This document shows positions 1 to 64,000 of a stretch of DNA of 64,000 nucleotides, piece after piece. Made by a program: the position numbers and the translations under genes. Source of the stretch: Astrocystis sublimbata (taxonomy: Eukaryota > Ascomycota > Sordariomycetes > Xylariales > Xylariaceae); NCBI GenBank assembly GCA_022453515.1, contig JAJNNY010000025.1, positions 1 to 64,000 of the forward strand, written 5' to 3'. Every line of letters starts with the position of its first letter. Positions within the stretch are counted from its first letter, which is position 1. The notes beneath the pieces were generated by a model. It was not told the origin of the DNA. It worked only from the letters and a program-made list of their open reading frames with translations, and did no database searches.

Positions 1-455
1 CATGTGACATTGCAGGCGGCGGCATCATATGGGCATCAAACAGAGGAAATTTGAGGCTGTCACCATTTGAAGATGTGGGGGTTGGTGGCGATGCGCTTCC
101 ATTTGGAGATGCTGTAGCAGCATTGTCGCAACCATTGGGGCCCGGGGGCGGGGGCGGGGGGAACTGCTTGGTCGCAGGTCGCGGAGTTGCAGATGAGTCG
201 AAATTGTGAGCATTGCAAGTTTCGACAGGCCGCCGATTAGTCATTGCCACGATGGCAAGAGTTGACAGACGCGACTGCTTGCGGGCGATGCGAAATTCTG
301 TTGCAATTGCGTGTGGTGTCAATATAAACTGGCAGAGAAGGATCAAACGTTGAGGCGCCGATAATCGGGATTGTTGGGGTCGGCGATGGAGCAGAAACAA
401 AGGCGATGTGGCAGCAGATGGTTGCGGGCGTGTTTGTTCGACACGGAGGCTCAGT

Positions 456-550
456 AGGGAGGAGGGAGGAGGGCGGAGGGAGGAGGGAAGAGGGAACCTT
501 GGAAGAATGAGGAGGGCGGAGGGAGGAGGGATGAGGAGGGATGAGGAGGA
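456..550. repeat. Purine-rich GGAGGGA-type tract
   Basis: A degenerate run of GGAGG/GAGGGA units on the + strand, almost purely G and A. It is low-complexity sequence, and the frames crossing it are compositional artefacts rich in Gly, Arg and Glu. Confidence 0.7.
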
Positions 551-680
551 AATGGGCGGCGAGGAGGAAGGAAGCCTGGATGTGAATGATGACTGCCCAG
601 GGGGATGGAGGTAAGGTTTTTGAGGGCCAAACTGGGTTGAAGCAAGTGGAAAGCTTAAACTAAACTACTCACTGGCTCTG

Positions 681-715
681 ATGGTTGTGGTGGTGGTGGT
701 GGTGGTGGTGGTGGT
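681..715. repeat. (GGT)n microsatellite
   Basis: A run of GGT/GTG units, about ten or more, which reads as poly-valine on one strand and poly-threonine on the other. No gene is supported around it. Confidence 0.8.
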
Positions 716-3700
716 AGTTGTGGGAGGCGTGGCGGACAGGGTGGATGCGTGGTGCGTAGTGGGCGTCGTTGTGCTGCTGACCGCAGGTCCTGCCACCGAG
801 AGTGGGAGGGCCGGTTGCGCACCTGCTCCTGCCTTCGAGCGCGGAGGAGTCATGGCGAAGTACCTAAAGGTAAGCAAGCACTTTACGTAAGGTGCCTAGC
901 TCGCCTACATGTAGGCACCTAGATAGGCACCTCTAGGGTCCTACCTTCGAGGTAGGGTTCTGTTAGTGCCCAGTACCAATGTAGCGCCCACCACCTGCAG
1001 GGGTCGCAATAACGGAAAGCTTACCTCGGTTCTCAGGTACCTGTTGGTACCTTCCCGTCGGGGCTCGGGTCAGGCGCTCAGGGTGCTGATCGGGGTACCA
1101 AAATAAACAAAGCAAACCTTGGAACCTTGGAACCCTCTTCTGCCTGGGGACCAGTGTCGAGTCCACTCGCCGACTCGAGAGTGCACGCAGTGACGTCCTT
1201 CTCAAGCTGCCTTTGATACAGTCCTACCTTCTGGGGAGAGCAGAGCAACCCTGGGGCGGGGATGCTGCACGTTGGTAGTAGGGAATGCCCTGGTGCCGCC
1301 GGCTTAGGGTTCTCGGCGCTGCACGAGGTGCTGCAGCTAGCGTCCCTAGCTGCAGTGACAGTGCAGAGTGCAGCCGAAGGTGCAGAAGAGGCGCTGCTTT
1401 GGCGTGGTTACGTATCTCCAGAGTCGAATCCGACAATGCTTGGGCTGTTTTAGGCCAAAGGCACAGTCGGCGTCACCTGCAACCTAATCTTCGGGCCTCT
1501 CTCTAAGTTGCCGCCAATTCGTTTCGACCTCTCAGCGACCTCGACGATCTAGGGCGAGCGAGGCGTGCGCGTTCAGCTTAATAGAAGCTTTACACTCAGT
1601 ACTAGAGACGGCCGATGCGTCTGGGCATCCAGGAACAAGCAATCAAGGCGATCCAAATGGAGCCACCTCATGTAACTTGCCCGTCGGCTTTCCTGGATCT
1701 GGACTGGACAGAGCAATAAGTGCTACGGTATGCACGGCGCTGGGTCTTGTGAATCGAATGCTGTTCACGTCATCTCTGCCCACTCTGCTCGCTCGTCCGG
1801 CTCGCCAAACGTCGGATTGGGACGAGTTTCAAACAGGCACCGACGTCAGTTGGCTGTTGGATGGGCTGTTTTGCTACCGCGTGTGGTCTGGTCTTGAGTG
1901 GGCTCACGCTCGCTAGTGGTGAAATTAGCACGAGGCTCAATTCCCGCTAGACCTCATAAGCTTCAGATGAGATCACGTTGCGTTGGTGGATCGGGCGCGC
2001 TGGGATCTTGGGTTGGGAATCGAACACGAGTGGGTTCGCGTTGCTATTGTCGGAAACTTAAGGGTCCTGGGGGTGCCGGGTTGCGGGCTCAAGGGAATTT
2101 TAACTATAAACACCAAGGGTAAAACCACCAAGGGTCGTTGAGAGAGAAACACGGCCCCGGACTGTTGATGGCCCAGGCTGGCAGAGAAGCGATGCAGTAG
2201 GACTCGAGACGAGGTCCGTAGCCGGGAGAAACGCCTAGATGTGTCTTGGTTTAATAGCCGCAAATAGACCGCAGTGCTCTTGGCCGAGATACTGTTTCGT
2301 CTGCTTCGGGGCGTCTTACTTTAGTAGATGTAACCTGAGAGCAGCGCCCAGCCGACAATCAACTTGGCAGACGGCTCGGGACGTGGACATCGATGCGCAA
2401 CCTCAGACATAAATACATGCGCCGGGTATAGGAATCATACCCCAAAGCAACACTGAGATGAGGCTTTTGTTGTAAAGCCTGCAACCCAAGCCCTCCTAGG
2501 CAGCTGCTGAGGTCAGGGTTACAGATGCAGCTGCGTATAAGATGATGGACAATTGACCAGGATTCGAGTAAGAGGGGAGCATTCCTGCTTCGCCTGCTCC
2601 TATCAACCACGCGCGGCGCGGCGCGGCCTTACTAATAATCTTCAACTGCGTTAATATCAGAATTGTCTCCCCCGTGTCTTCGGCATCCTTGGGGCCTTGA
2701 TTCAGGAATTGGTGCGACATATACTGCTTGGGGACTGGTCATCCCAACGCTGCTTGCACAATATGCTGTCCTCGGACTTCATTTCGGACACATTAGTAGC
2801 ACGTTGCTGCTTGGCTACGTTTCCTTGTGTATTGCATTCTGCCTATCATGTTGAAGACGCTTGGTCTGTCTGGGCAGATTGCTCGCTACATTGCCCAGAC
2901 GGTTGAAACCGTGGGAGCAGCACAAGGTTTTTGACCAGCCTTGGCTACGAGTACATTTGGCAGACGGGTCGCCTTAACTCCCCGAGAGGTCGGTAGTGTA
3001 AGGCCAAGAGAGGCATGCATTAGCAAGCTGTCGCCGCCTCCGCCGGTCTTCCCCATACTGTACGAATGAACCCCCGGCTTCATTCTGAGAGTCGCGGTCT
3101 GAGGTCAGCGTACGCGTGAGATATCTGTTGCAAGATAAGGCGGGTTTTACGTTGTACTACAGAAGCAATACCTGTTCCATCTTATTGGTCGATGCAATAT
3201 CTAACAGCAGCCCATGGGATGACAGTGAAATGCCGTAAGCTGCGTTGACAGCTGTCCAGCTCATCGGTATCGATACTGATATGGTCCGTTGTTCTAGATC
3301 GCCATCAGAATTACGCAACGGAGCAGTTGATCATGGTACTACTGGTATGCACGAGTACTCGTAGATATCGCGGCATCGAATGGATACTGAGATGGGGTCA
3401 GCCGCTCTCCTCGGCCTGCTTGTGGAGTAGTGACCGGACCAAAATGACCTCACTGTATACTTGCTTGCTTAGTACTGTGAGAGGACTGCATAAATAGGGT
3501 GGCTCAGGTGGGATGAACGAGGACGACCCGACAACCAAGACCTCAGCACAGCACACGTGGCTCGGCCCAATGGTGGTATTCGACGGAACAAAGGCGTTGT
3601 GCTGTCGGCTCTGAGGGATTTCCGGGTGCTACTATGTGGAACGAAACGCGAGATGGTGGCGGAATGGTGTTGAGGTGTGTATAAGTAAGCGTAGAAGGCC

Positions 3701-5718
3701 CTGTCGGGTTGGACCGAGGGCATGATAAGCTTTTGCAATTATTATCGCGTTCTGTACGCTATACCCTCTCTCGCCTCTCTACCAGGTAGGTACCCTGCCG
3801 AGCCCTGCCTCCTACCTTACCTGCCTGTGACTTTGCCCTCACTACATACATGTACCTACCTGTAGGTACCTAATGTAGTAGGTAGGTAGGTATGTGTTTC
3901 TACCCCGCAATCCACGGATGTCTACCTAGGTACGCCGTGGCTGGCTCGGCTGGGCTGACAGGCAACGGCGAGCAACCACGAAACGGGGCTGCTCCATCAA
4001 GTCATTCAGTGTCAATTTTGAGGGCATTTGCATTTTGATTTGATAGAGGCCATGCCGATGGGGTTTTGGCAATTGAAAGCCGGCCTTCCTAGTGGATTCC
4101 GCACTCGGCAGAGGTGCTCACTGGAGCTTGGCTTTCGAATGAGTGTCGTCTTGTGTCTCGGCTACTAAGGGGTCCGAGACTTGTTGGCTCGCCAAGTAAA
4201 GCCAAGTTGATATGATGCGTCTGTAATAGACGCGTATACAAAGTCTAGTTTGAGTCAGAAACATGTAACAATCCCATCCCATCCAGTCCTGTCCTTGTCC
4301 TGTCTGTGGGCCTGAATAGCAGGGAAAGTCGGGTGTGATACATATCGTTCCAATTTCTGGCATCCAGGTCTAGGTGCACTTGCAAGTTGCAACCCCTCCG
4401 ATTACATTTGGAAACCAGTATTACAAGTCTTGTTGGGATATTGGTCGAGGTCCCTTCTTGGCCTTGGTAGCACAACTGTGAACAGTAATTTACTCTTGGG
4501 ACACTGGAAAATCAAAGACTCGTTTGAATGTGAATGTTTGAATCAGATATGAGGAAGGGGGCAGACAAAAAGAAATGCGGTGCTTGTTTGACAAGTGGAG
4601 AAGTAATACTTTGCGCTGCCTCCAAATTGGTGAAAGCAAGGCCAATACCAATACCTACTTGGGATATCTCCATGTTGATACAAGGTTCTGAGGCAGTGAC
4701 GTTTTCTAAATGTAGGGTGAGTACCAGCCCGTGAGTTGCCAGGTACCTACATATATGTACATAAGGTAGGAAATGATTGTACCTTAGGCACTTCAGGTGC
4801 TTGCCGCCGACGTAGGGAGGGGGGTGCGGGCTCGGGCTCTGGGGGTTTCTCTCTTTGTACTTAATTTGTTATCGATATGCCCCGCCAAAGAGAGGCTGAA
4901 GAAGACTAAGGTTACATGAGTAGGTGGATACCTACCTAGGTAGCAAGAGGCACGCAGCTATCCAAACTTTCTACTCGTACACCAGAAAATGCCAACTCCA
5001 AGCTAGCTCACTTCATGCAGCTGGTTTGGCTCCCTCCTGCTTAGGTTGGTTTCTGGTCTGATGCTGCCTTACTTCCAGACTACCTTCTCTTTCTTTTCAT
5101 CATCTAGCTGATCTAGTAGCACCTCCCCACCCCCTCCCAGCGGCTCTCGAGGTTTTTCTCTTTCAATGTGAGCCTACACCTGGGTCTACCAGCCAAGCTC
5201 TCTTGTGGAGTTGCACCTGCAATGGAAAGATCCAGCTGGTGTGCTAGCAACCACCGGTTGTCCTGTTGATGCCATCATTGCTCGCTTTATGGGTAGCATA
5301 CCGGCATATAGCGACACGAACGCCTACCTAGAGTCACCCTCGTTTCACCCACGTCAACAGCTTTCATATCCTGCACGCGCCTTCCGAACCTCAGGAAACC
5401 GAATGTATCGACCCTCCCTGTTCGAGGTTCCATATAGGCACAATCTCTTCTCCCGTCTCTCGCCAGCCTCTGCCTTTTATACCCACCCATTCACTACAAC
5501 AACATGCTTGGAACACCCAGACATCACAGACAACAACCAGTGTCTTGTCCCGTTCCTTGCCAGCGCCCTTTTTCGAACATTCGCCATTGTTTGGCCAATC
5601 TTTGAACGGACAGCTGACGTCCTGTTTAATTGCCACAATTTTGCACCCTGTTGTTGACATTAGTCACGTTTCTCCCTCCTCAACTTTACGCCTTGTGTGC
5701 TTGCTGCAGGTATCCGCT

Positions 5719-7222
5719 ATGAGCGATTCCATGAAGGAAGTCGTCGAGACGCTCGACCCCGTCTCGAGACGGCTCATTCCTGCGAATATTGATATTGGAA
5801 CTCTGGTCCCTCTCAAAACTACTCTCGAGCTGCGGGACAATCTTACCCTTGGCCTCGCTTACATCACCCGGGCCCCAACGCGCTATACCAATGATATTGT
5901 GACGTGAGTGTTCAGCCTCTACCTGCCCGGCTTATGTTTCGTCCAGCCCCCTACCTGGCTCTATACTGACTCTTTGCCCTACTAGGATTGCTCGGGCCCT
6001 GGCCGGTGACGATGCGGCTAAGAACCTCCCTCACTTGCGCCGGTGCTCCAAGCCTGTCGATCTTGCCCCTCACCTCAAGTCGCAATTTATGAATGAGGGC
6101 AATGGGAGAGCAATCCATACAGGCAAGTCCAATTGGCTGTACATCCTGCTGGGTCCGAAGGATGAGCTGCCTTACGATGAACTATTGAGAGGTCTTGCTT
6201 CTGTGGATGGCATTAGAGATGACATCTTCATCGGCATCATTCCTGTTCCTCTGCTGGCCCCAACTTCTCAGGTCCAGGCCAACTTGTGGTCGCAGCAATT
6301 TTGGCAGACGGTGTACAGAAAGAACAACCCCCTTGGTCCTCACCCAAGTAATATCTGTCGAACCACTTCGGTTGTCTCTCGCGACGCCTCGGTTTGGATG
6401 ACTTTGGCCCATCAGGTGGGACGAAAATCGCGCGACGCTGGGTTGGGAGAACCTATTGGCGCGGTTATAATCAAGCGCAACATTCCTGGGAAATATGATC
6501 ATGCCAAGACCGAACGCTCCTATTCAACTACAGAAGCTAATCCGAGCGACGTGGTTGACATTGCTCGAAGCCAAGATCCCCATGAAGTGGAAGAGCAAGG
6601 CAACAATGATACCAACGACGATGCTGTAGGCTCAGAGACCTCGGCACCCGAGGCCGAGGCCAAGGAAACCACTCAGATCGTTGCCCTTGCCGGTGACGCT
6701 CGCTGGTATCAGCAGGAGAAAACGGGGCGCACCGGGAACCCCATGGGACATGCCGCTCTTCGAGCTATCAGTATGGTGGCCCAGAAGCTCGTCCGAACGG
6801 AGAACAGACCTAAGAACAAACCACCTATCATGGAATTTGAGGCTTTTCAAGACGGCCCCTTGCTCGGTGATGAGCAAACCGTTTTCGACGCGGAGCATCC
6901 GTGCCCTGATGGATACTTGTGCCACGACCTCGAACTATATCTAACCCACGAACCTTGCGTCATGTGCGCCATGGCCATTCTGCACTCCCGTATGGGCCGC
7001 ATTGTCTTCCGCCACCGGATGCCTTTGACCGGCGGCATGAGCTCGGAGGATCGCGGTTATGACATGTGTGGCAGTCCGATCCCATGTGAAAACGGCCCGT
7101 GCGGCGGTGGGCGCGGCCTTGGACTACACTGGCGCAAAGAGCTCAATTGGAGCATGCTAGGATGGGAATGGGAGACAGACACAGTGGAGCGTCTGACCGT
7201 TGATCCCCATCTGCACGCCTAA
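5719..7222 (+). CDS. TAD3: tRNA-specific adenosine deaminase subunit Tad3
   Basis: Non-catalytic partner of Tad2 in the heterodimer that converts adenosine to inosine at the wobble position (A34) of tRNA anticodons. Two exons, 5719-5903 and 5986-7222, join in phase across an 82-bp GT..AG intron and give 473 residues. The ATG at 5719 is the first in frame before conserved sequence. The C-terminal cytidine-deaminase-like domain shows GHAALRAI near residue 316, where catalytic enzymes have His-Ala-Glu, and the zinc motif EPCVMC near residue 383. Replacement of the catalytic Glu (here Ala) is the known hallmark of Tad3 as opposed to Tad2. A variable acidic linker (about residues 235-290) separates the N-terminal part from the deaminase fold. 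The gene is expected to be essential, and nothing suggests damage. The family call is firm; the exact end of the N-terminal domain is not. Confidence 0.9.
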
Positions 7223-8392
7223 ACTTGTTATCACCAATATCGCTGCCAAGCAAACTTAGGTCCCTGTGGCAAGAATGGGAATTAGGTAGTCCTCTTGTCT
7301 CGCATCAGGCGTCATGAGATGTATGAAATAACTGATCGATGGGGTAGGAAGAGAAATTTGAGGCTGATCAATCCGCCGGCAACATCTTGTGCAGCCAACG
7401 ATCGGGTGTCTTCCGACCTCTTGTACCCAGTTACAGCGCTCAAGGGGCTCTTCGCCAACATTTATAGAACGGCTCAGAAGCAGGGTTTTGCGTAAGCAAT
7501 GTAGCAAAACTACCCTGAGCGCATTTGCTTAGCAGAAAGCTCACTCTAATCAATAAATAATTGGACCTAAGAAACAAGACACGGCCTGAGTGACGTGCTG
7601 GGTTTTGGGATTCCGACCATGGCACATTAGGAGCAAGACTACATACATACATAGATAGGACCAGATTCGACTTTTTTAAGAGGTCACCTACAGCACCCCA
7701 CGCCGGGCCGAAAATATGGTTTCCGTGCCGAATCGAAGCCTAAAGTAGTAGCAGTATAGAAAGCAAATGAAAAAAAAAAAAAAGGAAAAAAGGAAAAAAG
7801 GAAATTTGCTATGTGCACAGTAATGAATGGTATGTGAAGCGGTTTATCTTTGTTCCATGCTTTCACACCCACCTTTTTTTGTCTTTTGGCCCAAAATCGT
7901 ATTTCAGGTCTTATCTTATCGCACCTGCGGCACCTACCTAGCCCACCTAGGTGCATTGCAGGTGCTACCTAGGTAGGTACCCCTAGCGAGCCTAGCTCTG
8001 TACCGTACCTACTGCAGGTACTACTAGGTAGGCCGCGGGCGCTGGGCAACTGGGGCCCTGACGCAGCTGGCCCTTCCCTGCTCGGCCTCTTTATTGTAGT
8101 ACAAGCGCCTGGTGGAAAAGGGAGCAGCAGAATGGATGCGACCGGAACGTGCCCTTTGACCTATCTTCTTTAGTTGTCCCCTGTGGGATGTTCCAATATG
8201 CCCCGTCTTTGACTGTCTCGGCCCATTCTCCGGCACGTCTTTTGCACAGGTATTCATTGCCGCTTGTCGTCCATCGCCAACAAAGCGCCGTATTTCGGAC
8301 AAGTATCAGTGCTCGCGCCGAGCGGGAGCTGCAGGTTGATATGGACCAGTGAGCTGATATCGACAGTCATAAATCACATCTTAGCGATCACG
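7223..8392. other. Intergenic region between TAD3 and RNase H1
   Basis: No gene recognised. It contains an A-rich tract (about 7769-7802) and one of the densest clusters of the dispersed palindromic motif (about 7930-8036, several CCTAGGTAGG-type units). Confidence 0.5.
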
Positions 8393-9489
8393 ATGCCTCC
8401 GACGACATCCAGCAAGAGAGAGCAGGCCTCTCAGTCGAAGCCGACCGCCGCCAAATCGAGCAAGAAACGAAAGATGGACGCCAACCTCCAGAAATACTAC
8501 GCCGTGCGATCTGGGGACAAACCCGGAGTCTATCTTACTTGGGCCGAATGCCAACAACACACCGCCGGTTTCCGAGGCGCATCCTGTACGTGCTGAAGTT
8601 TCGTAGTGTCGGGCCGTCTGTCACTTGAACTGACCGTGTTTTGAACCAGATAAAAGCTTTACGAGCCGGGAGGAGGCTGAAGATTTCGTAGCCGGTAGGA
8701 AAACGTCCGCAGCGACAGACAGCGGCGACAAGTTCTATGCCGTAGCTGTGGGCAGAGTACCTGGGATTTACACGGATTGGGACGTGGCATCGGGCGCGAT
8801 CAAGGGCTGGAAAGCTCCGAAGTACAAGAAATTTGCGACACGCGAGGAGGCCATCGAATTCATACGTGCTCACGGCAATGAAGCGGCACAGGAGTGGCTA
8901 TTGAAGGAAGGGGCCGAGCCGCCTAGCAAGAGAGCCAGGAAGACGAAGGACGAGTCCAGCGAGTTTGCGCAAGACGAGCCGGGTGTTACGCGCATTTTCA
9001 CCGACGGCAGTAGTCTCGCCAATGGCCGCGCAGGAGCAACGGCTGGTGTTGGTGTTTTCTTTTCCGAGGGTGACGAGCGGTAGGTATACGGGTATGACTA
9101 GTTTTAATGCCATCTTACTGATCATTGCGAGCAGGAACGTTTCAGAACGCTTGGAAGGGTCAGTTCAGACTAATCAACGAGCCGAGCTCACTGCCGTAAT
9201 CCGGGCTCTAGAGGCAACAACCGATGACCCGACGATCAGAATCTTTACCGACAGTAAATATACCATCGACTGCTCGACGAATTGGTACAGGGCGTGGGAG
9301 AAAAATGGCTGGAAAAAGCCCAACGGGGCCGAGGTGCTGAACAAGGACCTCGTAAAGCGAATACGTACTTTGATTGTCGAGCGAGATGACGCGGACTTTA
9401 AGACGTCTTTCCAATGGGTGAAGGGCCACTCTAATAATGCAGGGAACATTCAGGCCGACAAACTTGCAGTGGCAGGCGCCCGGAGGTAG
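8393..9489 (+). CDS. Ribonuclease H1, two hybrid-binding domains
   Basis: Endonuclease that cuts the RNA strand of RNA-DNA hybrids (R-loops, replication primers) in the nucleus and/or mitochondria. Three exons, 8393-8585, 8650-9079 and 9135-9489, with GT..AG introns of 64 and 55 bp, give 325 residues. After a basic, lysine-rich start come two RNase H1 N-terminal hybrid-binding domains (about residues 33-78 and 93-141), each with the YYAV/FYAV..G..PGIY signature. The catalytic domain runs from about 178 to the end. The four acidic active-site residues are visible: Asp183 in FTDGSS, Glu225 in QRAELTA, Asp247 in FTDSKY and Asp316 in QADKLA, plus the histidine of the VKGHS loop. Yeast Rnh1 likewise has duplicated hybrid-binding domains. 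The gene looks intact and functional. The ATG at 8393 was chosen because it starts just before the basic leader and no upstream ATG fits. Confidence 0.92.
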
Positions 9490-11446
9490 TGGTACTATTA
9501 CACCACGAGGGAATATTGATGCCATACTACCACGCTGTCAACACACAACTTTACAATGCCCAAGTAGGTACACAAATCAACAGGCGATCATGCAGGCCAC
9601 TCCTTGCAAAGGGCTTCACCCAAAACTCATGTATATAGACAAGCGATAGGAGCAATGTAAAATACTACTCCATCTCACAATCTCAACGATAGAAAGAATA
9701 CATAAAACGTTCATCTGTTTGTATACTGATTGCTTGACCAATCTCAATGCCTGCTTAGGGTCTTGTTCTTGGGTGCGTACTTGGATATCAGCATCGCCGG
9801 CCCGTCCAGCACGACGCCGAGGACACGCCACAATGACACGCGTTTTGACATTGCATGACATTGCAACGTGCAACACTGCTTGCCATTGAAACTTAAATCG
9901 TATGCGGGAATTGCTACTGCATTTATATCTCTACATTTTCAAAGAGCCGAGAATCTGGCATATCACATCCCGTTATCTCCAGGCTGTTGATGGCACATTG
10001 ACGGCGCATCCCGATGACCGGCAAACCCCCACAAGATCCGACGCAGGCGCGAGAACAGGCACAGGCACAGAGCGCTTCAGGGGGGGGGGGGGCACGGATG
10101 GGCACATCCTGTCTCTAGAGGCGCAGCCATGCTTCCATTGGTTCTGATTCGATCCATTTCTTTTCAGCGCCCGTAGGTTAGGTAGGCGATGGTAGGTATC
10201 TACCTACATGTAGGCACACATGTATATGTATGTGATCATCTGTCTCTTTAGCTCAATATGGGTAGTAGGTAGTAGAGGCAGTATGGTACCTAAGGTAACC
10301 TTACAGTAGAACATACCACATACGTGTAGGTACATGAGCAGGTACCGAGTATGTAGATTCGAGCCGGCGTGGTCGGGGAACCCGGCCATTGTTGACTCCC
10401 GCTGCTAGGTATTGGTCTCAATGGGACGCACCCGTGCTTGGGCTCGAATTCCTGTCTGCATGTACTGATTTTGCAGCTGCAACAACCGGAACAATCCATC
10501 GTAATCACGGTTTTGGTAGCTACTAAGTCCACCACCAGCGGTGGACGTACGGCCATTCCGATTGACGGCCACCTACCTTCGATGTCTACATATACTCGTG
10601 GAGCGGGCTCGCCTTGGCTCGCCTTGGCTGGTGGTAGGCGAAAGGTAGGACCTTACCTAAGGTACTTACTTCCTAGTGTAGCTTAGCTGACTGTGGTAGT
10701 AAGAGGACATGCTACGAAGGGAAGTGCCGTTGCACAAAGCCCAACCACGACGACGACGTAGGAACCTTGGAACTGCTTGCAGGTGGTCCACTAAAAAAAG
10801 CTTGATCCACCAAGCATTCAGGCACGCTGGGGGCAGATTAAATGTCCGGGTCCACAGTCCACACCCACCTACACCCGCGGGAATCCGGACACTTCAAAAT
10901 CATCCATTTGCCATTTGCCAGACCAATATCTTTACCAGCTCTCCAGGTAGGTATTCAATCCAGCCAGCCATCTAGCTTGGTCCTCCCACATTGTTTTCGG
11001 GTGGCCTCAAGAGTGCGCAACTGTAATACGATACGATCCGCATAAGCCAATCGTGCCCAAGTACCAACTGCAATCTATCACAGAATCGCAGCATTGCAGC
11101 ACCTTGTTCTCATTCTCATAGATCTCCATATCCTCATTTATCAGCGTTATCCCTCTCGGCTCAGAAAGTGCGAGCTTGATAGACCTTGTTCAACCGTTGT
11201 TGTTCTTGAAGTTACTCGAGCCCCCCACGCGGCGTATACCAATCTCAAAACCCGCCCTTCGTCCAAAGGTGGCGGGCATTACTCCAATTCCCTCGTTGTT
11301 GTCGTCAAAGTCACCGCATCCCAATGATTCAATAACATCAGCTTCACACCCGACAGCATTGCGGGTACTATCCATAGACGACTCGGGAATTACTTGACAT
11401 ATCGCATTGGTCAGATATCAGTGTATAGATCTTGAATCGAATCACC
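9490..11446. other. Intergenic region between RNase H1 and the antiporter gene
   Basis: No gene recognised. Contains a 12-base G run (about 10080-10091) and palindromic motif clusters (about 10171-10213, 10283-10345). The part nearest 11446 should hold the antiporter promoter and 5' leader. Confidence 0.5.
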
Positions 11447-14012
11447 ATGCCGAAATGTGAGTGACGCGCTCTCTGTATTGCTATTTCTGTATTGCGTTGA
11501 TCTGAGAGGATGGACCCTTGCTTTGGAATCATCCATCACATGTTCATTGGATCTATATACAAGCGCCCTGCCATGATAGTTGACTCACAGTATTGCAGTG
11601 GAGCTGTCCAACTTCAACATCGTCGTTAGTCTTCTCGGCGGATGGATCTCACTCTTCGGCCTGGTTTCGTACCTGCTCAAGGAAAACTTTTATCTCTCGG
11701 AAGCTCGTGGGTTACCTGACATATCAAACTTGACACGGTGCCATGCTAACACCATGCCTTAGTTATCTCTCTGTTGGCGGGCATCGCCTTCGGACCTCGG
11801 GCATTAAATTGGGTGCGACCCCTCGAGTACGCTAGCTCCGTGGACAATCTCAATGAGATCACTCTCTTCTTCACGCGCTTGGTCCTCGGAGTCCAGCTCG
11901 TTCTTGCTGGCATCCAGCTTCCGAGCCGCTATTTGAAGCAAGAATGGAAGCGCCTCGCCATTCTTCTCGGCCCGGTAATGACCGCTATGTGGCTGTCGAC
12001 TAGTTTATTGATCTGGGGGCTCGTCCCGAATCTCCCTTTCCTCCATGCTTTGGCCATAGGAGCTTGTGTGACACCCACTGACCCGGTTCTTTCCAACGTC
12101 ATTGTCAAGGGCAAATTTGCGGACCATAACGTGCCCACAGATCTCCAGAAGATCATCATTGCCGAGTCTGGTGCCAATGATGGTCTCGGCTACCCTTTTC
12201 TCTTTCTCGCGTTGTATCTGATCAAGTACATTGGCGATGGCGGCGTTGCCGAGTCTGGTGGCAGGTATGTAACTCCTGGAGTCATTTAACCCTCCTTCTG
12301 GCAAGTCTTGGGGAGCATAAATTGCCCTAACAAGTATCTATACTCCCGAGACACCTGCAAACCACTGTTTCATGAGCATTTATTTTACTGTAAAAGGCAG
12401 TTACTGACTCTAGTGGTTGCAGTGGGCTTGCCATCGGTCTTTGGTTTGGGGAAACATGGGGATATACCATTATCCTTAGCGTCGTTTACGGTGCAGTGGT
12501 CGGATGGGTCGCCAAGCGGTTGCTCTACTATTGCGAACAACATAAATTCGTCGACAGAGAGAGTTTCCTCGTGTTCGCTTTGTCTTTAGCTTTGTTTATA
12601 ACAGGCACATGTGGCTTGATTGGCAGTGACGACATTCTTGCTTGTTTCATCGCTGGAAATGTGTATGTGCTCACTGAAGTCATTCATTCTCCCTTCCGGG
12701 AAAGTCTTGGGAGCATATATTACCCTAACAGGTATCTATGCTCTCGAGACACCTATGATATCCCCGTCTATACGCAATCCCTTCTCTGTAAAAGGCGATT
12801 ACTGACTTACCGGTTGTAGTTTTACATGGGATGATTGGTTTCGACTGCAAACACTCGATGAGGCAAGTTCTAGATTCTGTCGTCCAGGTGCCACGAGTAT
12901 TACACAATACTGACTGAATACGCAGTATGCCTCAGCCTCACAGCTTGATCTCGTCAACTTCAATCCCAGTTGCATAGCTGACTTTGGTCTGCTTTTAGTT
13001 CACTCCAACCGACTATCGATATGCTGCTCAATGTGGTCATCTTCATGTGGTACGGCGCTGTCTGCCCATGGCGGAGCTTCGTAACCAATAGCGTTGTTCC
13101 AATTATGCGCTTGATACCGCTTGGTCTGTTGATTCTGATACTCAGACGGCCGCCGTTTATTCTAGGCTCCTATAAGAAAATCCCGCAGATCGACGGTATC
13201 AAACAGGCGACGTTTATGGGATTCTTCGGCCCTATTGGTTGCTCTGCCATCTTCTACTTATATGTGACTATCAATTTTGTCAGAACACTGAACCCGGGCG
13301 GCGGCGACGTACCACGAGAAGATGTCAAAAACCTAGAGGAGCTCGTGGAAGTAATTGTCTGGTTCATGGTCATCGCCAGTGTTGTAAGTTGCCGTGTGCC
13401 TTCGACTCTCCGCAGCTTCTGACTATTACATAGGTTATCCATGGGCTTAGTATTCCATTGGGTAAACTTGGGTTTCGATTGCCACGGACCATTTCGAGAA
13501 GTATAAGCACCTCTAGAAGCACGAGTATTGAACGCCCCTCATTCCACATGAACAATCGTAAGTGCCCTCCTTTGGCTGAAGGGGATTTCTGTGCACACTT
13601 AGTAAAAAACGAAACACCTTGTGGTGTGTCAGCTACTGTGGCCGGTCTTGGAGAGTCTTGACGCTCTTAGAGCCATACCGGAAACCCCCGGTCTGCTCCT
13701 CGAAGCCCACTTGCTGACTTGAATTCTGAAGTGATGCATGACGTGCGGTTGCCAAGAAGTCATTCGAAAAGCCGCACACCAGCAGATAATACGACAAATG
13801 GTATCTCCAATGAACACTCGTGTATAATCGGGCGACCCCTGGTTGACCCGAACGAGGCAGCCCGAAACAGCCAGGGTATCCGAGTTGGAGATGGGCCCGG
13901 TGCCGCTCCACCATCGGCTATCCAATCGCCCGTTGCCCCGCGGACAGTTCGGTTTCCGGATGACAATGTCCTACATTCGGGTCAACAGGAGCGGCAGTAC
14001 GAGGAGGTGTGA
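11447..14012 (+). CDS. Na+/H+ antiporter, Nha1/Sod2 type (one abnormal splice donor)
   Basis: Plasma-membrane cation/proton antiporter of the CPA1 fungal Nha1 group, exporting Na+ (and probably K+) for protons. Exons by phase: 11447-11456, 11599-11706, 11763-12264, 12423-12662, 12820-12861, 12999-13383, 13434-13557, 13732-14012; 563 residues. Signature segments are present: TPTDPVLS, the ion-binding ANDGLGYPF, SDDILACFIAGN followed by FTWDDWF, then DSLQPTIDMLLN and GAVCPW. Multiple hydrophobic helices follow the usual fold, and the hydrophilic tail is short. Seven of the eight exon boundaries needed for the conserved protein are canonical. The intron 12862-12998 would have GG instead of GT at its donor. 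A GC donor one base later, or any nearby GT, shifts the frame or meets a stop. The gene may therefore be a recent pseudogene, use a rare GG donor, or hold an assembly error. The product call is firm; functionality is uncertain. Confidence 0.82.
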
Positions 14013-15864
14013 TTGTAGCAACACCCTCTAGCGACTGAAACACATCCCATTGTCACTTGGGAACTGTTGTCAGATGAGCTAGCTACAGCTGTGCATCGCA
14101 AGAGTGTTTAATCCACGCTTCCATAGCATGTCCCGAGGAAGAAGGCTCTTTAATTCAATACTTGGACGGGTGGGAAAAGTGTCTTGTATTTCCAAGCACC
14201 AATTTCTTATTTTACAAGGGTAGAATGCTTATGTCGGCAACTCCTATGCCAATACGACAAAACGCTAGATAGTAAAACAATGAAAGTGGTGACAGAGGCG
14301 GTACAAATTGTGCCCTACGCAAGCAATTATGTGCTCCAGAGATAGACATCTATCAGAACACATTGCCGAACGCAGCCAATGGCCTGGCGGAGCTTTTGAC
14401 TACGCCGAATCTGCGAAAACCTGAAGAACCGTGTTCGGCAACTAGGGATGCTCCTCTGGCGGTAACTTCCGCCAACGAGGTAAACTGCATCGTGAATACT
14501 ATCTGATCATGCTGAGGTTGCCTAGGAAGATCTAGGGAGGTCGTGGGGTCGAGCAGAGGCAATGTGCCATCCATGCGGCATCCATGCGGTCTTCATGCAC
14601 GATTGATGCGAGATAATGCAAGAAGAACCTGATTGGTTGCATGATACATCTCAAGTAGGTAGAGGTATCAGAGATCCGACCCTCAAAATATCAAGGCCCC
14701 GTACACGTAGGGTTTTCGTTCTCGGTGGAGAGGCCTGTCACTATCATTAGGTACGCAACGGGTGACTGCTTACACGCACATCCATCTATCCATCTAACCC
14801 ATCCACCCATCCATTACCTGGGTAATCCGGTCATAATCTGAAATGAACAGTTGCAATTTGTCGGACGTTTATTGGCGAGAATGGAGCACGATAGTGTGTG
14901 TAGTGACAGAGAGGCGTAACGTAACGCCCTGGTGGAAACGCGTTGTTAATGCTGGTTGGCTAGGTCGGGACACCTGAGCACGGCAGAACATAAACAACAC
15001 ACAAACAGGAAGTTCGACACAGCTCAACAGTGAACGAAGTCCTCCCAGGCGAGCCAGATGCCCGCGGAGGTGGGTATATGAGGCAGTAGGTAGCTGAGAA
15101 TACTGTGTAGACCAACAATACCGACGACACACAGAATGTGCCAAGATAAAAATAACTAAAGAGGAAGCCAATCACCAGCACCGGTCTAACAGCAGGACTA
15201 GAACAAGACGAGATCTTCTACGTACCTATTCGAGGTTCTACCTGCTTAAGTACATTGTAGGTACAGTATTACTTACTACCTCTACCTACATGTAGGTAGG
15301 TACGTACAGCCTGCTAGCCCTGGAGGAGGTACTACCTAGCTTCCAAGTACTCCGCTAAAGCACACCTGGCTCGCCTGGCATGGTGAAGTGGACCTGCCCA
15401 GAAGTGGGTCCTCCAATTACCCTACCCCCCAAAGATATTCCAGAACTGCCCTAGCCCATGCCAGCCAGCTCGCCAGCCTTCTGCCAGCCAGTCGAGCTAG
15501 GTGTTCTTCGAGGTGCGGGAACGCCTTTCTTTCACGACCCACTGCCCAAGGCCCACGCATGCCCACGCATGCCCCCGACTACCCGACCTGATCAGTCGCA
15601 ACACAGGCCTTGACAGTTGACAGTTGACAGGCTGCCTGACCACCGACAGCTATCACCTTATGTACCTACGGAAGCGGTGGCTTTTTGTGCACGCTATCCA
15701 TCATCTTGTTGCCTACCTACCTAGGTACATGTAGGCGCCATCTATCACCTTGGTGGCCACAATCATTGATTGGATTTAATTAACATCACACCCAATACTA
15801 GATAGGTACCTATCTACTCAGCAGTGTCAACACCTTCTCCACGGGCACGGGCACGACCACGACC

Positions 15865-15900
<36 letters not shown>

Positions 15901-16480
15901 CAACGCGGAACAGGCAAGCCCACACGACACTTTACGGCGCTTTCACACACAATCATCACTACCGCCATTGCCAATCACACGAGCAGCACCCTGCGCCGCC
16001 AATTCTCTCACACCGATAGCGGGGTTGAGCGACAACCTCGCGCGCTGTTTGAATTCCACCGGCACTGATGCTCGCGCTGCCATTCACGGCCTATCGCCTG
16101 CGAAGCGACACTTGCGTCACGGGTGCTGCCCCTCGGGCAGATCACTGATTGGGGACCCTAGACGCGTCGGATCGTTTCCCTGGGCCACGAACGGAGTAAA
16201 TGGTGGATCTCGGCAGAAACAGCATTGCATCCATCGGCTTGCGGGCGTCGCTATGCTGTAAGACGAACAGACAACAACACCGACGACAACATCGACCGCT
16301 CCCCCCCTCTCTCTCCTCTGCTACCCGGCACGGAACTACGCATCCACGCCCGCTTTATCGCACGTACCCGACCATTCTCGGCAATCCTGCTTGCTGGGGA
16401 TACAGTTCATTACTCGGATTCGATCATATAGCCCCGAGCCTGCTTGTCGCTAGGCGGGGTTGTGTCTGGATCTGAGAGAC
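14013..16480. other. Intergenic region with simple repeats; includes the leader of the Mga2-like gene
   Basis: No gene recognised. Features seen: ATCC/ATCCATCT repeats (about 14778-14815), strong palindromic motif clusters (15218-15307, 15709-15737, 15800-15818), a (GAC)n microsatellite (about 15858-15900), and a C/T-rich stretch before 16481 typical of fungal 5' leaders. Confidence 0.5.
15858..15900. repeat. (GAC)n microsatellite
   Basis: About a dozen GAC/CGA units in the leader region upstream of the Mga2-like gene. They read as poly-Arg or poly-Asp in different frames. Confidence 0.8.
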
Positions 16481-19400
16481 ATGCCTACCCCCGAGTCTTT
16501 CCTCTTCTCCCAAGAGGACGAGCAGCTGATACCCGGCATGTTACTCTACGCATTCCCGGGTGCAGTCGACGACAGTGACGCCGACCCCAACGAAGTGATG
16601 AAAGAGCCTGATTTCCGCTTCCCGCCCAGCGAAGGTGCAAGTATCGACACCATGTTCCCCAATAACCCCTTTTCTTTCGACCAGCCTCCGGAAGTGAAGC
16701 AAGCCTCTCCATCGGCAAACATGACCGACCCCCGTCTGTCCACGCATCGTGGCTCGACCTCGTCGTCCTCGATGCAAAGCGGCGGCAGCCTCCTCAACTC
16801 ACCCGGGCCAGCCGGCACGTCCCCTGCCGAATGGCTTGAAGACAGTGAAGCCAACGGAAATTTCATCTATGATGATTATGTCACATTTGATTCACCCGCA
16901 CCTGTGAGCCAATCTCCACCACAACCTAACGCATCGAGCGATGTGCTACCGCACGAATTCAACACGAATAAGCGGCGCAAGGTTCAACTGCCTTCACAAC
17001 CCATGGTCAGTCCTTGCAATATACAATCCGTCCTCGGGGACAAGTACTCACGATTTCCAGAAAACGAAAGCGGGACCTTGGAACAATACGAGCGGATTGA
17101 GAAGTTCCAACGGGTCCGCGTCCATCCCAGCGCAGACCACCAGCGCTGAACCGTCGCCGACGGCTGTGTACAACGGCCAATCCGGCCTCTCCTCGCCGAG
17201 TTCCAACTTTGATGAAATCGGTGGCAATCTGACCGACGCGGGTGGACCTATGAGCTGGGTACCGGCACCCAACGGGCAGGCTATGAACTCAACACTCATG
17301 CCGTCAACCATCAACTCGACTTACATCTCACTGAATCACCACAACCTACCAAACGGTACTTCACCAGCTAACCAGGGACAGTCGAATGGGAACCCGCCGA
17401 CGCTATTCCCCCACACTCCATTGCCCAGATTAGTCATACATCCGATGCCAACCAAGTCACGAGTTGAGACACAGATCCCGCTCACGATAACTTTGCACCA
17501 TCTTCCCAAAGGGATCAAGAGGGTTCATCTTCCAAGCCACACAATTGCGAAGCCAAAACTGCTGGAAAAATCACAGTCGGGCCCGAGCCCCGATATGCTC
17601 GAACTATCCACCTTACTGGTGTGTGCAAGTGCAATGATGGACTCATCAAAACTCAAGCGAGCATACGCTCGTGCTGCTGGACATCCCCATGTCGACGGGA
17701 CAAACAGTCCAGTCGACGGCTTGGATGACGAGCAGAACAAAGCTCAGAATGGAGGCGAAGTACGCATATGTCGCAACTGCATCAACCGCGAAAGGAAACG
17801 TGCCGGCAGGAAGAAGCACAAGAAGCCAGAGGAAGAGGAGCTGTGGGATCGTCATGAGCGGGAGCGTGCTATTGTATTCAACACTAACGAGGTCAAGGAC
17901 TGGCAAACTGTGACGCCGGACATGGCTGATCCAACGGGTGCCGGTTTTATCAACGGTGCTCATCGTTCCATCCCTGAAGGAATCGTGCAGGTTGATGCAC
18001 CCATGCGTATTGCGTGCTATTGCCGACATCACAGTGAGAAGGTTGGATTTCAGGTCATTATCACACTGAAGGACCATACTGGCAACGTCGTCGCACAGGG
18101 TATCTCTTCATCAATTATGATAACGGATGATCACAAGACTCTAGTGCCATCAGCCGCTACATCTACGGCACCACCACCACCACCACCACCACCACCACCA
18201 CAGCAGCAGCAGCAACAACAACAACCCTCGCCTCAAAACCAGCAATCACACCCACCTGCTCAACCGCAGCCTCTGGTTGCCAATGGGCTATCATTTTCTT
18301 CACACTCAAGCGTTTCTCCGCCGATTGCAACTCATCCAACCCCAATACAGCCCAAGAAAACGAAGCCAAACCAATCTTTTCGCCCCCTTTCCGAGGCTAC
18401 TCCATCGCTGCCTCTGCGCCATGCCCATTCTGCATCAGACATGCAGAGTCAGGTAGAAAAACCTCTGGTCAATATACCACCTGCTCTATTTGCAAGCAAT
18501 ATACAGTCTACGCCATTAGCAGTGACACCGCATAGCCTTTCGCGACAAAGCTCGCCTGCAAGCCCCTTAAGTACGGTAATCAAAAAGAGGAAAGCCAGCA
18601 ATGCTAGCATAATACCTGCCAATCTTTCTATGACGAAGATTGACACAAATCAGCGTGCCAGGACAATGCCCCATACTACCCACCCTGACTCTGCTGTCGT
18701 TGCTACAGCAAGCTCGCCCTTCTCCGCAAGTATCGGCCATATGTCTACAGAGAGAGACCTCTTGACACAAGAGCAGCACATGTTCGGTACTGGCCCACCG
18801 CATTTGAGTGCAGGACCAGCAACACCAAGCAACATGGGAGCGGAACCTTTGTTTTGTGCTGGAATGAATAATGGGCCCCTGAGCTTAAGCCAGGGCGTCA
18901 ATCAACTGTTCTCTGCCCCAGGATCTGCACACCCCAGCCGCGCTCCTAGCCCCAGTCAGCTACGCTGTGACGCACAAACATTACTTCCCTCACGCGCTCA
19001 AGAATTTCATACTGAGCCTCCAGCACCAACACCCTCAATTTTCAAGATAGTTCCCAACGAAGGATCAAAATGTGGAGGTGCCGAGATTACTATCCTCGGC
19101 AGCAACTTCACGAATGGTGGTCTTGAGGTGTATTTTGGTTCGCAGAGAGCTGTGACAACGACATACTGGGGCCCAGAGTGTCTTGTATGTCATCTCCCAG
19201 CCTCGCCAGTATCTGGGCTTGTGCCTGTGACGATTAGGCACCCGGGAAGGCGACCGCTTCTTCAACAAATACAGCCACAACCAAAGGGCGCTCAGTTCTT
19301 CAATTACAAGGATGATGATGAAGAGAATCTTCACCGTCTTGCGCTGCAGGTGTTGGCTAGTCAAAACGGGAGCTTGGATTCTGCGGACTTCGCTAAACGT

Positions 19401-20925
19401 ATCATACACGCGGCCACCTCCACCTCCGGCTCAGGCAATCATATGTCTCACACTAATGGCAATGGCACATTTAGTCGCTTCGGCTTAGACTCCGGGGGGC
19501 TTGTCGAGGCTAGGTTTATCAGCCTTCTCGATCTTATGGATCTGAACACAGTCAATTTGAAACGGTCCGGTGGCCAGACTATGTTGCACCTTGCTTGCTC
19601 TCTTGGATATGAACGGTTTTCAGCTGCTCTTCTACTACATGGGGCCAATATGCATATACCAGACAATTCAGGCTTCACTGCACTTCACATGGCGGCGATG
19701 AACAACCACACCCCGGTGGTACGGTTACTAGTTACACGAGGGGCTGCACGGGATGTTAAATCCTACACTGGCTTGACACCCATGGATCTGACCAGATCAC
19801 GAAGCGTAATTCGTTATCTGCAGCTAAACGAACGTAACTCCCGTTCTCAGAGCGTCGATCTACGCCGTCACCGTCGGGCTAGCAGTTTATCCTCAGCGTC
19901 GATGTACTCTCAGCAATTCCAATCGGGCGCTTTCGAGGCAGTAGCAGTAGCTGATGATGAAGATTCATTCGACCAAGCCACGACCGAAGGAGAAGAAAGT
20001 GATTGGTCTAATATGAGAAGAGATAGCTTTTCTGGCTTGCGCCGTCCATATGCCAAAAGATCATCAAGAGTCGAGGCGACAGATGACGCTCAAGCCTTTC
20101 CAATCGCCGCAATGGCAGCTCTTCGGGAGCAATTCGCACAAATTCAGCAGTCGATGGCCGCCATGCATTTCCCAAACCTAGCTCAATTTCAGATGCCGAA
20201 TATCGATATGTCGCCTTACCAGGCCTACTGGCATGCCCCGGTTATGCAACGTATCAGCTCTCTTGTTCCCAATTTACGTACTCATTTGCCAGAACCGAGG
20301 GATGATCACACAAGCAGTCATGGCGCCAACAGCTGGGAGAACAATCAACTCGGTGGGAACAAAGATGCTCCTCCTGCCTACGAGGAGATTTTCCCGCAAA
20401 AGGTTCTAGACGCAAAACAGTCATCAGCTGCTCAAGCTGCAGCCGAGGCCGATGCCGATGCTAAATGCACGGCATTGTTCGACCAAACTCGAACAGATAC
20501 TTCACTGACTCAAAGGATTTCACAAGTACGAGAGAACACCCAATCACATGGAGCTATCAAACGAGAAGGACCGGAAGTACAAGAGGTCCGTGCTTTACTA
20601 CAATTGGGACGCAAACAACCCGTCACCAAGGAGCAACAGGAAACTCTTCAGCGTGAGCACGCCCAGAGGCTCAAGGCCGGCAGCAACGATACGATGCTGT
20701 GGTTTGTTTGGGTAGGCATCGTCAATCTCCAAAGGTGTATTGTCACATTGACTAATTGAGACACAGATTCCGATACTAGTACTTGTGTTGGGGGCTATGC
20801 TCTGGAGCGGTGCTTCCTCCTTCATTTCAGGCACAATCACTATAGTTGAGACTTGCGCTGAACTTGTCGCTCATCCACGGGACATAAGCAACCGGGTGCG
20901 CACCATGATCCAAGAAGTCGTGTAG
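16481..20925 (+). CDS. Mga2/Spt23-like membrane-tethered transcription regulator
   Basis: Likely orthologue of yeast Mga2/Spt23, ER-anchored factors that sense lipid saturation, are cleaved by the proteasome, and activate the fatty-acid desaturase OLE1. Exons 16481-17005, 17061-20711 and 20767-20925 join in phase 0 twice and give 1,444 residues. A conserved N-terminal region near RVETQIPLTITLHHLPKG lies at about residues 305-370. A proline run followed by a glutamine run lies at about 545-565. An IPT/TIG domain (PSIFKIVPNEGSKCGG to about VTIRH) spans about 833-904, and two ankyrin repeats (GGQTMLHLACSLGY, SGFTALHMAAMNNH) about 1012-1090. A single membrane helix, split by the last intron, runs from about 1388 to 1410 with a short tail. 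This order matches the family. The start is the first ATG in frame, after a pyrimidine-rich leader. No damage is seen. Confidence 0.88.
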
Positions 20926-22781
20926 GCCAGTTCCACGGACACGACATCCTATGACGAAAGGCTTGCGTATCTTACAATTACACCTTCTTCTACCTACTGC
21001 ACACTAGAATATTGACACTGCATGCATTATATTACCAACGGCCCAGGCAACCGATATGTCTTGCCTTCTTTTCGTTCTTCTCATCCAATATCTCCAATCT
21101 TGAAAGCGGTACTGGAATCCGGCTGTTCCAGGGATAGTGCGAGTTGCAAAGTGGCACTCAATCTCGTGAATACGGAGTTACCCACTCGCTGTTGGTTTCC
21201 ATCTGTGAAATGGAGGCATGGGTTTCTTGGGTATAAGGCACAGCGTGTAAGCATCTTTTCGGCGTCTGTGGGGTTTTGTCCATTAGTATCACATTGGTTG
21301 GAAATGGCTCGCATGAGATTGGACGAGCTGTTGGAGTCATTTTCGAAATTGAGGAGTTATTTGCTCCCGCACGTCACTTGCCGATAATACATCGGTATTG
21401 AGGTATCGATTAGAACAATCCTAGATGGGAACAAGTCCTCGTGGTTTATTGGATAGGGGTGGCTGAACCATATACGTATTACGCGGAACGAAGAGAGAAC
21501 TTAAGAATATATATTCTTTTCAAGCCGACGCATCTCTCCGCTGCTCGTGACGGAAGTCTACGATTAGGTGCTAGTACCTGCAGTCGCAGCAAGCAGCATG
21601 AGTCATACGGTTTGGATTGCAGCTCATATCATCCATCATCAGGCCAAAGGAGGAGTAGTGAGTAACAATGAATTTAGAAGGGTCCGTTCTTCTTCGTTAG
21701 AAATAGCAATGGTATAATTATAGGTACATCGAACGAAGGGAAATTTCTTGTCTGGGTGTCATCATGATCATGAACAAGAAAGACCAAATCAAGGAACCTG
21801 GGTGAAAAATTGAACACAAAACGCCCATCAGTGTAATCGGTCAGTTGTGTCGATCTCTTTCCCTATCTTTTCGTCTCTTGTATCCTCTTCACTCGAATCT
21901 AAACCGAAAATTAAAACGGAAACGAAAAACAAAATCAGCACAAAATGACTTCAGATGCGTTTGTTCTCTGTTCTATTCTATGGTTCTTTTCTTGTTCGTG
22001 ATCTCGTTCGTATCTCAATGCATGTATGGTTGATTAGCATGCAGAAAATAGTGTTTTCTCATGATCATGACTCGTGAAAAGCAAATGAGAAAGCTAAAAA
22101 GGCTTGAAATATCAAGGCAAGCCCTTCTGTAAAAAGGTTTTGGGTGTGCCGTTTTCTTTGCGTGTCCATCTTTGCGTCCTTCCATCCGTCGCAACAAGAA
22201 ACCAGTTTCCTTGGCAATCGATGGTTGGACATCCTGTCGGATAGGATAGGATAGGTAGATGGATAGGCGAACGCCCAGATAGGAGGTGATGGATGGGCGA
22301 AACAGATAAGTTGAATAGAGGAACCAGGATAGCGCGAACCAAGCAACGCCAAAACCTCGTTGTTCACCCATGTGGCAACTGGACATGAGTCAAACCAGGC
22401 CAGTCCAGACCAAGTCCGGTGTAAATCAGTAAATGTCTGTCTGGCTACCCGTTTGAAAGGAGGAGAGAAACAAAACAAGCCGTTCCTCGCCATGCAAATC
22501 CGAAACCGGTGGATAGACCATTTCAAAACGCCCAGCGAACCCTGAATCAACTCGAACTCAAACTCGGCGCGAAGACTCGGACTCAAACATAGTCCGGAGC
22601 AGCGAACGAAGTGGTATATAGCAGAGGTGGCAGGAAGACAGACAACAAATAGGAGAAGCCGTTGATCGATCGCGCAGCAGCAGCGACAGCACCAAAGCGA
22701 GCCCAGTCAAGTCAAGTCCAAGTCTAGTGACACAACCCAGCCTAGCGACTCATGCATTTAAGGGGCTTGCGCCTGCCTCAT
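20926..22781. other. Intergenic region, convergent gene ends
   Basis: Lies between the 3' end of the Mga2-like gene and the 3' end of the 760-residue protein on the opposite strand. No gene recognised. Short direct repeats such as GATAGGATAGGATAGG (about 22239-22265) are present. Confidence 0.5.
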
Positions 22782-23551
22782 TCACAGCGCGTTTCCTATA
22801 CGCCACTGCATTTCCACCTGCTGCGGAGACTGCTCGCGACCCCTCCTCTGTCTCTGTCTCTCTCTCTTCTCCATATGCTTGGGGCTGTCCGCTAGGATGT
22901 CGATATCGCCATCCGCATCGACGCCATGAACTTCCCAATTGCTGCTGCTGCTGCCACTGCTGATGGTACTGGTACTGGCATTGTTCTCCTTCCCACAATC
23001 GATGCCGCTATCAGTCCGCTTGTTCAGGTCCGGCCGCGAGCCACGGTCCTTGAGATGGTACGCCTTGCCCGAGTGATGCCACCTTTCCGGGGCTTTGGGG
23101 ACACTGCTGCCCCGCCGATTCGCATCACCGAGGCTCTGCAACGGAGAAGAGACGGGCGCCGGCGCGGGGGACTTGGTTGGTGATCTCGTGGTGGTAGAGC
23201 CCTTGGACTTGGTGGGGGTGATTCGGATCTTCTTGGCCGCGCTGGGACTGCTGGCGATACGCACCTCGGCTGCCTGTCGTTGGTCCCACTCCCAATCCCA
23301 CTGCGATTGCGCGTGAGCCTGTAGCGGCGAGCTCAGGTCACTGGCTGGTGTGGCTGTCGTGTCCCGGTGGATGATGGTGCAAGTGTTCTCGATGGAGGCG
23401 CGCTGCCACTGACCCAGGGCGTTCTGTGATTGCGCGGTCGGCTCCTGGCTCTGGCGTCCACGAGTCACGGGTCTGCCGTTCTTGCTTCTCCGGTCCTCGG
23501 TGCGAGTGGCGGACGAGCCCCGGCGGCGGAGGCCGACTTTCTTTTCGTGAC

Positions 23552-23583
<32 letters not shown>

Positions 23584-25064
23584 TCGCGCTGTAGCTGTTC
23601 GCGCTCCCGCTGCTCGGCGCGGCCGCGACGTGCGGACGAATCTGTCACGGTGTACGAGTACGTCTTGCGCGGACGTCTCGCCCGAGCGGTGGCCGAGATG
23701 ACTGGCTCACGGACGGGTCTGTCGCTCATCAGCTGGTCCATGTCTGCCGTTGTGGGAGCATCTGGCATCGCGATAGCAGGCGATGGCGAGCGCAGGCGTA
23801 CAGGGTGCTCGCTGGTTTGCAGCAATCCGCCCTTCGATGCGGAGGGTGTGGCGCGCACAAAGCCTTCGGCGGACACGTTGCTAAGGTTCTGGTTGGACTC
23901 TGGGGTTGTGCTACTAGGTGGCGCGGCGGTGGGGTTCTTGGCTCGCTCGTTCAGTTGCGAGGATGATGAAGGCATCTCGCGGAGCTTCTTGGCTACTCTT
24001 CTGAGAGGCTGTGTGAAGTAGGATGTGGGCGTGGAACTGGGGGCGGATGAAGTGACCTGTGGCTCTGGCGACACAACCTCGTCACGCGTACGCTTGAGAC
24101 CGCGCAGGGTGTACCTGGAGTCCTTGGTGTGCAAATCAGGGATCGAAGGTCTGAACAGCGACGACAGAGACGTGCGCGGTGCAGCCGGTGCAGCCGGAGC
24201 CGCCACCGTAGCCGCCGAGTACTCCCTGCTACTGCTGGCGTTCTTGCCCTTGGCTGGACTCGGGCTCGGCGAAGGGGCCACCACTGACATGGCCTCGACC
24301 GAGCCGGGGCGCCTCATAGACGATATGCGCATGGGAGTCTGCCGTGTGCCCGGGCGCGAGGGTGCCGATGCTGACGAGGGGGCTGCGTGGCGGGTAGATT
24401 GGATGGCGTGGGACTGGAAGAAGCCAGAGGACACGAGCTCGTTGTACGAGGCCAGCACCTCCTCCCGCGACGGCTGGGCACTCAGCCCTCCCCCGAGCGG
24501 GCTCGGGAATATCTGGGCGATGTTCACCTCGGACTGGGTTCTGCCCGCGTGCTGCAGGTAGTCAGGACGGGGCGGATCCAAGTCGGGGCGCTGCAGCGGC
24601 TCCTGCAGACTGCTATGCTTCCTACGCACCTCGTCCTGCTTGAGCGCTGCTTGGCCGTGATTGCCGCCCCGGTGGAACAGGGCGTCGCGCACGCGGCCGA
24701 AGAAGCCCGAGGATTTCTTGTGGGCCACCGTGTGTTTTGGTGGTTGGGTGAGTGCTTTCTGTGGTGTTGGTTGCGGCTGGGGCAGGTCGCCATGCGCCGG
24801 CAATGGGTTTGCCTGGAGTTGCGCCTGGGCCGAGAAGGGTCTCGGCCTGCGCGCTTCGCGTGCCGCTCGCTCGGCGTAGAACTGGTCCTCGTAGCTCGCG
24901 AGCTGCTCCGGTCCCATGAACTGAGGCGGTGGAGCGGCGCTGGCTCGGTCGTTCATCGAGCCCTCCTGGAAACGCGACGTCGACGGCCGCGAAGAGCTGC
25001 TGCCCGATCGCTTCAGGGGTAGTCTAGCCTCCGACAGCGACATTGCCGACGACGACGAGGACAT
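22782..25064 (-). CDS. Conserved-looking, low-complexity protein of unknown function
   Basis: A single uninterrupted frame of 760 codons with an ATG at 25064, GC-rich and with coding-like composition. I do not recognise a catalytic domain. The N-terminus is Ser/Pro-rich and contains SRFQEGSMNDRASAAPPP, followed by a short charged helix-like stretch (YEDQFYAERAAREARR) at about residues 58-73. The rest is Ser, Pro, Arg and Ala-rich and probably disordered. It has a basic segment (KKLREMPSSSS) at about 366, a poly-Gln run followed by KKVGLRRRGSS at about 500-520, and a C-terminal segment DSGIDCGKENNA at about 692. Many basic and SP/TP sites suggest a nuclear or cytoskeletal phosphoprotein, but that is inference. 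No intron is needed. It could be one of the rapidly evolving fungal signalling proteins. Confidence 0.75.
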
Positions 25065-26387
25065 GGTGGATGGGAGGTCCCGGGCACGTCGGCCGAAGTG
25101 ATCAGAACTTGTCTGTCGTCAGCTTGCGTGGTCTCCTGTGTGGCTGCGCGGTGGTTGGTGAGGAGACGTTGGTGTTGTGGTGTCTGGTGAGTTCGCGATG
25201 ATGATAGGATTTGACCAGAAGCATCAATGGAGCTCGTTTGAAGTTCTGAGAAACATCGGTCGTGAATGTGCTTGCGTCGCGGTGAGCGTGGGTATGTATA
25301 CGGAGTATGTTGGGGTGACAGTCGACTGGGCACGGACGAGTAAATACGGTTGAGGGGGCAACTGCGTGCCCACTGTCCACCTACCCTTGCTAGGTACATA
25401 TGCAGGTGCAGACCTAGAGGGGGTGCTGTGGGTACAGCGACACAGGCGACACAGGCGCATGCCCCTAGAGAAAAACACCAGCATTCCTCATCCGGCTCTG
25501 TAATAATCGCCTTGTGCGCGCTAGGAATCTTTTGGGAATGGACTCAGTCACAGTGCCATCCGAGCCATCTGCGGTGCAGCTTGCCATCTAGCGCCGCAGT
25601 CTCCGCGCATTTCTGCCCTTATCTCATGCACTGTAAGGTACTAAGTCTCCCGTACGTATTGTTCGACCCTGAGATGGAAAACCACTCACTCACTCACTCG
25701 CTTACTCACCTGCACAGGGCATCCAGCCACTGCGCAACAAGAACGTAGCCATATAGAATAATACGAGATTTCACAAACGTAGGATCAAGGAAGATGGTTC
25801 GAGCCTAGCCTCTAGGAATCGCTAGAGTTGAGCGTCATATAATGGACTTTGGTACTACTACTTAACAATTCATCGCTGTCCATACGAAACAATCATATAT
25901 GTACAATGCGTTTCCAACACAAAAGTATTGCGCAACATGAGCCGACTCTTCAACGCTCTCGTGACGCATGTATCCATTCGCTCATCGTGCACATGTATCG
26001 TATGAGAAGCTGGCGACAAATGCACCGCGAATATTCAGTTAATCCTGTGAAGAACCGATCCGAAACCCCCCTGAACCTGATTCCTGTAAATAAAAACAAC
26101 CAAATCCGACATAGGAAACCCCGTTCCGAGTTCTAACGCACCATGCCTACTCACAGCATTGGGCTGTAGCGGACGTTTGTTGGTGACAATATGAACGGAG
26201 AAGTAGGGAAGTGGAACGAATAGAAATGAGGACGGAATACGATCCCGGTATATACATAGCAGATCGCCGTGTTGGAAACGCCCACCTAGTTCCTGGTAGG
26301 TAGCCTTTATTGATATGGAGAAGTGGGATAGACCTTTTAATAAGAGAGATGGAAGAAGCGAGGTGGAATGGACATATGCTCCAGCAC
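25065..26387. other. Intergenic region between the disordered protein and veA
   Basis: Holds the promoter of the minus-strand disordered protein (right of 25065) and the 3' flank of veA. One palindromic motif cluster (about 25376-25408) and CACTCACT-type repeats (about 25681-25710) are present. No gene seen. Confidence 0.5.
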
Positions 26388-27939
26388 CTAGGGTAACCAG
26401 AGGTGGGACGGAACCCAGGCCCGCCTGCCGTTGGCTCTCGTGTAACTCGATGACGGATAGGTGGGCTGCATGGGTAAGCGATCGCCTCGAACGTCGCGCA
26501 TTTGCTGGTGTGATGGGAACAACTCGTCAGCCGATCGCTTGACCTGCCGGCTTTCGACTTGAGGGTAAAGACCGCCTTTCAGCTGATATACGCCGTACTC
26601 TGAGTATGACGGCGGCTCGGGCGCGCTGGGGAAGCTGATGGAAGGGAGTATCGGGCGAGGTGCGTTCTCCATCGAGACGTTGGAGCTTATGGACGATCTC
26701 GGTTCGGTAGCTCTTGGTGGGGGCTTGGCCGAGATTAGAGGATGTGACATTGAGTGCCTCTTGCCCTCCGCTTCTGGCTGTTCATATGGAGCATACGCAG
26801 GGTTCGAATAGTTGGGTGATGGCGGTGGCAGGTTGGCATTAGGACCTTGGGGGAACACAGTCTGGGCAGGCGATACGGGTGTTGATTGTGGATGAGAAGC
26901 ACCTATGGGACCGTAAGATGGCTGGGCAAAGCCGTTGGTGGACTGGCCGAAGTTAAGCATCGCGCCTGAAGGCTTGCTCGTCTGATATCCGGGTGGCGGT
27001 GGTGCGGTGGCGTAATCCACATTCGACTGCCGTCTATCCGAAAAGGATGATCGATCAATACTCGAGTTGCTCACTGACCGGGCCCGATATCCATCAGGTG
27101 TCTGTGTGCCGCGGCGTTTCGCGTACTCCTCCTCCGCGGTGTTGGGATACTCGTCCGCACCGGCCGGCTTTGCGTTCGTGTCACGCCTCCTCATGCGAAC
27201 ATCTCGTCTTATCCGTACGCGGCAACCCTGTTCGGCGACAGTCCGGCTTAGGTGTGTGCTTTCTGTAAGTCCCGGGAACTTCTTGGCGCTGAAGACGGTG
27301 AAGTCGGCTGATCTCAGATCCATTCGGTGGCAGGCATCCATGGGAAGCTGCACGCTGCCAGACTCTGGCTCCGGAGCGTCACTGTCAAGGTCTCCCGCGT
27401 TCTTTATCAACTCATACAGGCTGAACACTAGACGGTATCGACCTTCGTGGCGGACGGAGAGATCTGGAAACAGGAAATAACCGGCAGGATCAGGCCGGTC
27501 AAGATAGCAGCATCCCGAGACAGGGAATCCCGTGAGGACAGGAGGCGATGTGGCCGCGGCTGTCTGTACCCTTCCATGAGCCATCGGTCTAGAATGTTCC
27601 AGTGAAGCGTAGCAGAAAAAGTCGACATTGTAATCGAAGGTGATGTCCCTCGCCCCTTCGAAAGTCTCGCCTTCGAGTACCCTGAGAATGACAACCGGCG
27701 GTGGATCAACCGGGCGGCGATCGGCAGAAGCTGGGAGGCTTGATTAGATCTACCGACATGAATTATGGATTTTGAAAAGCAGGAGACGAACATTTGGGTC
27801 CTGAACCACAGGCACGGGCGCGCTCGGGTTGTTGTAGAACCTCGAGCTGATACCACAGATGTCTTCCATCTTTCGTTATGCGATGCTCACGGGCATTGGG
27901 CTGCGTCTTGCCCAGCCGGGATTCGGGAGCAGCCATCAT
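26388..27939 (-). CDS. veA: Velvet complex regulator VeA
   Basis: VeA links light and development to secondary metabolism; with VelB and LaeA it forms the nuclear velvet complex. Two exons on the minus strand, 27939-27792 and 27730-26388, join in phase 1 across a 61-bp intron and give 496 residues. Two ATGs are adjacent (27939 and 27936). The velvet domain starts with [21 protein letters not shown], continues through the junction as [13 protein letters not shown], and carries [22 protein letters not shown] and [16 protein letters not shown]. The basic, nuclear-localisation-like [14 protein letters not shown] follows at about residues 200-215. The C-terminal half is Pro/Ser-rich and disordered, as is usual, and includes KRSADELFP. 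The intron position in the GSG-K/S-S-ADRRP region supports VeA rather than VelB or VosA. Length is close to other Sordariomycete VeA proteins. The gene appears intact. Confidence 0.93.
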
Positions 27940-29209
27940 GCTCGCAATATTCGAGTCCGGCTATGTGAAAACGCGGTTAGTTTGCGGTTTCAAATTCCCC
28001 ATAACCTTACTCTGGCTGCAAATCAGGGAAAGATTTTTGGTGGCATTCGTATTCCTCGGCCTGCCAACATGTTCCCGAAATGATCGCCTAGGGTCGGAAC
28101 TTACTTGTATGGAAAGCATGATCGGTATTTGATGATGACACGGCACCTGAGTTGGTGGGAGTAAAGCAGCCCTCCTTGCCCCCGGGCTGAATTGGGGTGC
28201 CTAGATGTCGGGAAGACACAGATAGATGGACTTGGGCAGACTCCAAGTGCAGAGATGATGCGTCGTCAATAGGGCCTATGAGGGGCAAAGAAGATGACAG
28301 GACCCGTTCGAGGCGAAAGTACGACCGTTGTGTTGGGTCGTAGCCGAACTCTATTCGATGTTTGGGAAATCCGAGGCGTGGAGGCTGACTCGTCCGGGAT
28401 GACGCAGTTCGCAACTAGGCAACCTTAACACACGGCTGGGTCGAGGCAGAGACACGTTGGGCGGAAGCAGCTCGGGATGCGAAGTTAAACAGAGAGTCGA
28501 GGCGTTGGGGCCGGGCGATGGGGTTAGGTGAGCCGGGTGCGTTGTGTAGATGGAAAAAGGAGCCGGCCAGCAACAAAAGCCTCAGACGGTTTGCGAAAGG
28601 ACAGAGAGAGAAGTGAAGGGGACAAGACGAACGGACAGAGGCAGACGAGGCGCCTGGTACATAGGCATGGCAGGCAAGCGTGGGTGAGGACATTGGACAA
28701 GAGGGCAGAGCTAGTATACTGCTACTGAGGATACTAAGACCTCCAGGTATCCCATGCTCGCCCATGTTACTAAGGTGGTGGAACTAGTAGAGCTAGTCGC
28801 CCCAAAAGCGGGCTGGGACGCAGTTGAACGGGCCCGGCTGATTGGCAGTTCTGGTTTCTGGGACAGAAAGCCTACACCAAGTGGAGATTGGCGTCCAGCA
28901 CCCTGGCTTAGCACGCTGAATCGTGAGTGGGGCTATAAGCTACTTCAGTACAAGGGACGTACACAGAGCCTGGCACGCCTGGCCCGTGCCCACACTTTGT
29001 GGTTGGTGCGTCCTCATGACTACATAGGCTGCATACAGTGCGAGTGTTTTGGGCGGGCGGCGGGCGAGGGTGAGTAGTAGAGTGTGTGTGTGAGTATTCG
29101 TACTCCGAGGTATACTCGTACGTACGCATATAGGTATTTTGCCATCGCTTAAGTAAGGGTTTGGAAGTCAGGTAAGAGGCGAGCAGGGGTGATAAGGAGG
29201 GACGGCTGC

Positions 29210-29227
29210 TGCTGCTGCTGCTGCTGC
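29210..29227. repeat. (GCT)n microsatellite
   Basis: Six or so GCT units in a non-coding stretch upstream of veA. Confidence 0.75.
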
Positions 29228-32225
29228 GGCGTTTTTAAATGAACAGCCAAAAGGTGTCGGGAAAATGGAATAATTACCGCACCTTGCCTGACACTCCTAG
29301 GTAGATACCTACCATGAACGCTCCGTGCTTGAAACTGCTTGTACCTACAAATATCACTAACACAGGCCGGGCATTCGAAATCGAGATAAAGACAGCCAAC
29401 GACATCTATTTTTATCAAGAATGACCGTGCCTTTTTCCCCGGCAGGTTTGAAGAAAGACATTGAAATACTACGGGGTGTGACTGGCACTTTCTCAAACCT
29501 TTGCTCATAGAAAGAAAGAAGCGTGCTCACTGCCTGTGTGTGTGCTTCTGTCAGTGTAGAAAGGCATATCTCTTTAGTGACGCTACTACTTATTAACCAC
29601 TAGCTACATCCACAGGTCTTTCTTTCGATAAAAGCCAGTTGGATAGGTGCAGGATGGATGCTCTCGGGGCAGTACATACTTTACAGTGTTAGTTAGTACA
29701 CGTAGTATCGGGAGGGTGGATGCAGCCGTGCGAGAAGTGCAAGGTCAGACGGAGCTCCTGGTTTGCTTGCCTATGCTCTTAGCCCCTAAGCATCTGTCCA
29801 GTCATAACCCAGCAAAAGGACCAGTCATACGCATGGGTGCACGAGATAAGGTGGCTCTCTAGCGATGTGATCCAATCAGACAGACTACTTTAGCGGGGCC
29901 GCTCTGCGACACCCATTCTCGTGGGTGCGCCCCTCGCGCCCCTCGCGCCCCTCACACCCCCGATGTCTTCCAACGATTCGGTCCTGTTTGCCTGCCAAGG
30001 CTAACCCCGGCAGCCGTCGCCACATCTTGTTGGCCAGTGACCTAAGACCCGCTTCCTTGCATTCAGATGCTAACCCCGGACGACGTAGAGCGGGACTTAG
30101 CGTTGGATCTTGCGCGTGTCCCTCGTCCCAGATGTTGCCAGAGCTCGGCCAGAGTTCACTGCCTCGACTAAGGTACGTACCTCCTTACCTACCTGCTGGT
30201 TGACAGGGCCTGCGACAGGCCCGTAGGACATCCTGCAATAGTGACGGAACCGCGACATCGTGTTCCGCAGTGTGCCAACCTTCCACATTCACATTCTGCT
30301 TCAGTACCACACATGCCACACATGGCGAGCATGGCTTCCTACACGCCTGCGCTGGTACAGGAAGTGCGCACACCCTCCCGACGCCCTCCCTCGTCTCTCA
30401 CAGCGAAGGGAAACCCCCCGACTGGACGGCGGCAGTGTATGATCCTCCCCCCAGCGTGGATCCAGGGCACCCGGGCCAAGTACGCAGTTCCAACGGATGC
30501 CTCTGGACCTAGGCAGATATAAAGCACGGGAACAGTTGCCCTGCCTTGTCAGTGCCAATTATCCCACGGTTCTATCATGTATTGACGCGCATGGCAATCC
30601 GTATACTCCGTGCTACAGTACACTACATAAATAAGTACAGCCATGGGTTTGGACGGCACAGCACACGGCTCATGTGGCGTCGCACGCCATCGCTTCAGCT
30701 TCAGATTAAGATATGGCTCTAGGAGTCGATACTGTTTTTTAGTGCTCGTAAGCAACGCTGAAAAGAGCATCGTAGGAATTCGGTGCTTCGGGTGTAGGGG
30801 CTGCTAAATACAAGAATACTCGTATGTGTGACTACAAGTACTCGCTCTAGCGTACCTAGGTACCGAGCAACAGCAACTTGTAACGAGGATAGGCGAGGAT
30901 AGGTACCGAGAGCGCATTAGATGGGCAGAAGGTGGAAACACCAAACAGCAGGCATTTGGAAAACTGGAATAAGGTTGGGGGGGGAGAGGGCCTGGAGAGG
31001 GTGGCTCGGGTGGGAAAGATGGAGGGTCCGCGAGGGTAAATTAGGCCATACTCTTGCATCATCTGCCAATCCGAGCCAGCTCGCCAGTCAGCCAGTCCGG
31101 CATCACTCAGCGACCAAGCTTGTCACGGGCCCTAGACGGGTAGAACCGAGTTCTCGGGGGGCCCTTGTTCGAGGCATTGTTTGCTCAACTACAGCCCAGG
31201 ATACGGAGTATGATGTAGCGCAATTGCTAGTATGATCCGCGAGATGCTACCTCAACGAGGCACGTAATGTACGAACACGTTCTCACCATCCATACCTCAC
31301 TCAGGTAGTAGATACATACGCATATCCGCTTTGTCCTTTCAATTTCGTGTTTTTTGTTGCGTATTCTCATTGCGCGAGCACACGATAGACTTAGATGGCT
31401 AGATGGCTGGAGCTTTCGTGTCAGATTGGGGGTGTGGCAGCGCGCGACTGCGGCGTGCGGCATGCGGTCGGTCACTCTGCGCTAGGACCGCGGACAAGAA
31501 GGAGGAGGAGGAGGTACGAGTACTTACAAGGAGGTGAGAGTGGAAATTTTCAGTTTGCAAGGTTTAATGTTAGTAGCAAGCAAAGTCAGCAAAAGGTTAC
31601 TATGTACTATGTAGACGACTCCCTCGACCCGATCTATCGGATGGCCGTGCGCTCATTTCCACCACTGTTTCATGAACAAAGCCCAGCTGGGCATGGTGAT
31701 GGATCTTAGGATCTCAGTCTCGTCAGTGGCCCGTGCGAGCCCAGGAACACGATGGAATCCAGCCACGCTACGACATTGATCATCACATCGTACCTAGGTA
31801 GGCAACATGACACCAACTGACCAGTCCCGAATCCGACTGTGCCGGTGTCCTGACCATGACCAGCAGCGTGGATAGCCCTCGGATTGCGCAACACCGTTAG
31901 GCTGCCCAGAGAACTGCCCAAGAGAGTAGGATTTGGAGGTGTTGTTTGGCGGGTGCCATCGTAGTATGCATAGCACGAGAGTACTCGGTCGGTACAGGTA
32001 CAGCCTTGGTATGGAAGGCACAGATAAATAAAATCGCTATTTATGTACAATCTGATCATCTCGACTCGCCCGGGGCCCCGGTCTCACAGTGCAAGAGATC
32101 CGAGGGGCTCGGGGGGGGAGACTGGGGTGCTGCTGGGCCCAACAAAGGATCCAATGAAAGGGACGGTTCGCTACCTGAGTGCCCTACGTACTGGGTCGGG
32201 GCAGACGGCAAAGGCCAGGAATAGC

Positions 32226-32268
32226 GGGCAAATTGGCAAACAGGGCAAACAGGGCAAACAGGGCAAAT
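32226..32268. repeat. Short tandem repeat, 9-bp unit GGCAAACAG
   Basis: Four to five units of GGCAAA(C/T)(A/T)G in tandem. Two other small tandem arrays lie within 450 bp (about 32533-32553 and 32634-32660). Confidence 0.75.
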
Positions 32269-32633
32269 TGCACAGCAAGCTTCGTATGGAACAGGCAGCG
32301 CGCCATTGGTCCCGCACCGAGCAGGGGTGCTTCAAGCGGACGTCTTCACTTGCCTGTTTGAGGTGTCGAGGGGCAGTATCTGATAGGGGGATTCGGTTTG
32401 CTCTCGCTCCAGATTCCTCTCCCTCGGAACCATTAGCCCAAGCCCAGTCCAGGTAACAAACAGGACGAGCCCGTGGGTGTGGGAAGCACCGTGCGCGTCA
32501 CAGTTCCAGCCCTTCCGCCATCCGCTATTCGCACTATGCACTATGCACTATGCACACGGCTTCTGTGCTGGTGGGCTGCGACCCTGCGACCCCATTATTT
32601 ACCGTCAAATCATCCACATCGGCTGGGCGACTG

Positions 32634-32660
32634 GGTCATTTAGGTCATTTAGGTCATTTA
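32634..32660. repeat. Short tandem repeat, 9-bp unit GGTCATTTA
   Basis: Three exact tandem copies of a 9-bp unit. Confidence 0.85.
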
Positions 32661-35600
32661 CTCGTAGGTCTGGATGTTCTGTCTGGGCTGGTCATCCTCC
32701 ACGCCTTTCTTGACAGCCGAGAGCCAGAGGCGAGAGAGGCCAATACGATGTCGGACGCAATCACGTCAGCCTGTCATGTCATACCGCGTTGGGACTTTAT
32801 GAGAACGCCAGAGCACCATCCAATCCATTCTTTTGGCATCCGATACGCCATCTCAACGAGCAGCACAGCAGTACAGCAAGCAGTACATCATGTACCACAC
32901 GGACTGCGAGCATGGTTCCGGTACTTCTCGCTCCCGAAACCTGGTAATTTGTGACAGCTCTCGGCTGAATTCTTGTTGGCACCACAGTATCCAGCTATGC
33001 GAGACATTGGCTCGGTCTACTGTACGGGGCACGAGTATGCGTACGAGGACTCGTGCGCTGCGGACACTACCTTATGTACTGTAGGTAGACTCTGGAGAGG
33101 GAGAGGTAGAGGAGGGCTTCTGTCCCAGCCCGCCAGTCCTCACACGTCAATTGGATCACATTCGCCCTACGGCTGCTGGGACTTGAGCAGCCAATGGCTC
33201 ACTCGGTCTGCTACGTTGCTGATCCAGCCACTCTGAGACCAAATACTCAAATACATACACAACCGGCGTGGTGTCAGCACACAAGTACCGATATTCCTCC
33301 ATCTTCGCCTCGCAATCGACGCAGGTTCGGGAGCTAATTAATCCCCCGTCCCCTGGCCCTTGGCTTTCGTGGTCGGGGTTAAACGTCGCGAGACACTAAT
33401 TTGTCAGTCCTGGCGTATCTGTCTGTAATGGTATGCATCGAAGTTGGTCTGCTGCTGTGATTAAGCTCCACGCGGAATCTTGATTGCTCCTCAATTTCCA
33501 ACCTTCTCCGTCGTTGGTAACACCACTTGAATAGCTCACACCTGCAGACTGGTTCAACCTCGGAACAAAATAACCCAGCTTTGTACAGTACTGAGTGAAT
33601 CTCTCGGCATTTGCCGATGTTAATCGCAACCATGCTCTCATAGCATGGGCCATCTCAGGTCCCTACAATAGAAACAGCCGCTTTGGGGAATCATCGGCGC
33701 CTGTCTTTGTTGCCTTGACGAGTTTACGGCAATCTTTCCTCGTATTCAACTGTGCAGTGGTAGGTAAGTAGCCAGCTAGCAAATTAAAACGTGACTGGCC
33801 CTCGAAAAAAAAGAGAAAAGAAAAAAAAACAATCAGTCCGGGACCGAACGACTATCAACGATATCATAACTACCCTGCCACGTGTGCCGTTTCCGGTACC
33901 AGACACAGCGCAAAAATCCACAGAAGCGGAAAGGAACGCGATGCCGTCAAGAGCCATGCAGCAGGACCCTATGCGCAACGTCCCGACATCAAGGTCGTAT
34001 CTTGTGCATGATAGGGGTCTCGGGGTAGAACAGGCAATCATTTGCAGTCCGACTGACTGCTTCACTTTGTCTACATGGTAGCTTGGAAAAGGTTGGAAGG
34101 AGAGGAGACGGATGCGCGTAGCTGTCTGTTCAGCCCACATCATCATCATAAACGAAAGTGCCATGCCTTACAGCCACGATGTTTCATTTGTGTGACCCAA
34201 TAATGGCTGAATGGACGGCCGTCAGGGCGGCTGCATAAGCGTGTCCTAACTGATCTACTCACTTGAAGCTGCGGTATTGTAACCTCGATCATGTGATGAA
34301 TAACTGGGGAAGTCAACCTTCTCCCGCACCTTCGCTGCGTTCGAGCAGCACGTGGACATCAAACTCATGAATACGTGCCTGCTTCTATATCTTGCGTGCA
34401 CGAAAGCGGGATTCCAGACGCGATGATGTGCCGACGGTCAGCTATATTTACCTCGATATATTACCTATTTCGAGCGCGGCCGTCTCTGCAACGTCAAGTA
34501 GTTAGAATGCAGATACGTGCGTAGGTAAAGTATCAGACTACTGATGTGGTGGCGCTAGAAGCGTGTTTCACACACATCTTCGTGCGATTCCTGCATACTC
34601 TACTAGAGTCACGATGCCACTACCTATACGGTCTTCACTTTTCTTATACCTTTATCTGGTCATTCACCTCGAACGAGATCACAAGCAACGTTTTCTTCCG
34701 CTCCCACTGCGGCGACCACATGGATCCTTGATGTTCATTAACAAATCCTTACCCTGTTAATTCATTTCAACTACTCGATGTCGTGTGACGGGTCTCCATA
34801 CTCACCATCGAAGACGCATCAATTGCCGTAATGCGTCACTGGCGTTGAGCCGTCGAGCGGTCTAATGAACAATCCAAGTGTTTTTTCCGATATACGACCC
34901 ATCAAATGTATTGTAGTAAGTCACACCAGCCGGCCGGCTACTTCGTCGGGGGTCCCGATGGCTTGGGTAGCAGAGACCACAGATCTCAACGGAAATATCA
35001 ATGTACCGTTTCGGATTGTGTGCGGGTTAATTTCACCCCAATATCGGAAACCCCTCGTAAGGCAGACAAGACTGGAAACAACCCTATGTGATCTGGATCT
35101 TCCTGCTAGCATACGCGGAGTACCATGACTATGCGTACGAGCAAGTAATTACAAGGAAGTATTTGCAGTCAGTCAACCTCCGTGTGTCTGTGTGCCATGG
35201 CCTCGTTGTTTCGGGTTTTCCTAGTGCCCGTCTCGCTGGTATTTTCACTAGCTAGGTAGGCGGTAACAGGGGATACCAAGTCAGGTGATTCATTGATATC
35301 GCGGGATCCCTTGCCTTGTGGTGACACCCTCACACAGTAGACGCCATTTGTCCGACTCATTACTGGCCTGCCGGGATCGATGTTCTTGCAGGATTTCTCG
35401 ACTTGGGCGTGGGATCTAAAGAGGTCATGAAATCTAGACTTTTGTTTGCTTTCTCGATAGGTTTTCGTTATAATACTGCAGATGGTGTCACGAAGGCCAA
35501 GCGGGTCATAATTAATAGACCGTGATCAACAACAGATGTAGCATCCCACAGGTGTTCAATGCACCCCAGTGTGGTGTATCAAGATAGCCTACTATCTCAT

Positions 35601-36140
35601 GGGTCCACTGGGTTATATTAAATGCATCAACTTCTGGTACAAATTCATGGTGTATATTGAGCTTCAAGTTATCATCAGCCATGTTCCTCCATGACTGTGC
35701 CATATTACAAGAAGTAGCGACTTGTTTTTTGCGCGTGTTGGTGGTAAGTTGTTGTTGCTAATTTCGAACGCGGAATTCATCTCTCACTGTCGATGCTGCT
35801 GCATTTTACTTAGCGGACGCTTTCAGTACCTAGACTTCGTGAGACTGATATATCAATACCATGACTTTGCATCTGGCACTTCCATCACTGCCATGTAGCA
35901 TGGACCTAAAGGGGCCGAGTACTTCTCATGAAATCATAAGGCTCGAAGGTTTTTGAAGGTATATCAACTGCAAAACGATGATGAGGGGCCAATCATCTAT
36001 TGTGAATCAACCCAGAAGATGGCAATACCAAAGCAGACAGTGTTGGATTGTGTCGTTGGAACCACAAGACTCACAAAGACGGAGACAAAAAACATACCTT
36101 CACCTTCCCCCTGGCACTGCTGACCCAAGTCCAGGAAGAT

Positions 36141-36719
36141 CTATCGATCTAGAACGTAAGCGACGCTAGCAGGGCGTTCGATCTCCTCTAGTTCAAGCCA
36201 GCTCGGCAGTGTTGCATTCGAATCATTCCACTGGTCTTTAGAGCTCGCCTCTACGCTCGGATCGGTCCCATGTTGCGATTTGTGACCAGGTTGGCGCGTC
36301 TGCCTGGACGGATACGGCGACTCGCTCTCCGCCTCCAGTCTATCGTAACGCGGAATCGGCAGCCCGCGATCAACGCCGGAGAACCACACCTCCTCCCTGT
36401 TCCGATTCCCGCGTCGGTTCCACTTCTTATCTTTCCCGGCACCCCTTTTCTTTCCGGTACAGTCCCAGTCCGAGATCGTCCGCCAACAATGCGCGCACAT
36501 GCAAACCGCCACCAACCCGAGCGTAACAGTCAATATGGTCAAGCCCGTCGCTATTAAGAACTCATTGGAAAATTTATCGCCATTTTTGCCTGGTGCGTTG
36601 GTGGCATTTTTGTTGTCTCGGGACCATGCCCGAGACGAGTGCTCCGATAGAACTAATGCACACGACGGGGCATTGAACTCACAGAGTATGACAAATGTAA
36701 GAAGTAAACGGAAAAGCAT
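36141..36719 (-). CDS. Small single-pass membrane protein, unknown function
   Basis: A continuous frame with two possible starts: ATG at 36764 (207 residues) or at 36719 (192 residues). I prefer 36719 because it places a typical signal peptide (MLFRLLLTFVILCEFN, Ala-rich exit near PSCALV) at the N-terminus. Counting from that start, a short luminal/extracellular segment with one N-glycosylation-type site (NAT) is followed by one strong membrane helix (FLIATGLTILTVTLGLVAVC) at about residues 56-75. A Cys/His/Trp stretch comes next, then about 110 hydrophilic residues rich in Arg, Glu and Ser, expected in the cytoplasm. The topology resembles small receptor-like or adaptor membrane proteins of fungi, but no family is recognised. 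It lies alone, 3 kb from the transposon nest. Confidence 0.55.
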   Translation of the reverse strand: MLFRLLLTFVILCEFNAPSCALVLSEHSSRAWSRDNKNATNAPGKNGDKFSNEFLIATGLTILTVTLGLVAVCMCAHCWRTISDWDCTGKKRGAGKDKKWNRRGNRNREEVWFSGVDRGLPIPRYDRLEAESESPYPSRQTRQPGHKSQHGTDPSVEASSKDQWNDSNATLPSWLELEEIERPASVAYVLDR

Positions 36720-36764
36720 AGCCGAGTTGCGTGTTTGGGCCCTTAAAAGCTGGAATTGGAGCAT

Positions 36765-39479
36765 TTCGAGGGATGTAACAATGGTATCAAACCATTGGAC
36801 CTGGACGCGAACCTATGTTGGAATCGGCATGGGAAGGTTCGAGATATAGTATATTAGTGACGATATTGTGATGTGAATTGGAGAATATTCATGTCGTGTC
36901 CAGTAACTCCTTCTATTCCCGCGCCCGTCGCCCTTCGGTAGCTCGCTTCATCCCAAGTAAGTGAATACGAGCCAGACATGACGTCGCATGTTCTCCGCTG
37001 ACAGCCAAACACGATGGACTCATCCGGCGAGGCAGACACAGCACAAAATTCAAGGTACATATCCCTGGCGGATATTCTAGACTAGATGACTTCCATGGTT
37101 TCTATGAAATGCCCGAGCCATGCATCACGCACAATAGCCGAGAAGGCCTTTCGTACCTTCGAAGTAAGCGTATAATGTAGAATATATTCCCCTCGTCCTA
37201 GACTACCTATCGTATAACCAAAAAAACTACTTGAATCATTACTATACAACCAGGTAATAATCAAGTAAGAAATAATATATATTACTTTCTGTATAGTGTT
37301 GCTCTTTATTATAATGGCTGAACTTGTGTTATATTTTCGTATCACACATGTGGGCTAGAAACCCCTCGATCACTAAGATTACTGAAAAGGTCTCATTTAT
37401 TTTACGTCGCGCCTCGCCCGGACAGCAATTAAGACCGACAGCTAAGAAGCATCAGTTTAGTCTTACATATCACCTTCCTCGTATATGCGACCGAGCTCAA
37501 GCATCGGGCATGGGTACGGGTTTCTACCACACCGAGCCATCGGTGCCCGGCCTTTACCAAGGACGACCGTTGTTGTATCACTTCTCTGATTGCTTCATGA
37601 TGTAGATGCCGGCGTGCTTACCTGGCATCTGTTTTTACGAACCTGGGAAAGACTAAGATTCTTCATGGACAAACTAGACACCACACACACCCACGTATTT
37701 GCGGACAGGAAATCATTGCCATATTTTATGCCAAACAAGTACTGCATCCAAGTCGAACAGCCGACAGAGACAAATAGGTCCAGGGGATCTTCGCTTCTGC
37801 TTCAAGCTACGCTATGACATGAAAACCCCCCCTTTTTTTTCATACATGGGCCCTCTAGAATAATGATCGTAACCATAAAAGCACGTTGCAAGCTACTAGA
37901 TTGGCATATTTTGCACTTGTGAAGGCGATCTCAAGATTCTGCAAGCTGAAACTTTAGACTTATGATCCCCGGCTTCCTATACAGGCTGTTTAAACTTCGC
38001 GAAAAGTTAACCAGATCCACCACATACGTCGCAACACTGTGCTACTATTATATATCACTGGTGTTGTTAGGCAGGTACCAGTCACAGTGTATTATAAAGA
38101 TCCCTCACGGCTAAGGCCAGGTCTCTAGATTCCTCCATTCTACTCGTACATCCCACTTTTGGGTGTGGGCAATACACCCCAATACAGTGTCTTTATAAGC
38201 GTAACTAGGACCAGATGCCGATAATTATGCAGACATCAATTGGCGTCATCATTTAGATACCTTCATTCTACTTGACAATCGGAATGATACAAAGCACATA
38301 CGCAACGATGTGAATGCGCCGTCTGGTGGAAATTAGCTACATTTCTTAATCATTCCTAGTGACACGGTATAACAATAATCACCTGTCACGGAGAAGTGGA
38401 TCTATACTACGTCCCTTAGGTAACCTGATCAGGTGACTAGTACTCCATACGCTCACACTTATAAATAGCTACTTTCTGTTCCTTTTGTACACTTAGAAAC
38501 TTACCTTAGAGATCATCTGAATCTACGTCTATGAGCTCCCTACTAGAGACTGCACTGGCTTTACTTCCATGAGCTATCACGTGCCCTCATACGTGACATC
38601 ACCGAATATTGCTTTGACTACCTCGTTGGCAGACTTAGGGTCTTGTTGGGTTACTACACGTCTCCAGTCAGGCGGGTCGATTTTGCATCCAATAAGACAT
38701 CCATAAACAGTTGCATGTTGCTCCATTTCTTCAACGAGTATTGTGGCAAATTGCCCAAAGCATCAGCTAACCGCGGAAGAGCGTGCTTACATTTCACCAT
38801 TTCACCATCCATTCCGTCCGGATGTCCCTTTATGGGTCCAGGTAGAGACTGTGAAAGAAATTCATGACAACTAGCACCCGGGAGTTCGTAGATCAGATCA
38901 GCAAAGTTGAGGGAAACCACAGTAGATCACATAATGGCAGTGTTTGCAACTCACAATCTGATATGTTTTACCAGGATCTGGGCTCTGAGATAGATATAGA
39001 ATTAGTCAGCTGGTCATGACAGATGCCTTCCATCTCCTTGAGTTGTGATTAAATAAGTACGAATCCCTCCGGACCTGAGAGTAAATACCCACTGCGGAGA
39101 CTTCTCTTAAAGGCACCTTACCACGTCTTCAAGAATGATCGGGTTATTGTTGTGGCGAGCAACGCTTGTTCGAGGCAATACCAAGGGAGGGCCTTTGTCC
39201 TATTTAGTGGATAGAAAATATTCCGATTGCGCAAGTGGTGGGCTTCACCTACACGGTCTACATGGAATTTATTGGTTCCTGTTGAGCATGATGTTTAACG
39301 TGGATCAAGAGGCAAACTTTTACAAAGCAACGGCCGCTGAAACTGTGGAATTTCATCAGCTGATTGTACGATTAAAGGGGTCCAAATACGATGGCTGAAA
39401 CTTCTGTTTCGGTAGCATGACGGCTTTCCATAGGGTTGCCGCAGTATTTGCACATGAGTTAACAATGGGATGACAATCG
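36765..39479. other. Left flank of the transposon nest, no gene recognised
   Basis: Composition drifts towards AT from about 37080. Short frames are present (for example minus 38654-38920, 88 codons, and plus 39135-39398, 87 codons) without a family match. They could be remnants of a decayed gene, but I cannot support one. Confidence 0.4.
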
Positions 39480-40326
39480 ATATCTTTTGATATTTTTAAA
39501 TGTTGGAATTAGGGTAGCTAATATATAAGTAGCTAGTACAACCTATACACGCCTATATAAGTAGAAACAGTACTACACCTTATATAACCTAGATCTAGTC
39601 CTTACGTAATATATTATATTTACTTATATAGCTTATAATTTAATAAGTTATAAGCCTAGAAGCTTATTACTTAACAACCCTTTAAATTTATTAAATTCTA
39701 TAATTTATATTATTTATTTAAAATATAGATTTATTAAATTCTATAATTTATACTACTTATTTATTATTTTAATAGTAGTTTTTATTATTAATTTTTTTAA
39801 GTTAAAACTATTAAAATATTATTATTAAGATATAATAGGTAATAAGTTATATATTAAATAATTAAATACTATTATAAAAGTATACTTTATTATTATTATT
39901 TAAAAAAACCATTATTTATTATATTCTGATATTATTTTATTTTTTAAAATCCCTTTTTATTACTTTTTATTATTATTTTTATTAAAAATTATTACTAAAT
40001 TTATTAACAAAAACTATTTTTAACTTATTTATATATATATACAAACTATAATAATTCCTAAGAAACCTTAAACCCGAATTACTTAGTTAATAATATTTAA
40101 ACTTTTATATTAAAATTAATTAAACTAAAAATTATAAATTAAAATAAATAAATAATAATATAAATAATAAAATCTAAACAAAAATCTATTAAGTAATATT
40201 TTTTATTTTAACTAATTTTATTTATAAAAATATAAAAAACCATAACGTGGTTTATAAGCAGGTCGGCCACTTTTTACCGCGATATGACTTTCTATTTTTA
40301 ACGCATCTTTATTCTATAATAAAACA

Positions 40327-41416
40327 ATGTTTGCCTTAATTCAAGAAGCTAGAATTCTCCTTGCTATCGAAGCCATTCGTTCCTCTAAAAAAATCAGCAT
40401 TCGACGCGCTTCCGAAATCTACAACGTCGCGCGTTCGTTAATACAGGACAGAATAAACGGCCGTACTACCCAAGGCGATATTCGCGCCAATAATCATAAT
40501 CTAGATGCAATTAAAGAGGAAATCGTTCTTAGTTATATTATCGACCTAGATAACCGAGGATACTCGCCTAACTATGCTAGCATTAAAGATATGGCCGATC
40601 ATCTGCGGAAAGCACGCGACGCGCCACCCGTTGGCAAGCACTGGGCGAGAAACTTCGTCAACCGCCATCCAGAGCTCAAAACACGCTATACGCGTGGTTA
40701 CGACTTCCAGAGGGCCTTATGCGAAGATCCTAACATTATAAGCGCGTGGTTTGAACGTTTCTAGCGCGTAAAAGCCAAATTCGGTATCCACGATGATGAC
40801 GTATGGAACTTCGACGAGACCGGCTTTATGATGGGCATTATCTCGTCCTGCATGGTAGTTACGCGCACCGATCGATGTGGCAAGCGTAAAGCAGTGCAGC
40901 CTGGCAATCGGGAATGGGCAACTGCGATTTGTGCCATTAATTCTCGCGGGCTATTTATCCCGCTGTATATTATCCTCTAAGGCATCAACCACCTCGAGCC
41001 TTGGTTCCGAGATTGCGATATTCCGGGCACTTGGCAATTCTATATAAGTGCCAACGGGTGGACTATAAACGAAATAGGCCTCGACTGGGTTAAACATTTT
41101 AATAAACACTCTATATTGACCCGTATCAGTATATATCGTTTGTTAGTGTTAGACTAGTACGAGAGCCACGTTTTAGTTAAATTTAAAGAGTATTATAAAG
41201 AGAATAAAAATATTATAATTCCCCTGCCTTTACATTTGTCTCACATTACCCAGCTACTTAATATTAGGCTTTACAGCCCGTTAAAGCGGAAGTATAGCAA
41301 CCATATCTTAGATTTTGTTAAGTCACATATTAACCATATTACTAAGTCTAAGTTCCTTATTATATTTCGTACTTTGTTCTTAGAGGTTTTTATAGAATTT
41401 AATATCCTAGGCGGCT
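40327..41416 (+). pseudogene. Fot1/pogo-type DDE transposase, N-terminal and central part (broken)
   Basis: Tc1/mariner superfamily transposase of the fungal Fot1/Pot2 (pogo) group. The ATG at 40327 opens with a Psq-type helix-turn-helix (MFALIQEARILLAIEAI.., ASEIYNVARSLIQDRING), then a CENP-B-like segment (VGKHWARNFVNRHPEL). The DDE region follows: WNFDETGF (first Asp), the TRTDRCGKR..VQPGNREWAT segment, GLFIPLYIIL, and a Leu-Asp-stop-Tyr-Glu-Ser-His segment holding the second Asp. In-frame stops at 40762 (TAG), 40978 (TAA) and about 41149 (TAG) replace likely Gln or Trp codons, so it is inactive. The frame is cut at 41416 by the chromovirus insertion and resumes at 48429. A possible inverted-repeat start lies near 40244 (ACGTGGTTTATAAGCAGGTCGG), but the other end was not found. 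Confidence 0.85.
41412..41416. repeat. Target-site duplication CGGCT, left copy
   Basis: Five bases directly before the left LTR of the chromovirus, identical to the five directly after its right LTR (48429-48433). Confidence 0.92.
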
Positions 41417-41906
41417 TGTAACGACTGCTCTATCCTTAATACGGAGTATAGGGTAGAGAAGGGGTTTTAGTGGGTATATGTTCCTAAGGATAAGGGCTAA
41501 GCTTATAACAAAGGATCGCTGAGCAATATAAGGTATCGTTTACTAAGTTGTTAGGAGGTTACTCCTATTCTAAGAACTGTTGGTATGCTTAGATTAAATA
41601 GTGAAGTAAGGAAAGATTAGATATATAGGAATGCTGTTGAGGCTATATAGTATTTCCTTCCTTTATATAACTGTTGGATTACTGTTGCTTCTGTGATCCT
41701 GGATTACTGGGATTACTGCGATCCAAGTGAGCCTGGCTCCACTGGATCACTATTTTTTTTATGATCCCTAAGGTTTTTTGTCATGTGACCCTTTAACTTT
41801 TTTTCCCGTATATTCTTTTATTTATAGTGAGCTTTACTTGACTCCGCTGGGATATGCTTTTGCGCTAGGCCTTTCTAACTGGTCCGTACGTTGTTGGTCC
41901 GTAATA
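41417..41906 (-). repeat. LTR (3' LTR in element orientation)
   Basis: 490 bp, starting TGTAACGACTGC on the + strand and ending GTAATA, where the other copy has GTAACA. Compared by eye with 47939-48428, nearly all differences are transitions, with T here where the other copy has C at many sites. Confidence 0.92.
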
Positions 41907-41922
41907 TTATCCCTCTCTTTCT
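41907..41922 (-). other. Polypurine tract of the chromovirus
   Basis: On the minus strand AGAAAGAGAGGGATAA sits directly against the 3' LTR. This is the position and composition of the plus-strand primer. The same 16 bases occur at 50867-50882 in the second element. Confidence 0.8.
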
Positions 41923-41980
41923 GTTTTTGTTGTTTTTAATAATCTTTTTTCCTGTAAGTTATTTTCTCCTCCTTCTTACG

Positions 41981-42595
41981 ATGCCTGATCGTGTAACGAA
42001 ATCGCGCAAATCTCGCGAGCGGTCTTCTTTCCGTGCTTTTGCTGAAGCTAATGGGGTGGTAGCCGATATGCCATGTATTTACTGTTTTTAATATAGCTTT
42101 TCCTCCTTTTGTTGCATTTTTGAAAATTCTTTTTGTTGTTAGGAGTGTATCTGTTGTGGGCGATTGTGTAATAGTGTCCTAGTGGCTTCTTTTTTGTCTC
42201 GCGTTATTAAGTAATAAAAGAGATTAGATACGGAAGAGTCCGAGGCTAGTAATTAACTACTAGTTTTTCACGAATAGCTAGCGGTCCTTTAGTCCCAATT
42301 GGCTTTTGCTGCTAGTCGGTTATTTCGGATTTGTAAAATTTGTGTAAGAGTGAAGGATCGTGGTGCTGAGCTTTTTTAGCGTGGAATGATTGAACTTGAT
42401 CGGGAGGACGATATCCTCCCTGTTTTAGACAGTTATAAGCGCTGTCTTATTTCCGACCTTTAGGATGCTGGGGTTGCTCCTGGTATTGATTGGTCTTCTT
42501 TCGGCTTGGGCGAGGATTTCTTGGGTGATTTCTTTGGCCCTTTGGTTGTGGTTGGTCAGGGTGCTGGCGGTGAAACTGGTTCACCTTCTGGCTAG
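41981..42595 (+). pseudogene. Antisense accessory ORF of the chromovirus (cysteine-rich, RIP-broken)
   Basis: A 205-codon frame running opposite to gag-pol, between the polypurine tract and the end of pol. It begins with ATG at 41981 (MPDRVTKSRKSRERSSFRAF), followed by ADMPCIYCF, a Cys-rich stretch with C-x2-C and CxxCC groups, a basic/heptad-like middle, and an acidic end with WSSFGLGEDFLGDFFGP and GGETGSPSG before the stop. One frame stays readable throughout but has nine internal TAA/TAG stops and no TGA, as expected if Gln codons were mutated by C-to-T changes at CpA. Its last 149 bp overlap the pol 3' end on the other strand. A homologue exists in the second element at 50166-50771. Function is unknown; the Cys pattern suggests zinc binding, by inference. 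Confidence 0.75.
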
Positions 42596-45500
42596 CCTTT
42601 TGTAAGTGTTTTTTAGGTTCCTATATGTTTTCTGTATGTAAGTATTCTTTTTATTTTATTAGGTATTCGAACGTGTTTTTGTTCTGATGTGAATTTAGTA
42701 TTTTTTCGACTTCGAATTTTTTGCGATCGGGTTCTGTTTCGAGCTTAGTTTCGAGCTTGGCGTTATTGGGTGCTTTTTTTAGTAAGGAGATGTGGAATAC
42801 CGGGTGTCTCCTTATTCCTTTGGGTAGTTTAAGCAGGTAGTTTAATTTTGATCTGATTTTTTTAATCTCGAATGGTCTAATCCATTTGAAGTCTAATTTT
42901 TCGCTTGGTTTTTTTGTTTCGATGTTTCGTTTTAAGAGATAGATTTTATCTCCCTCCTTTAAGGTTGGCTTTAATAACCTGTTTTTATTATAATAGGTTT
43001 TTATTTGTTCCTGGATGAACGTGAGTTTTTGTTGTAGTTTCTGTTATAGGCCTAAGGCTGTCTTGGTTTGATTTTCTGCTTGAGGTGCTGTGATTCCCGG
43101 AATCGCGGTTTTTTCTTCTGGGTTGAACCCATAGTTCGCCTTGAAGGGTGATATTTTTATAGACTTGTTAACTGAGCTGTTGTAGGTATATTCTGCTGCT
43201 AGTAATAACTTAACCCAGTTGTTTTGTTGTTTGTTGAGGTAGTATTGGAGGTACTGTTTTAGCGTTTGATTTAGCTTTTCTGTCTGTCCGTCTGTCTAAG
43301 GGTGGTAAGCTATAAACATTCTGTGCTTAACCCCTAATGCTTTTATAAGTGATTGCCAGTATTTGGAAGCCATTGTGCTTCTTTGATTAGTAATGATTTT
43401 TTCTAGGAATCTGTGCTTGCTAAAGACATGCTTTAGAATAGTGTATCTAAGTTCTTCTACAGTGCTTGCTTTTTTGTAGGGTATAAAAAGCCTGTACTTG
43501 GTAAGTCTTTCTGCTATGACTAAGATAGAGTCGAACTCTACTCCTATTATTGGTTCTTTAGACCTGGGTAGTTTCATAATAAAGTCGAACGTGATTATTT
43601 TCTATGCCTTGTCTGGTAGTTTGATCGGGTTTAATAGTCCGTATAGCTTATGTTGTGATATTTTTGCTTTTTGATATATATTGTATTTCTTAATAACTTG
43701 TCTGACATAGTTCTTTATGCCTAAGAATCCGTAGTATTGTTTCAATCTTTGATAGGTTTTAAAGACTCCCTGGTGTCCTACTAAGGGGTACTTATGTATT
43801 TCTTGTACTAGTTTTGTACAGAATTCGTCTGGTATATATAGTTTCCTTTTATAGTTTTTATACATCTGATTATTATGATCTGGGGATTGATTTTAACTCT
43901 TAAGGAATTCTTTGATTTATTGTGTCTATTTGTTATGGTTAATCCTTATGGCTACACTAATCTGTAGTGTACGGTCGTTATTTTTTTCGAATATTTGTAT
44001 AGCTCCTACCACTATAAGTCCATCTTCCTTATTGCCCTACAATAGGATCTGGCTTTTCTTTTCGCCTGTTTGTTTATAGTTACTTCTTTAATTCAGAATG
44101 TTAGCCCGGATATTCTTTTTTCTTTTAACATAAATAATTTTGAAATTAAACTGCGATAGGAATTCTGCCTATCGTATTTATCGTTTGTTTAATATTTTAG
44201 TGGTTATAAAGGTTGTAAGGTTTTTGTGATCCGAGTAGACTTTTACTAGTTGTTCCGAGCTATAGAAATAATATTCCTATTCTTCGAATACTCGGATAAT
44301 AGCTATGAGTTCTTTGTTTAAGATTAGGTAGTTTATTTATAGTCCTAAGAACTTTATTAAGAAGAATACTACTAGATGTAGTTTTCTATTCTTATCTCGT
44401 TAACCTAGTTATCTACCTATTGTATCGTTACATATGTTAACTTCGATTTTAAATTCCTTGTCTGGATTAGGTAATCGTAATACTGGATCTAATAATACTT
44501 TCTCCTTTAGTATATTAAACGCCTGTTGTTCTACCTCTGTCTATCGGAATTCGTTGTTTTTCTTTGTAAGGTTTATAAGGGGTGTGGCGATTTTCCTAAA
44601 TCTAGCAATGAGAGCTCGGACGTAGTTCGTAAATCCTACGAACGCCTGTACGTCTGTAATGCTTTTTGGTACTGGCTAATTCCTTATTGCTTCGATTTTC
44701 GCGTTTTGGATTCGTACTTTTCCTAGAGTAATCGTGAATCCCAGAAAGTCCACTTTCTGCTTATGAAATTTGCTTTTTTTAGTGTTCACTTTTAATTTGG
44801 CGTCTTGTAGTGCCGTAAGCACTTATTGGATATGTCCCTTATGTTCTTCCATGGTTTCTGAATAGATTAGGATGTTATTAAGGTATATTATCACGAATTT
44901 ATCGAGAAATTCGCGTAGTATATCTGTAATCATGGCTTGGAAGCTTGCTGGTATATTAGTAAGCCCGAATGGTATTACCAGGTATTTGTATAACCCGTAA
45001 GGTGTTCCGAATGCCGTTTTTTCTTTGTTGCTTTTAGCGATTCGTAGTTTGTGATATAATTTTGGTAAATCTAAAGCGGTGAACCATCTGGCTTTATATA
45101 ATCTATCTCGTAGGTTGTTGATTCTTGGTAACGGTCCTGCGAATTTCTTGGTTTTTGTATTTATATCTCTGTAATTAACATATAGCTTCCATTTAGGCTT
45201 GCCGTTTTTGCCTGGTTTCTTGGGTACCTATAGAATCGGTGATCTCGCTAATAATTCTGATTTTCGTATGTACCCCCTGGCTAGGTTTTTTCGCAGATAT
45301 TCGTCCAATTCTTACAGTTGTTTACGGTTTATGTGGTATAATGCTTAGTGTTTTAGGGTCTCGCCTTCCTTGATTGGAATATAGTGATCCTATCTACTGT
45401 ACTCTGGTAATCCTATTTCCGTTAGTTGTGCTTTAAACAGGTCGCTGAATTCTTGGTACTGTTCCGGTAACTTATCCGTTAGTATTGGCTTAGGCTTTTT

Positions 45501-47857
45501 GATTAATAAATAAATGCTAAGTGCCTTTATAGATTTGCGTGAGTTCTTTCCAATAGATTCCTTAGAGGCTAAATTTTTTTTTAGTATATCCTATTAAAGC
45601 TGGCCGGTGTTTTAATTCATTTTGGGATTGCTTACCTGCAACTAGGGTATTTTTAAAATAATATTGTGCCTGGATATTTCTATAATATTAAGCTTAAGCT
45701 GTTTTTTGTGACCCTGGATATTAAAAGGAAGTTCTATAGTTTCCCTTCTAATAATCCTTTGATTGTATGTTATATGACTACTATTAACGGTTGTAAGTGG
45801 GTAGGGGTTGTCCTTAAGCTTTTATTCTAGGTCAAGCTTATTGACAATTTTTAGTAAGATGAAGTTTGCTTGTACGCCTGTGTTAATCATGGCTGCTAAC
45901 TTTTTTCTATTGTATTGTAATTTTATTGTGAGTTGTGTAGATATCTCTGTGTTTGTAGCGCATAACGACTTTTCGATGCTTTAAGTTAGTTATTGTTGTT
46001 TTACAACTGTTTTTTGTTGTTTTTTGATTGTTATGCTATATGTTGTTGGTTTTTGCCCTTTATGGCCTGGACCTTTTCTGTATAGTTCCGTAGCTCTTCT
46101 TTGGACCATATTGGTTTTCTATCTAGTATTGCTATGACTAGTGGTTTGGAGTCCTGACTCCTTTGTACAGGTGTTTTGTATATGAGTTGTTTCTATCGAG
46201 CCTTTTTGTTAGCTTTGTTTTTCTTTCTCTAGTTCCTCGCTTTCTTATATGCGTGGATTTTGTAGTAGTTGCTAATACACTCTTTTAACTTATCTCCCCC
46301 TAGAAAGCATTCTTTAGGCCATATGGGGTCTGATTCGAATAGATAAAATCCTCTAGGGTCGTAGTAAGTAACTACTAGTTGTCCTATTTCGTTTTTTTAG
46401 TATGGTCTATCTATTGGTTTTCTATTGATCCGTTTTAAAAACCAGTTGTTTTAGATCTTTTTAACTATATGTTTATTATATCGATATACTATATAGGATA
46501 CCTAGGAGATTTTTTTATATTCTGGATTCTTTAGTACTAGTATCTTTTTTCTATTTATTATGGTTCTATCGTATAAGTAGCTCTGTGATACATATCCTGC
46601 TATGTATCGTGGCGTCTCGAGAGTGTTGGTTCCTATCCCTATAATTAGTGGGTGGTTTTTTATTCGTTGTATTTCCTAAAGTCGATCTTATAATCTATAC
46701 TCGGGTATTATTTCTAGAGTTGTTAGTTCAGTCTTTCTGACTTCTTGTTCTTCTTGTTCTTGATTGGTTATAAGGGTGTCTCCCTGTTGTATGGATTTGG
46801 CTACTGAGTGTTTAATTCTTTCGAACTCAGTCTGGTGTTTATATTAATCGTATGCGTAGCTTATGTCTTTGGGACATGACTCGCCTTCTGGCTAGTCCCT
46901 ATTTTTAACTATTGGTGTACTGCTTATGTGTATTATTGCGATCTATTGCGTACCGTTTTTGGCTACCGATGCTTGTTTTCCTTCGGGTACTCTTTTGTTC
47001 TTTCGTTCCCTTTGGGGTTTAGGGTATTTTTGTGTATAATGTCCTATTTGTTGGCAATTGTAACATTTGACTTGCTTGAGGTCTTTTTCTGCGGCGTCAA
47101 CCTCCATTGGGCCTGGGTGTGTTCCTGTGGCCGTGGATTGGTTCCTTTGTGCCTTCTTGGTGTTGGCCATATACGTGGCTCCTTTCCCTCGTTTTTGCAT
47201 GCGTCTTTCGTACAGACGATTGTCGATTTTGATTGCCGATGCAATGTAGTTATGTAGTTCCTTTGGTTGTTCGATTCGGAATAACTCGTTTTGGACTTCG
47301 TCCTTTAGTCCCTTATAGAATACGGATATTAGGTTGTTGTTGTTATTCTAAGTTGTGAGTGCGAGCATTTTTTTGAACTCGGTGGCGTACTTGCTAGCTG
47401 ACCTAGTCTGTTGTAGGTCTAGTAGCCTTCGTTCTGCTCGTCTTTCGGCTTCTGGATTACTATACATATCCGTAAGGGCCTTTTCGAATCCCTTTATATC
47501 GGCGAATGCTTCTTTGGTGTCCTCTGACTAATTCTTTTCCTCGTCTTCGATGAATTCTTTCATTTTTGGCTCGAACCATTCCAGTGCTTCTCTAGTGAGG
47601 AATCCTGCTATGCAGAGGATCTTCTCTCCTTCCGAGGGAAAGTCCTCTCCGAAGTGCTATATATAGGCCTTGGCCTGGGTTAGGAATCCTTTTAACTGGT
47701 TTTGTTTCCCGTTGAATATGGTTGGTCGAGTTAGCTTGTAACGCTTTGGCTTGGATGTTGTAAGTAGTTGGTTTTCGAGCTATTTGTTGGCTTTGTCTAA
47801 CTGATTAATTCTTCTGTACAACTGGTCGATAATCTTTAGGACTTGTTTTTAAGTCAT
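42447..47857 (-). pseudogene. gag-pol of the chromovirus (inactivated)
   Basis: Gag begins at an ATG at 47857. It carries a retrotransposon gag domain (TRPTIFNGKQNQLKGFL.., ALEWFEPKMKEF) and a zinc knuckle near 47050 in which the last Cys is changed (CYNCQQIGHYTQKYP). Pol follows on the same strand: a protease with AMINTGVQANF, where DTG has become NTG; RT with YLNNILIYSE near 44885, where the catalytic YxDD has become YxNN; RNase H with VYSDHKNLTTF; integrase with an HHCC finger (VGHQGVFKTYQRLKQYY) and catalytic core (ITNQRSTMASKYWQSL, again Asp to Asn); and an integrase C-terminal domain (LPKGIRRHPVFHISLLKKAP) leading into a chromodomain (FEVEKIL.., EYLIK..). The frame ends at 42447. Stops are scattered throughout. 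Whether gag and pol were one frame cannot be decided from the decayed copy. Confidence 0.85.
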
Positions 47858-47938
47858 ATTGGGTGTCTGAGCTTGCGTAGCTATTACGTCCTATTGCTCA
47901 GCTTACTTCGTAGCTTAACTAAATAAGACTATTTAAAA

Positions 47939-48428
47939 TGTAACGATTGCTTTATTTTTAACACGGAATATAGGGTAGAGAAGGGGTCTTAGTGGGTATA
48001 TGTTCCTAAGGATAAGGGCTAAGCTTATAACAAAGGATTACTAAGCAATATAAGGTATCGTTTACTAAGTTGTCAGGAGGTTACTCCTATTCCAAGAACT
48101 GTTGGTATGCTTAGATTGAATAGTAAAGTAAGGAAAGACTAGATATATAGGAATGCCGTCGAGGCTATATAGTATTTCCTTCCTTTATACAACTGTTGGA
48201 TCACTGTTGCTTCCGTGATCCTGGATCACTGGGATTACTGCGATCCAAGTGAGCCTGGCTCCACTGGATCACTATTCTTTTCGTGATCCCTAAGGTTCCT
48301 TGTCACGTGACCCCTTGACCTTTTTTCCCGCATATTCTTCTATCCATAGTGAGCCCTATTTGACCCCGCTGGGATGTGCTTCTGCGCTAGGCCTTTCCAA
48401 CTGGTCCGTACGTTGTTGGTCCGTAACA
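47939..48428 (-). repeat. LTR (5' LTR in element orientation)
   Basis: 490 bp, + strand TGTAACGATTGC to GTAACA. It pairs with 41417-41906 and is followed directly by the duplication CGGCT. Confidence 0.92.
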
Positions 48429-48552
48429 CGGCTTTAGAGGGTCTGGTTTAATGTTTTTCGACCCTTAAGAAGTTATTTCGAAGCCCAATGTCCGCTTGAG
48501 GTCGCTGTTGCTAATTCCTGGTAGTTAAGAGCTGCCCGACTTTTGGGTTGCT
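48429..48552 (+). pseudogene. Fot1-type transposase, C-terminal continuation
   Basis: After the second CGGCT the interrupted transposase resumes in the same frame (GGFRGSGLMFFDP, stop, EVISKPNVRLRS). This corresponds to the C-terminal FDPxxVxxKLDVRLRTP region of Fot1-type transposases. Further in-frame stops (TAA) show the same decay. It is interrupted at 48552 by a solo LTR. A short possible continuation (TPKML) follows at about 49054-49070. Confidence 0.75.
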
Positions 48553-49050
48553 TGTTACGAACCAACAGGGCGCACGACCTGTTGAAGAGACCTAGCGCGA
48601 GAGGGGATAACCATGCCCAAGCTAGTAACGCAAGACGGGACCAGGAGACAAGCCACACGCCACGATAAGGCGCCACAAAGGTTACGTAATAGATAGGAGG
48701 ATCGGAAAGCGATCTAGATATCTAAGATCAGGGGATAGCTATACAATCTAGCTATCTAGGATCAAAAGATAGGAGAAATATTTTATAATTTATATAAAGA
48801 TATAAAAAAAAAAATACTATATAGTTTTAATAATATTCCTATATATTTAGTTTTATTTTATTTTATTATTTAATTTAAATATATTATTAGTTTTTAAAAT
48901 AGGAATAATTTCTTAATAATTTAATAAATAATACTTTATATTATTTAGCGATCCTTTATTATAAACTTAGCTTTTATTTTTAGGAATATAAACCTATTAA
49001 AACCCCTATTTTACCCTATACTTTGTATTATAGATAAAGCAGTTATTATA
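48553..49050 (+). repeat. Solo LTR of a related chromovirus
   Basis: 498 bp beginning TGTTACGAACCAAC and ending GTTATTATA (decayed from GTTGTTACA). It is flanked on both sides by TTGCT (48548-48552 and 49051-49055), so this is a complete insertion reduced to one LTR by recombination. The left end is GC-richer and less mutated than the right half. Confidence 0.8.
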
Positions 49051-50165
49051 TTGCTTAAACGCCTAAAATGTTATAAAATATAATATATATTAGAAAGCAA
49101 AAATATCACGATATAAGCCATACGGGCTATTAAACCTAATCAAACTACTAAACAAAGCATAAAAAATAATCGCGTTCGATTTTATTATAAAGCTACCCAA
49201 GTCCAGAGAACTAATAACAGGAGTAAAGTTCGACTCTATCTTAGTTATAGTAAAAAGACTTACTAAGTACGGGCTTTTTATACCTTACAAGGAAGCAAGC
49301 ACCGCAAAAGAACTTAGATACACTATTTTAAAACATATCTTTAGCAAGCACAGATTCCCAAAAGAGATTATTACTAATTAAGGAAATACAATAGTTTCCA
49401 AATACTAGTAATTATTTATAAAAACATTAAAAGTTAAATATAAAATATCTATAGCTTACTACCCTTAAATAAACAGATAAATAGAAAAGCTAAATTAAAT
49501 ACTAAAACAGTACTTTTAATACTACCTTAATAAATAGTAAAACAATTAGGTTAAATTATTACTAGTAGTGGAATATGCTTATAATAGCTTAATTATAAGT
49601 CTATAAAGATATTACCCTTTAAAGCGAACTATAGGTTCGATCCAAAAGAAAAAACCGCGATTCTAGGAATTATAGCACCTTAAGCAGAAAATCAAGCCAA
49701 GGCAGCCTTAGGCCTATAATAGAAACTATAACAAAAGCTTACGTTTATCTAGGAACAAATAAAAGCCTACTATAATTAAAACAGGTTATTAAAGCTAATT
49801 TTAATAAAAAAATAAGGTCTATTTTTTAAAACAAAATATCGAAATAAAAAAACTAAACAAAAAATTAGATTTTAAATAGATTAAACTATTTAAGATTAAA
49901 AAAGTTAGGTTAAAATTAAACTACCTGTTTAAGCTACCCAAAGGAATAAAAAAACACCTAATATTCTATATCTCCTTACTAAAAAAAGCACCTAACAATA
50001 CTAAGCTTGAAACCAAACTTAAAACAGAACCCAACTATAAGAAATTCGAAATCAAAAAAATACTAGATTTACATTAAAACAATAATACAGTTAAATATCT
50101 AATAAAATAAAAAGGTTACTTATATACAAAAAACATATAGAAACCTAAAAAACACTTATAAAAGG

Positions 50166-50771
50166 CTAGCCAGAAAGTAAACCAGTTTTACCGCTAGCAT
50201 CCTAACTAACCAAAGCCAGAAGGGTAGGGTCAAGATCCCAAATCGAAAGGGAACCAAAAGAAAAATCGGAAAAAGCAATAGCTAAGGATAAACGAGCCTA
50301 CTCTTCTACTATTCGCCCCTACTCCTCCTTTAAACGTTCTTATTCCTCCAGCTTATCCAGGTTCTAAAAACCATGCTAAATAAACTTTACACCTCGCTTT
50401 CAAAGAAAGTCAGACTGTCGGCCTAATTAACTAATACGGGCAATAGCGGCAGTAGTTTTAGCAGCCAACCTTTCTAGCTACTGCTTAGTAGTATAACGCT
50501 CCTTATTAATATAATCCTTCTCGGCACGAATTTACCGAAAAAAAACCAGTAATATATAATTCCCGTTATAAAAAAACACATTTATATTACTATAGTAATT
50601 ACACCGATTCTAATTCTCTAGTATTTTATATATAAAACCCTTATTAAAACAATAAAAACAGGGTATAACCTCGAAACCGAATTAACTAATAGATTTAACT
50701 AATTTATAATAACTTTCGGTAAACGATTTTTTCTATATATTATAATTAGTTTTAGTAATATAACCAGATAT
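50166..50771 (-). pseudogene. Antisense accessory ORF of the second chromovirus
   Basis: A 202-codon minus-strand frame in the same place and orientation as 41981-42595. The start codon is now ATA (50771), probably a mutated ATG. It shares EVIPCFYCF with the first copy's ADMPCIYCF, then a Cys-containing stretch (NRCNYYSN), a Gln/Glu/Lys/Leu-rich, coiled-coil-like middle, and a C-terminus ASGKTGLLSG against GGETGSPSG in the first copy. Many in-frame stops are present, nearly all TAA/TAG with one TGA. It overlaps the + strand pol/chromodomain tail by roughly 215 bp. Confidence 0.7.
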
Positions 50772-50866
50772 AATACAAAAAAAAAAGCAAACTAAGGAAA
50801 GAAAAAATTCGATAAGCTAGGAAAAGGAAAAAACACTCACTAGTATTTATTAAGGGTAATAAACCT

Positions 50867-50882
50867 AGAAAGAGAGGGATAA
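50867..50882 (+). other. Polypurine tract of the second chromovirus
   Basis: AGAAAGAGAGGGATAA directly before the 3' LTR, identical to the tract of the first element. Confidence 0.8.
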
Positions 50883-51356
50883 TATTACGAACCAACTATA
50901 GGATAGGCCAGTTAAAAAGGCCTAGCGCAGCTACATAACGAGGGGTTATACAAAGCGAGCACAAATACGTAAATATCAGATATAGGGGTATTTAAAGTCA
51001 CGTAATACATCTCTATAGAACTAATAAAGAATCTCTATAATCTCTATAGAAACAATAGAAACAGGTCTCTATAGTCTCTATAGAAACAATAGAGACATAT
51101 AATTATATAAAAGAAAGAAATACTATATAGCCTCAACAGCATTCCTATATATCTAGTCTTTCCTTACTTCACTATTTAATCTAAGCATACTAACAGTTCT
51201 TAGAATAGGAATAACCTCTTAACAACTTAGTAAACAATACTTTATATTACTCAGCGATCCTTTGTTATAAGCTTAGCCCTTATCCTTAGGAACATAAACC
51301 CACTAAGACCCCTGCTCTACCCTATACTCAGTGTTACAGATAGAGCAGTTGTTACA
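50883..51356 (+). repeat. 3' LTR of the second chromovirus
   Basis: 474 bp, starting TATTACGAACCAAC (from TGTTACG) and ending GCAGTTGTTACA. Roughly the last 300 bp are nearly the same as the corresponding part of the first element's LTR, while the first part differs. Confidence 0.85.
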
Positions 51357-51560
51357 TATATGGCTTATAATTCAATATTAAAGGAGCCTGATTTGCGGTT
51401 CGCACCTCTGTTTTAAGCTACTCACAAGCACTGTTGACCTGGAGACACTCAACTTTGCGTCTCCAATGTTTCCGGATATCTACGCTTAACAATGCAATAA
51501 GAAAAACCAGATTTGTTTGATATTATGAATAAATAGCCTTTGGTCCAAGGAATAGAGCAA

Positions 51561-51680
51561 AACGTACAACACCAGGGATTCGCTGGTCGTCACCGACCCA
51601 ACTACTAATCTGGCGGTATGTAGCTTAGCTATGGGGGAGCGGACGGGACCCCGCGTTCTCTACATCCTATGGTCGTACGT
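51561..51680 (-). rRNA. 5S ribosomal RNA gene
   Basis: A 120-base minus-strand segment beginning ACGTACGACCATAGG, with CCCGTCCGCTC, AGCTAAGC, the internal AGATTAGTAGTTGGGTCGG and TGACGACCAGCGAATCCC, and ending TGTTGTACGTT. These are the conserved blocks of filamentous ascomycete 5S rRNA, including the internal polymerase III promoter. The two ends (ACGTACGAC and GTTGTACGT) pair perfectly as helix I, and a short T-run follows the 3' end. Dispersed single 5S genes are usual in Pezizomycotina. It lies 205 bp from the edge of the transposon nest and shows no RIP-like decay. Confidence 0.92.
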
Positions 51681-51930
51681 GACATACTGTTCTCCAAAAC
51701 AGTACTATAATGCTGTTTTGCTGTGTGAGCTGCTATTCATTGTAAGGTAGAGGTTTAAACATCTTGTATACCTAGGTACCTATCTAGGTGGTTACCTAGG
51801 CAGGTAGATATCTATTTCCTGTCCACTCTCCGCCTGTTAATCCGTCCCTTACTAAATTATCTACCAGACGCGGTTGATTATATTGAGACGGAACATTCTT
51901 AGCTGAGCTTGAGCTGAGCTGAGCAGGGCA

Positions 51931-53690
51931 ATGCTGTCCGATCAACTCTTGTCGCAGGTTGGCCGTCTTGGGGCACTAGGGCTTTTTTTGCTCGTCGCGC
52001 TCTGGCGCCGGTACAGTAATACGCGTAACAGCTTCCTTGCTCAGCAGAAACGCAGCGAGGTTCAAGGCGCCCCTTCAACCTTTCCTTATTTATTTCCCAT
52101 GATATGAAGTCTGCCGATCATATGCCTCCTATGGAAAACAAGAGCCTTCGTCCTAGACCCATGGTAACAAGCGCATTGATTGAGACCTTATGATAGACGG
52201 TACGTTCAACGCCAAAGCAATTGATTTGTTACAGCAACTTCGTCCAAAGCACACAACCAACCCGTGTCAAGATTCCCACACAAGAGTCCTATGTCATCCG
52301 TGGGCCTGCACGTCGATCCTGTTCGTCAAATTCGCACTCGGTTATGCTTTTGGCTTGACGCCCAACGCACTTGCCCTCTGCGACAGAGACGACTCCGGGT
52401 GGTGGTCGTGTGCCTCATCCCAGCAGCACAACCGAGGAGCACAACCGTAACGATTTCCGTGTGCACCAACGTTGGGCCAATTCCTAGAGGGGAAGGGCTC
52501 TCATCCTTTTGGCACAGGCTCAGGTTTGTAGAAAGTGTCACCCGACAGTCATGTAAACTCCATGGCCGGGTTGATACGGGCTGAGATCACCATGCCGACT
52601 TGATGACAATGGTCGGAGACAAACGACTACTTCAATGACCCATGCTCTTTGCGGCCCTTATCTCCTGAGACTTAACCCGCACTTCTTGCGGTATTTCTGG
52701 GCGTTTGACCGGAATTTGCAGACTTATCTCCAGGGTATGCTATCGGCAACAAGAAGTTAGGGCTCATTCGTGCTAAGCTTAATTCTAGGTGTTGCTTGGT
52801 TCATGGCACCAAAGGCCCATATGGCTCGGAAGAGAGTGCTCAACGCTGTCAAAGCTTGGCAACAGCATGCGCGAGACTACTACGAGGAAGCTGTCGTTGG
52901 CGGCGATAGCAATGACCCCTTCTGTGGAAGCAGCTTCTTCCTGGAGAGACGTAAGATATGCCTTGAAATGGATGGTTATGACTACGATGCTATCGCGTCG
53001 CAGGACTTCGGCACAATATGGGCGTAAGTAAGAACCGCTGTGTCGCAAAACTGTGACTATACGCAACTGACATGTCATTTAGAGCAAGACATTCCGTCAT
53101 AGCTGCCTGTTGGGCCATCTTTGAGGTATATCGAGATCTAGAATTGTCACTAGTATCAGGATCGAGGCCGATGCCTGTACTATCGAATGCACAGATGGCC
53201 GCATCCGATTTGATACCGGGCGATTGCTCCGCACTCCGGTCCTTCAAGGTACTTACGCGGAGACCCTGCGCCTCCGAATGCACTTTTACATCGTTAGAAT
53301 GGCAGATACAGTTGATATGAATATTCGAAATTAGACCATACCGAGGCAGAAGATCGTAGTTACACCAACCACAGTGGCGCAAATGAAGCCTGAAGCTTGG
53401 AACACTGGCTTGAATAAAGAGCACACAGTGAACCAATTCTGGGTTGGGAGGTTTCTCGAATATCCATCGAAAAAACGCTTCTGGTAATGCGCGGCCGCAC
53501 AATGTCGCACCATCTCCAAGATATACAACAAAGGGGCTCGAAGGGCCGTGGATCCCGTATGGCGGGGGTCCTCGTCAATGCCCTGGCACGCGCTTTGCAA
53601 AACGCCAGATACTCTTCACCACTGCCTTGGTGACGAGCCTGATTGACTGCGAAAGGCTGGAGAGGGCAAGAACATGCGAGAGGACTTCAC
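51931..53690 (+). pseudogene. Cytochrome P450 pseudogene (CYP7/CYP8-like clan)
   Basis: Remnant of a microsomal P450 monooxygenase readable only by changing frame. An ATG at 51931 starts a membrane anchor (LGALGLFLLVALWRRY) and proline-containing hinge, ending in a stop near 52105. Later pieces are FALGYAFGLTPNALAL.DRDDSGWW (about 52340-52410), LSSFWHRL (about 52500), NPHFLRYFWAFDRNLQT (about 52675-52730), and VKAWQQHARDYYEEAV to MDGYDYDAIASQDFGTIWA (52800-53022). An intact-looking intron (53023-53082) precedes ARHSVIAACWAIFEVYRD, the I-helix region. The K-helix YAETLRLR is in another frame (about 53255), and the heme loop YGGGPRQCPGTRFAKRQI, with its cysteine, is near 53560-53615. Most frameshifts are small indels rather than RIP stops. 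The architecture resembles fungal oxysterol 7-alpha-hydroxylase/prostacyclin-synthase-like P450s; the exact family is uncertain. Confidence 0.82.
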
Positions 53691-54734
53691 ACTAAGGGGG
53701 GTTGGCGGTGGTATATCACACCCAGTGGGTAAAGTGCCGATAAGAATCCGCCGCAGGACCAAGGAAAGCATTCGAATAGGGGGCATTGGACAAAAGGCCT
53801 CTCCTGTGCCCCACGAGTGCGGGTGTCATTATGCAAGGCCGCTGCCGCCTTGCAGCCAACATGCGTGTTCCAGCCTCTTGGGATCATGATGCTTGATGGC
53901 ACGACAGGCATGGATTCGGCATTTATTGCATGCTATCAAGGATTCAATCACGAGAGAACGAATAGGATGCCATTGCCTGAGTCGATCTATCTATCGGCTT
54001 ATATTTCACATGCCAACTACACCTTGAATGGACGAGGTGTTGCATCGCTGCGATGAGAGAAGAAAATACATGTCACATGGTGTGCTACGAAGCCGTTATG
54101 GGCTAGTCAAGCGCCTTGGCATCGTCGACTATACCCCGGATCCAGATTGTCGGCTCGCTGCTGCGTGGAGGCATCGTGGTGCTTGGATCTGGCTGTCAGC
54201 TATCTGTGCCCGGCCCGATGTTGTGGTCGAGACACTCGACACTGACCCTTGCTGCTGGAAGGCCCTGAGACCCGTCAGCTTAGAGCTTAGAGCTCTTCAA
54301 CGTCACCGTAGCTGACGAGCTGATAGGGTGGATAAGCCGCGTCGCGGCGCCTTCCAGTAGTCTGTCCATTCAGAAAGCATGGCAAGGAAACCGTCCCATC
54401 AGAGCGCCATCTCACTAGGACAAGGTCCCTTGCAGCCGCTTATGTGTCCCTTTCCGAGAATATAGCTTTGCCGCGAAGGCCGCCAGAATGTTTTCCAGCC
54501 TTAAATACTCAACACACTATGTCACCAGCACGCTAGGTAAGTGGAGCGCGAGGTGGAGAGGCTCTCGGACGTGTGATAAATGACTCGTTGCTTCCATCTA
54601 CCCGTGAAGTATAAGTATCAAATAGCATGGCATCGAGCTTATGCAGAGTCAGCGCCGCCATTAGCAAAGAGCCATCAACAAGGTGGTCTTTTGCTTGAGA
54701 TCGTTTCGACAACTACCTACTACGTTATACCTCC
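53691..54734. other. Region after the P450 remnant, no gene recognised
   Basis: Short frames only. A 95-codon frame at 54028-54315 has no family resemblance. It probably contains the SET gene promoter close to 54735. Confidence 0.45.
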
Positions 54735-55515
54735 ATGGCTAACATGCGCAAGCCGGACGAAAACCACGTGACATCGGCCGAGACGGTGGGTCCCCTGCCG
54801 GCTTGGGTAAACCCGGACCTGGAACGGCTCCTGGTGATAAAAAAGGCCGATGGCGATTTCCGGTCATGGGCCGAGTCCCGCGTCAATCTTCCGGCAGGGG
54901 CCGTATTTGCGCGTATCGTCGGTGTGAGCACAGTCGCAGAACCCTCGTGGAGCTCGGTGCAGGTCAGAATCCACATGTTGTCAGTCTCGAACACAGGCAT
55001 CTCAGCTAATATAACCTTGGAAACTTGCTAGGCCGGGCGCAACCTCCATATTGAACTCAACTCAGACCTCGTTTTCATCAACCATAGCTGTGCCCCGTCA
55101 CTCGAATGGGACATGGAGAAATGGGAGGTCCGGGTTAGTAAAGATCGTGATCTCAAGAAAGGAGACTGTGAGTAATAAACTCGAGCTGATGATGATAACC
55201 CCTGGGTTTTTCAAGCACTTGCTTCTTCTTGTATATTGTTGATTCAGTGCACAATTGAAGATGCGCAGTCCCACGCATGATCACTAATCATGCACTTCAT
55301 TATTAGTACTCAGTTTCTTTTATCCAAGTACCGAATTCCAGATGGCGCAGGCATTCAAATGTTGGTGCGGAGCTGGTGAGAAGTGTTTTGGGCAAATTGA
55401 AGGCGCTGCCAAGTTGGGTGCCGGAAGGCTAGACGGTTACTTTATGAACGGGTATATTAAGGAGATGCTGGATGAGGCATCGTCAAAGACTATAGAAAAT
55501 GCGCATCAGACATGA
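54735..55515 (+). CDS. Small SET-domain / post-SET protein
   Basis: Three exons, 54735-54962, 55032-55167 and 55307-55515, join in phase and give 190 residues. After a short start it reads PLPAWVNPDLERLLVI, then LPAGAVFARI. The conserved SET C-terminal core follows: LHIELNSDLVFINHSCAPSLE (N-H-S-C motif), the FFYPSTEF segment (the Tyr-containing catalytic loop region) and the post-SET cysteines CWCGAGEKC. The compact size, about 190 residues, and this motif order match a group of short fungal SET proteins of unknown substrate. A methyltransferase role on a histone or other protein is inferred only. Two ATGs (54735, 54744) are possible starts. The gene is intact although its left neighbour is a pseudogene. 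Confidence 0.8.
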
Positions 55516-56628
55516 CGCTTTTTAGCGGCCTTCCAGCGTCATCCTCCTGCCTTAGAAGAATCACTGGCATAGTCTTGGTAAAAATAATACGTGAGAGAAC
55601 ATAATAGGCAACCGGTTTCAGTTTTCTCCGATGCTTATAATTAATTAGTTACCTCAATCTGAACTTGGGTTTGTTAGATCATGAAATTAATAATATAATT
55701 GCCGGTGGGCCTTGGCAGATACACGATGAGTGGTATTTGTGCTCAATTCGTCTTGATGGCCGAATGGAGACTGAGGTTACTTAGATTTAACTCCTGATAA
55801 CACTCGAACTCGGGCTTAACAGTTGCTTCAGCATCCACAGATGCCTCAAAGGAGTAGTCTATGGTTCATCTAGCAATATCCCGAACGTAGTATGTCAGTT
55901 CCAACATGAGCCATACCAAATTGAGGACCAGTACCAACAGATGTCTGTAATCCAATGACGGGTTCATGTTGCGGGGTGGGAATACATACTGTACACTAGA
56001 ATTTGATTGGATGATCTAAGGAGCACTATAGATTCACTCGACACGGCTTGCGGTGACTTAGAGCAGGCGCTAAGTAAATTAATTCATGAAGGCTAGTCGT
56101 CACAATACTTGCACTGATACTACGGCCCAGACAATGGGGATAGCTGAGAAACAACCAAGAGAAGAGAGTTTATTTTCCATTCCACCTGAAGTCATGAATA
56201 CCAAAAACCAAGCAATTACCTAGGTACCTATCCACCGATAATACATAATCAAGCTTCAACTTAGCAATTGTGTATCGCGCCATCAAATCACCGGGGTATC
56301 TGTCGCCAAACAAACGAGGGTTATGTGTATAAATTACAAGACACGGAGATGACGCATAAGCTTCATGATGTTACAATGCACATTAAGAAAACGACGCACA
56401 ACGATGTTGAGAGGCAGGCCTCTAGCACCGAACGGTACCGACTTTGCTAGAGATGAGCCTATTGTGGTTCGACTCACACAGAACAGCTTACGCGGTGACA
56501 GCGGCGTTACCGGCAGGGGCTGCTGTCGTTTTCTCGGGGTACGAGCCAGCATCATGAACTCGCCCATACCGGGTGAATGCTGCGCCGGGCATTGATTAGC
56601 TTTCAACATAGCTGCACACCGAGGATCA
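55516..56628. other. Intergenic region between the SET gene and the opsin-related gene
   Basis: No gene recognised. One palindromic motif (about 56213-56232, TACCTAGGTACCTA). The right side is the 3' flank of the minus-strand opsin-related gene. Confidence 0.45.
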
Positions 56629-57475
56629 TCACCTCCTACCTAAGTTCAAGTGGCCGTAGTCCCATCTGCGAGCCAGAAAGATGAAGGCGAAGGACAGACA
56701 TGGGACCAAGAGCAGGTCTAGAACGCCGGCAAAGATGAAGCCGGGAGTGACACCGATGCGGTTGCCGCCGTCTGTCAGACCAAATGCGATAGGGTACAGG
56801 AGCCAGAGTAGGTTGACCCAGCCAGACAGCAGGGTATGGTCGCTCGACACGCCTAGGCGCTTAGCCGAGGCACCGGCACTGAAGGTGCTGAATGACAGTA
56901 GCAGCCACGAGACGGTGCCGAAGGCATAGAAGCCCCATTTGTAGTTTGAGACTGTGAATGCTGAGACCAGGTATGAGACGATCCTATGCTAGGTTAGAAT
57001 CCCTTCCTGGCATCTCCATGTGTTAGGCTCTTCAGTGTATGATCATCACTCACCATGTCCACGACAAGAAGATGTTATAGATGATAGTCGCCCACGGCAC
57101 GCCGCTAAGGAGGCCGAGCGCGGTTATTACCGCGGGGAAACTAACGGTCCAGTTGACATACTTGGGCCAAAAGATTTGGCGAGTCAACGCGAACCTCGGG
57201 CTGGAGTTCACCTGGCTGATCACTGAGAAGCCTAGGTCTGAAGCCTGGGCGAAGTAGGTGATTGAACCAACAAGCAGGGCGATAGTGAAAAGATAGTGGA
57301 AGATTTTTTCGCCGGAACGGGCCACGAATGTGAGACCGAAAAAGGCAAGGAACGAGACCACGTAAATGGCTGTAACTGCCCACAACCAGTCGCTGCCATT
57401 CACGCTGAGCTCCTCACTGCCGGCGGGTGGGTTGACATCTAAGGCGGCGTTGCCACGACCCAGAAGAACTGGCAT
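56629..57475 (-). CDS. Opsin-related membrane protein lacking the retinal lysine (Hsp30/Yro2/ORP type)
   Basis: Seven-helix membrane protein of the microbial rhodopsin fold. Exons 57475-57054 and 56983-56629 join in phase 2 (TW|IVSYLV) and give 258 residues. The helix C region reads WPKYVNWTVSFPAV, so the usual Arg-x-x-Asp-Trp is Lys-Tyr-Val-Asn-Trp: the proton-acceptor Asp is Asn and the Arg is Lys. Helix G reads FIFAGVLDLLLVPCLSF: the Asp is kept, but the position of the Schiff-base lysine (VLDxxxK) is Val. It therefore cannot bind retinal in the normal way and belongs with opsin-related proteins such as yeast Hsp30/Yro2/Mrh1, plasma-membrane proteins induced by heat, acid or ethanol stress. 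It stands alone, with no carotenoid or retinal gene beside it. Confidence 0.85.
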
Positions 57476-59179
57476 TTTGTATCTTTCTTTTCACCGGACC
57501 TTCTCAATAATGAAGCAAATCCCCTTTGCAGATAGTTGGGTATACACACTGCTACGGGTGTATCTCTGGACTCGGCGATGAATAATAGTACAGCTCAAGA
57601 TGGAAGAGGCATGGGAAACGGAGGAGCCATCTTTATATACAACCAAAGTGAGGGGGTTCCTGGAGGGCAAGCGATGGCGCGGATCTCGATTGGGCACATA
57701 TTGACTCATCCAGGAATTGGAGAGCATTGGGCGAGCGGCTGGGTGGTTTGCTGTCAGCCCGAGTGGCCCGAAAAAAAAAGACCAATCTGCTGATCGACCG
57801 ACGTCTGACAAACGCGATGATGATAAATCACACGCAAATGCATCATCCTCATTGCTGGGACCTCAAAGTCGCCAGGTCCGGAGCCGGCTTGAGAGCGACG
57901 GAACGCGAGCACTTCGGTTGCCTTACTACTGCATCCGCTTACAGTGTAGCGACTGGCTACTCCGAGGGACGAGACCAAGTGAGCTGTTACCGTCTGAACC
58001 CGATCGTCATTGTCGACGACCAATAGTTTTTCATAAACGTCATGCCGTTCAATGCGCCCACTTGCTGTAGTGCCGTGCGACATAAACAGAGGCAAGCAAT
58101 GGGCCACGCTGCCAGTTTCCAGATCCCATAGGGCAAACCGTGTTCTCTGTGAGTATACCTCCTGCATATGTGACTGGTAGGCATTGGTGTTAGACTACCA
58201 TAGCGATAGGGGCCGCAGCTAAAACCGACTTAGATGCCGGAATCGTCGGATGTGAGGATCAATGATACAATACAGATGGTGTAGGCAAATCAGGGAGCAT
58301 CGAATCTGCATCGGGGTTAGTGTGCGGGGAGGTGCCGGTGGCATCGCCATTCACGTCCAAGTTGATCGAATGCCGTGACACATCACCGGCAAATCAGACA
58401 CTCATCGGATTTTCAATTTCTGGATGCGAGGGCGAGGACCGGAGCTGTGTCCGGCCAGGATGGGCGGGAATAACGGAGAGAGAGAGAGCTGGAGGCAAGA
58501 TATAAGTCCGTGGTATTTGTTAAGCGACAGTGTCATGCATATGCACCCCCTTCCAAATGGCGAAATGGCGAAATGACGAGATAGCGATTGTCGTCAGATT
58601 CGGTGTCAGGGTGGGTGGAGGAAACATGCATTCGGAGCCTCACGTCTTGCGTCGTAGGGGACTGTCTGTACCTACCTAGGTACTTACCTAGGCGAGTAGG
58701 TTAGTTTATGTGATAGCGGAGATAGTTAAGCTTGGCCTCTTGGTCACGGACGGTACCCCCGTCTGATATTGGGGATCTCACTTGAATCATCGACTTGTTG
58801 AAGAATGATGATTGATAAATATCTTGAATATTGGGTAGGCGTGTATCCAGCAAGGGAACTTGAAAACTAGCCTGATACGAGGAGAGGTCACGTGCGTCTA
58901 GATGGCTGACGTGAAGCATGATGGGCGGTTAATAGTTAACAGTCAACACACTCAGCCACTATTCGCTCAGAATGAGAAGATAGATTCCCAACTCTCGACG
59001 GAGACCCGACGTTGCTGTACAGCCCATATCATCAGTCTAGTCTAGCAAGGGGGGAAAAGGGAAGAAAAAGTAGAAGAAGAAGAAGAAGAAGAAGAAGAAG
59101 AAGAAGAAAGAAAACCCCTCATTTCCAAACCCAACAAACATCTGAACTCCCAAGTCTCTCGCCGCCTCTCGCCCCCGAA
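57476..59179. other. Intergenic region, divergent promoters
   Basis: Lies between the start of the minus-strand opsin-related gene and the start of the plus-strand DUF7704-like gene. A minus-strand frame of 137 codons (57754-58167, containing RFALWDLETGSVAHCLPLF) has an ATG but no family match and is not called. Contains a palindromic motif cluster (about 58667-58704) and a GAA microsatellite. Confidence 0.45.
59070..59110. repeat. (GAA)n microsatellite
   Basis: About 12 GAA/AGA units in the leader of the DUF7704-like gene, 70 bp before its ATG. Confidence 0.85.
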
Positions 59180-59662
59180 ATGTCATCCCCCTCACCAATC
59201 CCCAGCGTCTACCGCACCCTCTTCACCACCATCGAGCCCCTGCTCGCCACAGCCGGCGCCCTCAACGCCCTCTTCGCGCCTGCGATGCTGCTCAAATCAA
59301 CCGTGCCCAGCGTGCCGTACTCGCCCGCGCTGTCGCCACTGTTTACGCAATTCACGGGGTCGTGGCTGATGCTCGCTTTCCACGACTTCGTGACCCTGCG
59401 TTCCGCCGACTTCCGGGACGACGTGCGTGTCTGGCGGCACACACTGGCGGCCTCTGCCGTCAGCGATGTCTTCTACACGGCGAGCCTCGTCCAGAGCATG
59501 GGGTCTGCCTTGTTCTTCAACCCGTTGCGGTGGGACGTGATGACTGTGACAGCGGTGCTCACGACCGTCGCGCCCTTCATAGGCAAACTGTTCTTTCTCG
59601 CGGGCGTGGGCTTGTCAAATAAAGGCGTGGCAAGGCAACGAGGCAAGAAGAAGACGAGGTGA
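59180..59662 (+). CDS. Small membrane protein, DUF7704-like
   Basis: A 160-residue single-exon frame with ATG at 59180. I chose this start because the upstream in-frame sequence is a GAA microsatellite. It opens SVYRTLFTTIEPLLATAGALNALFAP, the first membrane helix, with the YR..F..IEP pattern seen in small four-helix fungal membrane proteins annotated as DUF7704. Further helices lie near FTQFTGSWLMLAFHDFVTL, HTLAASAVSDVFYTASLVQ and VLTTVAPFIGKLFFLAGVGL. The C-terminal tail is Lys/Arg-rich, as expected for a cytoplasmic end. Function is unknown. It is convergent with the Gid5 gene, whose stop lies 264 bp downstream. Confidence 0.7.
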   Translation: MSSPSPIPSVYRTLFTTIEPLLATAGALNALFAPAMLLKSTVPSVPYSPALSPLFTQFTGSWLMLAFHDFVTLRSADFRDDVRVWRHTLAASAVSDVFYTASLVQSMGSALFFNPLRWDVMTVTAVLTTVAPFIGKLFFLAGVGLSNKGVARQRGKKKTR

Positions 59663-59926
59663 CGGGAGAGCTTATTCATGCACCTCAATCAATGTTATTT
59701 ATACGTTTTGGATCTGATATCTATATACATGATGCTGTGATCAGTGTTGCGAACGTTCGTTTCTGTTGTACACCAAAAAGGTACCTAGGCGGAAACGGGA
59801 TCGGTAAAACTATCAAGTGCTTTGCGCCAATAATGCTTCGTTTCTGTTCGTCTTCTGCTGTTCGGATCCAGCACAAGACTTCACCACCTTACTCGTCGTG
59901 TGCCCATGCAAAGTATGAATATACCA

Positions 59927-62900
59927 CTATTGTGCATAATGACCTTGTTTCATCTGCCACAGGGCCGATTTTGCGCGCTCCCTAACATCCATTTCATCGT
60001 CGTTCTGACTCAAGGCCTCTAGCCTTGACAGGAAGCCTAGATTTTTGAGTTCGGTCGCCCGCTGCAGGCACGCACTTGCGTCCCCCATATCATCTTGCCA
60101 CGTCAAATTGTTGATCAAGTGGCACACTGCTGCTCGCACTTCTCGATCCGGATCGTTGGAAAGCTTGACTAGCTGTCTGAGCATGGCCGTCTGCGCGACG
60201 ACCAGTTGCCGATGCCGCGGAATACTGGCGGCCATATGGACCAGAACAAAGATGGCTGCCTCGATGACCTTAGCCGGGGGAGGGATAATTCGGGAGACGT
60301 TGCCGCCTGGGCCTCGTCGACCGTAGGGATTGAGAGTTCTCGGCTTTAACTTTCTCAAGAGGATCCCAAATAGGCGATCTTGGCCCAGGGTGGTTAGTAG
60401 ATAATCTATCATATCCATCGTGTCATTGGAAGACTCCCGGCTGTTGCTGGAGTTTGCGCCCCCAATCAGATTCCGAATAAAACCGAGTCCTTGCTCTTGG
60501 ATAGCTTGATCATCCAGCCTAGCTTTGCGGGCGGGGTCTTGTTCGTTCTCCTTGAGCTTTTCCAGTTGCTGCTCCGCTAGTTGCAGAATTCGAATGTCCG
60601 ACTTGGGCGTGATTGAGGTAGTCTTTTGGAGCGAGCTTGCAAGCCACGGGCGGTTGTGCTCATCGGCGAAGCTCATGTCTACGTCCTCATCCATGACGTC
60701 AGGCGTAGCTAGTGGCGACGGTTGATCAGGTCGAGCCTTTGCCGAAAATATGGCATCGTCTTCAGTGTCGTCGATGAGCCGGACTAGCCAACCCGACTCG
60801 AGTTCTTCAACGCATCGTTTTTTCTGGTCTACGCTGGCAGAATCGACCAAGTGTTTCAGAGACCATAACGCGTTGAGTCTCAACCTTGCATCGTGGGAAT
60901 GTGCGTGCTCGCACAGTATTTTTGTTACTCCGGCCTCGACTAGTCGCTATCATACGGTTAGATAAAAGGGATACAATGCCTGAAGACCACTCACTCGTTT
61001 CAGTGGGCTGAAGTCCATGAGTAAGTTACACATGCAAGCCGTCGCAGCATTCTGAACTTCGACATCAGAATGCCGGAGAAGAAGAAATAGGGGTTCTGAG
61101 GCGTTGTGGTCAACCAAGGCAGTTCGTAACGTGCTGACTGATCGTGATAGCATTCGTATAGCGTAGCATGCCATGACCATGACCGACACAGGGTTCAGCT
61201 CGGGTTCCGGTGCTTTGTTAGGAGAGCTGCCCCGTTGCGACACACCCTGGTCTTTCGTGCGTTTGGAAGAGCCGACGGACGGATGAAGGGAGTCAATTAT
61301 GTACGGTATCACTTGCTCGTCCGCGATTGCCTTGCGAAAGTCTTCCTTTGAAGCAGCTAGGGCACCAATAGCTCGCAAAGTAGATTCCCTCACCCTTCTG
61401 TGATGAATAAGCTGGGGATGTAGGCCCTCGTCACCCAGACGACACTCGGCTGCAAGGCTGCCCGTGACACCGACACGGTCGCCATTGTATGGTGACCAAG
61501 GTGGAGGCTCTGGCGCTGATAATGGGGTATCGTAGCTCATCTTAAGGAGCTTGCATATCTTATTGACAGCACCGCATTCGATCGCGGCTTTTTGCATTGG
61601 TTCACTGTCTGTTATGAGACGAGCAAGAACAGCTGGCGACTCTTCGATGACATTCGGCCTCATCTTTCTATCGCGCCTCGTATAGCTAGTTCCCAATTCT
61701 TTGATCTTCGTTTCCGGACTGTCAATTAGGTCCAAAAGGACTGGGACAACCAGCAGCCCCATGCTTCTTTCTCTCGTCTTGAATACGAAACCGGTTTTGT
61801 AAAGGGAGGCGAGCACCGAGGCAGCCGTAAGCACCTCAGCTCCAGCCCGGCTGCGCACGAGGTGGATCAGCCACGGAACCAACGGAGTTTCGATATCTCC
61901 TACTGGGTCCACCTTGCGCATAGTGGTCTCTTCGGGCGGTGTCCAGGATACTAGACTTGTCTGCAACTTGGAGGACGGTCGACTGTTGGTGGTCTGGGTG
62001 CTGAGCGGCGAGAACCCCCCTCTGTTTCCCTGAGTGCGAGAGAAGAATGGCGTCTCAGGTAGGAGCAAGTCCATGATTGAATCCATGGACCCTGATCCCC
62101 TGGGTTTCGCTGGTCGTATGCTGGGGAGCACAATGAGTTGAGGAGGGGCATCGGCATTTTGGCCGCCGTCGCCGCCAGGGTTGGTGTTGGGAAAGATGGC
62201 GAGGATTGATGGGGAGTATACAAATTTACACACTCGGAAGGGAGAGTCAGTTATGATAGCAGCGATGGCGCCTAATATTTCGTCCAGTCTGCCGCTAGGC
62301 ATCGGGGGTTTGGGTATAAAGCTCTCTAGTCCTTCTACCCGAGCGCGCACCTCGGCCTTTGGCAGCACGTAACCGTCTGCTATAGCGAATGTGGCCAACC
62401 TGGTGGCAAGTGTATCTAGAATACGGTGCTCCACTAACATTGCTTGGTGTCGTTCCTCGCTGCAGAGTGTTCGGATAAGATAGGCGACGATGGTGATGGA
62501 CTCTTCGGTGTCGCTATGCAACGCCTCGGGCGACAGGATCCTATGCAAACAGGGCAGATAGGGATCCGTGAATATGGTGTCGGCTAAGCAAAAAGGAGCT
62601 GTGGGTGATGAGGTTGACGCATATGTAGTAGCCACTGCTATATTCTTGATGAGGCGTAGAGCAGCGAGGACGATGCTGGGGCGCTCGCTCTGCAGACATG
62701 ATTCACCCAAGACGACGGGCAAGACGCCGGCAGCGCTAAGCGGCGAGAGGAACGCGGGACCGGCTACGTTGTAGTCATTGTCAGCTCCTACGCAGGGCCA
62801 CCAGGCAGAGGGCAGAGCCCAGAGGTTGGTGGCGATAGCATACCGTTCGCAAAGCTGGCCAGGAGCTCAAGAGCCCGCAAGCAAGCGGCGGCATCGTCGG

Positions 62901-63108
62901 CGACGTCATCGTCGTCATCAATGTTGTCGTCGTCGGTGGTGACGGTGTCGATGCAACGGACTAGGTGGGGGACCAGGCCGTGCTGGACCCAAAGCACCTT
63001 CTTCTGGTAGTCGCCGACGACATCGTTCTTGAGCTGGCGCAGGGCGTCGACACGGTCTGGGGCAGCGGCATTGAGCTGTTGTAGGATGGTCTGCGGGTCG
63101 AGGTCCAT
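59927..63108 (-). CDS. GID5: GID ubiquitin-ligase subunit Gid5/Vid28 (ARMC8), armadillo repeats
   Basis: Scaffold and substrate-receptor-binding subunit of the GID/CTLH E3 ligase, which in yeast marks gluconeogenic enzymes for degradation when glucose returns. Exons 63108-62844, 62763-60995 and 60946-59927 (introns 80 and 48 bp) join in phase and give 1,017 residues. The product is alpha-helical throughout with armadillo-type repeats: LRALELLASFAN, SIVLAALRLIKNIAVA, VRESTLRAIGALAASKEDFR, SDVEVQNAATACMCNLLMDFSPLK, LRLNALWSLKHLVDSA and DREVRAAVCHLINNLTWQ. The LNALWSLKHL segment and the distribution of repeats in two blocks, separated by disordered linkers (about residues 275-320 and 715-775), match ARMC8/Vid28. 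An Asp-rich insertion (DDDNIDDDDDVADD) lies at about residues 58-72. The start at 63108 is the first ATG with a conserved-looking helix. Intact. Confidence 0.85.
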
Positions 63109-64000
63109 GGCGGTGATGGGAGGCGAATTGTTGGAGCAGGACTCAGTGTCGCTAGACGGAGCCAGCTATCTGACTACCTACGCACCGGACCGAACAAGAC
63201 GCCTTGCTGGGGAGAGTGGTGATGGCTGATAGCTGGCGTTGGTCGATGGTCGATGGTCGATGGTTCCGGTGGTGTCGCAGGCGGGCTTCGTCAGATCCGG
63301 TCGAATTGCGTGTTTTGTTGACGGTGTTGCATTCAAGCATGCACGCACTGCATGCATGTACTACATGTACTTAGTAGGTATGTAAGTAGGTGTAATTGGC
63401 TGGGTTGGTAGGAGGTAGTAAGTTAGAAGTTGGAATACTCAAGTTGCGGTAGGGTAAGTGTATTGTGAATACTACTGACAATACTACTGACAGTCACGGA
63501 TACCTCGTAGTAGGTAACTCAGCGTGTTTCGCCTGAACCTATCTGTACCTATAGTGGGACCTGTAGGCACTTTAGCTTAGATACTACCTAGGTAGGTACC
63601 TACTGTACCTACATGGTAACTCCACCACGTCCGACGGTCCATGACTCCATGTGACAACCCAATCTGGGGGAGGGAATCAGATTTGGTAAGTTGACCCTTC
63701 CACTTCCAAGCAGGAGGTGATTGGAGGGAAAGAGGTACTGCCCACCTTCTCAAGTACCTGTGTAGCACCGCCCATGATCGGCCTGCAAACGCGGTGGGTT
63801 CTTACTTTAGGTAGTCGCTTGGTGCGAGTTGTCTGACTCGTTTAGAGCCCTCGGCATCACCTAGCCGGAGCAACTATTTCAGCTCCACAGCCGTTTCTAC
63901 GATGCTGTTGTACCTCTCGCCTGCGTAGGATGTAGGTAGTACCTAAAGGTGCAAGCAAGGTACAGTGCGTGAGAATACAGGGAGGACCCGGCAGCCCCGA
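63109..64000. other. Upstream region of the Gid5 gene
   Basis: Promoter side of the minus-strand Gid5 gene. It has a GGTCGAT tandem repeat (about 63240-63263) and dense palindromic motif clusters (63355-63395, 63575-63620). No gene seen to the window end. Confidence 0.5.

Follow-up and report, generated by a model that had tools for sequence, protein, structure and literature searches.

A RIP-decayed antisense gene with a zinc-cluster-like cysteine motif is exchanged together with the adjacent U3 among copies of a fungal Ty3/gypsy chromovirus

Introduction

The Boty-like Ty3/gypsy elements of Botrytis cinerea reportedly carry an antisense gene, brtn (Zhao, 2011). Passages in several papers likewise describe brtn as an extra antisense gene of Boty-like elements (PMC8365987, PMC7264820, PMC4227169, PMC5987419), and antisense open reading frames are also described for plant elements, including gene23 of Grande, RIRE2, and a Retand frame with a TRP28 domain (PMC7264820, PMC11963269). 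The functions of antisense genes of LTR-retrotransposons are called unknown in the review part consulted (PMC7264820).

Here we describe an antisense gene of this kind in a 64,000-nucleotide stretch of Astrocystis sublimbata contig JAJNNY010000025.1 (the window). The first-pass annotation of this DNA had cited plant precedents (Grande) and had not cited the fungal one, the brtn of Boty elements in Botrytis and Sclerotinia.

Results

Two copies of the element and their antisense frames

The window contains two copies of the element with the following features:

41417..48428, minus strand: copy 1, type A; a Ty3/gypsy chromovirus insertion that has kept its two LTRs and is decayed by RIP
41417..41906, minus strand: copy 1 3' LTR (U3 ~41657-41906, R-U5 ~41417-41656)
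41907..41980, plus strand: antisense gene leader, 80% pyrimidine, containing the complement of the polypurine tract
41981..42595, plus strand: antisense gene, copy 1; 205 codons including the end stop, with 9 internal stops, all TAA/TAG
42567..42716, minus strand: pol chromodomain, overlapped by the antisense gene at the latter's 3' end; Pfam Chromo scores E 6.4e-10 when stops are read as X
48553..49050, plus strand: separate LTR adjoining copy 2, U3 type D (87% to L019 over 253 bases)
49076..50224, plus strand: copy 2 integrase part and pol end, from self-comparison; truncated element
50166..50771, minus strand: antisense gene, copy 2, type E; 13 internal stops (12 TAA/TAG and one TGA)
50883..51356, plus strand: copy 2 3' LTR, U3 type E

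Copy 1 is flanked on both sides by the 5-base duplication CGGCT (41412-41416 and 48429-48433), and its two LTRs (41417-41906 and 47939-48428, 490 bases each) differ by 42 transitions with no transversions or gaps. RVT_1, Integrase_H2C2, the Tf2-1-like SH3 domain and Chromo score above the Pfam cut-off and rve and zf-CCHC below it, and the chromodomain ends pol, as expected of a chromovirus. The LTR at ~48553-49050, to the left of copy 2, does not form a pair with the right LTR of that copy: its U3 is of type D and that of the right LTR is of type E.

Both frames of about 200 codons lie where the first-pass annotation had placed them, opposite to pol and between the pol end and the polypurine tract. 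This is the position of an antisense additional ORF (aORF-3R), between pol and the 3' LTR and antisense to gag-pol, with the last codons overlapping the chromodomain. Copy 2 has ATA at the start codon. A donor-like splice site 5' of the ATG was dropped from consideration, since the residues from the ATG onwards resemble each other among types A, B, C and D.

The stops are nearly all TAA/TAG as had been noted (9/9 and 12/13), but their attribution to former Gln codons holds only in part: sister copies have a non-stop residue at 31 of the 47 stop columns; Gln appears at 17 of these, Arg at 12, Trp at 10 and other residues at a few, and the presence of Arg and Trp beside Gln means that the stops did not arise exclusively from Gln codons. 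It should be noted that openness alone is insufficient as proof of a gene, as in copy 1 the pol frame has only six stops across this region, compared with the nine internal stops of the antisense frame. Similarly, the end GxTGxxSG, earlier put forward as a shared feature of the two frames, provides no independent evidence for the gene because it lies opposite the end of the pol chromodomain in both copies (in copy 1 it is found at 42569-42595 within 42567-42596, which pol reads as ASQKVNQFHR, and in copy 2 within the corresponding pol stretch). These final codons and the lower stop count of pol are what could be said for the frame having arisen by chance, as a shadow of pol or base composition, a reading to which we give next to no chance and which is refuted by the protein matches and profile search described below.

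Intact homologues match the antisense frame

A profile of ten X-masked frames found eight intact homologous proteins (P0001-P0008, known here from protein sequences alone), two of which are named as Verticillium dahliae. One of these matches the two antisense frames of the window, at E 6.8e-14 and E 7.1e-15. When the profile of the intact proteins was compared with the six frames of 24 loci (144 frames; the loci were taken from 30, with L032, L033, L038, L040, L041 and L042 omitted because they were fragments or lacked a clear end), 14 frames matched at E < 1e-4, all of them antisense, and no sense frame among the 144 matched at E < 1. An origin of the frame from the tail of pol is therefore rejected, as an intact protein matches the antisense frame and no sense frame does. 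Most copies on the shared backbone (14/18 loci) have an antisense match at this threshold, with L018 (E 0.16), L019 (0.047), L025 (6.2) and L027 falling below it, and in a chromovirus family that is more distant none of six loci matches (best E 6.7). No homologue was found when the window frame or the type B frame was searched by itself, Pfam gave no match to the decayed frames and NCBIfam no useful match to the intact proteins, and no relatives were found among viral contigs.

The first-pass annotation had named the lack of any intact homologous frame in an undecayed relative as grounds for abandoning the gene; intact homologous proteins do exist. We conclude that the antisense frame is a genuine gene of the retrotransposon which has been decayed by RIP.

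As a RIP-blind stand-in for dN/dS we counted transversions by codon position in the decayed copies. In types B/E these are found at 15/195 third positions compared with 9/390 first and second positions (p 0.0027), and the pattern holds between B and E when only unanimous columns are used (11/198 vs 6/401, p 0.0067), which supports the antisense frame as coding in these types. The window's own type A gave 3/205 compared with 7/410 (p 0.70) and type C a single transversion overall; the pooled p of 0.008 is driven by B/E.

A six-cysteine cluster resembling the Zn2Cys6 domain

The copy 1 frame retains a complete cysteine cluster:

42074..42169, plus strand: six-Cys cluster, copy 1, C-x2-C-x8-C-x8-C-x2-C-x6-C, with all six Cys present

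Across 14 decayed copies, 84 of 84 cells in the six columns are Cys or Tyr (TGY or TAY), the pattern predicted by RIP. The Cys and stop counts cover 14 of the 18 backbone loci, leaving out L015 (frame-shifted), L030 (start absent from the frame used), and L019 and L025 (no confident alignment), and including L026 and L031, in which the counted stretch extends a few codons beyond the end stop. The six Cys are invariant in all seven intact homologues compared (P0001-P0007, C-x2-C-x6-C-x8-C-x2-C-x6-C; P0008, whose N-terminus differs, was excluded). These results support the earlier claim that an accessory gene with a zinc-type Cys pattern is conserved on the antisense strand. They also bear on whether the product is instead an antisense RNA providing dsRNA control of the element, for which antisense RNA functions are considered in a passage of PMC7264820 and the frame does lie antisense to the genomic RNA at its 3' end. 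However, invariant Cys in intact proteins and Cys/Tyr-only columns require constraint at the protein level, and RNA as the sole explanation is largely refuted, leaving it very improbable.

Fungal Zn(II)2Cys6 domains follow the spacing rule C-x2-C-x6-C-x5-12-C-x2-C-x6-8-C. The spacing in P0001-P0007 fits this rule and the window copy departs from it at one gap (x8). Zn_clus was the sole Pfam family matched by more than one of the seven intact members at E <= 1 (5/7), with none above the cut-off and the best score (18.1 bits for P0002) under the required 21 bits. Foldseek comparisons using the P0002 model, one of two models, returned Zn2Cys6 domains in 18/19 rows (12 entries, 8 proteins) with weak scores (best E 0.38), and a re-examination (VIA) of Foldseek's own candidates gave Zn2Cys6 domains in 9/9 rows, and in 6/7 for P0001; most of these entries we take to be of the Zn2Cys6 class, and for PPR1 the row title itself names it. 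A PDB sequence search gave weak matches only, including LAC9 (E 2.5) and Cep3 (E 2.3), which are outscored by the unrelated chains RIPb (0.11), TRIM63 (0.016) and eIF2 subunit 1 (0.0092).

The models of the intact homologues have two short helices predicted at the Cys pairs and then a long helix, and the predicted order is completed by an acidic tail in which one Trp is invariant (figures for the tail are based on six proteins, excluding P0005 and P0008). The cluster resembles a GAL4-type zinc cluster, though we do not class it as one given the sub-cut-off Zn_clus scores, and the encoded protein has the look of a zinc-binding, and probably of a DNA-binding, protein. We infer that it bound zinc and acted in regulation. 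The frame is the remnant of an accessory gene whose product was about 200 residues long and carried six Cys in a cluster with Zn2Cys6-like spacing.

The gene and U3 are exchanged as one block

Copies of types A-D are nearly identical in pol (0-1 transversions per ~1,300 bases) and share the non-coding R-U5 (0-3 per 240 bases), whereas the antisense gene and U3 differ by 25-28% transversions compared with 28-35% for shuffled sequences (15 pairs of seven copies, L014, L018, L021, L022, L024, L019 and L029, where copies of the same type are not independent). The gene, polypurine tract and U3 therefore form a single block of ~0.9 kb which has been exchanged on one backbone. The joint swap of gene and promoter between otherwise near-identical copies suggests that the gene acts as a regulator for the element.

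The U3 of copy 1 contains a motif array:

41676..41750, unstranded: GGATYAC/GTRATCC motif, present five times in U3 of the copy 1 3' LTR; candidate binding sites

Six such motifs are found in the U3 of the 5' LTR, and 22 in the whole window including these; at the rate of the window, 490 bases would be expected to hold 0.17. Among the 14 loci analysed (U3 was not recovered for L017, L025, L027 and L030), short direct repeats are enriched in U3 and not in R-U5. No enrichment of direct repeats was seen in the U3 of L020 (observed value reached in 91/400 shuffles), and none of inverted repeats in L014 and L020 (none seen), L019 (121/400) or L028 (75/400).

Discussion

We consider it somewhat better than an even chance that this accessory-gene remnant encoded a type-specific regulator of its own U3, swapped as a block. 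The gene would be transcribed antisense from the 3' LTR, and its protein might dimerise via the long helix and bind the repeated U3 motifs of its own type, switching the sense promoter in a type-specific manner, with the swap as a unit keeping each regulator paired with its sites. The exchange would likely have proceeded by transfer of the first strand, at the conserved R, from one co-packaged RNA to another, and then by a single template switch where pol ends. Related phages swap repressor/operator regions, to which cassette exchange among co-resident elements on one replication backbone can be likened. It is possible, though doubtful, that gene and U3 form an immunity-like cassette of this sort, in which a self-specific regulator and its binding-site array are exchanged to escape cross-regulation or repression by relatives.

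The protein may instead have acted at another step of the cycle, such as bringing the pre-integration complex into the nucleus, choosing targets or packaging, with the U3 exchanged as a passenger. Nuclear-entry and retroviral-accessory-like roles are considered for antisense frames of plant elements in a passage of PMC7264820, and since the gene adjoins U3, their linkage does not require a functional reason. We nevertheless think this unlikely, as the predicted order of zinc cluster, long helix and acidic tail recalls DNA-binding regulators, and the enrichment of direct repeats in U3 argues against it being a passenger. A counter-silencing factor, with cassettes being swapped because this lets U3 evade silencing by the host, would fit the RIP decay of the copies here and the proposal, made in part of a plant Tnt1 paper, that U3 diversification serves escape from host control (PMC1838419). 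However, an anti-silencing role has no positive support and escape of the Tnt1 type works without a linked gene, and we regard it as quite improbable.

The literature searched, with subscription papers mostly outside its reach, described neither an antisense gene of Zn2Cys6 type in any fungal retrotransposon nor the swapping of such a gene with U3; the block swap of gene and U3 on a shared pol/R-U5 backbone among types A-D is new here. This fungal family combines a recognisable type of DNA-binding domain and intact homologues with several gene/U3 pairs on a single backbone, so that the function of an antisense gene becomes directly testable by asking whether each protein binds its own U3 only. 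We infer a self-encoded regulator swapped along with its promoter. If each protein does bind its own U3 alone, retrotransposons carry exchangeable regulator/promoter modules, which would help account for the origin of new subfamilies while the backbone stays unchanged.

By description alone, there is a close likeness to Boty, also a fungal Ty3/gypsy element with an additional antisense gene, which PMC7264820 places among the genes between pol and the 3' LTR as here; no zinc cluster and no exchange of cassettes appear in the passages seen on brtn, unlike the gene described here. As far as the plant passages go (PMC7264820, PMC11963269), those antisense frames also lie between pol and the 3' LTR, are retained across families, and have a possible nuclear or DNA-binding role as proposed here. 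Their domains are TRP28 or SMC rather than a six-Cys cluster, and Retand belongs to a non-chromovirus lineage whereas this element is a chromovirus.

With HAP1, PPR1, PUT3, LEU3, LAC9 and GAL4 the intact homologues share the Cys spacing and, in the models, the two short helices and long helix, but they remain below the Pfam cut-off with weak fold scores, and the gene here is encoded by a retrotransposon and is only ~200 residues in total. HBZ of HTLV-1 is a retroviral bZIP protein and an antisense regulator expressed from the 3' LTR; our gene would be a 3'-LTR antisense regulator by analogy, with no sequence relation claimed. Tnt1 is a Ty1/copia element, unlike the Ty3/gypsy element here. Its U3 subfamilies in the Solanaceae, as described in the part of PMC1838419 consulted, combine a conserved coding part with divergent U3 modules as we find, and where that account makes no mention of a linked antisense gene, one is present here.

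Elements in the window

Two decayed Ty3/gypsy elements are found in the window, and the U3 sequences present there fall into three types (A, D and E), where types A–E are variants of an antisense gene and its U3 carried on a single element backbone (18 loci of this genome):

41417–48428, minus strand, copy 1 (type A), an insertion with both LTRs
41981–42595, plus strand, antisense frame of copy 1
49076–51356, plus strand, copy 2 (type E), truncated on the left side
50166–50771, minus strand, antisense frame of copy 2

The LTRs of copy 1 are 490 bases each and differ in a self-comparison by 42 transitions with no transversions or gaps, and CGGCT occurs on both sides of the element. Its pol pieces matched RVT_1, Integrase_H2C2, the Tf2-1-like SH3 domain and Chromo over the Pfam cut-off, with the rve match falling below it. 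The RIP index (TA/AT) is 1.24 and 1.53 in the elements versus 0.78 in the flanks. Copy 1 was inserted into a decayed transposase gene (40288–41416 and 48429 onward) which we take to be pogo/Fot1-like (HTH_psq and HTH_Tnp_Tc5 score over the cut-off and DDE_1 slightly under it), and the transposase frame runs on for some residues when the flanks are joined across the duplication. An LTR with a type D U3 lies immediately ahead of the truncated copy 2 (48553–49050), and either stands as a solo LTR or arose by fusion through a deletion.

The antisense frame is a gene by homology

Both frames reported in the first-pass annotation were found on the other strand from pol, in the interval that separates it from the polypurine tract. 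The shared GxTGxxSG end on which that annotation relied falls away as evidence: in both copies it sits opposite the end of the chromodomain, where pol of copy 1 reads ASQKVNQFHR, and its conservation may be owed to pol. Nor is the openness of the antisense frame proof, since the pol frame of copy 1 has only six stops in the opposite stretch.

A profile of ten X-masked antisense frames of types B, C and E matched eight intact proteins of 178–225 residues (E 1.2e-33 to 3.6e-14), of which two carry the name of Verticillium dahliae hypothetical proteins. A reverse search with one of these, P0001, recovered 41981–42514 (E 6.8e-14) and 50307–50720 (E 7.1e-15) in the window, and as type A (copy 1) was absent from the query profile, its match to an intact protein is independent of that profile. 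We conclude from these sequence matches that the antisense frame is a gene. P0001 and a second intact homologue, P0003, matched at least 16 distinct places in this genome (E < 0.001), all carrying at least four in-frame stops so that none of the 16 is intact; the integrase end of pol is in the same locus at 13, and at the other three the stored locus stops 1, 7 and 197 bases past the match, in each case at a contig end. When a profile of the intact proteins was run against 144 frames (six frames of 24 loci), 14 matched at E < 1e-4 and all 14 were antisense; four of the 18 backbone loci fell short of this threshold, and none of six loci from a more distant chromovirus family of this genome (L034–L037, L039 and L043; 33–38% in the integrase end) matched.

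We note that P0008, from V. dahliae, has other residues in place of the first half of the Cys cluster, perhaps because the gene model is wrong or the copy truncated. Within type E, loci L028/L029 and L026/L031 differ by 21 bases (seven codons) in the mid-gene helix region with the frame kept.

Decay by RIP

RIP accounts for the decay of the antisense frame. Across 14 copies the stops are 80 TAG, 55 TAA and 1 TGA, with 6 to 83 TGA in each of the five other frames. All 84 cells of the six Cys columns are Cys (47) or Tyr (37), i.e. TGY or TAY, with six Cys kept in copy 1 and CCYCYY in copy 2, and the start codon is ATG in eight copies and ATA in six. The earlier reading of nearly all stops as TAA or TAG is borne out, but not their origin from Gln codons only, as sister copies with a non-stop residue at 31/47 stop columns have Gln (17), Arg (12), Trp (10) and a few others.

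Exchange of the gene and U3

RIP produces transitions only, so transversions gauge older divergence, and these were counted in 15 pairs among seven copies. Nine pairs set types A, B, C and D against one another; in these, pol has 0 or 1 transversion per ~1,300 bases and R-U5 0 to 3 per 240, no higher than within a type (two pairs; pol 0, R-U5 2 and 4). In contrast, the block that starts where the chromodomain ends and runs up to the U3/R border has 25.4–27.8% transversions between these types and 0% within a type. Shuffled blocks (three pairs, eight shuffles each) gave 28–35%, every one above the real value, which leaves a trace of distant similarity. Type E differs from A, C and D by 27.0–29.6% in the block, and shares it with B (2.6%; pol 4/697). 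The left edge varies by pair, with one chromodomain end common to A, C and E and another to B and D, and B and E have the gene and U3 in common despite different chromodomain ends.

Fast change in place fits this poorly, because pol (including silent sites) and the non-coding R-U5 are unchanged beside the divergent block; the elements are therefore mosaics in which the block has been exchanged. Judged from their alignment, the intact proteins from elsewhere look mosaic too: P0006 agrees with P0004 at 58/59 over 60 columns around the Cys cluster and 30/42 in the tail, and with P0007 at 42/42 over 42 tail columns, 10/16 in the last block and 22/57 around the Cys cluster.

Repeats in U3 and a candidate mechanism

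Direct 8-mer repeats in U3 reached counts met by no more than 18/400 dinucleotide shuffles at 13/14 loci (the exception, L020, by 91/400); inverted repeats were less consistently enriched, and the same test found no direct-repeat enrichment in any R-U5. The commonest U3 7-mers are GGATCAC (A), AGTGAGC (C) and CTATAGA/ATAGAGA/ACAGAGA (B, E), with only ATAGCTA, three times, in D. Between the LTR and start codon, visual inspection showed a GTAAGT/GTGAGT-like donor motif in type A (41954–41959, plus strand) and at the corresponding place in types B, C and E, with no splice acceptor ahead of the ATG in the copies inspected.

The gene, its Cys cluster and the exchange are established by these results, and the helices are predicted. 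The mechanism they support best is a DNA-binding dimer, encoded by the element itself, that would act on its own U3 after translation from a transcript running antisense from the 3' LTR; transcription, dimerisation, binding and the direction of regulation we infer. The two breakpoints suggest that exchange may have combined strand transfer at R with a template switch where pol ends.

Our literature search, mostly of open-access papers, found no report of a Zn2Cys6-like antisense gene in a fungal retrotransposon or of linked U3 exchange, and the words antisense and zinc are absent from the main text of LTR Retrotransposons in Fungi (PMC3248453). As for known systems, brtn is mentioned as an antisense additional gene of Boty (PMC8365987, PMC5987419, PMC4227169), the antisense ORFs of Retand encode a TRP28 domain that is predicted to bind DNA (PMC11963269), and U3 modularity is already known for Tnt1 (PMC1838419).
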